DNA from: Rubrobacter indicoceani | GTDB taxonomy: Bacteria; Actinomycetota; Rubrobacteria; Rubrobacterales; Rubrobacteraceae | Length of the DNA stretch: 64,000 bases | Direction of reading: 5' to 3' | Assembly: GCF_003568865.1 (NCBI RefSeq) | Contig: NZ_CP031116.1 | Location: 1-64,000 of the forward strand | In this document: positions 1 through 64,000 of the stretch, in pieces | Layout: every line of letters begins with the position of its first letter | Numbering within the stretch: position 1 is the first letter of the stretch | Program-made: the position numbers and the translations under genes | Notes under the pieces: model-generated | Databases searched by the model: none | Told to the model about the DNA's origin: nothing | What the model saw: the letters and a program-made list of their open reading frames with translations, nothing else

Positions 1-269
1 TCCTCTTCGAGCCGTTCGGCGGCGTCGTAGTTCATCGAGATGTCGTCCCGGATGGCGGTGTGCGGGCATCCCCCGGTCTCGACCCCGACGACCCGGCCCT
101 CGGCGAGCACGGCGGCGCGTTGCAGAAACTCCGCGTCCTCGCGGGTGTAGATGTCGTTTGTTATGGCGGCCATCGAGAACTCCCCGGCGAGCCTCCGGCA
201 GAGTTCCGCAACGAGCGCGGTCTTCCCCGAACCAACCGGGCCGCCGACCCCGAGCCTCAGTACGTTCAT
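1..269 (-). CDS. ureG: Urease accessory GTPase UreG (partial, runs off left edge)
   Basis: Only the N-terminal part is in the window. The translation from the ATG at 269 begins [20 protein letters not shown], which contains the P-loop GPVGSGKT of UreG, followed by [13 protein letters not shown] and [14 protein letters not shown], both diagnostic of this family. UreG is the SIMIBI-class GTPase that, with UreF and UreD/UreH, delivers nickel to the carbamylated lysine of apo-urease in the cytoplasm. It lies 11 bp downstream of ureF in the same operon. ureD is expected beyond the left edge but is not visible. Confidence 0.96.
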
Positions 270-280
270 CCGTTCTCCTC

Positions 281-973
281 TCAAGAGATATAGAGTCTGG
301 TCTGCTGTCGCTCGTGCTGCGCCGAGCGGACATCGAGCGTCGGAGCAAAGGAATACATACCGTCCGCCCCGACCGCCCGACTCGATTCCGCTGCGGTTTC
401 TATCCCGCCTCGCAGACCGAACAGCACCCGCTGGGCCGCGCTCCCGCCGAGCGGGATGAGCTTCTGTCCCGCCGCGACAAGCGAGGCCGCCGAGGAGAAG
501 AGGTACGCCGCGACCGCTCCCTCCTCCGGTACCCTGACCGACCGGGCCGCAAGGGCGTACCCGACGGCGTAGCTTCCCGGCGTCTCGCCGCGCTTCGCGG
601 CGAGCCGGAAGCCTTCGAGCAGCGCGTTCTCCGCCCCGAGCGCGGCGAAGCTCCTCAGAAACTGCCGCCCCGTCCGGGCGTTCGCCTCGCGCAGCTCGCG
701 GGTCGCCTTTGTCGCGGCGAGCAGACGGTCGGCCTGGACCGTCTGCTCCAGCGCGTCGGCCCCGTACGCTACCCGCAGGGCGACGCAGTCCGAGGTGGCG
801 AGCGACGCAAGATAAAGCCCGACAAGACGGCGCAGGTCGGCCTCGTCCCGAAGCTCCCCGGCCTCCCGGCAAGCTTCGAGCCCGAAGGAGTGAGCGAACA
901 CCCCCGTGGGAAAGGCGGTGTCCGAGAGCTGCAGCGCCGCCAGCAGGACCGAGGTCTTTAAACCGGGCGTCAA
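281..973 (-). CDS. ureF: Urease accessory protein UreF
   Basis: A 230-residue protein of usual UreF length, mostly alpha-helical. It contains the family pattern [20 protein letters not shown] near the N-terminus and a C-terminal stretch ending in tyrosine-isoleucine-serine. UreF bridges UreD and UreG in the urease maturation complex and gates the GTPase. Its start overlaps the ureC stop by 4 bp (ATGA), which implies translational coupling. The usual ureE metallochaperone gene between ureC and ureF is absent here, so nickel delivery to UreG must come from elsewhere. Confidence 0.95.
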
Positions 974-2676
974 AACAGGAAGTACCGCCGGGCGAGCGGC
1001 AACTCGGTGGCGGGTTCGGAGGTTAAAACCTCTTCGCCGAGCCGCACCTCGTAGGTCTCCGGGTCAACGCTTATCTCGGGGGCGAGGCCGTTGAGGCGCA
1101 TGTCGGACTTGCCGATGTTCCTTGTGTTTCTGACGGCGACGGCCCTTCGTCCGAGGCCGAGCGAGGCGACCGTGCCGTTTTCTACGGACGCACCGGAGAC
1201 AAAGGCGAGGCTTGTTGCCGCCGGGGCGGAACCGTAAGCGCCGAACATCGGGCGTATAAAGACCGGCCCCGGCGTCGGGATGGAGGCGTTCGGGTCGCCC
1301 ATCTGCGCGTAGGCGATAAAGCCGCCTTTAAGAACAATCTCGGGCTTCACCCCGAAGAAGGCCGGGCTCCAGAGAACGAGGTCGGCGAGCATCCCGACCG
1401 CCACCGAACCGACGTGCTCCGATATGCCGTGCGTAACCGCCGGGTTGACGGTGCATTTGGCGACGTACCGCTTGACGCGGTGGTTGTCGTTTCTCTTCGA
1501 GTCTTCGGGGAGCGGGCCCCGCTGCGACTTCATCTTGCTCGCGGTCTGGAGGGTACGCATCCAGACCTCCCCGACACGCCCCATCGCCTGCGAGTCCGAG
1601 GCCATCATCGAGAGCGCACCGAGGTCGTGCAGCACGTCCTCGGCGGCTATCGTCTCGGCCCGTATCCGGCTCTCGGCAAAGGCCACGTCCTCCGGCACCT
1701 CCCGGCTCAGGTGGTGACAGACCATGAGCATGTCGAGGTGCTCGTCCACGGTGTTGACGGTGTACGGTCTCGTCGGGTTCGTCGAACTCGGCAGCACGTT
1801 GGACTCACCGCACAGCTCGATGATGTCCGGGGCGTGTCCGCCGCCCGCCCCCTCGGTGTGATAGGTGTGGATGGTGCGGCCCCCGAACGCCGCCCGCGTG
1901 TCCTCGAGAAAGCCCGACTCGTTCAGGGTGTCGGTGTGGATGGCGACCTGAACGTCATGTTCATCCGCTACATCGAGACATGTTTCGATCGCCTTCGGGG
2001 TCGTCCCCCAGTCCTCGTGGAGTTTCAGGCCGCAGGCACCGGCTTCGACCTGCTCGGAGAGGGCTTCGGGGTTTGCGGAGTTCCCCTTGCCGAGAAAGCC
2101 GAAGTTCAGGGGGATCCCGTCGGTGGCCTGGAGCATCCGGGCGAGGTTCCACGCGCCGGGGGTGCAGGTCGTGGCGTTTGTCCCGGTCGCCGGGCCGGTC
2201 CCGCCGCCGAGCATGGTGGTAACGCCCGAGGCTATGGCGTGTTCGGTCTGCTGCGGGCTTATAAAGTGGATGTGGGAGTCTATTCCGGCGGCGGTGAGGA
2301 GTTTGCCCTCTCCGGCGATCACCTCGGTCGAGGCTCCGATCTCGACGGTAACCCCGTCCATCGTGTCCGGGTTCCCGGCCTTTCCGATGGCGGAGATACG
2401 TCCGCTGGAGATCCCGACGTCGGCCTTGTAGATGCCGGAGTAGTCCACTATCAGGGCGTTGGTTATGACAAGGTCGGCGGCCCCGCCGGCGCGGGTCGAG
2501 CTCCCCTGCGCCATCCCCTCGCGGATGGACTTTCCGCCCCCGAAGACGGCCTCCTCGCCGGGTGATGTAAGGTCGTGCTCGACCTCGATGACGAGCGAGG
2601 TGTCCGCGAGACGCACCCGGTCCCCCGTCGTCGGGCCGAACATCGAAGCGTAGCGGCGTCGGGGGAGCCTGCTCAT
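970..2676 (-). CDS. ureC: Urease alpha subunit UreC
   Basis: 568 residues, full length for bacterial UreC. It catalyses hydrolysis of urea to ammonia and carbamate at a di-nickel site. Visible signatures are HIHFISPQQ (nickel-binding histidines), [11 protein letters not shown] with the lysine that is carbamylated, HTDTLNE, and the flap/active-site region [17 protein letters not shown] with VCHHL. All key residues appear intact, so the enzyme should be active. It overlaps ureB by 4 bp and ureF by 4 bp in the ureABC-F-G operon. Neighbouring guanidine hydrolase would supply urea as substrate. Confidence 0.98.
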
Positions 2677-3038
2677 CGGAGAAAGCCCTTTTCTCCGGCG
2701 CGCCCGAGCGCCGCTTCCTTTGCCCCGGCCGCGTCCAGTTTTCCCTCGACGAGGTCGTTCATGCCGCGTGCGATGCGTTTTCCGGCCAGGGCGACGAGGT
2801 TGACGTCGCGCTCGTCGCCCGGCTCGAAGCGGACGCTGGTCCCGGCGGGGATGTCGAGCCGGAAGCCGTAGGCGGCGGCCCGGTCGAAGCGGAGCGCCCG
2901 GTTTGTCTCGAAGAAGTGGAAGTGGCTCCCGACCTGCACGGGTCGGTCCCCGGTGTTGGCGACGGTAACGGAGGTAGTCGCAAGGCCAAGGTTCAGCTCG
3001 ATGTCTCCCTCTGCGGGCAGGAGTTCGCCGGGGATCAT
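2673..3038 (-). CDS. ureB: Urease beta subunit UreB
   Basis: 121 residues. It begins [18 protein letters not shown] and contains the family core [21 protein letters not shown] followed by [16 protein letters not shown]. UreB forms the trimeric urease core with UreA and UreC. The C-terminus (about 20 residues after GMNDLVEG, alanine-rich) is longer than in the shortest UreB proteins but within the range of the family. It starts 11 bp after the ureA stop and overlaps ureC by 4 bp. Confidence 0.97.
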
Positions 3039-3049
3039 ATACGGCCTCC

Positions 3050-3352
3050 TCAGACTATCGGGTCGTGGACGGTTACAAGCTTCGTGCCGTCGGGGAAGGT
3101 CGCTTCTATCTGGACTTCGGCGACCATCTCCGGGATGCCGTCCATAACATCGTCGCGGGAGAGGACCGTCGCGCCGAAGCTCATAAGGTCGGCGACGGAG
3201 CGACCGTCGCGCGCACCTTCCAACAGCTCGGCGGAGATGATGGCGACCGCTTCGGGGTAGTTCAGTCTCAGGCCGCGACCCTTTCTGCGCCGCGCGACCT
3301 CGGCGGCGGTGAAGATCATCAACTTCTCCCTTTCCTGTGGTGAGAGCTTCAT
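3050..3352 (-). CDS. ureA: Urease gamma subunit UreA
   Basis: 100 residues, the standard UreA length. The start [20 protein letters not shown] and the later [21 protein letters not shown] and [20 protein letters not shown] are family hallmarks. It is the first gene of the minus-strand urease operon. An AGGAGGA-type ribosome binding site sits just upstream of the ATG. The 248 bp to the divergent formamidase gene must hold promoters for both directions. Confidence 0.97.
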
Positions 3353-3600
3353 CGTCCTCCTCGACTGGAACGCAACCTTCTACAGTTTATGGGGCCGTAC
3401 CGCCTCCTTCTTCGGCCCCCGGGCTATTCAGGACCGCCGATAATCAAAGCGGGTTTATCCCGCTGGACATTCGGCTCCGGCCCGGCGGCTTTGTTCAGCG
3501 CCGGAGAGGCGCTCGGATTTTCCCTGTCCCGCCGCCTGATGACTCTGGCTTGTATCTCTGGTATCTTGCAGGCAGGTGGAAGCCAGCGTCAGGAGGAGAA

Positions 3601-4845
3601 GTGCCGAAGAATGTCTTTCCGATAGACCAGACGAAAAGCATGTTCGATCAGGACCATCCGGGGCACAACCGCTGGCATCCGGACATCCCGGCGGCGGCGA
3701 CCGTAAAGCCGGGCGAGGACTTCAGGATGGACTGCCGGGAGTGGACGGATGGTCAGATCCTCAACACCGACGACGCCAACGACGTCCGCGACGTGGACCT
3801 CTCCATAAACCACGTTCTCTCCGGTCCGGTGGCGATAGAGGGCGCCGAGCCGGGGGATATCCTTGTGGTGGATGTCCTTGACCTGGGGCCGCACCTCCCC
3901 GGCACCGCGCCGGACGGTCTCGCCGGGGCGGGCTGGGGGTATACCGGGATCTTCGCCAAAGAGAACGGCGGCGGCTTTCTGACGGACTACTTCCCGGGGG
4001 CACACAAGGCCATCTGGGACTTCCACGGCATCTACGCGACGAGCCGCCACATCCCCGGCGTGAGGTTCGCCGGGATAGGGCATCCGGGACTCTTCGGGTG
4101 TGCGCCCTCGCACGAGCTGCTCGCCGAGTGGAACCGCCGGGAGCAGGCCCTTATAGACACCGACCCGGAGCGCATCCCGCCGCTCGCGCTGCCACCGAAC
4201 CCCGACAATGCCCTGCTCGGGACGATGAGCGGGGCGGAATACGAGAAGGCCGCCTCGGAGGCGACAAGGACCGTGCCGCCGCGGGACCACGGCGGCAACA
4301 TGGACATCAAGAACCTCTCGCGGGGGTGTCGGGCCTACCTCCCGGTCTACGTGGACGGGGCCAAGCTCTCCGTCGGGGACCTGCACTTCTCGCAGGGGGA
4401 CGGTGAGATCTCCTTCTGCGGCGCGATAGAGATGGGGGGTTGGATCGAGTTCGGCGTCGACCTTATAAAGGGCGGGATGGCGAAGTACGGGATGAAGACA
4501 CCGTTCTTCAAGCCCGGCCCCATCGAGCCGCGCTACTCGGAGTTCCTGTGCTTTACCGGCATCTCCGTCGAGGACGGCGTCAACTACTACATGGACGCCA
4601 CCGTCGCCTACCGCCAGGCCGCCCTGAACGCCATAACCTACCTCTCGAAGCTCGGCTACACCGAGGAGCAGGCCTACCTCCTGCTCTCCGCCGCCCCGAT
4701 AGAGGCCCGCTACTCGGGCATGGTGGACATCCCCAACGCCTGCGCGAGCATCTACATCCCGACCGCTATCTTCGACTTCGACATAAGCCCCTCGAGCGAA
4801 GAACTCGTCAGCCGCGATCTCGGCTCTCAGGCCACGACGACCTAG
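3601..4845 (+). CDS. fmdA: Formamidase / acetamidase (FmdA family)
   Basis: 414 residues. The GTG start is preceded by AGGAGGAGAA and matches the family start PKNVFPIDQTKS; the frame is open further upstream but that part is not protein-like. Family features include GHNRWHPDIP, DFRMDCREWTDGQI, HGGNMDIKNLSRGC and DLHFSQGDGEISFCGAIEM. FmdA hydrolyses formamide to formate and ammonia in the cytoplasm. Its location beside urease and guanidine hydrolase suggests a small-amide nitrogen-scavenging island; which amide is used in vivo is inference. It is divergent from ureA and convergent with the symporter gene. Confidence 0.93.
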   Translation: MPKNVFPIDQTKSMFDQDHPGHNRWHPDIPAAATVKPGEDFRMDCREWTDGQILNTDDANDVRDVDLSINHVLSGPVAIEGAEPGDILVVDVLDLGPHLPGTAPDGLAGAGWGYTGIFAKENGGGFLTDYFPGAHKAIWDFHGIYATSRHIPGVRFAGIGHPGLFGCAPSHELLAEWNRREQALIDTDPERIPPLALPPNPDNALLGTMSGAEYEKAASEATRTVPPRDHGGNMDIKNLSRGCRAYLPVYVDGAKLSVGDLHFSQGDGEISFCGAIEMGGWIEFGVDLIKGGMAKYGMKTPFFKPGPIEPRYSEFLCFTGISVEDGVNYYMDATVAYRQAALNAITYLSKLGYTEEQAYLLLSAAPIEARYSGMVDIPNACASIYIPTAIFDFDISPSSEELVSRDLGSQATTT

Positions 4846-4870
4846 CGGGGATACGTCACGACGGCTACAC

Positions 4871-4899
4871 GCCCCGCCTTCTCTCTCTGGAGGCGGGGC
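4871..4899. terminator. Bidirectional rho-independent terminator
   Basis: A 9-bp perfect stem (GCCCCGCCT, 4871-4879, pairing with AGGCGGGGC, 4891-4899) with an 11-nt loop lies between the convergent formamidase and symporter genes. A short T run follows on the plus strand. It probably ends transcription from both sides. Confidence 0.75.
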
Positions 4900-4909
4900 T
4901 TTACCGGCG

Positions 4910-6412
4910 CTAGACCTCCAGAAGCTCGGATTCGGGGAGGTCCTGCCTCACACCGAAGTGCGCCCCTGACGGGGCGTACGTATCCTGAGTCGAGAGCGCA
5001 AGCGTTACAAAGACCGAGAGGCCGACGAGGGGGCTTATAAAGGTCGAGAGCCCGTCAAAGCCAGCCGGGACAAGATCGTTCTCCAGGTACAGAAAGGTAT
5101 TCTCGACCCCGTAGATCGTCGGGGTCAGGACAAAGAAGACGAGCCGGGTCGCCGCGCCGAGGACTATCGCGGCGATGGCGGCGACGGTGTTCGCCTTTGA
5201 CCAGAACAGCCCGAGCACGAACGGCACGACAAGCGCGGCGAGCGAGACGTCAAAGGCGAGCGTGAGCAGAATCCCCGTCTCCGGGACGCTCAGGGCGAAG
5301 AAGATGGCGACAAGCGAGACCGGGACCATCATGATGCGCGTCGTCAGGAGCAGCTTGTCCCTAGAACCGGCGTATTCTTCCTCCCGGATGCCCATGACGT
5401 TGCGCGTGGAGACCGCCGAGACCCCGAGGAGCGCGCCGTCCCCCGTCGAGAGCGAGGCCGCGACGATCCCAGAAAGCACGAGGATGACGAGCAGCGGCGG
5501 AGCGGCTTCCTGAAGGATCGCATACAGAACCGGGGAGTTCCCGGCCTCGATGCCGAGCGATGAGAAAACGTTGCCCCACGAGAGCGCGATGATCGAGAAC
5601 GGCAGGCCGATGGCGAGGGTCCCGACGGCCCCGGCAAAGCAGGCCCGGCGGGCGGTATTCGGGGTGCGGGCGGCGAAGACGCGCTGCATGAAGTCTATGG
5701 CGACAAGGTTTCCGAGGCCCAGAGCGGCGAGGGTCGCCCAGTTTATGTACGCCCCGTTTGCGGGGACGGTGAGCTGGTCGAGGGCGAGCGGCCCCATACC
5801 GGCCGGGATGCTTATGCCGAAGTTGAAGCCGACCCAAACGAGCAGTGAGATCGCGGCGATAAAGGCGGCGGCGATCTGGATGATGCTCGTGTACACGTCC
5901 GAGAGCAGACCGCCGGGCAGGGTGTAGATGATCAGGATCAGGGCGAGCAGCAAGACCCCGACGGCGTAGCTTGTCCCGAGAAAGGTCTGAAACAGGTAAC
6001 CGCCCGCGACGAGGTTCCCGGCGAGAAGGATGGAGAAAGAGAGGATCATGATAAAAGAGGCCATCACCTCGACCGTCCGACCGTATTTCTTTCTGAAGAA
6101 GTCCGGCAGCGTCATGAGGCCCATCCGGTTCATCGGTCTGGCGAAGAACAGCCCCGTGATGACGAGGCATATCGCAAGCCCTATCGGCAGGGAAGCCCCG
6201 GCCCAGAACCCGAACTGGCTTGTGAGGTCGGTGTTGCCGAGGGTCGCGTTCGTGTCCACCGCCTGCGCCATGAGGGTGCAGGCCGCGAGCGGGAGTATAA
6301 GGCCGCGTCCGGCGACGATGAAGTTGGTGCTGCTCCCTGCGACGCGCCGGGCTACGTACAGCCCGACCGCCGTCTGGAGGACAACGAAGATAGCGACGCC
6401 AAGGAGTATCAT
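4910..6412 (-). CDS. Sodium:solute symporter (SSS family), predicted guanidine-operon transporter
   Basis: 500 residues with about 13 hydrophobic segments from residue 1 on. Near the N-terminus it has VAGSSTNFIVAGRGLILPLA and later DTNATLGN and PGGLLSDVYTSIIQ, typical of SSS/SLC5 carriers. The ATG at 6412 has AAAGGGGAG just upstream. It is the last gene of the riboswitch-controlled operon, 15 bp after a 36-residue membrane peptide. Because a guanidine-I riboswitch controls the operon, uptake of guanidine/guanidinium (or a guanidino compound or urea) is a reasonable inference; the SSS family alone does not define substrate. Confidence 0.9.
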   Translation of the reverse strand: MILLGVAIFVVLQTAVGLYVARRVAGSSTNFIVAGRGLILPLAACTLMAQAVDTNATLGNTDLTSQFGFWAGASLPIGLAICLVITGLFFARPMNRMGLMTLPDFFRKKYGRTVEVMASFIMILSFSILLAGNLVAGGYLFQTFLGTSYAVGVLLLALILIIYTLPGGLLSDVYTSIIQIAAAFIAAISLLVWVGFNFGISIPAGMGPLALDQLTVPANGAYINWATLAALGLGNLVAIDFMQRVFAARTPNTARRACFAGAVGTLAIGLPFSIIALSWGNVFSSLGIEAGNSPVLYAILQEAAPPLLVILVLSGIVAASLSTGDGALLGVSAVSTRNVMGIREEEYAGSRDKLLLTTRIMMVPVSLVAIFFALSVPETGILLTLAFDVSLAALVVPFVLGLFWSKANTVAAIAAIVLGAATRLVFFVLTPTIYGVENTFLYLENDLVPAGFDGLSTFISPLVGLSVFVTLALSTQDTYAPSGAHFGVRQDLPESELLEV

Positions 6413-6427
6413 CCCGAACTCCCCTTT

Positions 6428-6538
6428 CTAGTTGAGGGCCGCGTACAGGGCGTTGACGCCGAGCGCGACAAACGCCGTAGCGGCCATCACCGCGAAACGA
6501 AGGGCGAGTCTTTTGCGGTGGGGATTCGCTTCGCTCAT
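6428..6538 (-). CDS. 36-residue single-TM symporter-associated small protein
   Basis: A short gene coding MSEANPHRKRLALRFAVMAA and a further 16 residues: a basic N-terminus (HRKR) then one hydrophobic helix (about residues 12-34). Its ATG overlaps the stop of the upstream hydrolase gene (ATGA at 6538-6535) and it ends 15 bp before the symporter start, so it is embedded in a tightly coupled operon. Small one-helix accessory proteins encoded directly upstream of SSS symporters are known as a type; a role in assembly or activity of the carrier is inferred from position and topology. Confidence 0.72.
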   Translation of the reverse strand: MSEANPHRKRLALRFAVMAATAFVALGVNALYAALN

Positions 6539-7698
6539 TCCGTGTAGCCTTCCTTTTTTCCGACGTGTCCCTCGCTGACGAGTGTCGCCAGCACGTCGGC
6601 CACGGCGCGGGCGGCCAGAAGCGCGGTCTGGTCCGCGTGATCGTAGGGCGGCGAGACCTCCACGACCTCCATTCCGCAGATGCCCTCCCTTGCTATGAGG
6701 TTGAGGAACTTCAGGGCCTCGCGCGGCAGGTAGCCGCCCGGCTCCGGCCAGCCCGTCCCCGGCACGAAGCCCGCGTCCACGGAGTCGATGTCAAAGGAGA
6801 GGTAGACGGCTTCGGCCCCGTCCCAGGCTACTTCGAGGGCCATCTCGGCGGCCTTTTCGATGCCGAGGGCCTCGACGTCGCCGATGGTCATGATCGTGGT
6901 GTTTCTGGCCCGCGCCTCCTGAACGCCGGGGCGGGGCGATTGCCAGCCGCCGATGCCGCACTGAACGAGGTTGGTAGGCGGGGCGTTTTTTATGTTCGTG
7001 GCGTGAAACCAGGGGGTCGTGTGCATCCGCTCGTCCATGTCTTTCTCCTGGATGTCCACGTGGCGGTCGAGGTGGATGATGCCGATGTTGCCGCCGTAGT
7101 TCTCCGCGATGCCGCGAACGTTCGGGTAACCGAGGGAGTGGTCGCCGCCGAGGATGATCGGGAGCGTACCTTCCTTGACCACGTGGCTCACGGCGTTTGC
7201 GACCTGATCAAAGGTCTTCTCGATGTTCGCCGGGATAACAAAGACGTCGCCGAGGTCACACACCTTGAGCTGCTCGCGCAGGTCCACCCCGAACTCGTAG
7301 CTGTAGGTTGAGTAGAGCGCGCTGATGCGGCGTATGGCCTGCGGCCCGAAGCGCGTCCCGCTCCGGTAGGTCGTCCCCATGTCGAAGGGCGCGCCGAGTA
7401 TCGCCACGTCGTAGTTTCCAACCTCACGCACGTCTTCGAGGTACGGAAAGCCCATAAAGGTGTTGATCCCGGCAAAGTGCGGAAGCTCCGTCCGGGAGAA
7501 GGTCGAGATTGTCCTGTCGCCGATGGAATCTGCGCCCGGAAGCCCGAACTCGAGCGCCTTCTCCACTTCCCTGTTCCACATCGCGCTCCCGAGGGCAGCC
7601 TCGCGCTCGCGGGCCTCGTAGCCCTGAAGCCGCTTGAGCGCCTCCGGGTCGGGCTTTCCTATTCTGCTGCGCTCCGGATGATGGTGTCCCGCTCCCAT
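6535..7698 (-). CDS. gdmH: Guanidine hydrolase-type ureohydrolase (arginase/agmatinase superfamily)
   Basis: 387 residues from the ATG at 7698, chosen because AAGGAGAAGGAAG precedes it. The longer frame to 7740 lacks such a site. Metal-binding motifs are GGDHSLG, HLDRHVDIQEKDMDERMHT and SFDIDSVDAGFVPGTGWPEP. The long N-terminus (about 390 residues versus about 310 for agmatinases), DRH in place of DAH, and the GTGWPEPGG stretch match what I recall of the nickel-dependent guanidine hydrolases (Synechocystis Sll1077/GdmH). Predicted reaction: guanidine plus water to urea plus ammonia. The guanidine riboswitch upstream and urease downstream strongly support this over agmatinase or guanidinobutyrase. 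Confidence 0.88.
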   Translation of the reverse strand: MGAGHHHPERSRIGKPDPEALKRLQGYEAREREAALGSAMWNREVEKALEFGLPGADSIGDRTISTFSRTELPHFAGINTFMGFPYLEDVREVGNYDVAILGAPFDMGTTYRSGTRFGPQAIRRISALYSTYSYEFGVDLREQLKVCDLGDVFVIPANIEKTFDQVANAVSHVVKEGTLPIILGGDHSLGYPNVRGIAENYGGNIGIIHLDRHVDIQEKDMDERMHTTPWFHATNIKNAPPTNLVQCGIGGWQSPRPGVQEARARNTTIMTIGDVEALGIEKAAEMALEVAWDGAEAVYLSFDIDSVDAGFVPGTGWPEPGGYLPREALKFLNLIAREGICGMEVVEVSPPYDHADQTALLAARAVADVLATLVSEGHVGKKEGYTE

Positions 7699-7749
7699 AA
7701 TCTTCCTTCTCCTTCCGGTGGATGTCTGTCGCCGCTTCACACCCCCCGG

Positions 7750-7789
7750 AAAACAAGCGGCCCGGGGGACGAGTTACCGTCTCCCGGGC
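7750..7789 (-). terminator. Riboswitch expression-platform terminator
   Basis: On the minus strand GCCCGGG (7789-7783) can pair with CCCGGGC (7766-7760), followed by CGCTTGTTTT. The upstream arm is part of the conserved AAAAGCCCGGGAGA end of the riboswitch aptamer, so aptamer and terminator are mutually exclusive. Ligand binding should prevent termination and turn the operon on. Confidence 0.8.
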
Positions 7790-7885
7790 TTTTGTCCCGC
7801 CGTGTAACGCGCCGGATTTCTCCCGGCTCGTTTATCGCTCTCGGTCGCGGCCTGCCATTGGGGACAGCGGAACCCTAGCGATGCG
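7775..7885 (-). promoter_or_regulatory. Guanidine-I (ykkC) riboswitch
   Basis: Read on the minus strand, the leader of the hydrolase operon carries the conserved ykkC blocks in order: CTAGGGTTCCG (7878-7868), ACCGAGAG (7845-7838), and ACACGGCGGGACAAAAG followed by CCCGGGAGA (7805-7780). These match the ykkC class I aptamer, which senses free guanidinium. It ends about 80 nt before the hydrolase start and overlaps a terminator hairpin, the usual ON-switch arrangement. The upstream -10/-35 elements are not clear to me. Confidence 0.95.
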
Positions 7886-7889
7886 TAAA

Positions 7890-8191
7890 CTCTAGCCGAG
7901 GCGTGCGTACGGCTCTTTGGCCCGCCGGAGGAAAATACGGTCGGATGGTCGCTCCCCGTTTCTACAAGCGGGCGGTTCGGCTGGCGGTAGAGGTCGGGGA
8001 TGGAGATCTCCGCCCCCCGGTCCGGCCTCGGTGGGTTGTTCCAACAGACACCAGCCGCCCGCTTTGGCGCGGAAGCGTTACTGACGCAACGCTCCTTGCT
8101 GGTCTGGAATTCGCGGTTCCCCGGCGTGCATCGGCCGCCAGAACGCACCGGGGCGGGTTCGTTCCGCCTCAGACCGCCGCTGTAAAATGGT
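7890..8191. other. Non-coding or decayed stretch
   Basis: About 300 bp between the riboswitch and the transposase relic. Frames are open in several directions but none has a ribosome binding site or recognisable motif. It must contain the promoter of the riboswitch operon (TAGAGT at 7894-7889 on the minus strand is a weak -10 candidate). It may also contain one end of the decayed insertion sequence. Confidence 0.4.
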
Positions 8192-9085
8192 TCAGATCAG
8201 GAGATCGGCAGAGTAGCGTAGCGGTCGCCCGAGTCCGGCGTTGAGAGGTTGCCCACAGGTGTAGGCTGCAACCTTCGCTGCCAGACGGGTGAGCAGGCCC
8301 TCCGGGGTCTTGGCTCCATGGGGCTCCAGGCCGAAGTGATTTTTCGATCGCCGGATCAATCCTTCGATGAGCTGGCGCCTGCCAGCGGCCCATCTGCAAG
8401 CCGCTTGTGTCCAGGCTATCCGGGCACTCCGTTGTGGTGTGGCCGCGACCACAGCTCCGAAACTAACTCTCCAGCCAGTGTTTCTCCCGCTCGACCGAAG
8501 AGAACCCTTTGTCTGCAAGGTAGCTGTCGTATCTATCGGAAGCCATCAGAAACTCCCCTCTGGGCTTTTCATCGCAGTTGGCCGGGGCGAGACCAAAAGT
8601 CGTAACGATGCTTTCCGGAGTTACCGTGAGGGCAGCTTTGAAACCGTAGATCCACCCGGTCCTGGAGACGCTGCGGCCGGAGGTCGCCTGCCCGACGAAT
8701 AAGCCCGTGCGGCACGCCCGGACCCTCACGATGGCCGGGATAAGGGTGGTGTCAAGAACACGGCAGGCCTTCGAGCCGTCGGCAGTGTTCCGGCCAGGTT
8801 GCGCTGTAGAGCTTTCAGCTCGGCTCGAAAGTACGTCTGCGGCGGTCGAGCTGGCCGTAGCTGAGAAAACCGGGGAGTATCCGCGTAGGTGAGCGTCAGC
8901 GAACCCGAAAAAACCTCGCTCGCTACAAAACCGGGGCCATTGGGAGAGTATGGCCAGCGTGAGCACTTCGTTTGGCGACAGCAACGGTGAGCGGGGCCGG
9001 ATCTCCTGATCGCAGCAGGATGCGTACGTTGCCACCAATCGTCGACAAGGACATACAGGGAGACGAGTGTGGTTTTGAGTTCCAT
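8192..9085 (-). pseudogene. Decayed DDE transposase (IS982/IS4-like), frameshifted
   Basis: Protein similarity to one transposase is spread over three minus-strand frames. The start MELKTTLVSLYVLVDDWWQR (from 9085) is continued in another frame by LSPNEVLTLAILSQWPRF and then VLDTTLIPAIVRVRACRTG, LTVTPESIVTTFGLAPANC and MASDRYDSYLADKGFSS. A third frame ends with RRQLIEGLIRRSKNHFGLEP and LTRLAAKVAAYTC. The D, D and E-type motifs are present but cannot be read as one protein. At least two frameshifts make it non-functional. I cannot define terminal inverted repeats. It lies directly upstream of the guanidine operon. Confidence 0.8.
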
Positions 9086-9192
9086 GCGGCACCTTCTTTC
9101 AACCGGAGAGCTATCGGGGTGGCGTCAGGGGTCGGGTGGCCTAAAGACGAGCATTCGGGGCGTAGAAAGGCCGCGCAGTTCATTCTCTGCAT

Positions 9193-9717
9193 CTACGGCC
9201 GCGACACCTTGCGCTGCTCCTGCTGCTTGCGCCACCCGTACCGGGTCATGCCCCGCGGCTTGTACACATTGAGCACTAGGATCACGAGCAGCACCACCGT
9301 GCCACCAACGGAGTGGACCAGCGTGCTCCCCAGCGCACGCAGATCGTCACCGGACGTTGTCGGATCTGCTGCTATGTCTGCGAAGTAGCTGATCGTCTGC
9401 ACTTCCACCAGCAGGACGAGGGTGGCAACTATGGTCAGCAGGAGTGAGATCAGGACCCAGTAGTGTCGGAACAAGCCCCACCTGGTCCCCACCGATATGA
9501 CAAGCCCGGTTAGCAGCGAGGTGAGTGCTAGCGGGACGATAACGTACCAGGCGATCAACTCCATCGCGAGATAGGCGGTACGCAATGTCTGAGCATCCCG
9601 GCTGGTCGCAGCGGCGATGTCGAGAGCTATATATCCAGCGACCGCGCCGATCCAGCCGACCGAGAAAGTAATGTGCGCGGCGAGCGCGAACTTGCGGAGC
9701 CGGGGTGTCATGATCAT
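9193..9717 (-). CDS. Integral membrane protein (DUF2269-like, 4 TM)
   Basis: 174 residues with four hydrophobic helices: roughly residues 8-30 (FALAAHITFSVGWIGAVAGY), 50-72 (LIAWYVIVPLALTSLLTGLV), 84-106 and 134-155. The first helix with AAHITFSVGWIGA resembles DUF2269-type membrane proteins. Its start overlaps the preceding small membrane gene by 4 bp, so the two are coupled. A C-terminal basic tail (WRKQQEQRKVSR) is probably cytoplasmic. Function is unknown. Confidence 0.8.
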   Translation of the reverse strand: MIMTPRLRKFALAAHITFSVGWIGAVAGYIALDIAAATSRDAQTLRTAYLAMELIAWYVIVPLALTSLLTGLVISVGTRWGLFRHYWVLISLLLTIVATLVLLVEVQTISYFADIAADPTTSGDDLRALGSTLVHSVGGTVVLLVILVLNVYKPRGMTRYGWRKQQEQRKVSRP

Positions 9718-9971
9718 CCACGACCACCCTCCGGCGGTGCATGGTCTGCCACGACGCTAGAAGGCGGTGCTAGGCCACCAGCGTCACCGGACGGTGCGTG
9801 GCGACCAGGACCGTGTTCACCACCACCGATGAACATAATCGCGACAACCAGCAAGATAACGATGAGGGCGATGATCCCGGAGACCTTTACCCAGCGTGGT
9901 GTGCTTGGTGGTCGATCAGCGGTCGGCCTCACGCCGGTGTGGTCGCCGGGGTCGGGGGGTCGGTCAGCCAC
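9714..9971 (-). CDS. Small single-TM protein (hypothetical)
   Basis: 85 residues from a GTG start preceded by GAGGAGGAGA. It has a proline-rich N-terminus (ADRPPDPGDHTGVRP), one TM helix (about residues 31-49, VSGIIALIVILLVVAIMFIG) and a His/Gly/Pro-rich tail. The first residues and the leader are nearly identical to those of the 144-residue gene starting at 11859, so the two operon heads were duplicated. It is the first gene of a two-gene operon with the DUF2269-like protein. Function is unknown. Confidence 0.7.
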   Translation of the reverse strand: MADRPPDPGDHTGVRPTADRPPSTPRWVKVSGIIALIVILLVVAIMFIGGGEHGPGRHAPSGDAGGLAPPSSVVADHAPPEGGRG

Positions 9972-10127
9972 GTGCGTCTCCTCCTCTGTGGTGCGTGTTT
10001 GTCAAGGTTTTCATAGCCCATTTCCCTGCCCGATTCGAAACAGGTGACGCCTTGGCAGGTGCTGAGCGGCTCCCGGACAACGACCATAAGCCTACCTTCC
10101 GTAGAGCCCCTGCGTTAACGCCTAGTG

Positions 10128-10196
10128 TAGGTTGCAGCACTCCGCAGGACATGACCCTTAGAGGGCACAGTAGAGAGGAAAAGGGCTATTTTCTTG
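10128..10196 (-). promoter_or_regulatory. Duplicated promoter/operator element, copy A
   Basis: About 69 bp nearly identical to 11922-11990. Read on the minus strand it holds AAGGGTCATGTCCT, with the imperfect palindrome GG-N-CATG-N-CC, and about 17 bp further a -10-like TACACT. In copy B the latter is TATACT. The palindrome sits where a -35 box would be, which suggests an activator-dependent promoter for the 9971-9193 operon. Confidence 0.6.
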
Positions 10197-10214
10197 TATG
10201 TCCGCCCATATCGG

Positions 10215-10814
10215 CTAGACGAACAGCACGCGCGCGTCGCTCACGAAGAAGAAGCCGACCAGCACCGCCAGCACCAGCGCCCCCGGCAGGTACTGCCAGC
10301 GGCGCTGGTGTTGGAGCCGCCACAGCCGGCGGAGCGTGGCGACGATGGCGATGGCCGCGATCATGTCCAGAGTCAAGAGGATGCCGAGCGCAGCGCCCGT
10401 GACGATGCCGAGCGTAGCGCTGGTGCCGATCCCCAGCAGCGGAAGCACGAACGGCAGCACGATATAGCGTAGGGTGCAGCGCACCGCCGAGACGAGCAAT
10501 GGGGTTTCGAATGGCCGGCTACTGGCCGTGGCGACAGCCTCCTGCCGCACGAGTGGCTGCGGCTGTACGCGGAGCACCCAAGCAATCGCCCGGTCCATCA
10601 TCTCCACAACACGTGACGAGGATGGCGTGGGGTGAGCCGAGGGACGCTGTGCCTGTTGAGCCGTCACCCCGCCCGACCGATGTCCCTCGTCAACCTCCGG
10701 ACGGGGCGCTCGGGCCACGCTCTCTTCGAGGTCTCTCGATACGGGGATCGAGTCTCTAGTGGTGTTCCGCATGTCCAAACTCCTTGACCTTGAGGTCTTT
10801 CCCTTGTCCGTCAC
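10215..10814 (-). CDS. Membrane protein of the ferric-reductase-like operon (hypothetical)
   Basis: 199 residues from a GTG that overlaps the stop of the upstream gene (GTGA). The first about 100 residues are polar and probably disordered (rich in Ser, Arg, Pro). The second half has three hydrophobic helices, including YIVLPFVLPLLGIGTSATLG and a C-terminal PGALVLAVLVGFFFVSD. It is the third gene of the operon that begins at 11859. No family recognised. Confidence 0.65.
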   Translation of the reverse strand: MTDKGKTSRSRSLDMRNTTRDSIPVSRDLEESVARAPRPEVDEGHRSGGVTAQQAQRPSAHPTPSSSRVVEMMDRAIAWVLRVQPQPLVRQEAVATASSRPFETPLLVSAVRCTLRYIVLPFVLPLLGIGTSATLGIVTGAALGILLTLDMIAAIAIVATLRRLWRLQHQRRWQYLPGALVLAVLVGFFFVSDARVLFV

Positions 10815-11425
10815 CCAGTAGGGCCCGCTGGCTGCTGCTCACGCTGGCTGGCGGGCGGGCGAGCGTGCCTCCGCCGCCACAGCCAGACCCCTACCGCTTG
10901 TCCGACGAAGACCGCGATGACGCTGAGGAGGAGCAGGAGCGTAAAGGGGGATTCCAGTCGCAACAGCGCACCGTAGAAGAACGCATGCAGGATGACCAGC
11001 GCGAACAGGACGTAGTTCAGACGCTGAATCCGCTTCCAGCGTCTGGCTTTGAGTTTCCGCAGAGCGAAGTCGGTGGAAAGAGCGAGCAACCCTACCACGA
11101 TCACCGTCGCGGCAAGCCCGGTCCAGTTGGCCAGGCCGAAACTATTGGTCAACAGGCTGCCATCGGGCGCGACAAAGTAGTAGAGGATGCCGCTGATCGT
11201 TAAGCTGCCATGCACCTGCAATCCGAAGATCGCGTGGACGACGCTGGCGATGGCTGTCCACGTCCCCACGTCACGGCGCAGATAGCTCGAGACGGGATTT
11301 CGCTTGCGCAGCAGGAGGTTGGCCGGACCGATGAGGAGGGTGAGCGCGAGGAACCCGAGGGCGAGGTAGCCGGTGGCGACGGTAAGCTGCTGCATGCTGA
11401 TGCCGAGGAAGGAGTCGCCTCTCAT
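10811..11425 (-). CDS. Ferric-reductase-like transmembrane protein
   Basis: 204 residues with about six TM helices. Histidines occur within helices (SVVHAIFGLQVHG near residue 65; VILHAFFYG near residue 145), the pattern of haem-binding ferric reductase-like (MsrQ/YedZ-type) membrane domains. These proteins carry electrons across the membrane through b-type haem. No FAD or NADH domain is attached. It begins at the stop of the 144-residue small protein (TAATG) and overlaps the next gene by 4 bp. The electron donor and acceptor are unknown. Confidence 0.75.
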   Translation of the reverse strand: MRGDSFLGISMQQLTVATGYLALGFLALTLLIGPANLLLRKRNPVSSYLRRDVGTWTAIASVVHAIFGLQVHGSLTISGILYYFVAPDGSLLTNSFGLANWTGLAATVIVVGLLALSTDFALRKLKARRWKRIQRLNYVLFALVILHAFFYGALLRLESPFTLLLLLSVIAVFVGQAVGVWLWRRRHARPPASQREQQPAGPTG

Positions 11426-11859
11426 TAGGAGTCGCCTCCCATTCGTTCCGCTTCGTTCCCGCCGTGGTCCCCTGCGGGTTGGTCCGCGCCCTCACGCATC
11501 GGACCCGTTTGGCCCCCGCCGTGATTCGATTGGTCCGCGCCCTCACCCATCGGTCCGTCGTGGTCCCCGCTGCGATCCAGATCCATATCCTGCATATCCA
11601 TCGTCTCGCGTCCCTGGGGGAGCGGCGCAGATGAGTGCATGTCCAGCGCGGGGTACGCGCTGGCGTCGAAGCGCGGGAGCGTGAAGAACAGGACGAGGAC
11701 CAGGGCACTCGCGAGGACGAGCGGCACATGGAAGCGAAGAAGGCGATGACGCCAGTCGCCGCTGCTGCCGCCAACCTGTTGATTCGAAGATCGGGTGGCC
11801 GATTGCATACTCCTGCTCGGCCTCACGCCGGTATCGGGGCCGGGGGGTCGGTCAGCCAT
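11425..11859 (-). CDS. His/Met/Asp-rich single-TM protein with internal repeat
   Basis: 144 residues. After a polar N-terminus there is one TM helix (about residues 45-63, VPLVLASALVLVLFFTLP). An extracytoplasmic tail rich in Met, His, Asp and Gly follows (MDMQDMDLDRSGDHDG). The tail has a 17-residue tandem repeat, GPMGEGADQ and GPMREGADQ, encoded by 27-bp repeats at 11479-11505 and 11530-11556. Such tails often bind metal ions, but that is inference. It heads the operon with the ferric-reductase-like protein, and its start region is duplicated at 9971. Confidence 0.7.
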   Translation of the reverse strand: MADRPPGPDTGVRPSRSMQSATRSSNQQVGGSSGDWRHRLLRFHVPLVLASALVLVLFFTLPRFDASAYPALDMHSSAPLPQGRETMDMQDMDLDRSGDHDGPMGEGADQSNHGGGQTGPMREGADQPAGDHGGNEAERMGGDS

Positions 11860-11921
11860 GTGTGTCTCCTCCTCTGTGGCGCGTGTTTGTCAATGTTTCG
11901 AATGGAAAGCTGGGTCGAGTA

Positions 11922-11990
11922 TAGGTTGCAGCACTCCATAGGACATGACCCTTAGAGGACTGAGGAGAGAAGAAAAGGGCTATCTTTGCG
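11922..11990 (-). promoter_or_regulatory. Duplicated promoter/operator element, copy B
   Basis: The partner of 10128-10196, upstream of the operon starting at 11859. On the minus strand AAGGGTCATGTCCT is followed after 17 bp by TATACT, a good -10. The leader with the ribosome binding site (11847-11906) is also duplicated (9958-10018). The adjacent NarL-type response regulator is the obvious candidate to bind the palindrome. Confidence 0.65.
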
Positions 11991-12016
11991 AGACGGGAGG
12001 GAGTGAAATGAGAATA

Positions 12017-12682
12017 CTAGCCACGCCGCCGGGGGCGTGGCAGCCAGCCACGGGCGACTCCATAGGCGGCTGCCTGGTGTCGGTTGCGTAGGTGGAGCTT
12101 GGAGAGGATGCTCTTCATGTGATTCTTGACCGTGTGCTCGCTGACTACCAGATGCTTGGCGATCTCGGCGTTGGAGAGGCGCGCTGCCACCAGCTCCAGC
12201 ACGTCCATCTCTCGGACGGTGAGCTCTTCCTCGGGCCCGAAGGGCCCAGTTTGGCCCCGAACCTCTTCCAGGATCCGGGCAGCCATGCGACGCGAGATTG
12301 CAGCCTCGCCCCGCGCCAGGCCCCGGAGCTGCTCTAGGAGCTCCCGGGACCGCACGTTCTTGACCAGGTAGCCTTGCGCCCCCGCCTTGATGGCCTCGAA
12401 GAGAGTCTGACTCTCGTCGCGCACCGTCAGCATCACGACGGTGACGGCGGGCATTTCCGTCTTCAGCCGCCAGGTCGCGCTAACACCGTCTTCTCCCGGG
12501 AGTTCGATATCCATCAGCACGATGTCCGGCTTGAGCGCACGCGCCTGGTCCAGGGCGCTCTCGGCGTCCTCGGTCTCTCCAACGACGGTGAAATCGTCCT
12601 GATAGGAGAGAAGCGAGATGAGCCCCTCGCGAAAGAGCGCGTGGTCGTCAACCAGGAGGAGTCGCAAGGGCTGCATGCCCAT
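12017..12682 (-). CDS. NarL/LuxR-family response regulator
   Basis: 221 residues. The receiver domain (about 1-120) has the acidic pair LLVDDHALFREGL, the phosphoacceptor Asp in KPDIVLMDIELPGEDG, and Lys in YLVKNV. The C-terminal LuxR-type helix-turn-helix (about 150-215) has LTVREMDVLELVAARLSNAE and VKNHMKSILSKLHLRN. It follows and overlaps its histidine kinase gene by 35 bp. It lies directly upstream of, and on the same strand as, the operon with promoter copy B, so control of that operon is likely. Confidence 0.93.
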   Translation of the reverse strand: MGMQPLRLLLVDDHALFREGLISLLSYQDDFTVVGETEDAESALDQARALKPDIVLMDIELPGEDGVSATWRLKTEMPAVTVVMLTVRDESQTLFEAIKAGAQGYLVKNVRSRELLEQLRGLARGEAAISRRMAARILEEVRGQTGPFGPEEELTVREMDVLELVAARLSNAEIAKHLVVSEHTVKNHMKSILSKLHLRNRHQAAAYGVARGWLPRPRRRG

Positions 12683-13598
12683 TCTCCCTCCTCGTTCCTC
12701 TTCTCGGTCGTGGAATGCGGATGGTGGCGGTCACTTGTGTGCCCGAACCGGGCCGGCTATTCACCTGGAACGTGCCGCCGAGGGCCTCGACCCGCTCGCG
12801 CATACTCGTCAGGCCCAAGGGTCGCGCCTTGCTGTTCTTCTGGCTGCCAGGGATGAAGCCCTGGCCATCGTCGGCAATGACGATACTGAGCCGATCAGGC
12901 CCATTGGATGTGAGGGTGACGGTGGCCTCCGGCGCCGCGGCGTGCTTGCGAATGTTGGTCAGGGCTTCCTGAACGAGCCTGAAGAGCTGGAACGCTGCGA
13001 GAGGTGGGAGCTGGTCGGCCGCGTCATCCGCCTGGAGGCTCACGAGAATCTGGTGCCGCTCTTCAAACTGGTCCACGTAATCCCGTAGTGCGCAGATCAA
13101 CCCTCGTTCCGACACGTTGGTGCGGAGCCCTGTAATGGACTCCCTGATATCCTCGTAGATTTCGTCGGCAACCCCGCGTAATCGCTCGAGCTCTGCTTCC
13201 GCCTCCTGGTGCCGGTCGGCCTCCACCAGTTCCTTGATGGTGTCCAGGCGCAAGAGCAGATACGCGACGAGTTGAGCCACACCATCGTGGAGTTCCCTGC
13301 TCAGCCGCTCCCGTTCCTGCATCACGGCGCTCATGGTCAGGACGTCCTGTTCTCGGGCCAACGCCTCGGCCTGGAGTCTCCCTAGAACCCTGAACATCGT
13401 CTCTGCAAAAATGTAGGTCAACACCAGGATCGGGAATGCCAAGAGCAGGCTCTCTGCGTGCATGTCTATAGGGTGCCCTCTCAGGCTGCCCAGCAGGGTA
13501 TGGCTCATCACGACAGTAACGGGAGGTATGAAGACTATGAGCCATTTAAACAGGAGCAGTCTGCGGTGCGTCATGATAGAGTGATGTGTTTGAACCAT
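12648..13598 (-). CDS. Sensor histidine kinase (HisKA_3 type)
   Basis: 316 residues from the ATG at 13598, preceded by GGAGGAACGCC. Two TM helices (about residues 10-30 and 48-68) enclose a short extracytoplasmic loop (SLRGHPIDMHAE). The dimerisation/phosphoacceptor motif is ERLSRELHDGVAQ with the His. The ATPase domain has NIRKHAAAPEA and IVIADDGQGF. This is the DesK/NarX-like class that pairs with LuxR-type regulators, here the overlapping downstream gene. The tiny sensor loop suggests it senses something in or near the membrane. Confidence 0.92.
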   Translation of the reverse strand: MVQTHHSIMTHRRLLLFKWLIVFIPPVTVVMSHTLLGSLRGHPIDMHAESLLLAFPILVLTYIFAETMFRVLGRLQAEALAREQDVLTMSAVMQERERLSRELHDGVAQLVAYLLLRLDTIKELVEADRHQEAEAELERLRGVADEIYEDIRESITGLRTNVSERGLICALRDYVDQFEERHQILVSLQADDAADQLPPLAAFQLFRLVQEALTNIRKHAAAPEATVTLTSNGPDRLSIVIADDGQGFIPGSQKNSKARPLGLTSMRERVEALGGTFQVNSRPGSGTQVTATIRIPRPRRGTRRENGHAALATPPG

Positions 13599-13813
13599 GG
13601 CGTTCCTCCAGCCAGAGCTGTAACGGGTGGGCATCCCGGCAACGATGGCTAGCGCACGACGGGAAGGTTAACTCAGGAGGTGGTGGTGTAAGCCTGAACT
13701 TCCCATTTCAGCCCATCCCAGCCTACTCACAACGGGACGATAGAAGTGTATCTGCGCCCCGGATGCCGGTCAACCATAATCTCTCCGACTCGTCGTCACG
13801 TAGTGGTACTGGG

Positions 13814-14392
13814 ATGGCGCCGAAGCTATGGAACGAGACGATCGAGGCGCACCGTCGTGCGGTGCAGGATGCGATCCTGGAGAATACCTGGGTGCTGGTG
13901 GCCGAGGGTGGGCTGACATCGGTAACGATGTCGCAGATCGCCGAGAAGACCGGCATAGGACGTGCGACGCTATACAAGTACTTCCCGGACATCGAAGCGA
14001 TTCTGCTCGCCCGGCATGAACGTCACGTGACCCACCACCTTGAACATCTCGCCGAACTCCGGGACCAAGCTGGCGGCGCTCGTGAGCGGCTTGAAGCTGT
14101 GCTGGAGGCCTACGCCTTCATATCCCACGACCGCGAGCACCACGGCACCGAACTTTTGGCTCTACTGCACCGAGAAGAGCACGTTGGCTGGGCGCAGCAG
14201 CAGCTCATCGACCTGATCCGAGACCTACTGACGGAGGCCGCAGAGACCGGTGGCGTACGCGATGACGTTGCACCTGAGGAGCTGGCGAGCTATTGTCTCC
14301 ACGCCCTCACAGCAGCCAGCGGCCTGCCTTCTGAGGCCGCGGTTCGCCGGCTCGTCACGGTCACTCTGGACGGGTTGCGCCCCCGCGCCTGA
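13814..14392 (+). CDS. TetR-family transcriptional regulator
   Basis: 192 residues if the start is the ATG at 13814 (MAPKLWNETIEAHRRAVQDA); an in-frame ATG at 13763 is an alternative and neither has a strong ribosome binding site. The N-terminal helix-turn-helix reads LTSVTMSQIAEKTGIGRATL and YKYFPDIEAIL, typical of TetR. The C-terminal part is helical and presumably binds a ligand. It is divergent from the histidine kinase, so it may control that operon or itself from the 215-bp gap. Confidence 0.9.
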   Translation: MAPKLWNETIEAHRRAVQDAILENTWVLVAEGGLTSVTMSQIAEKTGIGRATLYKYFPDIEAILLARHERHVTHHLEHLAELRDQAGGARERLEAVLEAYAFISHDREHHGTELLALLHREEHVGWAQQQLIDLIRDLLTEAAETGGVRDDVAPEELASYCLHALTAASGLPSEAAVRRLVTVTLDGLRPRA

Positions 14393-14535
14393 TCCGACTC
14401 GTATGTCAAGGCCGTGGTGATCTCGAGTTGACTTCTTTGTCTGCATCAGCCTGCGTTGTGCGATCTTCGACCTCGAGGAAGTCAGGGTTGGATTTCACAG
14501 CGGGCGTCTTGGTGGGAAGGCTTACACTCGGGAGC

Positions 14536-14587
14536 GTGGAGGAGTTATCCCGGCCTCTTCGGGGGAAGTACGGGACAACTCCTCCAC
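14536..14587 (+). promoter_or_regulatory. Long hairpin in the leader of the UbiB-like kinase gene
   Basis: GTGGAGGAGTTATCCCG (14536-14552) is followed after 18 nt by its reverse complement with one mismatch (14571-14587). This 17-bp arm pair lies in a 389-bp stretch (14393-14781) with no convincing gene. It could be a leader RNA structure or a repressor site. No T run follows, so it is not an intrinsic terminator. Confidence 0.5.
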
Positions 14588-14781
14588 ACTGGAGGTCGGG
14601 CGTGGAGAGAACCGGGCATCGGCCTGCAAGCCGACGGGCGGGGCCGCGACCCGGAAAAGACGAACCGCCGGTCCTCTGGCGGTCGGGATCAGGCTGTTTT
14701 CGTAAAAGGTCAGAGACGGAGGTTTGCGTGTCCGGTACGGGATCACAGGGGGAAGCAGGTCGGGGAAAACGGTTTCCGGGG

Positions 14782-16371
14782 GTGAGAACCTCCGTTGACG
14801 AGCGGCTCTCCCGCGTCGCGGAGGGGCTTGCCGGGGCGCAGGGCGTCCTTTCCCGGGCGCGGCGACGCTCCCGGAGCGAGGCCGAAGAGACGCGCCGGAG
14901 CGTGGTCGGGGGGGCGACTTCGAGGCCGCCCGCGAGCATCCAGCAACTCACCGAAGAGTTTTTCGGGGGGCTGCGTTCCCAGTCGTTTCTGGCGGCGTGG
15001 GCGGCGTTCGCTGCGGGCGAGCGGGTCGCCCGCTCCTCGCCCGTCTCGCTTGCCCGGCTCCCGGTCGCAAGGCTTTTGACCCCGCGTTCGCTCGCCATCG
15101 CAACGGTAGCTTCAGACGTTTACTCCGCTTACGCCTCGCTGGAGCGCAGAAAAAAATGGTATCCGAACCTCATCGGGGAGGCGGAGTTCGAGGAGCAGCA
15201 CCGGCGCGGAGCGGAGCGGGTTCTCGAGGGCGCGGCAACCCTCGGGGGGAGCCTCATAAAGGCCGGACAGTTCGCCTCTTCGAGGCCGGACCTCCTGCCC
15301 GAGCCTTACGTAAATGCCCTATCGGAGCTTCAGGACCGCGTGCCGCCGAGGCCGTTTGCCGTTATCCGGCGCGCCGTCGAGTACGAGACGGGGAGGCCCC
15401 TCAGAGAGACCTTCCGCCGTTTCGACGAGGAAGCCGTCGCGGCGGCGTCCATCGCGCAGGTCCACCGGGCGATGCTCCACGACGGGCGCGAAGTCGCGGT
15501 AAAGGTCCGCTACCCGGAGGTCGCGGGGATGGTCGAGGAGGACCTCTCCTCCCTCGAAGTCACCTTTGACGTGCTGAACCTTGCACGAAAGGAGCTGAGG
15601 CTCCACCCCATCTCGGACTACCTGAGGTGGACGCTCCCGATGGAGGTAGACCTGCTGCGCGAGATGCGGGCTATGACGGACCTTCGCTCCACCCTCTCGG
15701 ACCGCGCCGACATCGTCGTCCCCGAACCCGTCGAAGAACTCTGCACGGAAGGTCTGCTCGTCATGGAGTACATCGAGGGCGTAAGGCTCGACCCGGCGGC
15801 CCTTGACGCGGCGGGGATAGACCGCCCGGCGGTCGCAGAGCTGCTGAACGACGCTTTCGCGGATCAGCTCTTCCGGCGCGGCATCTTCCACGCCGACCCG
15901 CACCCCGGAAACCTGCGCGTCCTCGCCGGGCCGGACGGCCCGAGGCTCCTGCTCTACGATCACGGCCTCACCCTGCGCCTCGAGGCGGACTTCGTGGCCA
16001 TCCTCGCGAAGATGGTCGTCGCCCTGCGCGATGGCGACTTCGAAGCGCTCGGCGGCGCGCTCGGCGAGGCCGGGCTCCCCGTTGACGAGAGCACCGACCT
16101 CGGCATCCTGCTCCAGCTTGTCGGGGTGATGATGGGGCCGGGTGAGAAAGAAGACGGGAACGCGGCGACGGTAGACCTCGGCGGGGACCTCGAAGCGATC
16201 GGCCGCGTCGGCTCCGGTATCGGCGACCTCCCGCCGCGCCTCATGCTCGTCGGGCGGGCCATAGCCTTTCTCGACTCCATAACCCGACGGCTCGACGAAG
16301 AGACGGACGCCCTCGACATCGTCGCGGAGTACACCAAAGACCTGCTAACGAAGCCGGAGTCCGGCGAATAG
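14782..16371 (+). CDS. ABC1/UbiB/AarF-family atypical kinase
   Basis: 529 residues from a GTG at 14782; the frame is open to 14428 but that part is not protein-like. The kinase core carries the family KxGQ motif in GSLIKAGQFASSRPDLLPEP, then VPPRPFAVIRRAVE, an alanine-rich loop AVAAASIAQVHRA, the Lys in REVAVKVRYPEV, and the catalytic loop FHADPHPGNLRV with the metal-binding YDHGLT. UbiB/ABC1 proteins are membrane-associated ATPases supporting isoprenoid quinone or lipid metabolism. The exact substrate is unknown in most bacteria. Confidence 0.9.
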   Translation: MRTSVDERLSRVAEGLAGAQGVLSRARRRSRSEAEETRRSVVGGATSRPPASIQQLTEEFFGGLRSQSFLAAWAAFAAGERVARSSPVSLARLPVARLLTPRSLAIATVASDVYSAYASLERRKKWYPNLIGEAEFEEQHRRGAERVLEGAATLGGSLIKAGQFASSRPDLLPEPYVNALSELQDRVPPRPFAVIRRAVEYETGRPLRETFRRFDEEAVAAASIAQVHRAMLHDGREVAVKVRYPEVAGMVEEDLSSLEVTFDVLNLARKELRLHPISDYLRWTLPMEVDLLREMRAMTDLRSTLSDRADIVVPEPVEELCTEGLLVMEYIEGVRLDPAALDAAGIDRPAVAELLNDAFADQLFRRGIFHADPHPGNLRVLAGPDGPRLLLYDHGLTLRLEADFVAILAKMVVALRDGDFEALGGALGEAGLPVDESTDLGILLQLVGVMMGPGEKEDGNAATVDLGGDLEAIGRVGSGIGDLPPRLMLVGRAIAFLDSITRRLDEETDALDIVAEYTKDLLTKPESGE

Positions 16372-16524
16372 CTACGGAGAGGCAGACGCCTCGATTCCTC
16401 CCCGATTTCGCTAGAACTACGGCCCGTGCCGCCTCGTGATACATCGAGTCGGGTTCGCAGCCTGCTTGCAGGAGTCTGGGACCTGCGGTTTGTTTTCGCT
16501 CGCGACGACTTGTAATGTAAAGGC

Positions 16525-16986
16525 ATGGCTCTTTTTCCAGCTCATGCATACACGGACGGGGCTTCGTCCGGCAGACGAGGCCCCGGGGGTTACGGGGTTG
16601 TTTTGATCCACGGTGGCGGTACCGTAGAGCTTTCGGGGGGTGAGGCGGACACGACAAACCAGCGGATGGAGGTCACGGCGGCCTGCGTGGCCCTTGAAGC
16701 CCTTGCGGCCGGGCAGGAGGTCACGGTCTTCTCGGACTCTTCCTACCTTGTAAACTGCATGCGCCGCCGCTGGCACGAGACGTGGCGCGCAGCAGGGTGG
16801 GTCAACGCGCGCAGGCGGCCCGTCGCCAACCGCGACCTCTGGGAGAGGCTCCTCGCCGCCGTCGAGCGGCACGAATCGGTCGCCTGGAAAAAGGTCCGGG
16901 GGCACCAGAAAAAAGACGGCCCGCACCGCGCGGGGAACGACCGGGCCGATAAGCTAGCCGTCGCTGCAAAGCTCTCCCAGACCTAG
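16525..16986 (+). CDS. rnhA: Ribonuclease HI
   Basis: 153 residues, the usual size. All four metal-binding acidic residues are visible: Asp in AYTDGASSGRRGPGG, Glu in TTNQRMEVTAA, Asp in VFSDSSYLVN, and Asp in AGNDRADKLA; the catalytic His is in VRGHQKKDGPH. It degrades the RNA strand of RNA:DNA hybrids in the cytoplasm. The stop codon shares CTAG with the stop of the convergent diguanylate cyclase gene. Confidence 0.96.
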   Translation: MALFPAHAYTDGASSGRRGPGGYGVVLIHGGGTVELSGGEADTTNQRMEVTAACVALEALAAGQEVTVFSDSSYLVNCMRRRWHETWRAAGWVNARRRPVANRDLWERLLAAVERHESVAWKKVRGHQKKDGPHRAGNDRADKLAVAAKLSQT

Positions 16987-18713
16987 CGTTCTGCGGCGGC
17001 TTCCCCGAGCCCCTTGCGGTATGTCTCGTAGCGCGACTTCCCGTTGGCCTTGGCGCGGTACATGGCGAGATCCGCCCGGCGCAGGAGATCCCGCCCCGAA
17101 CCCTGCTCGTCTTCGCAGATGGTCGCAACACCGATGCTCGGGGTGATGGAGATCTCACCCCCCGCTTTTCTGCACCGCAGGGGTCTCTGGAAGGCTTCGA
17201 GGATGCGTTCGGCCAGCCGTCCGGCCCTCTCCGAAGCCCCGGCCCCTTCAAGAATAACGGTGAACTCGTCGCCGCCCAGCCGCGCTGCAAGGTCGTCGGG
17301 GCCGAGGCACTCCCTGAGGCGGGCGGCCGCCGCGACGAGCAGTTCGTCCCCGGCCTCGTGACCGTAACGGTCGTTGACGAGCTTGAAATCGTCGAGGTCG
17401 AGAAAGAGCATCGCGGCCGTCTTCGCCTCCCGCTCGATGAGACCGGAGAGGTGGTCCATGAGCCTTGCGCGGTTCGGGAGGTTCGTCAGGTAGTCGTGAA
17501 AGGCCCGGTGTTCCAGCTTCCGTTCAAGGCTCCGGCGGCCCGTTACGTCGAGAGCGACCCCTATAACGCCCTCGACCGCGCCGTCTGCATCGAAGAGCGG
17601 CGAGTAGCGGGTCTCGAACGAGAGACCGTCTATCTCGACCGTGTCCTCCACCACCTCGCCGTTGAGGGCGCGCACGTTGTTCTCCAGGATGCGCGGGTGG
17701 TCCGGGTGCAACTCAAAGACCGACCGCCCGATGATGCCGTCCGCCCTCGGCGGGAACAGTTCGAGGCCCTTCCCCTCGGCGAAGGTGAACACCCCTTCGG
17801 AGTCGAGGGCGAAGAGGATCAGCGGCGCAGCTCCCGTTGCGGCCCGGCGGCGGGCCTCGCTTTTGCGGAGGGCTTCCTCGGCCTGCACGTGCCGGGTAAC
17901 GTCGCGGGTGTTGACGACTATGGCCCGGACGTCCGGATCGTCGCAGAGGTTGTTGCTCCGGGACTCGAAGTGCCGCCAGGAGCCGTCGGCGTGTCGCATG
18001 CGAAACCGGACAGGGCCGGTCTCCCCCGGGGTCGCGATGCTCTCTGTCACCGATTCGATGATCTTCGGTGCGTCCTCGGGGTGCACGAACCGGAGCGGGT
18101 CGCCACCGGTCGCCTCCCGGTGGGCGTAGCCGAGCGTACGCTCGACGTTCGGGCTCTCGTAGCGCGGCGTGCCGTCCGGCTCGAGGATCGTGATCATCTC
18201 CGAGCCGTACTGGGCGAGGATGGCCCGGAGGCTGCGCTCGCTCTCGAGGTGCGCCGCCGAGCGCCGGACGCGCTCCGTGATGTCCCGCTGCACGGAGATC
18301 CAGTACGCAGGCCGCGTCCCGGCACCCGCCTCCGGAACCACCGGAAAGATGTCCAGCTCCACCCAGAAGGTCTCGCCGCTCTTCCGGTAGTTCAGAAGCT
18401 CCGTCTTTACGGACTCCCCGGCGTCGAGCGCGCGGCGTATCCGGTCTAGACGCTCCCGGTCGGTCCCGGTCCCCTGCAGGATGCGCGGCGTCCGGCCGAC
18501 GACCTCCTCCCGGGAGTAGCCGGTCATCCTGCAGAAAGCGTCGTTGACGTGGACTATCTCCGGTGCGCCGCCACCGAGGGGCCGGTCTCCGGTTACGATC
18601 ACGGCGTCGTTCGCTCGCTCCAGCACGAACCCGAGAAAGCTCTCCGACCGACCGCCGAAGGCATCGCCGGGCCCGACCCCTTTCCCGGCCCCCTCTTTGG
18701 GGTGATCCTCCAT
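16983..18713 (-). CDS. Diguanylate cyclase with three PAS domains
   Basis: 576 residues from the ATG at 18713, chosen because GGGAAGGGAGTGGT precedes it. Three PAS domains are visible: about residues 22-150 (NDAFCRMTGYSREEVVGRTP and RILQG), 165-270 (SPNVERTLGYAHREA) and 285-400 (LFPPRADGIIGRSVFELH). A GGDEF domain follows with DYLTNLPNRARLMDHLSGL and LGGDEFTVIL. The active-site signature is intact, so c-di-GMP synthesis is expected. The inhibitory RxxD site before GGDEF is missing (GPDD instead). The first PAS has GRTPRILQG, so it lacks the LOV photoreactive cysteine. No TM helices; it is soluble. Confidence 0.93.
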   Translation of the reverse strand: MEDHPKEGAGKGVGPGDAFGGRSESFLGFVLERANDAVIVTGDRPLGGGAPEIVHVNDAFCRMTGYSREEVVGRTPRILQGTGTDRERLDRIRRALDAGESVKTELLNYRKSGETFWVELDIFPVVPEAGAGTRPAYWISVQRDITERVRRSAAHLESERSLRAILAQYGSEMITILEPDGTPRYESPNVERTLGYAHREATGGDPLRFVHPEDAPKIIESVTESIATPGETGPVRFRMRHADGSWRHFESRSNNLCDDPDVRAIVVNTRDVTRHVQAEEALRKSEARRRAATGAAPLILFALDSEGVFTFAEGKGLELFPPRADGIIGRSVFELHPDHPRILENNVRALNGEVVEDTVEIDGLSFETRYSPLFDADGAVEGVIGVALDVTGRRSLERKLEHRAFHDYLTNLPNRARLMDHLSGLIEREAKTAAMLFLDLDDFKLVNDRYGHEAGDELLVAAAARLRECLGPDDLAARLGGDEFTVILEGAGASERAGRLAERILEAFQRPLRCRKAGGEISITPSIGVATICEDEQGSGRDLLRRADLAMYRAKANGKSRYETYRKGLGEAAAER

Positions 18714-19015
18714 ACCACTCCCTTCCCGTCCTGCATCCGTTCGGCCCCGCAAAACCCCACCGCCCCTCGACCGCGTTTGCATAAGCCAGGCGACCGTGGC
18801 CCGGGGTCTCACCGGGAGCCTCGCGGCCCGTCGGGGTGCTGCAGAACACTTCGTCTTGCCATCTTACGACAGGTTGCCGGTCTGCCGGGCCCCAAAACCG
18901 CAAAACCCGCATATCCAGGCCCGGTTCTTCAGGCCCGACCGGGCGAGGGGCAGCCGCTCCGGCGGCGATAGAATAAGCTGCACGACTTCCGGGCGCGACA
19001 AGAACAGGGGGCTGC

Positions 19016-19699
19016 ATGGGTTTCTTCGGTGATATCGGTAGGGAAGGGAGCCGGGTCGTCGGCGCGCCCTCGATCCTGTCCGCGGACTTTGCGCACCTCG
19101 CAGACGAGGTAGCCCGGGCGCGGTCCGGCGGGGCGACCCTTGTTCACTTCGACGTGATGGACAATCACTTCGTCCCGAACCTCACCATCGGCCCCCCCGT
19201 GGCGGCGAGCCTCGTCGCGGCGACCGACCTCCCCGTGGACGTCCACCTCATGGTCGAAAACCCGGATAACCTGATCCCGGCCTTCGCCGACGCCGGGGTC
19301 GCCTCGATCTCGGTCCATGCCGAAGCGGTCGTACACCTGCACCGGACCCTCACCGCCATCCGCGAGGTTGGCTGCGAGGCGGGCGTCGTCCTTAACCCCG
19401 CGACCCCGCCCGAGGCCGTTGAGTGGGTTCTGCCCGAGGTCGACTACGTTCTCGTTATGACCGTCAACCCCGGCTTCGGGGGGCAGAGCTTTATTCCGCA
19501 GATGCTAAAGAAGATCCGGCGCATAAAGCAGATGACCGACGCCCCCGTAGAGGTAGACGGCGGCATCACCGCCGAGACCGCGCCGCGGGTGGTCGAGGCC
19601 GGGGCGCGGGTGCTCGTTGCGGGCTCCGCCGTCTTCAGGGGCGACCCGGAAGCGGAGATGCGCCGCATTATCGGGGCCGGTGAGTCGGGCCTCGGATAG
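19016..19699 (+). CDS. rpe: Ribulose-phosphate 3-epimerase
   Basis: 227 residues. The TIM-barrel signatures [53 protein letters not shown] and [11 protein letters not shown] give the metal-binding His/Asp residues and phosphate-binding glycines. It interconverts ribulose 5-phosphate and xylulose 5-phosphate. It is convergent with the GH65 gene. Together with transketolase and glucose-6-phosphate isomerase further along it fits a pentose-phosphate link for the carbohydrate cluster. Confidence 0.96.
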
Positions 19700-19729
19700 A
19701 AGTGCATCGTTCCAGGGCCGCCGACCCGC

Positions 19730-22138
19730 TCAGAAAGTATGGCTCTCCCCCGCTTCGAGCGTCTTCTCGCCCCCCTCGGTCATGATGCGCACGGTCTTGC
19801 CGGGGTCGTCGTCTACCCGGACGGTGAGCCTGCCGCCCTCGAGGGACACTTCGAGGCGGGTACCGTGGACCTGCATCGGGAAGCTCATCCCTTCCAGGGG
19901 CTTGACGGGCTTCGGGTCGAAGTGCAGGGCCCCGTCCACCACCCTCGCGCCGAGGTAGCCGCGCTGGATAAGGTCCAGCGTCCCGGCCATCACCCCGAGG
20001 TGGATGCCCTCCTTTGTCGTGCCGCCCTGCACGTCCCCGACGTCGCTCTCGAGGGCGATGAGGTAGCGTTCCCAGGAGCTCTCGGGGTCTATCCCGGCCA
20101 GAACCCCGGCGTGGGCTATAAAGCTCAGGGTCGAGCCGTGCGAGGTCCGCTCGTCGTAGTACTCGATGTTCCTGAGGACCATCTCGGGGGTGTACTCGTA
20201 GCCGAGGGCTTCAAGGGTTTCCCTGATCTCCTCCTCCGAGAAAAGAAAGAAGATAAGGACGGTGTCGGCCTGTTTGGCGAGCTTGTAGCGGTCCGGGTCG
20301 TCGCCCTCGGCCTTGAGGATCCGGTCGAGACGCTGGATGTTGTCGTACTTCTCGCGGTAGGCGTCCCAGTCAAGGTCTTCCAGCGCGTCGTAGCCCTCGA
20401 ACTGGCTTATGACCTCGCCGTTCTCCGTGTCGTGAAACGGGACGAACATCTTCTCGCTCATCTCGGCGAAGCGTTCTATCTCCCTGTCCGTCAGGCCGGT
20501 TTTCGCAAGGACGGACCTCCGGAGGCGGGCGGGCAACCCGTCGAGCATCCGGCGGACGGTCGTCGAGATCCAGGCGACCATCACGTTGGTGTAGGCGTTG
20601 TTTCTGAGCCCTTCCTCTTCCGAGTCGGGGTATTTCTCGTGGAATTCGTCCGGCCCCATGACGCCGTGTATCTCGTAGCGGCCGCGAGCGGGGTTGAAGT
20701 GGGCGATGCTCGCCCAGAAGCGGGCTATCTCGACCATCATCTCGGCCCCGTACTCGTTCAGGAACTCATCGTCGCCCGACGCCTCGTAGTAGCGCCAGAT
20801 GTTGTAGAAGATGGCGGCGCTGACGTGCCGCTGGTTGTGGCTCGCGTCCGGGTCCCAGTTTCCGGAGTTGGGGTTGAGGTGCACGACCTGCGTCTCCTCC
20901 CCGCCCCCCGAACCGCTCTGCCAGGGGTACATCGCCCCCCGGTAGCCGGATTCTTTCGCCAGGGCGCGGGCCTCGTCGAGCCGACGGTAGCGGTACATGA
21001 GGAGCGAGCGCGTGATCCTCGGCAGCCGGAGGTTCAGGAACGGGTAGACGTAGAGTTCGTCCCAGAAGATGTGCCCCCGGTAGGCTTCGCCGTTGAGGCC
21101 GCGAGCGGGGACGCCGGCGTCGAGGTCGGTGGTGTGCGGGGAGCAGACCTGCAGAACGTGGTACGCGTGGAGGCGGTGAAGAAGCTGCACCCGCTCGTCG
21201 TTCGGGACGGAGATATCGCAGACATCCCAGAGCTCGGCCCAGGCCCGGGAGTGGCCGTCGAGGGCTTCGGCGAAGCTCGGGAACCGGCGGGCAGCCTGTC
21301 CGGCGTTTGTGAGCGGCTCGGTGATCGCGTGATCGTGCGAGGTAAAGAACCCGACCATCTTCTCGACCCGGATGGGGGTCCCCTCCTCGGCCTCGAAGGT
21401 GAGAACCTGGTGGATGTAGTCCGACATCTGAAAGAGCGAACGGTCCACCGGAAGCACGGTGCGCCCCCGGTAGACTCGGGTCCTCGCCGCCTCTGCGACG
21501 TAGATGCGCGACTGCCTCGTGCGCGAGAGGAGGCCGATGATCTCCGGCCCGAAGGTCCGCGGTGAGACGGGGTCGAGGTGGCGGCCTTCAAGGTCGCGGT
21601 AACGGGCGACCCCCCGGTTTGTTACGCGACCGTCGAGCGCGGAGATGATCTCGACCTCCCCCGACCAGTTCTCCGGCGTTATCCTCCACTCCATCGCCCC
21701 GAGGTGCCGGTCGGCCATGCTGACGAACCGCCTCGTCTCGAGGAGCGTGACGCGCCCCCGGTCGTCCTTCAGGCGCACACGGCGCTTGAGGACGGCGTTT
21801 TTTATGTCGAGCTCGTGTTTGTACTCAAGGAACTCCACGTTTCCGGCGCCGAGCGCGTTCTGGCCCTCGATGCGCAGCTCCAGCAGCAGCCAGTTCGGGA
21901 GGTTTACAAGGTCTTCGTTCAGGACGGGGACGCCGTCCATTATGGTCGTCTCGCGGTTGTAGCCGCCGTGCATGTAGGTGCCGGGGTAGTGAACGCCCCC
22001 TGCCTCGGCCCAGGCAAAGGTCCCGCGAGTGCAGAAGTACCCGTTCCCGGTCGACGTGAGGGCCTCGCGAAGCCCCTCGTCGTCCGGCTCGAACCCGTCG
22101 TACAGGAGAGTCCAGCCCTTCTCTGCCCTGTTTGTCAT
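19730..22138 (-). CDS. Glycoside hydrolase family 65 phosphorylase (trehalose/kojibiose/maltose type)
   Basis: 802 residues from the ATG at 22138. GH65 features: GLNGEAYRGHIFWDELYVYP in the (alpha/alpha)6 barrel, MYPWQSGSGGGEETQ, the catalytic acid Glu in HGVMGPDEFHEKYPDS, NNAYTNVM, and LAKQADTVL, which contributes to phosphate binding in phosphorylases. Phosphorolysis of an alpha-glucobiose to beta-glucose 1-phosphate and glucose is expected; trehalose is favoured only because the next gene upstream is trehalose-phosphatase. It is the last gene of the long minus-strand carbohydrate block. Confidence 0.9.
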   Translation of the reverse strand: MTNRAEKGWTLLYDGFEPDDEGLREALTSTGNGYFCTRGTFAWAEAGGVHYPGTYMHGGYNRETTIMDGVPVLNEDLVNLPNWLLLELRIEGQNALGAGNVEFLEYKHELDIKNAVLKRRVRLKDDRGRVTLLETRRFVSMADRHLGAMEWRITPENWSGEVEIISALDGRVTNRGVARYRDLEGRHLDPVSPRTFGPEIIGLLSRTRQSRIYVAEAARTRVYRGRTVLPVDRSLFQMSDYIHQVLTFEAEEGTPIRVEKMVGFFTSHDHAITEPLTNAGQAARRFPSFAEALDGHSRAWAELWDVCDISVPNDERVQLLHRLHAYHVLQVCSPHTTDLDAGVPARGLNGEAYRGHIFWDELYVYPFLNLRLPRITRSLLMYRYRRLDEARALAKESGYRGAMYPWQSGSGGGEETQVVHLNPNSGNWDPDASHNQRHVSAAIFYNIWRYYEASGDDEFLNEYGAEMMVEIARFWASIAHFNPARGRYEIHGVMGPDEFHEKYPDSEEEGLRNNAYTNVMVAWISTTVRRMLDGLPARLRRSVLAKTGLTDREIERFAEMSEKMFVPFHDTENGEVISQFEGYDALEDLDWDAYREKYDNIQRLDRILKAEGDDPDRYKLAKQADTVLIFFLFSEEEIRETLEALGYEYTPEMVLRNIEYYDERTSHGSTLSFIAHAGVLAGIDPESSWERYLIALESDVGDVQGGTTKEGIHLGVMAGTLDLIQRGYLGARVVDGALHFDPKPVKPLEGMSFPMQVHGTRLEVSLEGGRLTVRVDDDPGKTVRIMTEGGEKTLEAGESHTF

Positions 22139-22251
22139 GCCAGCCCCTTTTGTCGGCTTTCCCGTCGGCTTTCCCGGCCGAATTTCCCCTGCAAGCATAC
22201 CTTACCCGGACATCTCTCCGCCCGCCCCCCGGCGAGCGCCTCCTGCGTTCT

Positions 22252-23073
22252 CTACCGGGCGAGCGCGTCCAGAAACGTCTCGACCTCATCCACGTTGTCG
22301 AGGGCGTAGTCGGCGGCGGTGGTGCGTCCGGCGTCCGGGTCCGAGCGGTCGCCGACGTAGATGCCGAGGCCGCCGCCGCGTTCGGCAAGGGCACGAAAGG
22401 CGTCCTCGTCGGTAACGTCGTCTCCGATGTAGATCGGCACGACATCGTCGTCTTCGCCGTCGAGCTGCAGGATCTCGAGCAGGTAGAGAACGGCCCGGCC
22501 CTTGTTCCAGTCAACCTTCGGCTGGAGCTCGAATACCATCTTGCCCGGCGTAACCTTCACACCGTCCGGGTCGTCCTCGAGGATGCCCTCGACGGCCCGC
22601 TTCACCTTCGGGTGGTCTTCTTCGGAAGCCCGCCGGTAGTGGACCGCGACCGACGCCTTCTTGTTCTCAAAAGAGACCCCTTCAATGTCCTTGAGTTCCT
22701 CCGACAGCCGGTTACGGACCCTGTCCAGCAACTCGTCGTGGCCGCTTGCGGCGTCGTGCTCGATGGTCCCTTCGGTCGGAGACCAGATATCGAAGCCGTG
22801 GCTTCCGGCGACGATCATGTCATCGAGGCCCATAAGCTCCTGAACGACCTCCGTATCGCGCCCGCTCACCACGCAGACGGTGCAGCGTCCGGCGAGCTCC
22901 TTTACCACGCGCTGCATGTTCTCGGTGATGACCGCGTCCATCGGGTTCTCCACGATGGGCGAAAGCGTCCCGTCGTAGTCAAGGAAAACGGCGAGCTTTC
23001 TGCCCGCAAGCCGCCGGTTTACCTCGGCCTCGTGCTCGACTGCGTGCGGCAGGTCTTTTATCTCTCCGGACAT
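22252..23073 (-). CDS. otsB: Trehalose-6-phosphate phosphatase
   Basis: 273 residues, HAD superfamily. Motif I is VFLDYDGTLSPIVENP, followed by VCVVSGRD, the substrate-cap region GSHGFDIWSPTEG, and motif IV YIGDDVTDEDAFRAL. It dephosphorylates trehalose 6-phosphate to trehalose. A good ribosome binding site (AGAGGAGACAGG) precedes the ATG. No OtsA synthase is in the window. It sits between the glycerol genes and the GH65 phosphorylase, so trehalose synthesis and breakdown enzymes are side by side. Confidence 0.94.
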   Translation of the reverse strand: MSGEIKDLPHAVEHEAEVNRRLAGRKLAVFLDYDGTLSPIVENPMDAVITENMQRVVKELAGRCTVCVVSGRDTEVVQELMGLDDMIVAGSHGFDIWSPTEGTIEHDAASGHDELLDRVRNRLSEELKDIEGVSFENKKASVAVHYRRASEEDHPKVKRAVEGILEDDPDGVKVTPGKMVFELQPKVDWNKGRAVLYLLEILQLDGEDDDVVPIYIGDDVTDEDAFRALAERGGGLGIYVGDRSDPDAGRTTAADYALDNVDEVETFLDALAR

Positions 23074-23124
23074 CCTGTCTCCTCTGGCTCTCTGAGAACT
23101 TTCCCTTTGCTTGACGGAGGCTGT

Positions 23125-23313
23125 TTACCCGCCGACCGGGCTTACCATGATCCAACACCCGCCGGCGATTCGCTCCCGGCCCTCCGTGACCTCCGGGCGC
23201 AGCTCACGAACGGCTCTAGCGTGAGACAGGGCCCTGAGTTCCTCCGTTTCGAGAAGCGTTCCGTCGAGGTCGGAGACAAAGCCGGAGATGCCCCGGCGTC
23301 CCTCGCCCGGCAC
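23125..23313 (-). pseudogene. Truncated HAD hydrolase (N-terminal fragment, 62 aa)
   Basis: A GTG at 23313, 2 nt after the glpD stop and preceded by GGGAG, opens a 62-residue frame with GISGFVSDLDGTLLETEELR. This is the HAD motif I and the start of a beta-phosphoglucomutase-like cap. It then runs into GRERIAGGCWIMVSPVGG and stops. A HAD enzyme needs about 200 residues, so the rest has been lost. It is still in the operon with a good start site and may be translated. Confidence 0.7.
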
Positions 23314-23315
23314 TT

Positions 23316-25079
23316 CTAGCTCCCGGAGCTTCCGGCAGGGACCACGTCGCCGTTGCGGTAGGCCCTGGGGGTGTAGCGCGTGATCCACTCCCGGTACTCG
23401 TCGACCTCCCTGCGGGCCCGCTCCTCGCTCCAGCCGAGGTGCTCGACACAGACCCTTGCAGCCGCCTCGTCCACGTCGAGGGCGACGGTCGGCCCGTAGG
23501 AGACCATCGTACGCCTGAGAAGAACGTCGGCGAGCTTCACGGCCATCTCGCGCCGGAAGGCGTAGAGAACCTCGCAGCCCAGGAGCGCGGTCGCGACCTT
23601 CGGGTCGTCTGAGAGCGGGGTCTCGAGCGACTCGTCGTCCCCGGCCTCTGCGAGCACGTCGTAGGCCCGCGCCCCGTAGAGCTTTACGAGGCGGCGCGAG
23701 AGCACGTCCGACAGGCCGCTCTTCAGACGGAACTCGTTTGCGAAGCGGTCGAGGTCTGCGGTCTTGCCCCCCGGAAGCGGCACGCGGTCGGTCGCGCTCT
23801 TCGGCCCTTTCAGCCCGAGCTTTTTATAGACCACGTCCGTCGCCTGCCGCCCGAGGTTCCGGTAGGTCGTGAGCTTGCCGCCGATAACAGAGAGCAGTCC
23901 TTCCGCGTTCGGGCCGCCGCCCCGGACCTTCATCCGGCCCCCGGCGGCGGACTTGCCCGTCGCGTGGTCGAAGACGACGTGGCTTCTGGATATAGACCCT
24001 TCGGAGCCGGACGGTGCGGACGGCAGCGGCCTCACGCCGGAGTAGGTGAACAGCACGGAGTCGCGGGTCAGGCGGGCGGTCGGGATAACATAGTTCGTCT
24101 CATCTATAAGGTACTGAATCTCGTCCTCGGTCGCCCGGACGTAGTCGAGGTCGTCGCGGTAGCGGAAGTCGGTCGTGCCGATCAGGTACGAACCGTTCCA
24201 CGGCACGATAAAGTACGGTCGTCCGTCCTTGCGGGCCTCGACGTAGACGGCGGTCTTCGGCGCGCCGGGGAACTCGTCCACGACGATGTGGCTCCCCTTC
24301 GTGCCGCCGATCATCCGCCCGTCGTCGCCGGGGTTCTCGCTCCCGGCCTCCAGGCTCACGGAACCGGAGCCGCCGAGGACCCGGTCGACCCACGGACCAG
24401 CGACGTTGATGGTGACGGGGGCGCGCACGGAGTACGTCCCGCCGTCTATGTTGTCCTCTATCTCGACCCCGACGACCTTCTTTCCGCCGTTCTCGAAGAT
24501 AAGGTCTCTGACCCCGGCGTAGGTGATCACCGTCGCGCCGTTCTCGACGGCCGAGACGGCGTTCTCGACGGCGACCCTTTCTGCGTACTCGACCTGCGCG
24601 TCGTAGTAGGTCGCCGCGCCTTCGAGGCCTTCGGGGTTGAGGCCGGGGTACTCGGCTAGGGCTTCGTCGCGGGAGAGCATCCTGTGGTTCGGGACGGACT
24701 TATCGTAGGAGAGGACATCGTAGGCCAGCATGCCGAGACGGATCATCTTCGGTCCGCGCGAGGAACGGTCGTAGATCGGCACGACGAACTTCAGGGGCTT
24801 TACGAGGTGCGGCGAGGTATGGAGCATGATCTCCCGGTCGCGGAGCGACTCCCGAACAAGCGGGACTTCGTAATGCTCCAGGTAGCGCAATCCGCCGTGA
24901 ATGAGGCGCGTAGCCCACTGCGTGGTGCCGGAGGCGATATCGCCCTTGTCCACCATCAGAACCCTGAGGCCGCGCATCGAAGCGTCGCGGGCGATGCCGC
25001 AGCCGTTAATCCCGGCCCCGACGACTATAAGATCAAAGGTCTTCCCTTCGAGGCTTGCAAATATCTCTTCTCTTCTCAT
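23316..25079 (-). CDS. glpD: Aerobic glycerol-3-phosphate dehydrogenase (FAD)
   Basis: 587 residues, near full GlpD length. The N-terminal FAD fold is LIVVGAGINGCGIARDASMR, then KGDIASGTTQWATRLIHGG and RYLEHYE; later VINVAGPWVDRV-like (TINVAGPWVDRVLG), KGSHIVVDEF and GGKLTTYRNLGRQATD. The C-terminal cap domain is present. It oxidises glycerol 3-phosphate to dihydroxyacetone phosphate and passes electrons to quinone at the membrane. It is downstream of gpsA, in the same direction. Confidence 0.93.
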   Translation of the reverse strand: MRREEIFASLEGKTFDLIVVGAGINGCGIARDASMRGLRVLMVDKGDIASGTTQWATRLIHGGLRYLEHYEVPLVRESLRDREIMLHTSPHLVKPLKFVVPIYDRSSRGPKMIRLGMLAYDVLSYDKSVPNHRMLSRDEALAEYPGLNPEGLEGAATYYDAQVEYAERVAVENAVSAVENGATVITYAGVRDLIFENGGKKVVGVEIEDNIDGGTYSVRAPVTINVAGPWVDRVLGGSGSVSLEAGSENPGDDGRMIGGTKGSHIVVDEFPGAPKTAVYVEARKDGRPYFIVPWNGSYLIGTTDFRYRDDLDYVRATEDEIQYLIDETNYVIPTARLTRDSVLFTYSGVRPLPSAPSGSEGSISRSHVVFDHATGKSAAGGRMKVRGGGPNAEGLLSVIGGKLTTYRNLGRQATDVVYKKLGLKGPKSATDRVPLPGGKTADLDRFANEFRLKSGLSDVLSRRLVKLYGARAYDVLAEAGDDESLETPLSDDPKVATALLGCEVLYAFRREMAVKLADVLLRRTMVSYGPTVALDVDEAAARVCVEHLGWSEERARREVDEYREWITRYTPRAYRNGDVVPAGSSGS

Positions 25080-25134
25080 TCGAGACTCCGTTCCTTTGAT
25101 CTACAATCGTTCCTGTAATCACGTCCGGCAGGTA

Positions 25135-26202
25135 TTATCCCCGACCCTCACCCCCGAAGAACATCCCCCAGGGCATATCCAGCGGCTCGTCCCGCTCGAT
25201 GATGTCATAGAGATGCCGGAGCAGCGGAAAATCTTCCTGAGCCACCTCACCGCGCCCGGTCAGTTTCTCAAGCGCGCCGCCGATCACGCGAATCGCCGCG
25301 ACGCCTTCTAGGGTTACGCCGCGCATTCTGTTGTCCCGGACTTCGGAGAACGGCACGCCCGCCCCGACAAGCCGCCCGGCCTTGACGTTACGGCCTCCCA
25401 TCGTGGTTACGAACATATCCCCCACGCCCGGCAGTCCCCAGGGAGTAGCCGGGTCGCCGCCGAGCAGCTCCATCCACCTTCCAAGCTCGCGGGTCGCCTG
25501 CCCGAACAGCGCGGCGGCATAGTTGTAGCGGACGTATCTATCGTCCTGCTTGCCCTCTTTATCGAGCAGCCCGTCGGCAAAACCGCCCCCGAAGGCATAG
25601 CAGTTCTTTGTCGCGGCGCAGACCTCGGAGCCGATGAAATCGGTTGAAGTCCAGATGTGGTAGTAGTCGGTTCGGAAGGTTCGGGCGAGTTCGTCCAGGA
25701 CGCTCTGATCCAGCCCGGTAAACACAACGCACGTCTCGTGCCGGACGGCGACTTCACCCGCGATAGCGGGGCCGACGATGGCGGAGATGGAGACTTTGTC
25801 CCGCAGTTCGTCCGGGAGCGCGGCGGCCAGTACGTCCGGCAGGATGCGGAGGTTTCCGCTGTCGTCGGCTTCGAGCCCCTTTGTTACGGCGATGAGCTTC
25901 ATGCCGGGCTTGAGCAGCCGGCTGAACTGCTCCCCGGCCCAGTGGACCCCGAAGGAGTTGACGCCGCTTATGGCTATGTCGGTCCCGGCAAAGGCCTCTT
26001 CGGCCTCTTCGAGGTAATAGCCCTTCACCCCGTCCGGGAGCTTCAGGTCGAGGCCGGGGTGGACGCCGGAGGACTTTATGGAATCTATTACCTCGCGGTC
26101 GAGGTGCGTCCCGACGAGGCGGATTTCGTGGCCATTGTCGTGGAGGGGGAAGGCGAGCGCGCTCGCCATGATTCCGGCCCCAAGTACGCTGACGGTCGTC
26201 AC
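25135..26202 (-). CDS. gpsA: NAD(P)-dependent glycerol-3-phosphate dehydrogenase (GpsA family)
   Basis: 355 residues from a GTG preceded by AGGAGGACTG. The N-terminal nucleotide fold is VSVLGAGIMASALAFPLHDN. It has Ala-Ser where most GpsA proteins have a third glycine region, so it is somewhat atypical. Later signatures are VTKGLEAD, VGPAIAGEVA, ATKNCYAFGGGFADGL and LPGVGDMFVTTMGGRN. It interconverts glycerol 3-phosphate and dihydroxyacetone phosphate. Embedded between an FGGY kinase and glpD, it could oxidise a different polyol phosphate here. Confidence 0.88.
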   Translation of the reverse strand: MTTVSVLGAGIMASALAFPLHDNGHEIRLVGTHLDREVIDSIKSSGVHPGLDLKLPDGVKGYYLEEAEEAFAGTDIAISGVNSFGVHWAGEQFSRLLKPGMKLIAVTKGLEADDSGNLRILPDVLAAALPDELRDKVSISAIVGPAIAGEVAVRHETCVVFTGLDQSVLDELARTFRTDYYHIWTSTDFIGSEVCAATKNCYAFGGGFADGLLDKEGKQDDRYVRYNYAAALFGQATRELGRWMELLGGDPATPWGLPGVGDMFVTTMGGRNVKAGRLVGAGVPFSEVRDNRMRGVTLEGVAAIRVIGGALEKLTGRGEVAQEDFPLLRHLYDIIERDEPLDMPWGMFFGGEGRG

Positions 26203-26244
26203 GCTTTATCAGTCCTCCTGTCGCTTCGTGTCTTGCCGGACATT

Positions 26245-27813
26245 CTACGCCCCCGCCGATGGTTTCCCGGCGTTCTCGTAGCGGACGGTCCTGTGCATCA
26301 GCTCCTTCATCTGCGGGTAGGTGTCTATGTAGCGGTCCACGTAGAACCTGTAGGCTTCGTGGGCCTCGGGGTTCGGCTCGATGGTCCCTTCGTCGTGGAC
26401 CATGTTCTTTGCCGACTCCTGAACGTCCCCGTAGATACCGGCTCCCACCGCCGCAAGCATCGCCGATCCGAGAACCGGCCCCTCGCTGACCTTTGTGAGC
26501 GCGATGGGCACTCCGGATACGTCGGCGTGCATCTGCATCCAGAGGTCGCTCTTTGTCGGGCCGCCGGAGACGACGTTCAGGCGCGGTTCGAAGTCGTGGC
26601 CGCGCATCGTGCGCAGGATGTGCTCGGTGCCGTAGCAGATGCCCTCGATGATCGCCCGGAACATGTGCCCCTCGGTGTGAGACAGGGAGAGCCCCCACAT
26701 CATCCCCCGGGCAAGCGGGTCGGTGTGGGGCGTGCGGTTGCCCTGGAAGTAGTCTATGACGACGAGGCCGTCGGAGCCGATGGGGATGTCCTTTGCAAGC
26801 TCGTTCAGGATGTCGTAGGGGTCTACGCTGCGCCTGCGGCCTTCTTCGAGGGCTGTTTTGGCGTAGTGGTTTTTAAACCAGGCGACGATCGAGCCGGTGG
26901 AGACCTGACCGCCCTCTACGGTGTACTGGCCGGGGATCATGGCGTCCGTGTAGGCTCCCCAGAACCCTCGACCGTGTATCGGCTCCGCGGACTGGCCGAT
27001 GGTGGTGTGCGAGGAGCCGGTTATAAGGGCCATCTTCCCCGGCTCGGTGACGCCGAGCCCGAGAGCGCCCGAGAAACCGTCTATGGCCCCCTGCGCGACC
27101 GGGGTTCCGGCCTTGAGGCCGAGTTCTTCGGCGGCTTCCCGGCGCAGCTCCCCGACTACGTCGCCGAGGTCGAGGACGGGTCCGGGGAACTCTTCGAGTA
27201 CATCCCCGGCGCCGACCGCCTCGTAGAGCGACTCGGGCCAGCCGCCGGTGTTCCGGTCGTAGTGGTACTTCGCGCTTACGACGTTTATGGAGGAGACCCA
27301 CTCCCCGGTGAGGCGGTTGTTGAGCCAGTCCTGACAGTCGCAGAGGTGGCTGGCCTTATCGAAGGTCTCCGGCTCGTTCTCCTTGAGCCACAGGACTTTC
27401 GGCAGGCCCCACTCGGCGGAGACCGCCCCGTAGCCGTTGTACTTCAGGGCCGCGTCTCCGGTTTCGCTTATCCGCTGGGCCTGATCCGAGGCCCGCACGT
27501 CCATCCACATTATGGCCGGACGCAGGTGGCGGTCTTTTCCGTCCATCGCAAGCACGGTGCAGCCCGTCGTGTCCACGGCTATGCCCGAGATCTCCTCCGG
27601 TGGGACCCCGCTCTCCTGTAGCGCCCCCCTCGACGCCCGTACGAGGCAGGCCCACCAGTCGTCGGGGTCCTGCTCGGCCCAGCCGCTCCTCGGGAACCTC
27701 GTTTCCCACTCGGTGGCGTGAAAGACCACCGGAGACCCCTCGCGGTCGAAGATGCCGACCCTCGCCCCGCCCGTTCCGAAGTCTATGCCCATCAAATACT
27801 GTCCGTCGGCCAT
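26245..27813 (-). CDS. FGGY-family carbohydrate kinase, paralogue 1
   Basis: 522 residues from the ATG at 27813 (GGGAGGACAG upstream). The ATP-binding loop at the start is MGIDFGTGGARVGIFD; other FGGY features are IAVDTTGCTVLAMDG, MWMDVRASDQA, GAIDGFSGALGLGVTEPGK with LITGSSHTTIG, and NVVSGGPTKSDLWMQMHAD near the C-terminus. The family phosphorylates polyols or ketoses. The long form with a ribulokinase-like architecture and the neighbours (GpsA, AraM-like) suggest a C3-C5 polyol or ketose. It starts 23 bp after the stop of the AraM-like gene and is very close in sequence to paralogue 3. Confidence 0.9.
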   Translation of the reverse strand: MADGQYLMGIDFGTGGARVGIFDREGSPVVFHATEWETRFPRSGWAEQDPDDWWACLVRASRGALQESGVPPEEISGIAVDTTGCTVLAMDGKDRHLRPAIMWMDVRASDQAQRISETGDAALKYNGYGAVSAEWGLPKVLWLKENEPETFDKASHLCDCQDWLNNRLTGEWVSSINVVSAKYHYDRNTGGWPESLYEAVGAGDVLEEFPGPVLDLGDVVGELRREAAEELGLKAGTPVAQGAIDGFSGALGLGVTEPGKMALITGSSHTTIGQSAEPIHGRGFWGAYTDAMIPGQYTVEGGQVSTGSIVAWFKNHYAKTALEEGRRRSVDPYDILNELAKDIPIGSDGLVVIDYFQGNRTPHTDPLARGMMWGLSLSHTEGHMFRAIIEGICYGTEHILRTMRGHDFEPRLNVVSGGPTKSDLWMQMHADVSGVPIALTKVSEGPVLGSAMLAAVGAGIYGDVQESAKNMVHDEGTIEPNPEAHEAYRFYVDRYIDTYPQMKELMHRTVRYENAGKPSAGA

Positions 27814-27836
27814 CTGTCCTCCCTTTCCCCGGTCTC

Positions 27837-29195
27837 TTAGGCCCGGTCCTCTTCCGCCCAGAAGCCCCCCGGCGCGAAGAGTTCCTCGACGCACTCCTCG
27901 AAGATGCCGGTCTCGACCGTGAGGTCAAGGACGTTGTAGCGGCGGCGGATCGTCCTTGCCCGGTGGTACGTCGCGCGGAAGTCCTCCCGGCTCAGGCCGA
28001 TCTCACCGGGCGTCACCGGGCATCCCGCCGCCCGGAGCAGCCCCCGAAGCTCGTCGGCGGGCATAAGCTGCGCCCGGAGTCGCTCCCAGAGGTCCGGCCA
28101 GAGACCGCCGAGCAGCTCGAGACGTTCGCGCAGGGCTTCGGCATCTACGTGCTTGGCCCGGCTCTCCTCGACGGCGTACTCGTCAAGCCCCGGGACCGTG
28201 TGCGTCGCCCGCACTTCCCGCTCCACCTCTTCCCACGAGGGCCACGCGGCGACCACGGCCTCCACGTCGAGCTGCGAGAGGTCGCGCTCGAGGACGCGCT
28301 CGTATAGCGCGGCTACGGCGATGGAGCCGACCCCGACCTTGAAGCCGTGGGAGAGCGGCGGGTCGCTGTCGTGGCCGAGTCCCTCCATCTCCCAGAGGTG
28401 GCTGAACATGTGCTCGGCGCCGGAGGCCGGCCTTGATGAAGCCGCGACCTGCATCGCGAGACCGGCCATCGTCAGGCCCTCCATGAGCGCGTCCATTGCG
28501 TTGAGGTCGCCTGCGGCGAGACCTGCGGGGTCCGCCGTCCACTCGCGCAGGTGATCGTGAACCAGCGCCCAGGCCCGGGGATGTATCTCCTCGGTTCCGA
28601 GGGCGTCGGCGATAAGCCAGTCGGCCCCGGCGGTTACCTTGCACAGCAGGTCGGCGTAACCGGAGGCGGTCATCCAGCCGGGGGCGCCCGCCAGAACGTC
28701 CACGTCGCCCACGACCGCTCGCGGGGCCGGACACTCAAGGGTCTGCTTGCGTCCGTCCTTGCTGATCGAAGCCCCGAAAGACGTGTACCCGTCCATCGAG
28801 GCCGCCGTGCCGACGCACAGGTAGGGTCGCCCGCACTCGTAAGCGGCCCGCTTTACAAGGTCGTTGAGCGTCCCCGAACCGACCGCGACCGGGACGGCAT
28901 CGTGCCCTCCGAGCGACCCGACGAGCTTCTCGATGTTTCCGTAGCCGGCGTAGAGCATCGGGGTGCCCGGGAAGACATAAGGTTCGACGGTCCTGCGCCC
29001 GGCTTCTTCGAGGACGCGCTGCACCTTCTCCCCGGCGACCGCGAAGGTGTCCTCGTCGGCGATTACGACCGCTTTTCGGTCACCGAAGCTCCGGGCGAAC
29101 ACCCCGGCGATATGGGCGAGCGCGTCCGGGGCTATCGTGACGCTCTGCGTATCGGTCGCGTCGCCGAGCGCCTCTTCTATAAGTGCCTCCTTCAA
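27837..29195 (-). CDS. sn-glycerol-1-phosphate dehydrogenase-like protein (AraM/EgsA family), paralogue 1
   Basis: 452 residues from a TTG with GGGAGG upstream. The dehydroquinate-synthase/iron-ADH fold is shown by VPVAVGSGTLNDLVKRAAY, VGTAASMDGYTSFGASI and three metal ligand sites: Asp in AGADWLIADALG, His in AEHMFSHLWE, and His in LSHGFKVGVGS. Characterised AraM of Bacillus subtilis is an NADH- and Ni-dependent glycerol-1-phosphate dehydrogenase. This cluster has no obvious lipid enzymes, so it may act on another polyol phosphate. A second paralogue is at 32670. Confidence 0.88.
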   Translation of the reverse strand: MKEALIEEALGDATDTQSVTIAPDALAHIAGVFARSFGDRKAVVIADEDTFAVAGEKVQRVLEEAGRRTVEPYVFPGTPMLYAGYGNIEKLVGSLGGHDAVPVAVGSGTLNDLVKRAAYECGRPYLCVGTAASMDGYTSFGASISKDGRKQTLECPAPRAVVGDVDVLAGAPGWMTASGYADLLCKVTAGADWLIADALGTEEIHPRAWALVHDHLREWTADPAGLAAGDLNAMDALMEGLTMAGLAMQVAASSRPASGAEHMFSHLWEMEGLGHDSDPPLSHGFKVGVGSIAVAALYERVLERDLSQLDVEAVVAAWPSWEEVEREVRATHTVPGLDEYAVEESRAKHVDAEALRERLELLGGLWPDLWERLRAQLMPADELRGLLRAAGCPVTPGEIGLSREDFRATYHRARTIRRRYNVLDLTVETGIFEECVEELFAPGGFWAEEDRA

Positions 29196-29258
29196 CTGCT
29201 GCCTCCCGTTTCCCTTCAGAGGGACGCCACGATCCGGCGGCGTCCCCTCCCTTTACGG

Positions 29259-30812
29259 CTATCCGCCGTTTGACTCGTGGCGGGTCATCTGGTGCATGAG
29301 GTCCTTCATCTGCGGATACGTCTCGACGTAGCGGTCGAGGTAGAAGCGGTACTTCTCGTGCGCTTCGGGGTTCGGCTCGATGTGGTTCTCGGTGTGAACC
29401 ATGTTCTTTGCCGCCTCCTGCACGTCTTTATAAATGCCCGCTCCAACAGAGGCGAGCATCGCCGCCCCGAGTACCGGCCCCTCGCTGACCTTCGTGAGCG
29501 CGATCGGCAGGTTGGACACGTCGGCGTGCATCTGCATCCAGAGCTCGCTCTTTGTCGGCCCGCCCGAGACGACGTTCAGCCTGGGCTCGAAGTCGTGGCC
29601 GCGCATCGCCCGGAATATTGCTTCCGTCCCGAAGCAGATGCCTTCGAGGATGGAGCGGAACATATGCCCCGGCCCGTGTCCGAGCGAGAGGCCCCAGATG
29701 GCCCCGCGCACGAGCGGGTCGGTGTGCGGGGAGCGGTTGCCCTGGAAGTAGTCGAGGAAGATCAGACCATCCGACCCGATCGGCACTTTCTCGGCAAGCT
29801 CGTTCAGGATGTCGTAGGTATCCACACCGCGCGCTTCCGCTTCGCGGGCCAGATCGCCGGAGAAGCCGTTCTTGAACCAGGCGACGATGGAGCCGGTAGA
29901 AGCCTGGCCCGCCTCGACGGTGTACTGGCCGGGGATCATGGCGTCGGTGTACGAACCCCAGAACCCCTGCCCGTGGATGGGGTGGGCCGACTGCCCGATC
30001 ATGACGTGCGACGAACCCGTTATAAGGCCGAGCGTCCCCGGCTCGACGACGCCGAGGCCGAGCGCACCGGCGTAGGCGTCTATCGCACCCTGCGCGACGG
30101 GGGTGTCGGGCTTGAGGCCGATCTCATCGGCGACTTCTTTTCTGAGCCCCCCGACGACGGCCCCGAGGTCGAGCACGTCCTTCGGGAACTTGTCGAGGAA
30201 GTCCTCGAACTGTACGGCTCGCAGAAGGCTCTGCGGCCAGCCGCCTTCGTCGCGGTCGTAGAAGAACTTGGCGCTCGCGATGTTGATGGAGGACGCCCAC
30301 TCGCCGGTCAGGCGGTGTATAAGCCAGTCGTTGCAGTCGCAGAGGTGCTTCGCTTTATCGAAGGTCTCCGGTTCTTTCTCCTTGAGCCAGAGCGCCTTCG
30401 GCAGCCCCCATTCGGCGGATACGTCGCCGTAGCCGGAGTACTTCAGGGCGCGGTCGTGAGTGGCGGCGATGCGCTCGGCCTGATCCGAGGCACGGACGTC
30501 CATCCACATTATGGCGGGCCGCAGGTGCTCATCGTCCTCCCCGATGGCGGCCACGGTCGAGGCGGTCGCGTCGGTCGAGATGCCGACTATCTCCTCGGGC
30601 CGGAGCCCCGAGTCCGCAACGGCCTTCTTCGCCGCCGTCAGGAAACTCCTCCACCAGACCTTCGGGTCCTGCTCCGCCCGGCCGCTCCTCGGGAAATCCG
30701 TCCTGAACTCGACCCCGTGAAAGACCTTTGGCGTCCCGGTCGCGTCGAAGATCCCGACCCGCACACCCCCCGTCCCGAAGTCTATCCCCATCACATACGG
30801 TCCTTCAGCCAC
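29259..30812 (-). CDS. FGGY-family carbohydrate kinase, paralogue 2
   Basis: 517 residues from a GTG with GAGAGGAGAGAG upstream. It begins AEGPYVMGIDFGTGGVRVGI and shares all the motifs of paralogue 1 (MWMDVRASDQAERI, GAIDAYAGALGLGVVEPG, LITGSSHVMIG, NVVSGGPTKSELWMQMHAD), but diverges more over its length (for example AREAEARGVDTYDILNELAE). It is followed by the AraM-like paralogue 1 and preceded by the RpiB-like gene, so a kinase-isomerase pair is plausible. Substrate unknown. Confidence 0.9.
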   Translation of the reverse strand: MAEGPYVMGIDFGTGGVRVGIFDATGTPKVFHGVEFRTDFPRSGRAEQDPKVWWRSFLTAAKKAVADSGLRPEEIVGISTDATASTVAAIGEDDEHLRPAIMWMDVRASDQAERIAATHDRALKYSGYGDVSAEWGLPKALWLKEKEPETFDKAKHLCDCNDWLIHRLTGEWASSINIASAKFFYDRDEGGWPQSLLRAVQFEDFLDKFPKDVLDLGAVVGGLRKEVADEIGLKPDTPVAQGAIDAYAGALGLGVVEPGTLGLITGSSHVMIGQSAHPIHGQGFWGSYTDAMIPGQYTVEAGQASTGSIVAWFKNGFSGDLAREAEARGVDTYDILNELAEKVPIGSDGLIFLDYFQGNRSPHTDPLVRGAIWGLSLGHGPGHMFRSILEGICFGTEAIFRAMRGHDFEPRLNVVSGGPTKSELWMQMHADVSNLPIALTKVSEGPVLGAAMLASVGAGIYKDVQEAAKNMVHTENHIEPNPEAHEKYRFYLDRYVETYPQMKDLMHQMTRHESNGG

Positions 30813-30939
30813 TGCTCTCTCCTCTCCCGCCGCCGAGAACGCCCGACGGAGCTTCTACCCTTCCCAACGACCCCGTTTCCCCGCGGGACCGCCGGACTCT
30901 CTACCCCGGATCTACATCTACCTTTACTTCAAGTGCATG

Positions 30940-31407
30940 TTAAACCTGAGCGTCCGGGTGATACTTTCTGTCCACCGCCTCCATCTTCTCGACCTTCTTT
31001 TTGGAGCCGCCGCCGGCGAACTCGGACTCAAGCCATGCATCGAGGACGGTCTTGGCCGCCTCCGGCCCGATGACCCGCTGGCCCATCGTCAGGACCTGCG
31101 CGTCGTTGGACTTTCTGGCCCGCTCCGCCGAGTAGACGTCGTGGCACTGGGCGGCCCGAACGCCGGGGACCTTGTTCGCGGTGATGCTCATGCCGAGCCC
31201 GGTGCCGCAGCAGAGGACCGCCCGGCTGTACTCGCCCGCCGCCACGGCCTCCGCGACCCGCACGGCCACGTCGGGGTAGTCGGTGTCCTTTTCCTCAGGC
31301 TTGACGCTGTAGTCCGTTACCTCCCAGCCGCGTTCCTCCAGCCGTTCGGTGAGCACCTGCTTCAACTCCAGGGCCGCGTCGTCCGCGCCGATCGCTATCT
31401 TCGCCAC
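30940..31407 (-). CDS. RpiB/LacAB-family sugar-phosphate isomerase
   Basis: 155 residues from the GTG at 31407 (GGAG six bases upstream); the ATG at 31419 is possible but has a poorer site. Motifs: KIAIGADDAALELKQVL, then SRAVLCCGTGLGMSITANKV with the catalytic Cys in CGTGLGM, and HDVYSAERARKSNDAQVLTM. The family isomerises ribose 5-phosphate, allose 6-phosphate or tetrulose 4-phosphates (EryI/DerI type). The position between FGGY kinase 2 and a FAD polyol-phosphate dehydrogenase is reminiscent of tetritol catabolism, which is an inference. Confidence 0.9.
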   Translation of the reverse strand: MAKIAIGADDAALELKQVLTERLEERGWEVTDYSVKPEEKDTDYPDVAVRVAEAVAAGEYSRAVLCCGTGLGMSITANKVPGVRAAQCHDVYSAERARKSNDAQVLTMGQRVIGPEAAKTVLDAWLESEFAGGGSKKKVEKMEAVDRKYHPDAQV

Positions 31408-31468
31408 GTGTCTCTCCATTTCTTTGGTTGCATTTTTACGGTGAGTGCCAGACCCTCGTCCTCCACCT

Positions 31469-32641
31469 CTACTTGAGGGAGAGCAGTTCGGTCTCGGCGG
31501 TGCTGCACTTCTCCTTTACCTTCAGGTGTTTGCAGACGATGTCGCTTGTCTTTTCGGCCATGAGCCGGAAGGTGGTGAGCTTGCCGCCGACGATGCTTAT
31601 AAAGCCGTGTACGCCGTCGCGCTCGCCGTGTTCCAGAACGTCGAAGGTGCGGGTTGCCTTGCGGTTGTCCACGTGGGTCCCGCTCGCGGAGTCGGAGGCG
31701 GTCGCCGGGTCGTAGAGCGGGCGTACCCCGGCCCAGGAGCGGAGTATGCGGGCGTGGCGGATGCCGGGGAGAAAGGCTTCGGTCTCGGAGATGATCTTCT
31801 CGCGCTCCCAGTCTTCTATCCGGGCGTCGTAGGGGTCGTCGGTCGGGACGCTGGTCGTCCCGGCGACGCCGGTGTAGCCGAGCGGGACAAAGATGTCGCC
31901 GTCGCCCGGCGGTCGGAGGCGGCTCACGACGGCGTGCGTCCAGCGACCGTTGAAGGCGATCATGGCCCCCCGGCTCAGCACCATCGCGAACTCCGCCCCG
32001 GCGAGCTTGCCGACCTCGGCGGCCCACGGCCCGGCGGCGTTGACGATGGCGGAGCAGCTGATGCCGGTCCCCTCGCCGGTTCTCTGATCCACGGCCCACA
32101 CGCCCGTTACCCGGTCGCCGTCGTGGTAGACCTCCTCGACGCGGTGGTAGGTGAGGAACTTCGCCCCTTCGGACTCCGCGCTTTTTCTGAGGCCGCCGCA
32201 GAGCGCAAACGAGTCGCACGAGGCGTCGGGGATGTCGTAGGCGTGGCGGATGCCCTTGTGGACGAGCGGCTCGCGTTCAAGGGCTTCTTTTACCGGGATC
32301 TCACTGACCGGAATCCCCGCCCCCCGGCAGCCTTCGAGCCACGTCCCGATAAACGATTCGTCGTCCTTCGGGGAGAGAACGAACAGCCCGCCCGTGTCGT
32401 CCACGGCCTCCGGGGCGACCTTGCGGACTATCTCGTGCTCCTGGTAGCACTCCTTTGCGCTTTCGAGGTCGCTCGCCGCGTACCGCGCCCCGGTGTGGAG
32501 CAGCCCGTGATAGCGTCCGGAGGTCCCGGTCGCGACATCGCCCATCTCGACGAGCGCGACCGAGAGGCCCCGGAGGGTCAAGTCCCACGCGACCCCCGAA
32601 CCCGTCGCCCCGCCGCCTATAACTACTACGTCTACTTCCAT
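31469..32641 (-). CDS. FAD-dependent glycerol-3-phosphate dehydrogenase-like oxidoreductase (GlpA type, short)
   Basis: 390 residues from the ATG at 32641, preceded by AGAGGAAGTTTCG. The FAD fold is VDVVVIGGGATGSGVAWDLT, with GDVATGTSGRYHGLLHTGAR, NAAGPWAAEVGKLAG, LRSWAGVRPLYDP and SIVGGKLTTFRLMAEKTSD. It lacks the C-terminal cap of GlpD and ends soon after VCKHL. It has the DAO fold of GlpA/EryB-like enzymes that oxidise polyol phosphates. It overlaps nothing and starts 29 bp after the AraM-like paralogue 2. Confidence 0.86.
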   Translation of the reverse strand: MEVDVVVIGGGATGSGVAWDLTLRGLSVALVEMGDVATGTSGRYHGLLHTGARYAASDLESAKECYQEHEIVRKVAPEAVDDTGGLFVLSPKDDESFIGTWLEGCRGAGIPVSEIPVKEALEREPLVHKGIRHAYDIPDASCDSFALCGGLRKSAESEGAKFLTYHRVEEVYHDGDRVTGVWAVDQRTGEGTGISCSAIVNAAGPWAAEVGKLAGAEFAMVLSRGAMIAFNGRWTHAVVSRLRPPGDGDIFVPLGYTGVAGTTSVPTDDPYDARIEDWEREKIISETEAFLPGIRHARILRSWAGVRPLYDPATASDSASGTHVDNRKATRTFDVLEHGERDGVHGFISIVGGKLTTFRLMAEKTSDIVCKHLKVKEKCSTAETELLSLK

Positions 32642-32669
32642 CGAAACTTCCTCTCGGGTACTTCTCGGT

Positions 32670-34016
32670 TCACGTCGCCCAGAAACCGCCCGGCGCAAAG
32701 AGTTCTTCTACGCACCCGTCAAGGATTTGGGCCTCGTTTGCGAGGTCGAGGACGGTGTAGCGCGAGCGTATGGTCTGCGCCCGACGGTACGTCGCCCGGA
32801 ATTCTTCTCTTGAGAGGCCGATCTCCTCGGGCGTTACCGGACATCCGGCCCTTTCGAGCATATCCCGAAGCTCCGCCGCGGGCAGTAAGTGTTGCCGCAA
32901 CTTCCCCGAAAGCTCCGGCCAGACGCGTTTCAGGAGTTCGAGCCGCTCGCGCAGGGCATCCCCCCCGACGTACTTGTCGTTGCTCTGTTTGACCGCCGCC
33001 GTTTCAAGCTCGTCTACTGTGTGGACCGACCGGACGTGCGCCTCGACCTCAGCCCACGACGGCCAGCTCGCGACCGCCTCGTCAACGTCGAGCTTCGAGA
33101 GGTCCCTTTCGAGAACCCGCTCGTAGAGCGCGGCGATGGCGACCGACCCGACCCCGACCTTGAAGCCGTGCGAGAGCGGCGGTGTCCTGTCCCGTCCGAG
33201 CCCCTCCCCCTCCCACAGATGGCTGAATTGATGCTCCGCCCCGCTTGCGGTGCGCGATGACTGGTAGGCCTGCATGGCGAGCCCGGACATCACGAGCCCC
33301 TCTATAAGCCCGTCCATCGCCCCGGCGTCGCCGCCTGCGAGCCCTTCCGGGTCTGCAATCCAGCGGCGGAGGTCCTCCTGAACGAGCCCCCAGCCGTTAT
33401 CGTCTATCGGCTCTACCCCGAGGGCGTCCGCAACAAGCCAGTCCGCCCCGGACGTGACCTTCCCGAGAAGGTCGGCGTATCCGGCGGCGGTCATCGGCTT
33501 CGGCGCGCCGACAAGGATGTTCACGTCCGCGACGACCGCCCTCGGCGCGGGACAGGTCAGGGTCTGCTTGTGGCCGTCCTTCTCGATGCTCGCCCCGAAC
33601 GCCGTGTAGCCGTCCATCGAGGCGGCGGTGGCGACGTTCATGTACTGCCGGCCGCACTCGTAGGCCGCGCGCTTTGCGATGTCGTTGAGCGTCCCCGAAC
33701 CGACCGCGACCGGGACCGCGTCGTGCGTTTTCAGCGACCCTGCAAGGATCTCGACGTTGGAGTACTCTGCGTACAGCGTCGGCTTCGCCGGGAATACGTA
33801 GGGCTCGACGGTCTCGACCCCGGCCTCCTCCAGTACCCGTTGCACCTCCTTCCCGGCGACCTCGTTCTCCGTCCCGTCCGTTACGACAACGGCCCTCTCG
33901 CCGGGGAAGCTCTCCGCAAAGACCTCCGCGACGGAGGCGACAGCGCCCTTCTCTATAACGACCGCCCGAGTGTCCGTCGCCCCTTGCAGGGCCGCCTCTA
34001 TCCGCTCGTTAGCCAT
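32670..34016 (-). CDS. sn-glycerol-1-phosphate dehydrogenase-like protein (AraM/EgsA family), paralogue 2
   Basis: 448 residues from an ATG with CGGAGGTCGGGC upstream. It aligns with paralogue 1 throughout: VPVAVGSGTLNDIAKRAAY, ATAASMDGYTAFGASIEKDG, the metal Asp in SGADWLVADALG, His in AEHQFSHLWE and His in LSHGFKVGVGS. Directly upstream is a NagD/AraL-like HAD phosphatase. The same AraL-AraM adjacency occurs in the B. subtilis arabinose operon. Predicted role: reduction or oxidation of a ketose/polyol phosphate such as glycerol 1-phosphate/dihydroxyacetone phosphate. Confidence 0.88.
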   Translation of the reverse strand: MANERIEAALQGATDTRAVVIEKGAVASVAEVFAESFPGERAVVVTDGTENEVAGKEVQRVLEEAGVETVEPYVFPAKPTLYAEYSNVEILAGSLKTHDAVPVAVGSGTLNDIAKRAAYECGRQYMNVATAASMDGYTAFGASIEKDGHKQTLTCPAPRAVVADVNILVGAPKPMTAAGYADLLGKVTSGADWLVADALGVEPIDDNGWGLVQEDLRRWIADPEGLAGGDAGAMDGLIEGLVMSGLAMQAYQSSRTASGAEHQFSHLWEGEGLGRDRTPPLSHGFKVGVGSVAIAALYERVLERDLSKLDVDEAVASWPSWAEVEAHVRSVHTVDELETAAVKQSNDKYVGGDALRERLELLKRVWPELSGKLRQHLLPAAELRDMLERAGCPVTPEEIGLSREEFRATYRRAQTIRSRYTVLDLANEAQILDGCVEELFAPGGFWAT

Positions 34017-34050
34017 GCCCGACCTCCGTTCTGCCCGTGCGTCCGTTCAT

Positions 34051-34908
34051 CTATCCCCCGTTCTCCGTCCAGCCGGATTCCCGCCGGATGTCCTTTGGGA
34101 TCAGTTCGTCTATCCGGTCAAGGACGAACTCCGGCAGGTTCTCCTCGCTCTCCGCTTCTATATCGTGGGCCTGCGTCTCCCCGGTCAGGACGACCGCCGA
34201 GGGCATCCCGGCATCGAGGGCCATTCGGATCTCGGTGTAGAGCCGGTCGCCGGTCATGAGGCAGTCTTTTGCATCGAGGCCGAGCATCCGCTCGATGGTC
34301 TTGAGCATCACTGGGTCGGGCTTGCCGACGTTGACCTTGAGCTCTGTTCCGGTGCAGCCCTCTATCGCCCCGACGATGGCGGCTGCGTCCGGTTCGCCGC
34401 GACCGCCGGGGAACGGGCAGTACCGGTCGGGGTTCGTGGTCATAAGCCAGGCCCGCTTGTGGAACCAGATGGCGTCGAAGGCCGTCTGGAGCTTCCTGTA
34501 GTTGAAGCCCCGGTCGTAGCTTGCGATAACGATGTCTATCTCCTCCGGGTCTTCGGACGTCTTTATCCCGGCCCCGGCGAGCGCGTCCTTGAGGGGCTGT
34601 TCCGAGATCGGGTAGACCGTTGCGTCCGGGTGGTTCTGGAGCAGATATTCCGTCGCCGTGACGACGGTGTTGACGATGTCTTTTTCGGGCGTCGGGAGAC
34701 CGAGCCGTTCGAGCTTCTCGGCGTAGTCCTTAAGGCTCTTTGTAGGGTTGTTGGAGAGAAAGACGACGCGCTTGTCGTGTTCCCTGAGTTTTTCGATCAT
34801 GCGCTTCGCGCCGGGGAGGAGCTCGTCGCCGAGGTAGATGGTCCCGTCGAGGTCGAAGACGTAGCCTTCGTAGAGTTTTTCGGGGCGCTTCGTCCGGGTT
34901 TGGCTCAC
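34051..34908 (-). CDS. HAD-IIA phosphatase (NagD/AraL-like)
   Basis: 285 residues from a GTG at 34908 (GGGGAGGATC upstream). HAD motif I is YVFDLDGTIYLGDELLPGA, motif II VFLSNNPTKSL, the lysine is in VNVGKPDPVML, and motif IV LMTGDRLYTEIRMA. The C2-type cap with FDAIWFHKRAWLMTTNPDRYC places it with NagD/AraL and glycerol-phosphate phosphatases. It hydrolyses small sugar or polyol phosphates, perhaps to relieve toxic accumulation. Its start overlaps the dihydroxyacetone kinase stop by 4 bp. Confidence 0.9.
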   Translation of the reverse strand: MSQTRTKRPEKLYEGYVFDLDGTIYLGDELLPGAKRMIEKLREHDKRVVFLSNNPTKSLKDYAEKLERLGLPTPEKDIVNTVVTATEYLLQNHPDATVYPISEQPLKDALAGAGIKTSEDPEEIDIVIASYDRGFNYRKLQTAFDAIWFHKRAWLMTTNPDRYCPFPGGRGEPDAAAIVGAIEGCTGTELKVNVGKPDPVMLKTIERMLGLDAKDCLMTGDRLYTEIRMALDAGMPSAVVLTGETQAHDIEAESEENLPEFVLDRIDELIPKDIRRESGWTENGG

Positions 34909-36629
34909 GATCCTCCCCCCGGTATCGCCTCGCCCGCCGCCCGCAGAACGTAGAGCATCGAGGTTGCGCCGGGGTCGCGGCTGCCCCGGCTCCTTTCTCC
35001 GAGCTTCGAGGCCCGTCCGAGGGCGCTGATCATATCCGAAGTCGAGTCCGCCCCGACCTCCGCCGCCGAAAGGGCCGCTCGCCACGCCTCCGCGCGCGAC
35101 GCGCCACCGCTTGCGGCCCCGCCGAACGCAACGACGAACGGCTCCAGCGTGTCCACCATCGTCTTGTCCCCGACCTCTGCCCCCCCGAGGTGCTTTATCG
35201 CGTCCAGCGCGTCTCTGAAGGCCCTGTGGAAACCTCCCGCGTCCGTCCCGTCTGCGTCGAGGCCCTGGCCCAGAGCCGTGATCGCCGACCCGTACAACGC
35301 CCCCGACGCGCCACCCGCAGCGTCCGAGAACGCCGCGCCCGCCCGCACCAGCACCGCCCCGGCGGAACCACCGTAGCCGTCTGCGGCGGCGACCGCCGCC
35401 CGGAAGCCGCGAACCATGCCGGAGCCGTGATCCCCGTCCCCGGCCACCGCATCGAGACGCCCGAGCTCCTGCTCCGCGCCGGAGACGGCTCTGAGCGCGC
35501 GAGCCAGACCATCCCGCGCCGCGTCCCCGCCGGGGGTCGTCTCGCCGGTTGAAGCCTCGATGTCCTCAGCCTCGTCCGGCGGGGCGATGGTCTCGAAGTC
35601 CGCGGTTCCGTTTCCGTTGGAGAGCCCGGCCCCGCCGCGGGAGAAGGCCGGGGTTTCGGCGGGGGCGTCGTGGAGTTCCTGCAACTCGTCGTCGAGCCAC
35701 ATAAGGGTCAGGGAGCATCCGGCCATATCCAGAGAGGTGACGATCTCCCCGACCTCCGGCGAGTGGACCTCGAGCCCGGCCTCACCGAGAAGCCGCCCGA
35801 CGTCGCGGAAGATCACGAAAAGCTCCTCGTACTTCGTTGTCCCGAGGCCGTTCATTATCACGGCGACCCGGCCCCCGGCTCCCTCGGGCGCGTCGTCGAG
35901 GAGCCGCTCGACGAGCAGCTCTGCGATGCCGGACGCCGGAAGCATGTCGGAGGAATCTATCCCCGGCTCGCCGTGAATCCCCATCCCGACCTCCATCTTC
36001 CCCGCCCCGACGGTGAAGAGCGGCTCGGCCTGCCCCGGCAGCGTGCAGCCCCCGAAGGCGAGGCCCATCGTCCGGGTAGCGTCGTTAGCCCGGACGGCAA
36101 GCCTCTCCACCGAGTCGAGGTCGTCGCCGCGGGTCGCCGCCGCCCCCGCGACCTTGAAGACGTAGAAGTCGCCCGCGATGCCCCGCCGCTCCTCCTCCCT
36201 GCCCTTCGGGGCGCTCGCAACGTCGTCGGTTACAACGACCGTCCGAACGTCCATGCCTTCCCTGCGGCAGCGCAGCTCGGCCATCCCGAAGTGCATCACG
36301 TCGCCGGAGTAGTTGCCGTAGGAGTACAGGACGCCCGCCCCGCCGTCGAGGGCTTTCGTTACCCGGTAGACCTGCTCGCCCGACGGGCTGGCAAAGATAT
36401 CTCCCATCACCGCACCGTCGGCCAGACCCGCCCCGACGATGCCGCAGAACGCCGGGTAGTGTCCCGAACCGCCCCCGATGACGACCGAGACCTTCCCCCG
36501 CTTCGGGGAGCCTGCGGCCATCACCCCGGAGGCGTTCGGGACGCGCTTCACGTAGCGCCCGTAAGCCGATACGAAGCCTTCGATCATCTCGTCCTTAAAA
36601 GAAGTCGGGTCGTTTGTAATACGCTGCAT
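34905..36629 (-). CDS. Fused dihydroxyacetone kinase (DhaK-DhaL)
   Basis: 574 residues. The N-terminal DhaK domain (about 1-330) has SVVIGGGSGHYPAFCGIVG and the substrate-binding His in VGMGIHGEPGI. A Ser/Gly/Thr-rich linker (about 330-375) joins a C-terminal DhaL domain with the Mg-ATP motif VAGDGDHGSGMVRGF and DAAGGASGALYG. This is the single-chain ATP-dependent form that phosphorylates dihydroxyacetone; related enzymes act on erythruloses (DerK/LerK). Given the RpiB-like and polyol-phosphate enzymes nearby, a tetrulose substrate is an open alternative. Confidence 0.93.
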   Translation of the reverse strand: MQRITNDPTSFKDEMIEGFVSAYGRYVKRVPNASGVMAAGSPKRGKVSVVIGGGSGHYPAFCGIVGAGLADGAVMGDIFASPSGEQVYRVTKALDGGAGVLYSYGNYSGDVMHFGMAELRCRREGMDVRTVVVTDDVASAPKGREEERRGIAGDFYVFKVAGAAATRGDDLDSVERLAVRANDATRTMGLAFGGCTLPGQAEPLFTVGAGKMEVGMGIHGEPGIDSSDMLPASGIAELLVERLLDDAPEGAGGRVAVIMNGLGTTKYEELFVIFRDVGRLLGEAGLEVHSPEVGEIVTSLDMAGCSLTLMWLDDELQELHDAPAETPAFSRGGAGLSNGNGTADFETIAPPDEAEDIEASTGETTPGGDAARDGLARALRAVSGAEQELGRLDAVAGDGDHGSGMVRGFRAAVAAADGYGGSAGAVLVRAGAAFSDAAGGASGALYGSAITALGQGLDADGTDAGGFHRAFRDALDAIKHLGGAEVGDKTMVDTLEPFVVAFGGAASGGASRAEAWRAALSAAEVGADSTSDMISALGRASKLGERSRGSRDPGATSMLYVLRAAGEAIPGGGS

Positions 36630-36676
36630 GCTGGCTCCCTTTTCCGTGGTAAGTGGTCGTCCGATCGTGGGCCGTG

Positions 36677-37714
36677 CTAGGGCAGGACCGCGACTTTGAT
36701 CCCCTCGCCGCCTGCGGATTCATCTATCGCCCGGACCGCCTGTGAAAGCGGGAAGCGGTGGGTGATCATCCGCTCCACCGCGATGCGCCCGGACTCTATA
36801 AGCCGGAGGGCGGTGCTGTAGTTCTCGCGCTTCGAGTCCGAGGCCCCGGTTACGACAAGCTCGTTGTAGTGGATCAGGTTCGCCTCCACCTCAGACCAGC
36901 CCGCCCCGGCGAGCCCGGCGAAGACGTTGATGCGACCTCCCTTGCGGGCGAGCCTCAGCGCGTCGTTGACGAGCGCGGGGAGGCCGATGCAGATAACCGC
37001 GACGTCTACGCCGAAACCGTCCGTATGCCCGCGAACGACCTCGGACAGGTCCTCCGTCGTCGGGTCGACAAGGACGTGCGCGCCGAGTTCCCCTGCGAAT
37101 CTCCGGCGAGCCTCGGAGGGGTTGCTGACGATCACCTTCCCAGCCCCCGACAGCAGCGCGAGCTGGAGGTGGAAGAGGCCTATCGGTCCCGCGCCGAGTA
37201 TCAGGACCGTGTCGTCCACCTCGACGCGGTAGTTCGAGAGGCCGTTTATGCAGCACGAGAGCGGCTCGGCGAGCGCAAGGTGTTCGGAGGGGACGTTTTC
37301 GTTTGCAACGAAGAGGTTGCCCGCCGAGACGGCCTCCGCCGGGACGCGCAGATACTCCGCCAGGCCGCCGTCCACGACGTTGCCGACGATCCGCTTGTTC
37401 AGACACAGGTTCTCCATCCCGCGCCTGCAGTAGTGGCAGCGCAGACAGGAGATCGCCGGGGCCAGGACAACGGGTGATCCGGCTCTGTAGCCCCGGACGT
37501 CGCGCCCGACCTCCGCGACGTGGCCCGCGAGCTCGTGGCCGAGGATCACATCCCTCCCGATTCCCCGCGTCTTCTCGCCCTTCATGATCCGCACGTCCGT
37601 GCCGCAGACCGTGTTCGCCCCGACCTTTACGATAACCTCGCCCGGCCCGGCCTCCGGGGTCGGAACCTCGGTGACCTCCAGGTTGCCCGGCTCCCTGAAA
37701 ACTGCGGCTAGCAT
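36677..37714 (-). CDS. Zinc-dependent medium-chain dehydrogenase (sorbitol/threonine DH-like)
   Basis: 345 residues; GGAGGACAAG precedes the ATG. The catalytic zinc Cys and His are in ANTVCGTDVRI and LGHELAGHV, structural zinc Cys residues in CLRCHYCRRGMENLC, the nucleotide fold in VLILGAGPIGLFHLQLALL. It likely oxidises a polyol to a ketose with NAD(P), for example supplying the dihydroxyacetone/tetrulose for the adjacent kinase. The substrate is not readable from the sequence. Confidence 0.92.
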   Translation of the reverse strand: MLAAVFREPGNLEVTEVPTPEAGPGEVIVKVGANTVCGTDVRIMKGEKTRGIGRDVILGHELAGHVAEVGRDVRGYRAGSPVVLAPAISCLRCHYCRRGMENLCLNKRIVGNVVDGGLAEYLRVPAEAVSAGNLFVANENVPSEHLALAEPLSCCINGLSNYRVEVDDTVLILGAGPIGLFHLQLALLSGAGKVIVSNPSEARRRFAGELGAHVLVDPTTEDLSEVVRGHTDGFGVDVAVICIGLPALVNDALRLARKGGRINVFAGLAGAGWSEVEANLIHYNELVVTGASDSKRENYSTALRLIESGRIAVERMITHRFPLSQAVRAIDESAGGEGIKVAVLP

Positions 37715-37724
37715 CTTGTCCTCC

Positions 37725-37966
37725 TCATTCCGTTCGCTCCCAGACGGGGTTCATGGCGTCAACAAGGGAGAGGTACGTCCCGTAGGCTTCGGCGAGCCGT
37801 TCGGCGTCGGGACGGCCTCGGGGCCGTCTACCTCCATGATCTGCTGCAGGCGGTGCTGGTCCTCGGCCCGCTCCCCGGCCCACATCACCTCGCGTACCTC
37901 GGGTGAGCCGTCCCCCCCGAACTCTTTTGCGGAGAGGAAGAGGTCCCCGACGCAGAGCACCTTCAT
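37725..37966 (-). pseudogene. Gene relic: dehydrogenase N-terminus joined to kinase-like C-terminus
   Basis: From an ATG at 37966 the frame MKVLCVGDLFLSAKEFGGDG and RLQQIMEVDGPEAVP resembles the N-terminus of a 2-hydroxyacid dehydrogenase. Around 37800-37830 the reading shifts; another frame then reads DAERLAEAYGTYLSLVDAMN and ends WERTE with a stop at 37725, like the C-terminal tail of an FGGY kinase. A large internal deletion that fused two neighbouring genes explains this. It lies between the aldolase stop and the dehydrogenase start. Confidence 0.55.
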
Positions 37967-37967
37967 G

Positions 37968-38768
37968 TCACCGCCTCCCTACGGATGCTTTACCGTGCAC
38001 GGCCTCGCGAAGCCGCCGCGACATCCCGACCGGGTCGCCCGACATCCAGACGTTCCGGCCGAAGATTATTCCCCTGGCCCCGGCCTCGATCGCCCCCGTG
38101 GCCGAGGCTATTACGTCCCTCTCGTCTCCGCTTCTGGCCCCGCCGAGCGTCAGCACCGGGACCGGGCAGGCCGCGATAACGTCGCGCATCGAACCCACGT
38201 CCCCGGTGTACTCGGTCTTTACGGCGTCGGCCCCGAGCTCCGAGGCGATGCGGCAGCCGTAGGCCAGAAGGTCCGGGTCTTTCTTTTCTTCTATGCGCGA
38301 ACCCCAGAGCGTCGCCTCGACGATAAACGGGAGGCCGAGCCTCTGGGCCTCGGCCCCGGCCCTTGCCACGGAACGAACGTTGTCCGCAAACATCCCGCCG
38401 GACTCGGGGCCCTGTATAAGGTAGACGACTATCGCCCCGGCCCCGAGCCGCTGCGCCTCTTCCGGTTCGATCAGGACGCGGTGCCTCTCCCCCACGTCCT
38501 TCATGCGCTCGTCGAGGACCGTCCAGTCGGTGCGGACTATCGGGACGGGCGCCCCCCGGTGGGCGAAGAGGTCTTCGGTCTGCTTGAGGGTGCCGGGCGA
38601 GACAAGGACGCCGTCCGGCTCCCCGGCCACGATGTTCCCGACCGTCGCCCGCACGCCGCCGGGTTCGGGCGGCATCTTGAGGGTCGTGCCGTGATCGTAA
38701 GCCGTTATAAACGCCCGTCCGCTCTCCCTGTCAAAGAGCCTTCCCAGTCGGAGATCCGCTCCGCTCAT
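37968..38768 (-). CDS. Class I aldolase (DhnA/FbaB/LsrF family)
   Basis: 266 residues; GGGGGAGAGA precedes the ATG. The (beta/alpha)8 barrel has FITAYDHGTTLKMPPEPGG, a Schiff-base lysine in ADAVKTEYTGDVGSM, VLTLGGARSGDE and ARGIIFGRNVWMSGDP, typical of the archaeal-type fructose-bisphosphate aldolase and LsrF family. It could cleave a ketose phosphate to dihydroxyacetone phosphate plus an aldehyde. No other aldolase lies in the cluster, so it is the prime candidate for C-C cleavage in the pathway. Confidence 0.88.
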   Translation of the reverse strand: MSGADLRLGRLFDRESGRAFITAYDHGTTLKMPPEPGGVRATVGNIVAGEPDGVLVSPGTLKQTEDLFAHRGAPVPIVRTDWTVLDERMKDVGERHRVLIEPEEAQRLGAGAIVVYLIQGPESGGMFADNVRSVARAGAEAQRLGLPFIVEATLWGSRIEEKKDPDLLAYGCRIASELGADAVKTEYTGDVGSMRDVIAACPVPVLTLGGARSGDERDVIASATGAIEAGARGIIFGRNVWMSGDPVGMSRRLREAVHGKASVGRR

Positions 38769-38858
38769 TCTCTCCCCCGCTCTTTTGCCGGATATGGAAA
38801 ATATCTAAGCCTTCGGCCCTTGTGCGCCGGGGCGTTCTCCCGCCTCCAGGCTCCGCCT

Positions 38859-40424
38859 CTAGGCCGGAGCCCTGTTCTCCCGGGCGACGTGCTCGACGGT
38901 CCTGTGCATCAGCTCCTTCATCTGCGGGTAGGTGTCTATGTAGCGGTCCACGTAGAACCTGTAGGCTTCGTAGGCCTCGGGGTTCGGCTCGATGGTCCCT
39001 TCATCATGGACCATCGCGCGGGCGGCTTCGGGGATGTCTCTATAGATGCCTGCACCGACGGCGGCGATCATGGCCGAGCCGAGAACGGGGCTCTCCCCGA
39101 CCTTTGTTTTCTGGATCGGCACGTTCGCGACGTCGGCGTGCATCTGCATCCAGAGGTCGCTCTTTGTCGGCCCGCCGGCAACGACGTTCAGCCTGGGCTC
39201 GAAGTCGTGGCCGCGCATCGTGCGCAGGATGTGCTCGGTGCCGTAACAGATGCCCTCGATGATCGCCCGGAACATATGACCCTCCGTGTGCGAGAGCGAA
39301 AGCCCCCACATCATGCCGCGTGCGAGCGGGTCGGTGTGGGGCGTGCGGTTGCCCTGGAAGTAGTCTATGAGCATAAGACCGTCGGAGCCGATGGGGATGT
39401 CCTTTGCAAGCTCGTTCAGGATGTCGTAGGGGTCGCAGCCGCGCTTCCGACCTTCTTCCTGAGCGATCCTCGCGTAGCGGTTCTTAAACCAGGCGACGAT
39501 CGAGCCGGTGGAGACCTGACCGCCTTCCACCGTGTACTGGCCCGGGACCTGCGCGTCGGTGTACGCCCCGAAGAAACCCCGACCGTAGATAGGCTCTGCG
39601 GCTTGACCGATCATGACATGAGAGGAGCCGGTTATAAGGGCCATCTTCCCCGGCTCCGTTACGCCGAGCCCGATGGCCCCGACAAAGGCGTCCACCCCGC
39701 CCGCCGCGACCGGCGTCCCGGCCCTGAGGCCGAGTTCCGAAGCGACCTCGGCCTTCAGCCCGCCGACGACCTCGCCCATGTCAAGAACGGCCCTCGGGAA
39801 CTTCTCTATAACGTCGCCGACGCCGACGGCCTCGTAGAGCGACTCGGGCCAGCCGCCGGCGTTCCGGTCGTAGTACCAGCGGATGGAGGCGTTGTTGATG
39901 GAGGCGACCCACTCGCCGGTGAGCCTGAAGGTGACCCAGTCCTGGCACTCGCAGATCAGGTCGGCCCGGTCGTAGACCTCGCGCTCGTTCTCCTTGAGCC
40001 AGAGCGATTTGGACGGCATCCACTCCGCAGACACCGCGCCGTAACCGTTGTACTTGAGGGCCGGGTCGCCCGTCTCGGCGAGCCTCCGGGCCTGGTCCGA
40101 GGCCCGAACGTCCATCCACAGAAGCGCCGGACGGAGATGGTTGCCGTTTCCGTCCACGGCAAGAACGGTGCAGCTCGTCGTATCCACCGATATCCCGGCC
40201 ACGTCCTCCGGGGCGACGCCGGACCTCTCCATCGCGCCCTTTGTCGCCGCTACAAGGCAGCGCCACCAGTCTTCGGGGTTCTGCTCGGCCCAGCCGCTTC
40301 TCGGGAACTCCGTGTCGAACTCCACGCCCTCAAAGACCTTCGGCGTGCCCTCGCGGTCAAAGAGGCCGACCCTCACCCCGCCGGTCCCGAAGTCTATCCC
40401 CATCAGGTACGTTCCATCTGACAT
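38859..40424 (-). CDS. FGGY-family carbohydrate kinase, paralogue 3
   Basis: 521 residues from the ATG at 40424 (GGGGAGAGCGG upstream). It begins SDGTYLMGIDFGTGGVRVGL and carries the same FGGY motifs as paralogues 1 and 2. The C-terminal half is almost identical to paralogue 1 at DNA level (compare 38900-38970 with 26286-26356), while the N-terminal half differs more (WMPSKSLWLKENEREVYDRA). One distinct substitution is GGVDAFVGAIGLGVTEPG instead of GAIDGFSGALGLGVTEPG near the sugar/ATP cleft, so substrate may differ. Confidence 0.9.
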   Translation of the reverse strand: MSDGTYLMGIDFGTGGVRVGLFDREGTPKVFEGVEFDTEFPRSGWAEQNPEDWWRCLVAATKGAMERSGVAPEDVAGISVDTTSCTVLAVDGNGNHLRPALLWMDVRASDQARRLAETGDPALKYNGYGAVSAEWMPSKSLWLKENEREVYDRADLICECQDWVTFRLTGEWVASINNASIRWYYDRNAGGWPESLYEAVGVGDVIEKFPRAVLDMGEVVGGLKAEVASELGLRAGTPVAAGGVDAFVGAIGLGVTEPGKMALITGSSHVMIGQAAEPIYGRGFFGAYTDAQVPGQYTVEGGQVSTGSIVAWFKNRYARIAQEEGRKRGCDPYDILNELAKDIPIGSDGLMLIDYFQGNRTPHTDPLARGMMWGLSLSHTEGHMFRAIIEGICYGTEHILRTMRGHDFEPRLNVVAGGPTKSDLWMQMHADVANVPIQKTKVGESPVLGSAMIAAVGAGIYRDIPEAARAMVHDEGTIEPNPEAYEAYRFYVDRYIDTYPQMKELMHRTVEHVARENRAPA

Positions 40425-40470
40425 CCGCTCTCCCCTTCCCAAAAAGAGTCGCCGTCGTCTACCGGTCTTC

Positions 40471-40507
40471 AAGACCCCTACCCGACACCCCGAAGGGCCG
40501 GGGTCTT
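40471..40507. other. Intra-operon hairpin before kinase 3
   Basis: AAGACCCC (40471-40478) pairs with GGGGTCTT (40500-40507), with a further CCCTTCGGG-type mini hairpin inside. It sits in the 93-bp gap between the isomerase stop and kinase 3 start. A T run follows on the plus strand only, so for the minus-strand transcript it is more likely an RNA processing or stability element than a terminator. Confidence 0.45.
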
Positions 40508-40517
40508 TTCTCTCCGT

Positions 40518-42215
40518 CTACTTCAGAATGTCCGCCAGCCGGTGCAACCCCCCTTCCACGTCGCTTCCGAGGTGAACCCGGATAAAGCGCCGGTCGTTGT
40601 CGAGCAGCGCCTGACGGTCGCCGAGGGCCTGCGCGTCTATCAGGACGCCGAAGGTAACGGACGACTCGCTCACTCCGGCCTCATCGGGGATGCCCGCATC
40701 GTCGGGGTGATCGGCCGTGATCTGGACAAACAGCCCGCCCCCGCCGTCGCCCTTGTGAAGCTGCCCCGTCGAGTGCAGAAACCTCGGACCGTACCCGAAC
40801 GTCGTGGCGAGCCGGTGGTCGTCACGGAGCTTTCCCCGGAGGGCCTGGAGCTTCTCCGTCGTCGCGTCCCCGGGCGGCAGGTACGCCTGAAGCGCGATGT
40901 AGTCGCCCGCTTTCGTCTTTGAGAAGAACTGCTCTATCGCCGAGCTGACGTCCGCCGAACCGCCGGCGGAGAAAACGGAGAGCGAACCATCGGTGGCGGT
41001 CGGCTCCAGGGCCGGCAGGCCTCCCTCATCCCGGTAGGCTTCAAGCATGTTGCGGGCCTGAACCTTCGCCGACTCGACGTTTGGCTGGTCAAAGGGGTTG
41101 ATGCCTAGCCGCTCGCCGGAGATGGCGGTCGCGACCTCCCAGCGCATCATCTCCCCGGCCAGCTCGTAGGGGTCTTCGAGCATTATCTCCACGACCGGAT
41201 GCCCGGCCCTCCGAAGCTCCGCAAGCAGGTCGTCCGTCTTCGGCACGGCCTCGTTCTGCAGCGCGAGCTTGACAAAGACCCGGTCGTCGCCGTAGGCGTC
41301 GGCGGAGCCGGGCGGTTCCTCGGCGACGGGGAGGATCCCGACGCCGTCCTTGCCGGTGCTCTCGGCGATAAGCTGCTCAACCCAGGGGCCGAACGGCGCG
41401 GTCAGGGGCGAGGTGAAGAACGTCAGCTTGTCGCGCCCGTGATTTCTCGCGAGCTCGCCCATCGCCGCCCCGAGGTATGCTCCGGGGTTCTCCTCCGAGG
41501 CCGGGGTCGAGCACTCTCTGCGGGCGGCCGCGCCGGAGTCAAGGAGCTTCTCTACGTCGGCCCCGATCAGCGCGGTGGGGACCATCCCGAAAAACGAGAG
41601 CGCGGAGTACCGGCCGCCGATGTCCGGGTCGTTCAGGAACGTCTCGCGGAAGGAATACCTTTCGGCGGTCTCCTGAAGGCCGCTCCCAGGGTCGGTGATC
41701 GCGATAAACCGCAGGCCGGGGTCGCCGTCTACGAGCTTCTCGACCCTGTTGTAGAAGAACTTGAAGAACGAGAACGTCTCGACCGTACCGCCGGACTTGG
41801 TCGAGACGATAAAGACCGTCTTCGAGAGGTCGAGCGTGTCCGCGACGCTCCGTACCGCCTGCGGGTCCGTGGAGTCGAGAACGGTCAGGTCCGGGTAGCC
41901 CTCCGAACCGCCGAGCGCGAACCCGAAGACCTCCGGCGCGAGGCTCGAGCCGCCCATCCCCATAAGCAGGATATGCTTTGTGCCTTCGGACCTCAGCTCG
42001 TCGGCGAGCCCCGTCAGGCGGGGGATTTCCGCCCCGACGGTCTCGGGGCTTTCAAGCCAGCCGAGCCGGTCCGCTATCTCGTCCGGCTCCGGTCCCCAGA
42101 GGGTGTGGTCCCCTTCGAGCATCCGCTCGACCGCCCGGTTTGCCCGGAGGTCCGAGAGCGCGCCGGATACGGCGGCTTCGTACTGCCCGAGGGTGGTTCC
42201 GTGGCGGCGGATCAT
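40518..42215 (-). CDS. pgi: Glucose-6-phosphate isomerase (Tal/Pgi-type, stand-alone)
   Basis: 565 residues from the ATG at 42215, which overlaps the upstream HAD gene stop by 4 bp; the longer frame to 42407 lies inside that gene. SIS-fold motifs: ILLMGMGGSSLAPEVFGFAL, FIVSTKSGGTVETFSFFKFF, FGPWVEQLIAESTGKDG and NPFDQPNVESAK. It resembles the isomerase half of bifunctional transaldolase/phosphoglucose isomerase proteins rather than classical E. coli Pgi, but there is no transaldolase part. It interconverts glucose 6-phosphate and fructose 6-phosphate. Confidence 0.9.
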   Translation of the reverse strand: MIRRHGTTLGQYEAAVSGALSDLRANRAVERMLEGDHTLWGPEPDEIADRLGWLESPETVGAEIPRLTGLADELRSEGTKHILLMGMGGSSLAPEVFGFALGGSEGYPDLTVLDSTDPQAVRSVADTLDLSKTVFIVSTKSGGTVETFSFFKFFYNRVEKLVDGDPGLRFIAITDPGSGLQETAERYSFRETFLNDPDIGGRYSALSFFGMVPTALIGADVEKLLDSGAAARRECSTPASEENPGAYLGAAMGELARNHGRDKLTFFTSPLTAPFGPWVEQLIAESTGKDGVGILPVAEEPPGSADAYGDDRVFVKLALQNEAVPKTDDLLAELRRAGHPVVEIMLEDPYELAGEMMRWEVATAISGERLGINPFDQPNVESAKVQARNMLEAYRDEGGLPALEPTATDGSLSVFSAGGSADVSSAIEQFFSKTKAGDYIALQAYLPPGDATTEKLQALRGKLRDDHRLATTFGYGPRFLHSTGQLHKGDGGGGLFVQITADHPDDAGIPDEAGVSESSVTFGVLIDAQALGDRQALLDNDRRFIRVHLGSDVEGGLHRLADILK

Positions 42216-43012
42216 ACCGCGCTCTTCCCCTCGAGCCGCCCCTCGGCTATCGCGTCGAGCGAGATGTCGTCGAGGCTCGTCACCACTATGTCCGCCCCGG
42301 CCTCGGCGAGGGCCTCTTCGTCGTCGGCGCGGGCTATTGCAAGGGCTTGGAACTCCCCGGCCTTTGCGGCCTGGACGCCGTTTGTCGCGTCCTCTATAAC
42401 AAAGCACTCTTCGGGCGAAAGGCCGAGCTCCTCGGCGGCGGCAAGGAAGATCATGGGGTGCGGCTTGCCCTGCTCGAAGTCCCGCCCGGAGACGTCCCCG
42501 TCGAGTATGTCCAGGAGCGTGTAGCCCTCCGTGAGAAAGCCGTGGTCGAGTCCTTCGTTCTCTGCGAACTCATCCAGCCGCACGAGCCGCAGGAACGCCC
42601 CGGCGTTTTTGGAGGACGACGCGGCGGCGATAAGGACGCCCGCGTCTTTCAACGCCAGTACAAAGCGCAGAGCGTCCCTGTATTCGCTGAAGCTCTTTGA
42701 CTCGATCAGCTCGACGATCATCTCCTGCTTTACGTCGCCGTACTCCTGCGCCCGCCGCTCGGCGTCCGGCACGTCGAAGTATTCAAGCGCGGCCTGCGCC
42801 CCCTTGAAGCGCGGCTTCCCGCTCATCTCGCTGTGGTAGACCTGCGAGGTGAACTTCTCCGGCCTGTAGCTTGTCTTGTCCTTGATGTCCGCCCAACTGC
42901 TCTCCATGAGCTTCTGAAGCCCCTCGCGCCACGCCTGCTCGTGCGGTGAGTCCACGAGCACGCCGTCCACGTCGAAGATCGCCCCTCGAAAACCTGCTGA
43001 ACTGCCCGTCAT
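42212..43012 (-). CDS. HAD phosphatase/phosphoglucomutase-like
   Basis: 266 residues. Motif I GAIFDVDGVLVDSPHEQAWR, motif II IAAASSSKNA, lysine in FEQGKPHPMIFL, motif IV ECFVIEDATNGVQAAKAG. The DxD pair and the helical cap are those of the beta-phosphoglucomutase subfamily. A beta-glucose 1-phosphate mutase role would fit the GH65 phosphorylase at the other end of the block, but a sugar phosphatase role is equally possible. It lies between transketolase and pgi, coupled to pgi by overlap. Confidence 0.88.
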   Translation of the reverse strand: MTGSSAGFRGAIFDVDGVLVDSPHEQAWREGLQKLMESSWADIKDKTSYRPEKFTSQVYHSEMSGKPRFKGAQAALEYFDVPDAERRAQEYGDVKQEMIVELIESKSFSEYRDALRFVLALKDAGVLIAAASSSKNAGAFLRLVRLDEFAENEGLDHGFLTEGYTLLDILDGDVSGRDFEQGKPHPMIFLAAAEELGLSPEECFVIEDATNGVQAAKAGEFQALAIARADDEEALAEAGADIVVTSLDDISLDAIAEGRLEGKSAV

Positions 43013-43032
43013 CCGCTGCTCCTTTTCCCTGA

Positions 43033-43100
43033 ACCCGACTCTCGGGTCTTTTCGATGTCGTCCCGGCCCGAGAGCGCCGGGGCTTTTCGCCGCCCCGGCG
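43033..43100. other. Two hairpins between transketolase and HAD genes
   Basis: The 102-bp gap holds a 9-bp perfect stem (43075-43083 with 43092-43100, CGCCGGGGC/GCCCCGGCG, loop 8 nt) and a 6-bp stem (ACCCGA 43033-43038 with TCGGGT 43042-43047). For the minus-strand transcript neither is followed by a T run. They may partly terminate or protect the mRNA and set different expression for transketolase and the rest. Confidence 0.45.
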
Positions 43101-43114
43101 TCCCGAGCTTCTCT

Positions 43115-45184
43115 CTAGGAGTGTCCCTCTTCCGGATCGGTCTTCTGGAAGCCGGGGGTGCCTTTGTCCTGCTCGGCTTCGTCACCGCGACCGAGTACGC
43201 CCAGAGCGACGTTGGCGACGTTCTCCGGCGTGATGCCGTACTCCTCCATCACCCGGTCTCCCGGCGCGCTCGCCCCGAACCGGTCTATCCCGACGGCGCG
43301 GCCCCTGAAGCCGATGTACCGCTCCCAGCCGACCATTATGCCGGCCTCGACCGAGACCCGGGCCTCGACCGCCGGCGGCAGGACCTCGTCCCTGTACGAC
43401 TCGTCCTGCCGGTCAAAGACCTCCCACGACGGCATGCTCACGACGCGCGCCTTTATGTCCTTCTCCGCAAGGTTCTCCGCCGCCTCGATGGCCACGGAGA
43501 CCTCGGAGCCGGTGCCGATAAGGATCACGTCCGGCGTCCCGTCCGTATCCCGGTACACGTACGCGCCTCTTGAAGCACCCGCCGCTCTCTTCGGGTCAAG
43601 GATGGGGAGGTTCTGGCGGGTCAGGAGCATCGCCACGGGCCCGTCGGTGTCGAAGGTGGTCTTCCACGCCTCGCTTGTCTCGTTCGGGTCGCCCGGACGG
43701 ATAACGGTGAGGCCGGGGATGGCTCGCAGGGCCATGTAGTGCTCGACGGGCTGGTGGGTCGGTCCGTCCTCCCCGACGCCGACCGAGTCGTGGGTGAAGA
43801 CCCACGCTACCGGAAGCTCCATCAGGGCCGAGAGACGAATGGCCGGGCGCATATAGTCGCTGAAGATAAGAAAGGTCGAGCCGTAGGGGCGGACCATGCC
43901 GCCGTGCAGCTCGATGCCGTTGATCGCGCTGCCCATCGCGTGCTCGCGGATGCCGAAGGCGATGTTCCGGGCGGGCTCGCCCTTCATGTAGATGCCGGAG
44001 TTCTTGAACACGGTGTTCGTGGAACCGACGAGGTCCGCCGCGCCCCCGATCATGGTCGGCGTAAAGGACTCGAAGGCCGCCATCGCCGCTCCCCCGGCCT
44101 TCCGGGTCGCAAGCGCGCCGTCGTCCGTGCTCCAGACGGGCATGGCGTCCCTGTACCCGGCCTCGGGTTTCTTGCTCCAGGCGGTCTCCCACTCTTCTGC
44201 AAGCTCCGGCTCGGCGTCCTTCCACGCGCTGAAGAGGTCGTTCCACCCGGCCTCGGCCTCTGCGCCCTTATCTCTGCACGACATGTGCCCGTAGACCTCG
44301 TCCGAAACGGCGAAGTCTGCGTCCGGGTCCATGCCCATCGCCTCTTTGGCCGCCCGGATCTCATCCTCACCGAGCGGCGCACCGTGCGCCGCCGCCGTGT
44401 CTACGGCGTTCGGCGCGGGATAGGCGATGTGGCTCCGAAGGACGATCAGGGACGGACGCCCGGTTTCGTTTTTCGCGGCGTTCAGCGCGGCCTCTATGGC
44501 TTCCAGATCCTCCGCGTCCTCCACGTGCTGGACGTGCCAGCCGTAGGCCTCGAATCTTTTACCCTTGTCCTCGCCGTCAAAGGACTTCTCGGTCGAGCCG
44601 TCTATGGTGATGCGGTTGTCGTCGTAGACGTAGATGAGACGTCCGAGGCCGTTCTGACCGGCGAGCGAGGCCGCTTCCTGCGTGACCCCCTCCATCATGT
44701 CGCCGTCGGAGCAGATAACGTAGACGTGGTGATCCACTATCTCATGCCCCGGCCTGTTGTAGCGGTCGGCGAGGTAACGCTCCGCAAGCCCCATCCCGAC
44801 GCCGTTGGCGAAGCCCTGACCGAGCGGCCCGGTCGTCGCCTCGATGCCGGGCGTATGCGAGAACTCGGGATGCCCGGGCGTCCTCGACCCCCACTGCCGG
44901 AAGTTCTTCAGGTCGTCGAGCGTAAGGTCGTAGCCCGTGAGGTGCAGAACGGCGTACTGAAGCATCGAGGCGTGTCCGGCGGACAGGATAAACCGGTCGC
45001 GGTCGGGCCAGAGCGGGTTGCCGGGGTTGTGCTTCATCATCTTCTTGAAGATGGTGTAGGTGAGCGGCGCAAGCGCCATCGCCGTCCCGGGATGACCACT
45101 CGCGGCCTTCTCGACAGCGTCCATCGCAAGCGCGCGGATAGCGTTTATAGACCGGGCCTCTACGGTGTCTGCTTTTGTCTCCAA
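43115..45184 (-). CDS. tkt: Transketolase
   Basis: 689 residues from a TTG at 45184, chosen because AGGAGAGGCATT precedes it at good spacing; the frame is open to 45388. Thiamine-diphosphate motifs: [54 protein letters not shown] and the DNNRI-like [13 protein letters not shown]; the pyrimidine domain has [20 protein letters not shown]. It transfers two-carbon units between sugar phosphates. It is the promoter-proximal gene of the minus-strand block, divergent from the DeoR regulator. Confidence 0.95.
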
Positions 45185-45600
45185 AATGCCTCTCCTGTTC
45201 GGGAACACTCTCTGCTTACGCCTCAAAGGGCGTAAACGTCGCCAACACCTTACGTTTGCCCGCTGGATAAAGCCACTACACCCCGCTGCGCCCCGAAGCC
45301 TTTTTACCCGCTGCACCGCCCCGAACGCGACCCCGAGAAGGATGATGCCCGGGGTCACAGCGAAGCTGGCGAACGCCGGAGGGTCCACGCGGGTCCCTCC
45401 GTGTACAAGAAAGAACCGAAAGAAAAACTCCCGGGCAGGGCACCGGCCACCCCGACCGACCGCCGATGACCGACCCGAACAACCCCCCGCCGAACGCCGT
45501 CATAAGCCGCAGAAAACCGAACTCCACCCGTTTTCCTCCCCGTCGGACCACCCGGAAACCAGAACCCCCCACGGGCCCGAATCCCCTCGATACTTCTCTT
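45185..45600. other. Long upstream region of transketolase
   Basis: Over 400 bp without a convincing gene. Short frames on the minus strand give hydrophobic scraps ([17 protein letters not shown] at about 45310-45370) but in three different frames with no start site. I see no clear riboswitch. Together with 45600-45670 it should contain the promoter and control sites of the cluster. Confidence 0.5.
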
Positions 45601-45623
45601 TCTTGCACGCACTTTGCGTGAAT

Positions 45624-45661
45624 ATCACACTATCTAATGTGATTTTTCACACCTTATCACG
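45624..45661. promoter_or_regulatory. Candidate DeoR-family operator (repeated TCACA motif)
   Basis: In an AT-rich patch that stands out from the GC-rich surroundings there is an inverted pair ATCACA (45624-45629) and TGTGAT (45638-45643), followed by direct copies TTCACAC (45646-45652) and ATCACG (45656-45661). Spacing of about 10 bp suggests one face of the helix. It lies between the divergent transketolase and deoR-type genes and is the best candidate binding site for the regulator. Confidence 0.6.
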
Positions 45662-45732
45662 TTGAAAAAATCGGTGCAAGGTCTTTAGCAGGGATTGTGC
45701 GTACCCCTGTCGGGCCGGATAGACTGTCGGGT

Positions 45733-46548
45733 ATGCAGCGGGTAGACGGAGGGTCGTTCGGGCCGGAGGCGAGGCGGGAGTTTATCTCGGATAAGGTATT
45801 GCGGGAGGGGTACGTCTCGGCGCGGGAGCTTGCGGAGCGGTTCGGGGTAAGCGTGATGACGGTCTACCGGGATCTGGACGAGCTGGAGGCGCGGCGGATA
45901 CTGAGGCGGGAGCGGGGCGGGGCGACGGCGCAGCCTTCGAGCGTCTTCGAGAGCGACGTCCGCTACCGGGTTCTCCGGTGCGTCGAGGAGAAGGAGGCGT
46001 TGTGCCGGCGCGCCCTTGAGGAGGTAAGCCCCGGTCAGGCGGTGATGTTCGACGATTCAACGACCATCCTGCCGCTTGCGCGGATGGTCCGGGGGCTGGC
46101 TCCGCTTACGGTGATCACGAACTTCCGGCTTGCTGTGGAGGCTTCGCTCGGCCTGCAGGGCGGTACGCCGGGGGTGCGTGTGATGTGCCTCGGCGGGGAG
46201 TACTTCTCGACGTACGACTCGTACACCGGGCTTTTGTGCGACCGGGCTATCTCGTCCGTCCGGCCCGACGTGCTGTTCGCCTCTCCGGCGACCATCTCGG
46301 GGTGTGCGGCCTTTCACCAGGAGCAGGAGATAGTAAGGACCAAGCGCGCGATGATGGAGTCGGCGAACCGGAAGGTTCTTATGGCGGACCACACCAAGTT
46401 CGGTCGCACCGCCGCCCTGAAGCTCGCCGACCTGAGCGAGTTCGACCTTATCCTCACCGACGATAAAACCCCGCTCGAAGCCCTCCGGCAGCTTGAAGAG
46501 AGCGGCGTCCCCTTCAAGGTTGTCAACGTCCCGGAGAACGGTTTTTGA
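45733..46548 (+). CDS. DeoR/GlpR-family transcriptional regulator
   Basis: 271 residues from the ATG at 45733; a GTG at 45697 is an alternative. The winged helix at about 15-70 reads REGYVSARELAERFGVSVMT and VYRDLDELEARRILRRERGG. The C-terminal sugar-phosphate-binding domain has VMFDDSTTILPLAR, TVITNFRLAVE, CLGGEYFSTYDSYTG and VLMADHTKFGRTA. DeoR/GlpR proteins are repressors relieved by phosphorylated sugars or glycerol 3-phosphate. The divergent position predicts control of the transketolase-led cluster. Confidence 0.92.
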   Translation: MQRVDGGSFGPEARREFISDKVLREGYVSARELAERFGVSVMTVYRDLDELEARRILRRERGGATAQPSSVFESDVRYRVLRCVEEKEALCRRALEEVSPGQAVMFDDSTTILPLARMVRGLAPLTVITNFRLAVEASLGLQGGTPGVRVMCLGGEYFSTYDSYTGLLCDRAISSVRPDVLFASPATISGCAAFHQEQEIVRTKRAMMESANRKVLMADHTKFGRTAALKLADLSEFDLILTDDKTPLEALRQLEESGVPFKVVNVPENGF

Positions 46549-46554
46549 GCGAGG

Positions 46555-46944
46555 TCAGGCTCCGACCCTCCGGGAAGCTTTGCGGTCCTCACGACCGGCG
46601 ATGATCCCGTAGCTAAGCCGGAAAAGTGAGACCGCTCCGGGTATATCCTTTTCGGAGCCGATGCGGTAGCTTACGACCGCCCTGAAGCCGCCGCGATGAG
46701 GCTGCGCCTTTCCAGCGCGTACAAGGTCTTCGCGGAGCTCCCTCGGGAACTGCAGGTCCGCGACGCCGTCGTGGTGCAGATGCCCGAGCTGCGGCCCGCC
46801 CGTCTCCGGGTCGCCGTAACGGTAGCCCGTAACCGCCAGCCCCCCGATACCGTCCGCGTCGTAGCGCTTGAAGACCCCCGGCCACGAAAGCAACTCCCGC
46901 TCCAGCGAGGCTATAAGCCTTTCATCCATGCGCCTCTTCTTCAT
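46555..46944 (-). CDS. DUF5519-like (luciferase-domain) protein
   Basis: 129 residues. The centre (ELLSWPGVFKRYDADGIGGL, GPQLGHLHHDGVADLQFPRE and HRGGFRAVVSYRIGSEKD) resembles the small DUF5519/luciferase-domain family, for which I know no biochemical function. The last residues (REDRKASRRVGA) are basic. It is convergent with the DeoR-type gene and divergent from soxR. A MerR-type promoter with a perfect palindrome precedes it, so it is likely activated by SoxR. Confidence 0.72.
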   Translation of the reverse strand: MKKRRMDERLIASLERELLSWPGVFKRYDADGIGGLAVTGYRYGDPETGGPQLGHLHHDGVADLQFPRELREDLVRAGKAQPHRGGFRAVVSYRIGSEKDIPGAVSLFRLSYGIIAGREDRKASRRVGA

Positions 46945-46981
46945 CTGCTCTTCCTCTCCGTTCTCCGGTCGCCTGCGGAGG

Positions 46982-47013
46982 ATGCTAACTCTTCAACCAT
47001 GGTTGAAGTCAAG
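46982..47013 (-). promoter_or_regulatory. SoxR-type operator in a 19-bp-spacer promoter
   Basis: CTTCAACCATGGTTGAAG (46991-47008) is a perfect 18-bp palindrome. On the minus strand it lies between TTGACT (-35) and TAGCAT (-10), separated by 19 bp, the hallmark of MerR-family activated promoters. The predicted start is about 30 bp before the DUF5519-like gene. The same site overlaps the start region of soxR, giving possible autoregulation. Confidence 0.8.
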
Positions 47014-47029
47014 TAGAATGTTTTCCGTT

Positions 47030-47527
47030 ATGGAGGATCAGGCAGGAACATCGAGGAGGCTGACGGTCGGGGAGCTTGCGGCGAGAACGGGGGTTGCGGC
47101 GTCGGCGTTGCGGTTCTACGAGGAGAACGGGCTGCTGCATCCTGAGCGCAACGAGGCGGGTCACCGGCGTTATCCCAGGCCGCTTGTGAGGCGGGTGGCG
47201 TTTATCGTGTTTGCTCAGCGGGTTGGTTTTACGCTGAGGGAGGTGCGGGAGGAGCTCGAGAAGCTGCCGGAGGACCGCGTCCCGAGGAGCGGGGACTGGG
47301 ACAGGCTGACCGGGACATGGACGGCGAGGATAGACGAGCGGATAGAGGAACTGGAACGCCTGAAGCTCGGGCTTACCGGGTGCATCGGGTGCGGGTGTCT
47401 CTCCCTGGAGAGCTGCGTCGTTCTGAACCCCGGCGACCGGGCGGCGGATCGCGGGCCGGGCCCGAGGTACTGGCTTGCCGAGGAGCGGCCGTACGGAAGA
47501 AAAGAGAAGCCCCGACCGGAGGGTTGA
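47030..47527 (+). CDS. soxR: Redox-sensing MerR-family regulator SoxR
   Basis: 165 residues from the ATG at 47030; ATG 47018 is also in frame. The winged helix reads RRLTVGELAARTGVAASALR then FYEENGLLHPERNEAGHRRY, followed by a dimerisation helix. The C-terminal CIGCGCLSLESC matches the SoxR [2Fe-2S] ligand pattern C-x2-C-x-C-x5-C. The protein senses redox-active compounds or superoxide through the cluster. A -10-like TAGAAT at 47014 would make its mRNA nearly leaderless. Confidence 0.94.
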   Translation: MEDQAGTSRRLTVGELAARTGVAASALRFYEENGLLHPERNEAGHRRYPRPLVRRVAFIVFAQRVGFTLREVREELEKLPEDRVPRSGDWDRLTGTWTARIDERIEELERLKLGLTGCIGCGCLSLESCVVLNPGDRAADRGPGPRYWLAEERPYGRKEKPRPEG

Positions 47528-47686
47528 ATCCGGCCGGGACAAACCATGCCAGCAGTAGCGCAGCGTACGATTGTAGATAGGGTTGGCAGAAACAGAGAGA
47601 CTTTTCGGTCGTCCGTGCGTCCGTCGAGTATGCTTCCTGGTAAGGAATTATGCGCTACGCATGATGTACTTCGTTCGGTGGCAAGA

Positions 47687-48193
47687 TTACGTCTGGAACT
47701 CCGCTCGAAGCATGTCCATGAGCAGCCCGTCGTGCCAGATGCCGTCGGGACCCCGCTCGTAGCTACGCATGACCCCAACCGGGCGGAAGCCTACCCGCTC
47801 GTAGGTGCGGATAGCGGCCATATTGTCCGTCGCCGGGTCGATCGTGAGGCGGTGGTGGCCGCGCTCCTCGAAGAGGTGACGGGCGAGGATCCGGATTGTC
47901 TCGGTGCCCAACCCTTGGCCGTGTTGGGACGTGGAGAGGAGAATGTCCATGTTCGCGTGGCGGTACATCGGATCGTCTTCCTCGCCGTACTGGATCGCAC
48001 CGACGACCTCCTCGTTTGCCTCGATGACGAAGCCCTCGTCAATCTCTATGAACCCCTCGCTTACCTCCTCCTCGATGTCGGCGCTGCCCCACCGACGGGC
48101 GACTTCGGGCTCCTTTCGGATTCGAACCAGCGCGTCAGCGTCCTCGGGGCGACCGGGACGTAACAGTACGCGCTCTCCTCTTAGAACTGCCAT
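47687..48193 (-). CDS. GNAT-family N-acetyltransferase (RimJ/RimL-like)
   Basis: 168 residues. It begins MAVLRGERVLLRPGRPEDAD and has the acetyl-CoA motif DILLSTSQHGQGLGTETIRI and DPATDNMAAIRTYERVGFRP, typical of GNAT enzymes acting on proteins or small amines. It stands between soxR and the oxidoreductase operon, same direction as the latter but with an 83-bp gap. The substrate is unknown; aminoglycoside 6'-type enzymes have a similar pattern. Confidence 0.88.
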   Translation of the reverse strand: MAVLRGERVLLRPGRPEDADALVRIRKEPEVARRWGSADIEEEVSEGFIEIDEGFVIEANEEVVGAIQYGEEDDPMYRHANMDILLSTSQHGQGLGTETIRILARHLFEERGHHRLTIDPATDNMAAIRTYERVGFRPVGVMRSYERGPDGIWHDGLLMDMLRAEFQT

Positions 48194-48276
48194 GCAAATT
48201 CAATGCTCCTTTCCTGCATAGTGTTGCGTATCGTTTCCCTCAAAAGCTTCGCTGCAACTACTCGTTGCTACGGTAT

Positions 48277-50367
48277 TTACAGGAGTTTGTCCGGCTTTAT
48301 CGGGAGCTCGCGCACGCGTTTGCCGGTTGCGTTGTAGACCGCGTTGGCGATGGCGGCGGCGGTCCCGACGATGCCTATTTCGCCGATGCCCTTTGTACCC
48401 ATCTCGTTTACGTAGGGGTCTTCCTCGTCGATCCAGGCCACGTCGAGCTCGCCGATGTCGGCGTTGACGGGGACGTGGTATTCGGCGAGGTCGTGGTTCA
48501 TCACGTGGCCGAAGCGCGGGTCGAGGTTGCTCTCCTCGTGGAGCGCCATCGAGAGGCCGAACGTCATCCCGCCGAGAAACTGCGAGCGGGCCGTCTTTGC
48601 GTTGACGATTCGCCCGCAGGCGAACGTCCCGGTCAGGCGCGGGACGCGAAGCTCGCCCGTGTACTCGTTGACGTGTACTTCGGCGAACTGCGATCCGAAG
48701 GCGTACATCGCGTAATCCTTGCGGTGCGGGTTCCTCGGCATCTTCGCCGAGACTTCAAGGCCGGATTCGGGGATTATCCCGCCGTGTTCGCCTTCGAGTT
48801 CCTCGCGGAGCTTCCCGGCGGCGGCGACTATGGTCGAACCCCAGGAGGTTATGCCCGACGAACCGCCCGCGCCGGAACCCTTCGGCAGGGAAGAGTCGCC
48901 TATCTCGACGGTAACGTCCTCGAAGTCGGTGTCGAGGGCGTCGGCGGCGATCTGGGTAAGGGTCGTCCACGTCCCCGTGCCGATGTCCGCCGCGCCGATG
49001 GCGACGTCGAACTTCCCGTCCGGCGTGGCGGTGATCCTCGCAACCGAACCCGGCATTACGTAGACCGGATAGACCGACGACGCAACCCCGTACCCGACAA
49101 GCCACTCGCCTTCGCGCTGCGTCCCCGGCTCCGGGGAACGACGCTCCCACCCGAACAGCCTCGCGCCTTCGCGCAGGCACTCGACGAGGCCGCGGCTGGA
49201 GAACGGCAGCCCGGTCTCCGGGTCGGCCTCCGGCTCGTTTCTGATGCGGAACTCGACCGGGTCCATCCCGACCTTCCCGGCGAGTTCGTCCATCGCCGAT
49301 TCAAGGGCGAACATCCCCGGAGCCTCGCCCGGAGCGCGCATCCAGGACGGCACGGCAACGTCGAGCGCGGCGAGCCGGTGCGTGGTGCGGATGTTCTCCG
49401 AGGCGTACATCATGCGGGCGGCGGTCCCGGTCTGCTCGGCGAATTCCTTGATCCTCGAGGTCTGCTCCACGACGTTCTGGACGACCGCCGTGAGCTTCCC
49501 CTCGGCGTCGGCCCCGAGCCGGAGGTTCTGGATGGTCGGCGTCCGATACCCGGCGACGGCGAACATCTGCTGGCGGGTCAGGGTGAACTTGACCGGACGA
49601 CCGGCGACCATCTTCGCCGCCATCGTCGCCAGCACGACATTTGCGTGCGGAAGCCCCTTGGAGCCGAAACCGCCCCCGACGTGCGGGGAGATGACGCGGA
49701 CCTGCTCGGGGTCGAGGTCAAAGAGCGGGGCGACCGCGCTCTGCGCCCAGAACACGCCCTGCGTCGATTCGTAGAGCGTAACGCCCTCGTCGGTCCAGAC
49801 CGCGGTCGTTGCGTGCGGCTCCATGGGGTTGTTGTGCTCGCGCGGCGTTACGTAGGTCTCGTCCACGACGTAGGCCGCTTCGGCGAGACCCGCGTCCACG
49901 TCGCCCCGATCGGTGTCGGTCTCAAAGCCCGCGTTGAGTTTATCGGGGGCGTAGAGGTCGTCGCGACCGGCCCGGAAGTCCGCGTCGTGGTCGGCCTCTT
50001 CGCAGGTTACCTCGACAAGGCTCGCCGCATACCGGGCGGCCTCGAAGGTCGTGGCGATCACACCCCCGATAAACTCGCCCCGGAAGTTGATCTCCGGCGA
50101 CTGGAGGATGGCGAACTCGGCGTCCTCGGTCGAGGCGAGCCGCGGCGCGTTTTTGTAGGTCATGACGGCGACGACCCCCGGCTGGGCCTCGGCTTTTGTG
50201 GTGTCTACTTTTGTGATGCGGCCCCTTGCCACCTCGGACTGAATGGCGTAGAGGTACGTCGGGTCGGTTACGGGGTGTTCGTAGGCGTAGCGGGCCACGC
50301 CCCGGACTTTCTCCGGCCCGTCGAGGCGGCTTATGGGCGCGCCGATGGCGCGGGTCTTGATGGTCAA
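48277..50367 (-). CDS. paoC: Molybdopterin-binding subunit of PaoABC-type aldehyde oxidoreductase
   Basis: 696 residues of the xanthine oxidase family large subunit. Features: [20 protein letters not shown] at the N-terminus, [60 protein letters not shown], and near the end [20 protein letters not shown] with the catalytic Glu region [20 protein letters not shown]. It holds the molybdenum cofactor and oxidises aldehydes or N-heterocycles. Its start overlaps the FAD subunit by 4 bp. Confidence 0.92.
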
Positions 50368-51371
50368 CTTGCTTCCTTTCCGTCTCCGGCGAGGTCGAGG
50401 AGCGTGCGGGCAATGACGTTCTTTGCGAGCGTTACCTTGTAACCGTTCTCAAGGAGAGGCTCGGCGGCGGCGAGCTCGGCCTCCGCGGCGGCCCGGAAGT
50501 TCTCCTCGGTCGCGGGTTTGCCGCGCAGGGCTTCCTCGGCCTTCTCCGCCCGCCAGGGCTTGTGGGCGACCCCGCCGAGGGCGAGGCGCACGTCCGAAAC
50601 CGTCCCGTCTTCCGCTACGTCGAGCGCGGCTGCCACGGAGACGAGGGCGAAGGCGTAGGAGGCCCGGTCACGAACCTTGCGGTACTTTGAGTTGGCCGTG
50701 AGCTTCGCGCCGGTCGGTGGAAGGTCCACGTGCGTTATAAGCTCGCCGTGCTCAAGAATGGTATCGCGGTCGGGTCTGTCTCCGGGGAGCCGGTAGAGGT
50801 CGGAGACCGGTATCTCACGCTCGCCGTTCGGGCCGCGGGTGCCTACCTTCGCATCGAGCGCGACAAGGGCGACGGCCATGTCCGAGGGGTGTGTGGCGAC
50901 GCAGCTCTCGGAGTGGCCGAGGATGGCGAGCTCGCGGTCGTGGCCGCCGATGGCCGAGCAGCCGGAGCCGGGTCTGCGCTTGTTACAGGGCGTTGATACA
51001 TCCTGAAAGTAGACGCAGCGGGTGCGCTGCAGAAGGTTTCCGCCGGTCGTGGCCATGTTCCTGAGCTGACCGGAGGCGGCGGAGAGCAGGGCTTCCGAGA
51101 GGGCGGTGTAGCGGTCCCGGATCTCCGGCCTCGCCCCGAGGTCGCTGTTGGGGACGGCGGCCCCGATGCGGAGCGTGCCGTCCTCCAGCTCCCGGACCGT
51201 GTCCGGGGTGAGGCGGCGCACGTCAACAAGGAAGCCGGGCGTAACCGCGCCGAGCTTCATCAGGTCAACGAGGTTCGTACCACCCGCGAGAAAGGCTCCA
51301 TCGTCGTCGTTCTCCAGCAGCGCGACGGCCTCGTCCATGCTGTTCGGGCGCTCGTAGCGGAAGGGTTTCAT
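50364..51371 (-). CDS. paoB: FAD subunit of PaoABC-type aldehyde oxidoreductase
   Basis: 335 residues. FAD motifs are [20 protein letters not shown] and [20 protein letters not shown]. It has the extra cysteine motif [15 protein letters not shown] that, with the Cys in RTRCVYF, forms the additional [4Fe-4S] cluster of the PaoB/YagS branch; this separates it from CO dehydrogenase CoxM. It is coupled by 4-bp overlaps on both sides. Confidence 0.93.
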
Positions 51372-51895
51372 CGGGCTTCACCGCCGTTCCGTGCGACCTC
51401 GGAGATCGCGGGTACGATGTTCGCGTAGGCGGCGCAGCGGCAGAGGTTGCCGCTCATTCTTTCCTTGATCTCCTTTTCCGACAGGTTCTCCACGCGGGGG
51501 CCTTCGGTCGCGTGGCTCGGCCAGCCGCTTCTGTGTTCTTCTATCATCCCGACCGCCGAGACGATCTGACCGGGCGTGCAGTAGCCGCACTGAAAGGCGT
51601 CGTGTTCGATAAACGCCTTCTGCATCGGGTGCAACTCGCCGTTTTCGACGAGCCCTTCGGCGGTTGTTATCTCCGCGCCATCGTGGGCGACGGCCAGGGT
51701 GAGACAGCTGTTCACGCGCCTACCGTCGAGCAGCACGGTGCAGGCCCCGCACTGGCCGTGATCGCAGCCCTTCTTCGGGCTTGTGTTGCCGAGATGCTCG
51801 CGCAAAGCATCGAGTATGGTCGTGCGCGTATCCACCTCGAGGGTTTTGTCCTCGCTGTCCACCCTGAGCGAGATCTGCGTGGTAATGGCTTCCAA
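51368..51895 (-). CDS. paoA: 2Fe-2S subunit of PaoABC-type aldehyde oxidoreductase
   Basis: 175 residues. The plant-type cluster is [20 protein letters not shown], the second cluster is [17 protein letters not shown] and [16 protein letters not shown]. It transfers electrons from the molybdenum site. E. coli PaoA is exported by Tat; here the N-terminus ([20 protein letters not shown]) has no twin-arginine signal, so the complex is predicted cytoplasmic. TTACGGAGGTATTTT precedes the ATG, and TATCAT about 25 bp further up is a possible -10. Confidence 0.93.
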
Positions 51896-52016
51896 AATAC
51901 CTCCGTAACCGAAATGTTTTCATGATACGGGAAAGGTCTTACCCGCAGGTCCGACTCTGAATCAGGTTCTTCGAGACACCACCCGGAGCGCCTCGAAAAA
52001 ATCGTGCTGAAAGGAT

Positions 52017-52472
52017 CTACCGGGGCTGATCGCGGTTCAGGCGGTGGACGAGCCTCGGGAGAAGCGTCCAGATCAGGGAGACGAGAAGGACGCCGGGGAG
52101 GTTCTTCGGGCCACGCCGGGTCCCTGCGGCGAGCCACGCAACCGTTACCCAGAGGGCCATGTTCGCCGAGGCGGCGACGTAGACCCACGCCGGGAAGCGG
52201 TGCTGATCCCCGAAGAAGTCCATCTCCTCCACGACGGGTTTCGGGGCGTCCATGTCCGAGCGCATCCGCAGCAGGACCACGGGCGAGAGGTTCGCCGCAA
52301 GAACCAGCGCGACGAGCTTCACGAGGTCGGCTGGTCTGTCGCCGAGCCTGCCCCGGAGCCTGAACGTCGCCCAGACCGTAAGGAGGACGTTCACGACCGC
52401 GCCGGAGTAGACCGGGCGCGGGAACCGGCCTACGTCGAGCAGCGAGTCCATCTCATCGAGTCGCTTGGTCAT
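52017..52472 (-). CDS. Hypothetical 4-TM membrane protein
   Basis: 151 residues with four hydrophobic helices: about 22-40 (YSGAVVNVLLTVWATFRL), 50-70 (LVKLVALVLAANLSPVVLL), 97-117 (WVYVAASANMALWVTVAWL) and 127-145 (PGVLLVSLIWTLLPRLVH). The loop between the second and third helices is acidic (DMDAPKPVVEEMDFFGD). I do not recognise the family. It stands alone between the oxidoreductase operon promoter and the SDR gene, which is 60 bp upstream. Confidence 0.7.
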   Translation of the reverse strand: MTKRLDEMDSLLDVGRFPRPVYSGAVVNVLLTVWATFRLRGRLGDRPADLVKLVALVLAANLSPVVLLRMRSDMDAPKPVVEEMDFFGDQHRFPAWVYVAASANMALWVTVAWLAAGTRRGPKNLPGVLLVSLIWTLLPRLVHRLNRDQPR

Positions 52473-52532
52473 GCCTCCTACTGTGATGCGTCGTGTCCCC
52501 CGCTTCCGTGAGCGGTCTTACTCCGGCGCGCT

Positions 52533-53420
52533 CTACGGCCTCTTCACGCCCTCCATCGAACGCTCGAAAGCGGTGGCGTGATCCGGGTGCCAGCGCGAAA
52601 GGGCGGGTCGGTTCTCTACAAGGTCACCGGCGGCCCACGCCACGCGCCGTTCGTCCATCTCGCGGGTTACGGAGTTGTCCGGGCAGAGGATGTAGAAGTT
52701 CCCGGCTTCAAGGTTCTCGAGCAGGAATTCAGCGACCCTGTCCGCCGTCCACGCTCCGTCCGGCTTCTCGGCGTTCTCGAAATCTTCCGTGTTTATAGCG
52801 GTGAACGTCCAGCCGGGTACAAGCAGGTGCGCGCTGACCCGGCAGTTTTCTATCTGACGCAACTCGTAGGCGAGCTGCTCGGTGAGGACCTTGACCCCGG
52901 CCTTCGACGCCGAGTACGCGGCGTTTCCGGGCGGGGTGGTGATGCCTTCCTTTGAGCCGGTGTTCACTATCGCCGCCGGGGTTCCCTGTCCTATCATGCG
53001 CTCGGTGAACGCCCCGACCCCGTTGGTCACGCCGAAGAAGTTGACCTCCATGACGCGCCGCCAGCGCTCCGGCCCGTCCCAGGGCTTCATTTCCCCGCCG
53101 TCTATCCCGGCATTGTTCATGAGCAGGGCGACCTCCCCGAAGCGCTCGTAGACCGCGTCCCGGAAGGCCTCGACCTGCGCGTAGTCCGACACGTCCACGA
53201 CCCCGGTCACGACGTCAGCCTCGTCGGAGACAAGCGGCAGGAGTCCGTTGCGCGCCTGCTTCAGGGCTTCCTCGTTCCAGTCAACGAGGCAGAGCTTCAT
53301 GCCCAGATCGGCGAGCCGCTTCGCCGTTGCCAGTCCTATTCCATTCGCCCCGCCCGTGATAACCGCAGCCCGGCCCCTGAGTTCCGCCGGGGAGATAGAT
53401 TCTCTGGGTGCTTCGCTCAT
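52533..53420 (-). CDS. Short-chain dehydrogenase/reductase
   Basis: 295 residues of the classical SDR fold. The NAD(P) motif is AAVITGGANGIGLATAKRLA with Asp in CLVDWNEEAL (favouring NAD), NNAGIDGGEM, and the catalytic Ser-Tyr-Lys in GSKEGITTPPGNAAYSASKA. The C-terminal region (MDERRVAWAAGDLVENRPAL) is like a group of actinobacterial SDRs of unknown substrate. It follows an MFS gene but with a 190-bp gap. Confidence 0.93.
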   Translation of the reverse strand: MSEAPRESISPAELRGRAAVITGGANGIGLATAKRLADLGMKLCLVDWNEEALKQARNGLLPLVSDEADVVTGVVDVSDYAQVEAFRDAVYERFGEVALLMNNAGIDGGEMKPWDGPERWRRVMEVNFFGVTNGVGAFTERMIGQGTPAAIVNTGSKEGITTPPGNAAYSASKAGVKVLTEQLAYELRQIENCRVSAHLLVPGWTFTAINTEDFENAEKPDGAWTADRVAEFLLENLEAGNFYILCPDNSVTREMDERRVAWAAGDLVENRPALSRWHPDHATAFERSMEGVKRP

Positions 53421-53611
53421 AGATTCTCACGCTCCGTTTTTGTCGGTTTCGGTTCTTCCGGCACACTCAACATCGTAAACCGACCGGATCCGGGCTGCCG
53501 ACTGCCCTACTAGATCACGTTCGCGCCGGGGGCCAGCCGGGCGACCTATTCGGCGGCCGAGTCGGTGTGACCGACAAGAGGCGAACTGCCCCGATCCTCA
53601 CCCCGACCTCC

Positions 53612-55204
53612 CTATACCACGCGACCTTTTCTCTTCTCACCGGACCCACCGAGCAGAACCCCCGCTGCAACCGCGCTCGCCACCGCAAGCCCCGCCGCCG
53701 TCAGCATGACGAGCCGGAAGCCCGCCACAAACGACTCGTCCACCGCGCGTTCCACCGCCGCCGCTTCGGACACGTTCAGGCCTTCCGGTACGGAGAGGAC
53801 GGCGAGGTCGTTCCGGCTCGCTTCTATTTCCTGCGTCGCCCGGGCCGGGAGGTCGAGGTCCGTGAGCCGGGAGTCCAGCCCGCCGGAGAACGCCGACAGG
53901 ACGATGATCCCCATGATCGGGATCGCAAGCAGCCCGGCCATGCGCGAGACGGCGTTGTTCACCCCCGAGGCAAGGCCGGAATGCCTCCCCTCGACGGCAT
54001 TCAGCGCGGTCGTCGTGAGGGGCGCGATAACCAGAGACATCCCGACCCCGAGCAGCACCACCGCCGGGAAGAAGGTCGTCCAGTACGAACCCTCCGTCCC
54101 CGGAAGCACGAAGACGACGAACCCGAGGGCCGCTACGAGCGGCCCGACGACGAGCGGAAGTCGTGCGCCGTAGCGGGCCACGAGGCCGCCCGCCCACCGC
54201 GACAGGAGGAACGTGATGATCACGAACGGCAGGAACGCCCCTCCGGCGGCGGTCGCGGAGTAGTCGTGGACCTGTATCAGGTTGAACGGCAGAAAGTAGA
54301 GCGCACCCCCGAGACCGGCGTAGAGCAGGAGCGTCAGCAGGTTCGCCCCGCCGAACATCCGCGAACGAAAGAGCGAGAGCGGCATCATCGGCTCCCGGCT
54401 TCGTCCCTCCGCAAAGACAAAGAGCAGAAGCGAAACGATGCCCACCGCAAGGGAAGCGAGCACCAGCGGGTCCAGAAGACCGCGCACCGGGGCCTCTATA
54501 AGCCCGAAGACGACCCCGCCGAGGCCGAGCGTCGCGAGTATGGCGCCGGGAACGTCGAGGCTTCTCGCGTCCGGGTCGCGGCTCTCGGGGATGTACCGCA
54601 GGGCGACTACGACCACGACAGCGGCGAGGGGGATGTTGATCAGGAAGACCGCTCGCCAGGAGACGTTCTCGATCAGGAACCCGCCGAGCACCGGTCCCAG
54701 AGCCGCCGTGATGCCGGAGAAACCCGACCACGTCCCGATCGCCTTCCCCCGCTCCGCCTCGGTGAAGTAGCTCCCGATTATGGCGAGCGAACCGGGGACC
54801 ATCATCGCCCCGCCGATGCCGCAGACCGCCCTTGCCACGATAAGCTGTCCGGCGTTCGGTGCAAGGCCGCACCACACCGAGGCGAGCGCAAACAGCACGA
54901 CTCCGGTAAGGAAGATCCGCTTTCTGCCGAGGTGATCCCCGAGCGACCCGCCGACGAGTATAAGGGCCGCCAGAAACAGCGCGTAGGCCTCGACAACCCA
55001 GAGCGCCTCGGCCGAGCTTGCCCCGAGTTCTTCCTGAAGCACGGGGAGGGCGACGTTTGTAACGGTCCCGTCTATAAAGGCCATGCCGGAGGCTAAAACG
55101 GTCGCAACGAGAACCCACGCTCCGGAAGTTTCACGCCGACCGGCGTCGGGCCTGCAGGAGAGTATCTGCCCCTCGTCCGCCGGTGGCCTCGGTATGTGTG
55201 CCAA
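53612..55204 (-). CDS. MFS multidrug exporter (DHA2/EmrB type, 14 TM)
   Basis: 530 residues from a TTG at 55204 (GGGGGTAGGG upstream); an ATG at 55270 is in frame but adds a non-membrane stretch. Fourteen hydrophobic segments follow. The signature ASGMAFIDGTVTNVALPVLQ is motif D1-like and LVGGSLGDHLGRKRIFLTG is MFS motif A; ALGPVLGGFLIENVSWRAVF is motif C of proton antiporters. It probably exports drugs or metabolites in exchange for protons. Confidence 0.92.
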   Translation of the reverse strand: MAHIPRPPADEGQILSCRPDAGRRETSGAWVLVATVLASGMAFIDGTVTNVALPVLQEELGASSAEALWVVEAYALFLAALILVGGSLGDHLGRKRIFLTGVVLFALASVWCGLAPNAGQLIVARAVCGIGGAMMVPGSLAIIGSYFTEAERGKAIGTWSGFSGITAALGPVLGGFLIENVSWRAVFLINIPLAAVVVVVALRYIPESRDPDARSLDVPGAILATLGLGGVVFGLIEAPVRGLLDPLVLASLAVGIVSLLLFVFAEGRSREPMMPLSLFRSRMFGGANLLTLLLYAGLGGALYFLPFNLIQVHDYSATAAGGAFLPFVIITFLLSRWAGGLVARYGARLPLVVGPLVAALGFVVFVLPGTEGSYWTTFFPAVVLLGVGMSLVIAPLTTTALNAVEGRHSGLASGVNNAVSRMAGLLAIPIMGIIVLSAFSGGLDSRLTDLDLPARATQEIEASRNDLAVLSVPEGLNVSEAAAVERAVDESFVAGFRLVMLTAAGLAVASAVAAGVLLGGSGEKRKGRVV

Positions 55205-55398
55205 CCCTACCCCCGAACCAAGCCGCCGCTTTTCCGGGATAACTCTACCCTGACCCCAGATCCCACACACCTGCTCTAAAGGCTAGTCCGGACGTCCTGC
55301 CCGAAAGTCCGATGGCACGCCCCGGCTCCGGCGTTACATTCCCCTCAGGCGGACCGGAGCAGGCTCGCCGGGGACCGGCCGAACCTATCTAAGGGGAA

Positions 55399-56361
55399 AT
55401 GATGAGCAGCGAGGGATTCAGAACAGACACGGGAAGCGAAGCGGGCGGCCTACTCGGGGGGCTCTCCCGGGAGATCGCCAGGGTGGTCGAGGGCGCGTCC
55501 GCCTCGGTCGTTACGGTCGTCGGGGGGCGAGGCTACCCCGGAAGCGGCGTCGTCTACGGTGAGGGTCTTGTGCTGAGCAGCCTTCCGGCCGTAGGCGACG
55601 GTGAGGGCCTGAGCATCGCGGACAACTCCGGCGAGGTCCGTGACGCCGAGCTCGTCGGCTACGACCACCGCTCGGGGCTGGCCCTGCTGAGGGCCGGGGG
55701 ACTCGAAGCCCCGGCCCTCTCCCCCGCTGCGGAAGAGGCGAGGATCGGGGAGATAGCACTCTCCCTCGGGCGTCCCGGCGGGGTTCGGGCGGGGTTCGGT
55801 ATCGTCGGGTCCATCGAGAGCTTTCACCGGGGCCGGGGCTCCGGACGCGGCAGAGGTCGCCGGTCGGGCGGTCCGGTGCGCCTCCGGCTCGACAGCGCCC
55901 CGTATCCCGGCCTGGGCGGCGGCGCGGTGCTGTCGGCCTCAAGCGGGTTGCTCGGCGTGGTCGTCGCCGGGGGCCGGAACTCGACGTTCGCGGTCCCCGC
56001 GCGGGTCGCGTGGGAGGTTGCCTCGAGGCTCGAAGGCGGCGGTTCGCTGCGCCGGGGCTACCTCGGGATCTACAGCCAGCCGGTGAGCCTTTCCGACTCG
56101 GGGGGCGGGCTGCTCGTCGCAGGGGTTCTTGACGACACCCCGGCTTCCGAGGCCGGTATCCTGGTCGGAGACATCGTTACAACCCTGGACGGCCACCCCG
56201 TAACGGACAGCGAAGACCTCATGACGCTTCTTCAGGGCGAGCGGGTCGGGCTTTCCGTTCCGCTCGGGTTGATCCGGGGCGGCGTCCCGACGGAGGTCTC
56301 CGTCCGCGTCGCCGAGCGTCGCCCGGAGTCGGGCGGTCCTTCTCGCGGGCGACGGCGGTGA
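55399..56361 (+). CDS. HtrA-like pseudo-protease with PDZ domain
   Basis: 320 residues with the trypsin-like fold plus a C-terminal PDZ domain (about 225-305; GYLGIYSQPVSLSDSGGGLL and GVLDDTPASEAGILVGD). Aligned with the intact HtrA 0.7 kb downstream, all three catalytic positions are replaced: His by Leu (LSSLPAV for TNSHVV), Asp by Gly (SGLALLR for SDLAVIR) and Ser by Gly (GLGGGAVL for GNSGGPL). No signal peptide or TM helix. It is probably a binding or sensor protein. A glycine/arginine-rich loop (RGRGSGRGRGRRSGG) interrupts the protease fold. The LuxR-type gene follows 7 bp later. Confidence 0.82.
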   Translation: MMSSEGFRTDTGSEAGGLLGGLSREIARVVEGASASVVTVVGGRGYPGSGVVYGEGLVLSSLPAVGDGEGLSIADNSGEVRDAELVGYDHRSGLALLRAGGLEAPALSPAAEEARIGEIALSLGRPGGVRAGFGIVGSIESFHRGRGSGRGRGRRSGGPVRLRLDSAPYPGLGGGAVLSASSGLLGVVVAGGRNSTFAVPARVAWEVASRLEGGGSLRRGYLGIYSQPVSLSDSGGGLLVAGVLDDTPASEAGILVGDIVTTLDGHPVTDSEDLMTLLQGERVGLSVPLGLIRGGVPTEVSVRVAERRPESGGPSRGRRR

Positions 56362-56368
56362 TCGGCCC

Positions 56369-57040
56369 ATGACCGAACCGGGGAACCCCGGGGAACCCGA
56401 TGCGGCCCCCCCGAAGAGCATCCTGCGGGTCCTGATCGTCTCCGACTCACCGGTTGTCCGCGCCGGACTTTCTTCGATGCTCGCCTCCTCGACCCTGCCC
56501 GTCGTGGCCGTTGAGGAGTCCGACGGCCTCGCCGGGCGGGACTACTTCGACGCGGTCGTCCTCTCCGCCGAGGCCGACGAACCCTCGGCGGCGGACGGCA
56601 TCCTCTCCGCCGCCGAACTCGCGGAGGGGATGGTCCTCCTCACCCGGAACCCCCCCGATGACCTCCCGGTCCTTCTCTCCGCCGCTCCGGGGGGATGGGC
56701 GCTCCTCTCCCCCGACACGGGCCCGCACGAGCTTGCAGCGGCGGTCCTGGCGGTTTCGTCCGGCCTCGTCGCGCTCTCACCCGGGTTTGCGAAGACCCTG
56801 CGCCCGGAACCGGACGAGCCCGCCGCAAGCCCCCTGGAATCCGGCCCGCTCACCCCGAGGGAACTGGAGGTGCTCGCGCTTATAAGCGCGGGCCTCGCAA
56901 ACAAGTCCATCGCCCGCGCCCTCGGCATAAGCGAGCACACGGTGAAGTTCCACATCTCGTCCATCTACACCAGGCTAAACGTCGCAAACCGGGCCGAAGC
57001 CGTGAGCGTCGCCGCCCGCCTTGGTCTGATCACCCTCTAA
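56369..57040 (+). CDS. LuxR-type regulator with degenerate receiver domain
   Basis: 223 residues. The N-terminal half resembles a response-regulator receiver (VLIVSDSPVVRAGLSSMLAS) but the phosphoacceptor Asp region reads FDAVVLSAEADE with Ser at the expected place and the acidic pair is SDS. The C-terminal HTH is canonical (LTPRELEVLALISAGLANKS and HTVKFHISSIYTRLNVANRA). Regulation by phosphorylation is unlikely; a different signal, perhaps from the adjacent pseudo-HtrA, is inferred. It follows that gene by 7 bp. Confidence 0.85.
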   Translation: MTEPGNPGEPDAAPPKSILRVLIVSDSPVVRAGLSSMLASSTLPVVAVEESDGLAGRDYFDAVVLSAEADEPSAADGILSAAELAEGMVLLTRNPPDDLPVLLSAAPGGWALLSPDTGPHELAAAVLAVSSGLVALSPGFAKTLRPEPDEPAASPLESGPLTPRELEVLALISAGLANKSIARALGISEHTVKFHISSIYTRLNVANRAEAVSVAARLGLITL

Positions 57041-57042
57041 AC

Positions 57043-57066
57043 GCTTATCCGCTTATTTGCTTTTAT
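57043..57066. repeat. Short run of three 8-bp units upstream of the intact htrA-like gene
   Basis: GCTTATCC, GCTTATTT and GCTTTTAT follow each other without gaps between the LuxR stop and the htrA-like start. The unit is the same as in the two long arrays at 59155-59234 and 59520-59599. The site overlaps the likely promoter/ribosome-binding region. Confidence 0.7.
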
Positions 57067-57075
57067 GGAGCTGTT

Positions 57076-58086
57076 ATGAACGAACTGGAAGACCGGAAGC
57101 CCTCCAAGACCGGGGAATCGTCCGGGACATCGACCGGAAGGGCTTTCGGGACGCTTGAAAACCTCTCGGCGAGTTCGCGGCGGAAGGCCGCGCCGCTGGA
57201 CGCTTATTCACGGGTCGTGCGGTCGGTGACGCAGAGGCTGGAGCCGGCGGTGGTGTCCGTTTCGGTGCGGCGAGGCGGGGGCGGGAGCGGGATCGTGGTC
57301 GGCCTCGACGACGGGTACGCGACCGCTATAACCAACAGCCACGTCGTCCGGGCTTCGGCTCTCGAAGGTTCCCGGCTGCGGGTTACCCCGGCAAGCGGTG
57401 TCCGGCGTCCGGCGGAGCTTCTCGGGGATGACCCGTCGAGCGACCTCGCCGTGATCCGCTTTGTCCCGGAGGAGGAGGTGGCCGTTGCGCGGCTCGGTGA
57501 CTCGGACGGCCTGGTGGTCGGGCAGCTGGTCGTTGCGATCGGGAGCCCGCTCGGTTTTCAGGGTAGCGTTACGAGCGGGGTGGTCAGCGCGCTCGGGCGT
57601 TCCCTGCGCGGTCGGGACGGGCGGCTCATAGAGAACGTCGTTCAGACCGACGCCGCCATCAACCCCGGAAACTCCGGCGGCCCGCTCGCCGACTCGGAGG
57701 GCAGCGTCGTCGGCATCAACACCGCGATCATCGGCGGCGCGAACGGTATAGGGTTTGCGATCCCGGTCTCTTCGGCCTTTCGCCAGATCGTCTTCTCCCT
57801 GCTTACCGACGGTTACGTCGCCCGCGCCTACCTCGGCCTCAAGCTTGCGACGCGACCGGGATCTCCCGGCGCGGTCGTCGAGAAGGTGGAGCCGGCGAGC
57901 CCCGCCGAACGCGGCGGCCTGCGCCCCGGCGACGTTGTTACGCTGTTTGCGGGCGGCCCGGTACGCTCCTCGGATGATTTGCTCGGGCTGCTCGACGCGA
58001 CCGTGATCGGCGCCGACTCCCCCGTTCGCGTCCTGCGCCGCGCAAGCGTCCTCGACCTCTCCGTCCGCCCGACGGAGAGACCGTAA
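57076..58086 (+). CDS. HtrA-like serine protease with PDZ domain, intact triad
   Basis: 336 residues from the ATG at 57076 (TGGAG upstream). Catalytic residues are all present: His in ITNSHVVRA, Asp in SSDLAVIRF, Ser in AAINPGNSGGPLAD. A PDZ domain follows (YLGLKLATRPGSPGAVVEKV and PASPAERGGLRPGDVV). There is no signal peptide or TM anchor; the N-terminus is polar (NELEDRKPSKTGESS), so it appears cytoplasmic, unlike classical HtrA/DegP. The upstream 8-bp repeats suggest control by the partition locus next door. Confidence 0.92.
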   Translation: MNELEDRKPSKTGESSGTSTGRAFGTLENLSASSRRKAAPLDAYSRVVRSVTQRLEPAVVSVSVRRGGGGSGIVVGLDDGYATAITNSHVVRASALEGSRLRVTPASGVRRPAELLGDDPSSDLAVIRFVPEEEVAVARLGDSDGLVVGQLVVAIGSPLGFQGSVTSGVVSALGRSLRGRDGRLIENVVQTDAAINPGNSGGPLADSEGSVVGINTAIIGGANGIGFAIPVSSAFRQIVFSLLTDGYVARAYLGLKLATRPGSPGAVVEKVEPASPAERGGLRPGDVVTLFAGGPVRSSDDLLGLLDATVIGADSPVRVLRRASVLDLSVRPTERP

Positions 58087-58092
58087 AACCGG

Positions 58093-58461
58093 CTAGCGAT
58101 CCTCCCAGCCGCTGCGCTCCAGCCACTCGACCAGAAGCATCTCGACGACGTCGCTGTAGAGCGGCTTGTTCGGCTGGTGCCTGACCCCCGTCTCGTCCAG
58201 GTCCGTGAGGGCCTGCCGCTTGACCTCCGGGTCGAGAAGGGCCTGCTTGACGCGGTCGTAGACCTCGACCCTGACAAACGCGCTGGCGAGCATGTAGTCG
58301 GGGTCGCTGCGCTTGCCGACGGTCTTTCTCTGGTTGCGCCTGCGGGGCTGGGCCGGTGTCCGCGAGGGCTCCGCCTCGACCGCCCGCTCCTCCGACGGGC
58401 GACGGCGCGTTCTGAGCGCGTTCGCCATGCCGCCCTCTCCCCTGTTCCTGTTCTCGCTCAT
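58093..58461 (-). CDS. Small DNA-binding partition partner (ribbon-helix-helix-like)
   Basis: 122 residues. The N-terminal half is basic and disordered (ALRTRRRPSEER, PRRRNQRKTVGKR). The C-terminal part has a strand-helix-helix pattern: AFVRVEVYDRVKQALLD then PLYSDVVEMLLVEWLERSG, like ribbon-helix-helix centromere-binding proteins of type Ib partition systems. Its start overlaps the ParA-type gene stop by 4 bp. It is the likely binder of the 8-bp arrays. I cannot name a family. Confidence 0.75.
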   Translation of the reverse strand: MSENRNRGEGGMANALRTRRRPSEERAVEAEPSRTPAQPRRRNQRKTVGKRSDPDYMLASAFVRVEVYDRVKQALLDPEVKRQALTDLDETGVRHQPNKPLYSDVVEMLLVEWLERSGWEDR

Positions 58462-59057
58462 CTTAGCTTGATCACCTGCCTGCCTATCTTTTTGTAGTCT
58501 TCCCAGCCCTGCTTTGCCCGCCGATCATTCACGTCGTACACCGGAACGCCCTGAAGCGCGGCGGTCTGAAACGCCTCCCGGCGGCGGATCTCACCATCCA
58601 GAAGCGGTATCCCCTCTGCCTCCAGAGCTTTTCTCGCCCCAGTCCCCGACCTGTTCCACCAGGGGACCATCGTCAGCAGAACCCGGTACTCGGCCCGGCC
58701 CCCGAGCGCCTTGAGATCATCCACGAGCAGCATCAGCGCGTTGAGCGAAAGAGCCTCCGGCGACGTGGGTATCACGAGCAGGTCGCTGTCGTCCACCGCC
58801 GCCTCCAGATCCTCCCCCCCGAGCCGCCCCTGGGAGTCGAGGATGACATGCTCTTCTCCCCCCGGCTCCGCGCTCGGCTCCACAACCTGAAAGGGCAGCC
58901 TCCCCCGCTCCGACCACTCGATGGCGCTCGCGTTCGGATCCGTATCTATAAGCACCGTCGACCCCTCACCGAACCGCTCCGTGAAATACGCCGCCAGATG
59001 GACCGCCGTAACCGTCTTTCCGACCCCGCCCTTGTGAGATGTAACCGTGACGATCAC
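58458..59057 (-). CDS. ParA-family partition ATPase (type Ib, short)
   Basis: 199 residues from a GTG. The deviant Walker A is TSHKGGVGKTVTAVHLAAYF, followed by VLIDTDPNASAIEWSERGRL and VILDSQGRLGGEDLEAAVDD with LLVIPTSPEALSL. It lacks the N-terminal HTH of type Ia ParA, as expected for type Ib, which rely on a small centromere-binding partner. It drives segregation of DNA by ATP-dependent nucleoid patterning. The partner gene follows, and a tandem 8-bp array lies 98 bp upstream. Confidence 0.93.
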   Translation of the reverse strand: MIVTVTSHKGGVGKTVTAVHLAAYFTERFGEGSTVLIDTDPNASAIEWSERGRLPFQVVEPSAEPGGEEHVILDSQGRLGGEDLEAAVDDSDLLVIPTSPEALSLNALMLLVDDLKALGGRAEYRVLLTMVPWWNRSGTGARKALEAEGIPLLDGEIRRREAFQTAALQGVPVYDVNDRRAKQGWEDYKKIGRQVIKLR

Positions 59058-59154
59058 ACCCGACCAGCCCCCTCAACCAAACCAGACCCCCAACTTATCT
59101 CCAGCCTTACAACCGCCAACCCTCGGCGTTGCCTCAAACTACCCTATCCTTTTC

Positions 59155-59234
59155 AGATAATCAAATATTCAGGTAAACGATTATTTGCTTATTCAATTAT
59201 ACGTTTTTTTGTTTATTCAGTTATTCATCGTTTC
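59155..59234. repeat. Tandem 8-bp array 1 (ten units), candidate centromere
   Basis: Ten contiguous 8-mers with no spacers: AGATAATC, AAATATTC, AGGTAAAC, GATTATTT, GCTTATTC, AATTATAC, GTTTTTTT, GTTTATTC, AGTTATTC and ATCGTTTC. Most fit GNTTATTY on one strand or its complement. The block is AT-rich within GC-rich DNA and lies upstream of the parA-type gene, where type Ib systems carry their centromere and operator. Confidence 0.8.
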
Positions 59235-59519
59235 TGAAAGCTTCGAGACCAGAGGAGTTTGCGGTTGACAGGGGAACGCAAAAGGGCCTGAAACGAAGAG
59301 AGCCGGAGAGACGCTTCAGAGCGATCTCCCTCAGGCAGGCTCCCCGGACCCCCACGATCCCGTTTCCACCTTCTCACAGAGGCTTACGGAGACCCCTCAG
59401 GGCCAGAGTCTTGCCGAACCCGGACCGGTAAACGCTCGGTGCAGCCGGTCGTGGCCCGAAACGGGAGGTCCCACTCAGGACAAAGCCGCAAGCGCCTGCG
59501 GGAGGAACAGCGTTCTTCC
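59235..59519. other. Spacer between the two 8-bp arrays
   Basis: 285 bp of ordinary GC content with no convincing gene. A TTGACA (59265-59270 region) occurs just after array 1 on the plus strand. Several G/C-rich inverted segments could form RNA structure. I see no known RNA family. Confidence 0.45.
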
Positions 59520-59599
59520 AGATAAACGATCATGTGCTTTTTCGATTATTCACATAATCGCTTATTTGATTTTGTAGATAACCGCTTACTCAAACAAGC
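59520..59599. repeat. Tandem 8-bp array 2 (ten units), candidate centromere
   Basis: Ten contiguous 8-mers: AGATAAAC, GATCATGT, GCTTTTTC, GATTATTC, ACATAATC, GCTTATTT, GATTTTGT, AGATAACC, GCTTACTC and AAACAAGC. Units in both orientations fit GNTTATTY. It mirrors array 1 in length (80 bp) and sits 285 bp away, before the racemase gene. Confidence 0.8.
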
Positions 59600-59764
59600 G
59601 CGTGGTGCTCTGGACGGGTGGCGAGCGGGGGCGGGCATTTTCGGCGCGGGTGTGTTTACCTTCGGGTGTGGGTTTCCGGGGGTGGTCAGGGGCATGATCT
59701 ACGGCTTCCATGCCTGCGACCGGCGGTATGGGGACCGCGCCGATCCGACAACAGAAGAGGGGAC

Positions 59765-61036
59765 ATGGAGATAGAGCTCTCGTACGGTACGGAGAACCTG
59801 ATCATAGACCTCCCCGACGACCGGACCACCGTCGTGGAGCCGGTCCGGCGTCCCGGCGTGTCCGACCCCGGGAGGCTTCTGCGCGACACCGTTCGGAACC
59901 CGGTGGCGGGGCCGCCTCTCAGAGAGTGTGTCCGCGCCGGTCAGAAGGTTGCGATCTCGATGTGTGACGGGACGCGTCCGCAGCCGAGGATGCTCATGAT
60001 CGGGGCCGTTCTCGACGAGCTCTCGGGCATCGTGGATCCGAAAGACATCGTCGTGCTCGTCGCGACCGGAACGCACCGTCCGAACACCGACGAGGAACTC
60101 GAAGAGATGCTCGGCGCGGAGCTTCTCGGGCGGGTACGGGTCGTCAACCACGACTGCCGGGACACCGACTCGCTCGTCTACCTCGGGGAGTTCGGGGCCG
60201 GCGTTCCGGTCTCGCTCAACCGCGAGTGGGTCGAGGCGGATGTAAGGATCACGACCGGCTTCGTCGAGCCGCACTTCTTTGCCGGGTTCAGCGGCGGCCC
60301 GAAGCTTGTCGCACCGGGACTCGCAGCCCTCGAAACCGTCCTGACCCTTCACGACGCCCGGCGCATCGGCAGCGAAAAGGCGACGTGGGGCGTGCGGGAG
60401 GGGAACCCGGTCCACGACGACGTGCGGGCCATCGCACGGGGAACGGGCGTTGACTTCGCCTTCGATGTGATCCTCAACCGCGAAAAAGAGATAGTGGACG
60501 CCTTCGCCGGGGAGATGTTCAGCATGCACGACGCGGCCTCGGAGGTTGCCCGCGAGCTTGCAATGGTCTCCTTTGATGAGCCATTCGACGTGGTCGTAAC
60601 GACCAACTCCGGCTACCCGCTCGACCAGAACCTCTACCAGGCGGTCAAGGGGATGAGCGCGGCGGAGAACGCGGTCAGGTCGGGCGGCCTCATAATCTGC
60701 GCCGCCGAGTGCCGCGACGGGCTGCCCGGCGGCAGCGAGTACGAGCGGGTCCTCGCCTCCGCAGAGTCCATCGGCGACGTCCTGAGCGCCATCGAGGCCC
60801 GCCCGAGGACCGAGCCGGATCAGTGGCAGGTCCAGATCCAGGCCAGGGTCCAGGCGAAGGCCCGCGTCGGGGTCTACACCGACTATCTCTCCGAAGCCGA
60901 GCTCGCCGCCGGACACCTCGAGCGGATAGACGATATCTCCGAAGCCGTCCGGACCGCCCTCGGCAGAGCCGGGCCGGGGGCGCGGGTCTGCGTCCTGCCG
61001 GAGGGGCCGCAGACCATCCCGTACCTCAAGCCCTGA
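59765..61036 (+). CDS. larA: Nickel-dependent lactate racemase family protein (LarA)
   Basis: 423 residues from the ATG at 59765 (AGAAGAGGGGAC upstream). The domain of LarA with the nickel-pincer nucleotide cofactor is indicated by VATGTHRPNT (His), VEPHFFAGFSGGPKLVAPGL (His and the cofactor-binding Lys) and LTLHDARRIGSE (His). LarA-family enzymes racemise lactate or other 2-hydroxyacids. No LarB, LarC or LarE cofactor genes are seen in the window. The next genes suggest a hydroxyacid other than lactate. Confidence 0.9.
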   Translation: MEIELSYGTENLIIDLPDDRTTVVEPVRRPGVSDPGRLLRDTVRNPVAGPPLRECVRAGQKVAISMCDGTRPQPRMLMIGAVLDELSGIVDPKDIVVLVATGTHRPNTDEELEEMLGAELLGRVRVVNHDCRDTDSLVYLGEFGAGVPVSLNREWVEADVRITTGFVEPHFFAGFSGGPKLVAPGLAALETVLTLHDARRIGSEKATWGVREGNPVHDDVRAIARGTGVDFAFDVILNREKEIVDAFAGEMFSMHDAASEVARELAMVSFDEPFDVVVTTNSGYPLDQNLYQAVKGMSAAENAVRSGGLIICAAECRDGLPGGSEYERVLASAESIGDVLSAIEARPRTEPDQWQVQIQARVQAKARVGVYTDYLSEAELAAGHLERIDDISEAVRTALGRAGPGARVCVLPEGPQTIPYLKP

Positions 61037-61090
61037 GGTATCATCCCGGTAGCTCAGCAGGTGTTCGGCGGCCGGAGAAGAGGGGGGCTT

Positions 61091-61603
61091 TTGGGGATCA
61101 AAGAAGGCTGGCGGGGCAGGGTCTACGAAGACTTCGAGGTGGGGGACGTGTACAGGCACCCGCTCGGGCGTACGGTGCTTGAGGTGGACAACTCGTGGTT
61201 TACGCTCCTTACGCAGAACACCGCCCCGATACACTTCGACCGCCACTACTCGGCGGGTACGTCTTTCGGGAGGCCGCTCGTTGACTCGACTTTCACCCTT
61301 GCGCTTGTGACCGGCCAGAGCGTAACGGACGTGTCGCAGAACGTCTTCGCCAACCTCGGCTGGGACGAGGTGAGGCTGCCAGCACCGGTCTTCGAGGGGG
61401 ATACGGTCTACTCCGAGTCCGAGGTTCTGGAGAAGCGGGGGTCGGGGTCGCGCCCGAACATCGGCATCGTTACCGTAAAGACGACCGGCTACAACCAGGA
61501 TGGTACGGTCGTAATAACGTTCAAGCGGACGCTCATGGTCTACAGGCGCGACCACATTCCGAACACGAACCGCCCGAAGCCCGCGACTCCCGAGGAGGCC
61601 TGA
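61091..61603 (+). CDS. MaoC-family hydratase
   Basis: 170 residues from a TTG at 61091 (GAGGGGGGCTTT upstream); an alternative GTG is at 61061. The hot-dog hydratase pattern is LLTQNTAPIHFDRHYSAGTS with the catalytic Asn/His, then FGRPLVDSTFTLALVTG. It resembles mesaconyl-CoA or 3-hydroxyacyl-CoA hydratases of the MaoC group. It overlaps the MmgE/PrpD gene by one base (TGATG). Confidence 0.87.
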   Translation: MGIKEGWRGRVYEDFEVGDVYRHPLGRTVLEVDNSWFTLLTQNTAPIHFDRHYSAGTSFGRPLVDSTFTLALVTGQSVTDVSQNVFANLGWDEVRLPAPVFEGDTVYSESEVLEKRGSGSRPNIGIVTVKTTGYNQDGTVVITFKRTLMVYRRDHIPNTNRPKPATPEEA

Positions 61604-63015
61604 TGCTCCGGCGCGACCCCTTCGGCTTCGCGCCGGAGCCCGGTACGACGGCGGGTCTTGCCGCCTTTGCGGCGAACCTGCGCTGTGAAGACCTCCCGGA
61701 TGCGGCGGTAGAGCGGACCAAGGACCTTTTTCTGGACTGGCTGGCCTCCGCGCTCGCTGGGCGCGAGGCGCGGCCCGTCGCCGCCCTTGAGAAGTTTGCC
61801 CGGGCGATGGGGCCGCAGGGCGGGCCGGTCGAGGTGCTCACGGACCGGTCCCGCACGTCGCCGCTGTTCGGGGCGATGGTCAACGCCGCCTCATCGCACG
61901 TTGTGGAGCAGGACGACGTTCACAACGGCTCGGTCTTTCATCCGGCGGCGGTTGTCTTTCCGGCGGCTCTGGCGGCTGCGCAGGAGACCGGGGCAGCGGG
62001 TCGGGACTTCATCGCCGCCTGCGTCGCGGGTTACGAGGTCGGGATCAGGGTCGGGGAATTTCTCGGACGCAGCCACTACAGGGTCTTCCACACCACGGGG
62101 ACGGCGGGGACGCCCGCATCGGCGGTGGCGGTCTCGCGCCTGCTCGACCTCTCAGAAGACGAGACGCTTCACGCCCTCGGTTCGGCGGGGACGCAGGCGG
62201 CGGGGCTCTGGGAGTTTCTTGGAGACGCCGCCGACTCAAAGCAGCTCCACACCGCAAAGGCCGCCTCCGACGGGCTGCTTTCAGCGTACCTCGCCCGGGA
62301 TGGTCTCACCGGGGCGAAGCGCATCCTCGAGGGCCGGCAGGGGATGGGTGCGGGGATGTCGACCGACGCCGATCCGTCACGCCTGTCAGAGGGGCTCGGG
62401 GAGCGGTGGGCGGTCCTTGAAACCTCGTTCAAGTTCCACGCTTCGTGCAGGCATACGCACCCGGCGGCGGACGCGCTGCTCGCCGGGATGGAGGAGCACG
62501 GCCTTGCGGCGGGCGACATCCGGCGTGTAACCGCGCGGGTACACCGTGGGGCGGTGGACGTGCTCGGCTCGGTCAGGGACCCGCAGACAGTCCACCAGTC
62601 AAAGTTCTCTATGGGCTTCGTGCTGGCCCTGATCGCGGTTCGAGGGCGGGCGGGAATCACGGACTTCACCGAAGCCGCGCTGAAGGACGGGGAGCTGCGA
62701 GCCTTTCACGACAAGGTCGGGATGGTCGTGGACCGGGAAGTGGATGCGGCGTATCCGAAGCGGTGGATCGGCCTCGTGGACATCGAGACTGCGGACGGTG
62801 AAATCGTAACCGCCCGCGTGGACGAGCCTAAGGGCGACCCGCAGAACACGCTCTCCCGGGACGAGATCGAAGAAAAAACGAAAAGCCTCGCCGCCTTTGG
62901 AAACGGGGCGGACAGAGAAGAGGTAAAGAGGATAATCGCCCGCGCGTGGAACCTCGAAAACGAAGTGAACGTCCGGGACATGCTCCCGGCGGGCGGATCA
63001 CCGACGACGGTCTGA
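61603..63015 (+). CDS. MmgE/PrpD family protein
   Basis: 470 residues. Family features: TKDLFLDWLASALAGREARP, NAASSHVVEQDDVHNGSVFH, VAGYEVGIRVGEFLGRSHYR, FHTTGTAGTPASAVAVSRLL, and FKFHASCRHTHPAADALLAG. PrpD is 2-methylcitrate dehydratase, and other members act on related hydroxyacids such as cis-aconitate. The adjacent LarA, MaoC and acyl-CoA dehydrogenase genes suggest a dehydratase step in an unidentified dicarboxylate or branched hydroxyacid route. Prp cluster genes prpB/prpC are not visible. Confidence 0.9.
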   Translation: MLRRDPFGFAPEPGTTAGLAAFAANLRCEDLPDAAVERTKDLFLDWLASALAGREARPVAALEKFARAMGPQGGPVEVLTDRSRTSPLFGAMVNAASSHVVEQDDVHNGSVFHPAAVVFPAALAAAQETGAAGRDFIAACVAGYEVGIRVGEFLGRSHYRVFHTTGTAGTPASAVAVSRLLDLSEDETLHALGSAGTQAAGLWEFLGDAADSKQLHTAKAASDGLLSAYLARDGLTGAKRILEGRQGMGAGMSTDADPSRLSEGLGERWAVLETSFKFHASCRHTHPAADALLAGMEEHGLAAGDIRRVTARVHRGAVDVLGSVRDPQTVHQSKFSMGFVLALIAVRGRAGITDFTEAALKDGELRAFHDKVGMVVDREVDAAYPKRWIGLVDIETADGEIVTARVDEPKGDPQNTLSRDEIEEKTKSLAAFGNGADREEVKRIIARAWNLENEVNVRDMLPAGGSPTTV

Positions 63016-63037
63016 AGACCGGGAAAGGACGGCCGTA

Positions 63038-64000
63038 ATCTCGGAGACCACGGACATCGAGAAGCTTCGGCAGGGGGTGAGGCAGGTCTGCGACCGCTTC
63101 CCGAACGAGTACTGGCGCGACCTCGACGCGCGGCGCGAGTACCCGGAGGAGTGGGTTCGGGCGATGGTCGAGTCGAAGTACCTCTCGGCTTTGATCCCGC
63201 AGGAATACGGCGGCCTCGGCCTGAACCTCCTGCAGGCCTGCGCGATCATGGAGGAGGCCAACCGCAGCGGGGCGAACGCCAACCCGGCCCACGCCCAGAT
63301 GTACGTGATGGGCACGGTCCTGCGGCACGGAAGCGAAGAGCAGAAGCGCGACCTTCTGCCGAAGATAGCCTCCGGCGAGGTCCGGCTGCAGGCCTTCGGC
63401 GTCACCGAACCCGAGGCCGGAACCGAGACGACCGCCATAAAAACATTCGCGGAGCGCAAAGGCGACAAGTACATCGTAAACGGGCGGAAGATCTACATCT
63501 CCCGCGTCCAGTACTCGGACTTTATGGTCCTTCTTGCCCGCACCACGCCTATCGAGGAGGTCGAGAAGAAGTCCGCCGGGCTCTCGGTGTTTATAATCGA
63601 CCTGCGCGACATCAAGGGGAAGAACCTGACGGTCAGACGCCGCCGGGTGATGATGAACAACTTCACAAACGAACTGGAGTTCAGCAACGTCGAGGTCCCG
63701 GCAAAGAACCGCATCGGGGAGGAGGGGCGCGGCCTCAAGTACATCTTCGATGGCATGAACGCCGAGCGCATCCTTATCGCCGCCGAGTGCGTCGGCGACG
63801 GACGGTTCTTTCTTGAACGCGCCGTTTCCCGGGCAAACGAGCGGGAGGTCTTCGGACGCCCCATCGGCCGGAATCAGGGGGTGCAGTTCCCCATCTCCCG
63901 CGCCTACGTCAACCTCGAAGCCGCTAACCTGATGGTCGAGAAAGCCGCCCGGCTCTTCGACGCCGGCGAACCGTGCGGAGCCGAAGCGAACATGGCGAAG
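63038..64000 (+). CDS. Acyl-CoA dehydrogenase (partial, runs off right edge)
   Basis: At least 321 residues. The protein-like sequence begins ISETTDIEKLRQGVRQVCDR; there is no ATG, GTG or TTG before it back to the in-frame stop at 62966. GGAAAGGAC (63022-63030) lies 7 bp before an ATC codon at 63038. A GTG at 63077 is the conventional alternative. Acyl-CoA dehydrogenase signatures: SALIPQEYGGLGLNLLQACA, LQAFGVTEPEAGTETTAIKT, GRKIYISRVQYSDFMVLLAR and GMNAERILIAAECVG. It is an FAD enzyme that oxidises an acyl-CoA; the substrate is unknown. Confidence 0.88.
   Translation, partial: MSETTDIEKLRQGVRQVCDRFPNEYWRDLDARREYPEEWVRAMVESKYLSALIPQEYGGLGLNLLQACAIMEEANRSGANANPAHAQMYVMGTVLRHGSEEQKRDLLPKIASGEVRLQAFGVTEPEAGTETTAIKTFAERKGDKYIVNGRKIYISRVQYSDFMVLLARTTPIEEVEKKSAGLSVFIIDLRDIKGKNLTVRRRRVMMNNFTNELEFSNVEVPAKNRIGEEGRGLKYIFDGMNAERILIAAECVGDGRFFLERAVSRANEREVFGRPIGRNQGVQFPISRAYVNLEAANLMVEKAARLFDAGEPCGAEANMAK

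What the first reader, a model, noticed from the sequence alone, without database searches (positions are those of the whole stretch)
58093..59599. Type Ib-like partition locus with two arrays of ten gapless 8-bp units
A short ParA and an RHH-like partner are followed by two 80-bp arrays (59155-59234 and 59520-59599), each exactly ten octamers of the type GNTTATTY in mixed orientation. The register holds without a single base slip. This is a centromere-like design similar in spirit to the 7-bp repeats of omega/ParG systems, but with 8-bp units, twin arrays and an apparently chromosomal setting. I know of no description of it.
Basis: partly seen in the sequence, partly recalled or inferred. Interest (0 to 1): 0.82.

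Follow-up and report, generated by a model that had tools for sequence, protein, structure and literature searches.

The report
Plasmid partition site with twin octamer arrays
This is the machinery that shares a 170-kb Rubrobacter plasmid out at cell division: a ParA motor, a small DNA-binding partner and two arrays of 8-letter DNA repeats; it is a family variant of known plasmid partition systems, with an unexplained conserved DNA element between the arrays.

Summary
Two gapless 8-bp-unit arrays (59155-59234, 59520-59599) are the two strongest 8-bp periodicities in the 64-kb window. The count is a little generous: 9 good units plus 1 poor, and 10. They lie upstream of the parA-partner operon, not after it. 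The setting is not chromosomal: the window is part of a 169,605-bp plasmid with its own replication initiator.

Relatives carry the same design. In 80 homologous ParA loci, mostly cyanobacterial, an upstream 8-bp array accompanies the RHH partner gene in 39/50 cases and is present in 4/30 without it (p=2e-8). Within a Rubrobacter locus both arrays share one octamer vocabulary; between loci it changes. This fits the partner as centromere-binding protein.

The kind is already known. Mycobacteriophage RedRock has two parS loci of eight 8-bp repeats, and a TP228-type parFG locus also shows 8-bp periodicity. Mixed-orientation gapless repeats are known from pSM19035 (7 bp).

New here: in Rubrobacteraceae both arrays are upstream of parA, about 290 bp apart. 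Between them lies a conserved element (59370-59401) of CTGTRAG-like units spaced by about one helical turn. It is shared by 13 of 17 loci despite different octamers; function unknown. Verdict: genuine partition locus, new variant of a known kind.

The parts
58458..59057 (-). parA: 199-aa ParA/ParF-type ATPase (GTG start, KGGVGKT Walker A, no N-terminal HTH extension)
   Evidence: NCBIfam ParA_partition 1.3e-26 (below its cut-off), Pfam CbiA 6.9e-13; PDB 3cwq (ParA family) 6.7e-50 and ParF 4dzz 1.4e-11; 82% identical homologue in another Rubrobacteraceae genome
58093..58461 (-). Partner: 122-aa presumed ribbon-helix-helix centromere-binding protein (ParG-like role); overlaps the parA stop by 4 bp
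   Evidence: Family alignment of 36 partners matches an RHH chain 9kkd (2.4e-4); 3 members match Pfam ParG (best 8e-5); AF2 model: disordered residues 1-50, then extended segment and helices 65-76, 78-91, 102-117. P0001 alone has no Pfam match.
59155..59234 (.). Proximal octamer array: 9 good GNTTATTY-like units (59155-59226, both orientations) plus one poor unit; presumed parS and operator
   Evidence: adjacent to a -10-like hexamer
59520..59599 (.). Distal octamer array: ten GNTTATTY-like units (both orientations); presumed second parS array
   Evidence: proximal PWM matches its own distal array best of 17 (z 8.9)
59370..59401 (-). Central element CCTGAGGGGTCTCCGTAAGCCTCTGTGAGAAG: CTGTRAG-like units about one helical turn apart, conserved between the arrays of Rubrobacteraceae par loci; function unknown
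   Evidence: EM motif information 341 versus 223-234 in shuffles; leave-one-out score 16.8, 0 of 200 shuffles reach it; inter-array autocorrelation peaks at 10/21/32/43 bp; genome hit at C2:59372-59401
59141..59146 (-). -10-like hexamer TAGGGT just after the proximal array; presumed parA promoter (weak)
   Evidence: sequence inspection; not tested statistically

Best explanation
The locus is the active partition system (type Ib ParABS) of a low-copy 170-kb Rubrobacter plasmid. The partner binds as RHH dimers side by side on the contiguous octamers of both arrays. The array-bound complex recruits ParA-ATP sitting on the nucleoid and triggers its ATPase, so plasmid copies are pulled or ratcheted to opposite cell halves. 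Binding to the proximal array, which lies just before a -10-like hexamer, should also repress parA-partner. Octamer sequence and partner change together, so plasmids in one cell (C2: GATTATTC-like; C3: GGTTTAGC-like) are sorted independently. Shown here: the arrays, their statistical reality, co-occurrence with the partner, shared vocabulary of the two arrays, plasmid setting. Inferred from the studied relatives: DNA binding, ATPase triggering, repression. The helically phased central element is shown to be conserved; that it bends DNA or binds a host protein to bring the arrays together is a guess.
For: Array reality. ParA and partner homology. 169.6-kb plasmid with own initiator. Par genes of relatives lie by replication genes. 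8-bp period averaged over 17 Rubrobacteraceae loci, lags 8/16/24: z 10.1/7.9/5.6 proximal, 6.9/4.9/2.6 distal. Arrays go with the partner gene: 39/50 with, 4/30 without, Fisher 2.4e-8; control periods p = 0.58. Proximal-distal matching: mean rank 4.0 versus 9 expected, 9 of 17 rank 1, 0 of 20,000 permutations as good. Known systems with the same layout: RedRock parS (PMC7157519); TP228-type parFG 8-bp period; gapless repeats of at least four units needed for ParA ATPase activation in pSM19035 (PMC9499535).
Against: No binding, stability or expression data for this locus. P0001 alone has no significant family match, and Foldseek on its model found nothing useful, as can happen with a small fold and a long disordered tail. 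Eleven of 50 partner-bearing loci score below the array threshold. Relatives are not independent, so the Fisher p overstates the strength. Four of 17 Rubrobacteraceae loci (G038C224, G033C527, G020C2, G023C2) gave no clear octamer array with the same windows.
Confidence: 0.92

Rival explanations
1. The arrays are replication iterons bound by the plasmid initiator, and the ParA pair is just a neighbour.
For: Short tandem repeats are typical of origins; par and rep genes are often neighbours.
Against: The initiator of this plasmid is about 46 kb away (C2:105155). Arrays follow the partner gene across phyla with quite different Rep types (CyRepA1, RPA/TrfA-like) and are mostly absent where the partner is absent.
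Confidence: 0.03
2. The proximal array is only an operator (self-repression) and the distal one the sole centromere, or the reverse, as with separate operator and parH sites in TP228.
For: The proximal array abuts a promoter-like hexamer. ParG binds both parH and an operator (PMC7308502). G004C7 seems to have only the proximal array.
Against: Both arrays have the same octamers and about the same length. In RedRock one array is also the repression site (Dedrick 2016, from memory).
Confidence: 0.2
3. The octamers are chance low-complexity A+T-rich sequence in a G+C-rich plasmid.
For: They are A+T-rich (76% and 68%) in a 65% G+C window.
Against: Composition-matched shuffles do not give the 8/16/24 phase; relatives with different octamers, some G+C-richer, keep the phase.
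Confidence: 0.01

Closest known systems
RedRock-type parABS of cluster A mycobacteriophages (RedRock, LadyBird, 20ES)
   Same: Small ParA (20ES 34.5% identical over 83%) and small ParB in an overlapping pair; [quoted passage not shown] 8-bp period seen here upstream in LadyBird and 20ES (z 11.5, 12.4).
   Different: Arrays lie on either side of parAB and are direct repeats; in the window both arrays are upstream, in mixed orientation, with a conserved element between.
TP228 parFGH (IncX1, ParF/ParG)
   Same: Centromere upstream of the operon; RHH partner; degenerate boxes with A+T-rich spacers in both orientations (PMC7308502); 8-bp period (z 5.9).
   Different: ParF is only a distant match (1.4e-11); the strongest 8-bp array starts about 130 bp upstream of parF; no counterpart of the 290-bp spacer with central element was seen.
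pSM19035 delta-omega / parS
   Same: RHH partner on gapless short repeats in mixed orientation; four or more contiguous repeats needed (PMC9499535).
   Different: 7-bp units, not 8; no sequence similarity tested.
R388 stbABC / stbDRs
   Same: Two sets of short repeats upstream of the operon (PMC3098194).
   Different: Five 9-bp direct repeats spaced by 2 bp; DNA-binding gene first; StbB not needed for stability.
ParA-RHH loci of cyanobacterial, Thermus, Deinococcus and Acidobacteria plasmids (e.g. Synechocystis pSYSX, PDB 3cwq)
   Same: Same ParA family (43-52% identity), same overlapping partner, 8-bp arrays.
   Different: Often a second array downstream of the partner instead of far upstream; some have 3-5 arrays (L135, L138); central element not found.

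Membership tests
Type Ib ParABS (ParF/ParG-like) | Small ParA (about 190-220 aa) with ParA Walker A and no N-terminal HTH domain | tested here: met
   199 aa starting at the Walker A strand; ParF and 3cwq matches
Type Ib ParABS (ParF/ParG-like) | Small RHH centromere-binding protein encoded just downstream of parA | tested here: met
   4-bp overlap; family profile matches RHH chain 9kkd 2.4e-4 and, in members, Pfam ParG. Fold search of the monomer model inconclusive
Type Ib ParABS (ParF/ParG-like) | Centromere of contiguous short repeats upstream of parA, near its promoter | tested here: met
Type Ib ParABS (ParF/ParG-like) | Partner binds the repeats, represses the operon and stabilises the plasmid | not testable with these tools
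   Only indirect: co-occurrence of array and partner
RedRock-type parABS | 8-bp repeat units in two parS loci | tested here: met
   window; RedRock
RedRock-type parABS | parS loci on either side of parAB | tested here: not met
   Both arrays upstream; the two closest homologous loci have no downstream array above the threshold (L075 2.8, L076 2.6)
RedRock-type parABS | Direct repeats | tested here: not met
   Units in both orientations
pSM19035 delta-omega | 7-bp heptad repeats | tested here: not met
   Lag 7 z 0.3 and 0.5 in the two arrays
Type Ia / chromosomal ParABS (HTH ParB) | Large HTH-CTPase ParB and 16-bp palindromic parS | tested here: not met
   Partner is 122 aa with no ParB match; a separate chromosomal ParA homologue is on C1

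The most novel reading that the evidence does not exclude
The Rubrobacteraceae partition site is a composite centromere: two octamer arrays bound by the plasmid-specific partner flank a conserved helically phased CTGTRAG element bound by a common, probably host-encoded, protein. That protein wraps or bends the spacer and pairs the arrays. Specificity would then sit in the octamers and architecture in the shared core, so that several plasmids of one cell use one host factor.
Probability: 0.3. Interest if true: 0.6.

Novelty: new variant of a known kind. Interest (0 to 1): 0.4.

Why it matters
It places a poorly studied plasmid group (Rubrobacteraceae, cyanobacteria, Thermus, Deinococcus) in the 8-bp type Ib family and provides dozens of naturally diverged partner-octamer pairs for reading out how RHH proteins choose their repeats. 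The conserved spacer element is a concrete, testable sign of a further factor in RHH-type partition complexes, which are thought to differ from spreading ParB complexes.

Tried and rejected
Central element as a chromosomal oriC signal: the sequence model R1 gave weak paired hits at 3.8-5 kb on several chromosomes. They match no Rfam family and lie in an open frame that reads like recF, so I took them as coincidence. First pattern search for the element had one base too many between units; superseded. Central element outside Rubrobacteraceae: no hit above shuffles. Seven-bp arrays upstream of some cyanobacterial ParA homologues (L126, L128, L133, L141) have no partner gene by the profile or ORF search and may be the heptamer repeats common in cyanobacteria (from memory); not treated as parS. 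Foldseek and VIA-align with the partner model gave nothing usable. First genome-contig scan with a single protein found nothing; the alignment scan worked. Wu et al. 2011 on parH is not held, so its 8-bp spacing was measured here instead.

Full report
OBSERVATION. Both 80-bp arrays are present at the given coordinates and hold an 8-bp register. In a scan of the whole window for self-similarity at 8, 16 and 24 bp they rank first and second (z 7.8 at 59154, z 5.6 at 59524; next 3.8). Against composition-matched shuffles the signal sits at 8, 16, 24 and 32 bp, with nothing positive at 7, 9, 10 or 11. Measured against GNTTATTY on either strand, the first array has nine good units and a poor tenth, the second ten good units. 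Because parA and its partner are on the minus strand, the arrays lie upstream of the operon.

SETTING. The window is bases 1-64000 of a 169,605-bp contig next to a 2.857-Mb contig and a 52-kb contig. The 2.857-Mb contig carries a separate ParA homologue and a DnaA_N-like match near its start. C2 carries its own initiator of the RPA/TrfA-like group at 105155-106549, and C3 another at 36043-37410, close to its own parA at 38671-39264. So both are plasmids. The nearest named relatives are plasmids of Rubrobacter radiotolerans.

PROTEINS. ParA (199 aa) matches NCBIfam ParA_partition below its cut-off, the solved ParA-family chain 3cwq (6.7e-50) and ParF 4dzz (1.4e-11). The 122-aa partner alone has no Pfam match. 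An alignment of 36 partners from relatives shows a disordered tail, a short segment of strand pattern and two helices, and matches an RHH protein (9kkd, 2.4e-4); three members match Pfam ParG. The AF2 model has an unstructured first 50 residues and confident helices after residue 65. RHH is thus well supported by sequence but not proven by fold comparison.

RELATIVES. ParA homologues with an overlapping partner occur in many Rubrobacteraceae genomes. Averaged over 17 non-redundant loci, the region next to parA and the region 400-510 bp upstream have period 8 (z 10.1/7.9/5.6 and 6.9/4.9/2.6 at lags 8/16/24), while sequence further upstream shows only the 3-bp period of coding DNA. The octamers differ: GATTATTC-like in C2, GGTTTAGC-like in C3, GATTACTC-like in R. 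radiotolerans plasmid 2. A weight matrix from each proximal array picks out its own distal array (mean rank 4.0 of 17, 9 expected; 9 of 17 first; 0 of 20,000 permutations as good). The two arrays of a locus therefore most likely share one binding protein.

PARTNER AND ARRAY GO TOGETHER. From 80 genome and 16 viral loci, 80 had enough flanking DNA. A strong 8-bp array upstream was found in 39 of 50 with the partner and 4 of 30 without (Fisher 2.4e-8); periods 7, 9, 10, 11 and 13 show no such link (p 0.58). The four exceptions are viral loci (L158, L159, L161, L162) that have an ORF in the partner position, too diverged for the profile. Relatedness among loci inflates the p value, but the direction is clear: many ParA homologues without a partner lack arrays.

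KNOWN COUNTERPARTS. RedRock ParB recognises two parS loci, each eight direct copies of an 8-bp motif (PMC7157519); LadyBird and 20ES show this period here (z 11.5 and 12.4). A parFG locus encoding a ParF identical to the solved protein has an 8-bp period upstream (z 5.9), matching the description of parH as tetramer boxes with A+T-rich spacers (PMC7308502). Gapless repeats in mixed orientation, with at least four units needed for ATPase activation, are established for pSM19035 (PMC9499535). Two repeat sets upstream of an operon are known from R388 (PMC3098194). The design claimed as undescribed is therefore known in kind.

WHAT IS NEW. In Rubrobacteraceae both arrays are upstream, with a spacer of about 290 bp in the window. 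The spacer contains a conserved G+C-rich element. Motif search over 17 loci gives information 341 against 223-234 in shuffles, and leave-one-out scores are significant in 13 of 17. Its units (CTGTRAG-like) recur at 10, 21, 32 and 43 bp, that is, once per helical turn; NAG and CTST words drive the signal. It is shared by loci whose partners and octamers differ. In a genome scan its best hits are the par loci from which the model was made (partly circular), and it was not seen in non-Rubrobacteraceae loci. For the window locus alone the helical signal is not distinct from off-phase lags (4.5 versus 4.9); there the case rests on the motif match (leave-one-out 16.8, 0 of 200 shuffles).

MECHANISM. 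Shown: array anatomy, conservation, co-occurrence with the partner, common vocabulary of the two arrays, plasmid setting. Inferred from studied relatives: the partner coats the arrays as adjacent RHH dimers, the complex activates nucleoid-bound ParA and moves the plasmid, and the proximal array doubles as operator. Speculative: the central element bends DNA or binds a host protein that pairs the arrays.

VERDICT. A genuine type Ib partition locus, and a new variant of a known kind because of the array placement and the conserved spacer element. Interest is moderate and rests mainly on that element.

Noticed in passing
L216 (G000:C2:105155-106549), L207:21121-22527, L208:8066-9457: Rubrobacter plasmid initiators of the RPA/TrfA-like group carry a C-terminal match to the DnaA N-terminal domain (3.4e-5 and 7.7e-6 in the two R. 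radiotolerans proteins), a possible fused helicase-recruiting domain.
   Followed up: partly
L135, L138, L154, L062 (upstream of parA): Some cyanobacterial and other loci carry three to five separate 8-bp arrays upstream of parA rather than one or two (Kovacikia by eye).
   Followed up: no
L126, L128, L133, L141 (upstream of parA homologues): Strong 7-bp periodicity (z 5.0-10.5) upstream of cyanobacterial ParA homologues for which no partner gene was found.
   Followed up: no
L038 / L208 downstream of parA (R. radiotolerans plasmid 3, parA 11179-11793): A 138-codon ORF overlapping the parA stop by 4 bp looks like the partner but is not listed in the PLSDB gene table, which is incomplete.
   Followed up: no
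L059 2100-2460 (Deinococcus gobiensis plasmid P2): No partner gene is listed between parA and the HNH endonuclease gene although P0001 matches translated DNA there (H81, 47% over 50 aa).
   Followed up: no
G006C361, G018C235, G007C6 loci (L015, L041, L016): These distant par loci have a partner of quite different sequence (KYLALERKEARLRGDQVDSL...), octamers with CTCTGTAA-like units, and still the same central element.
   Followed up: partly
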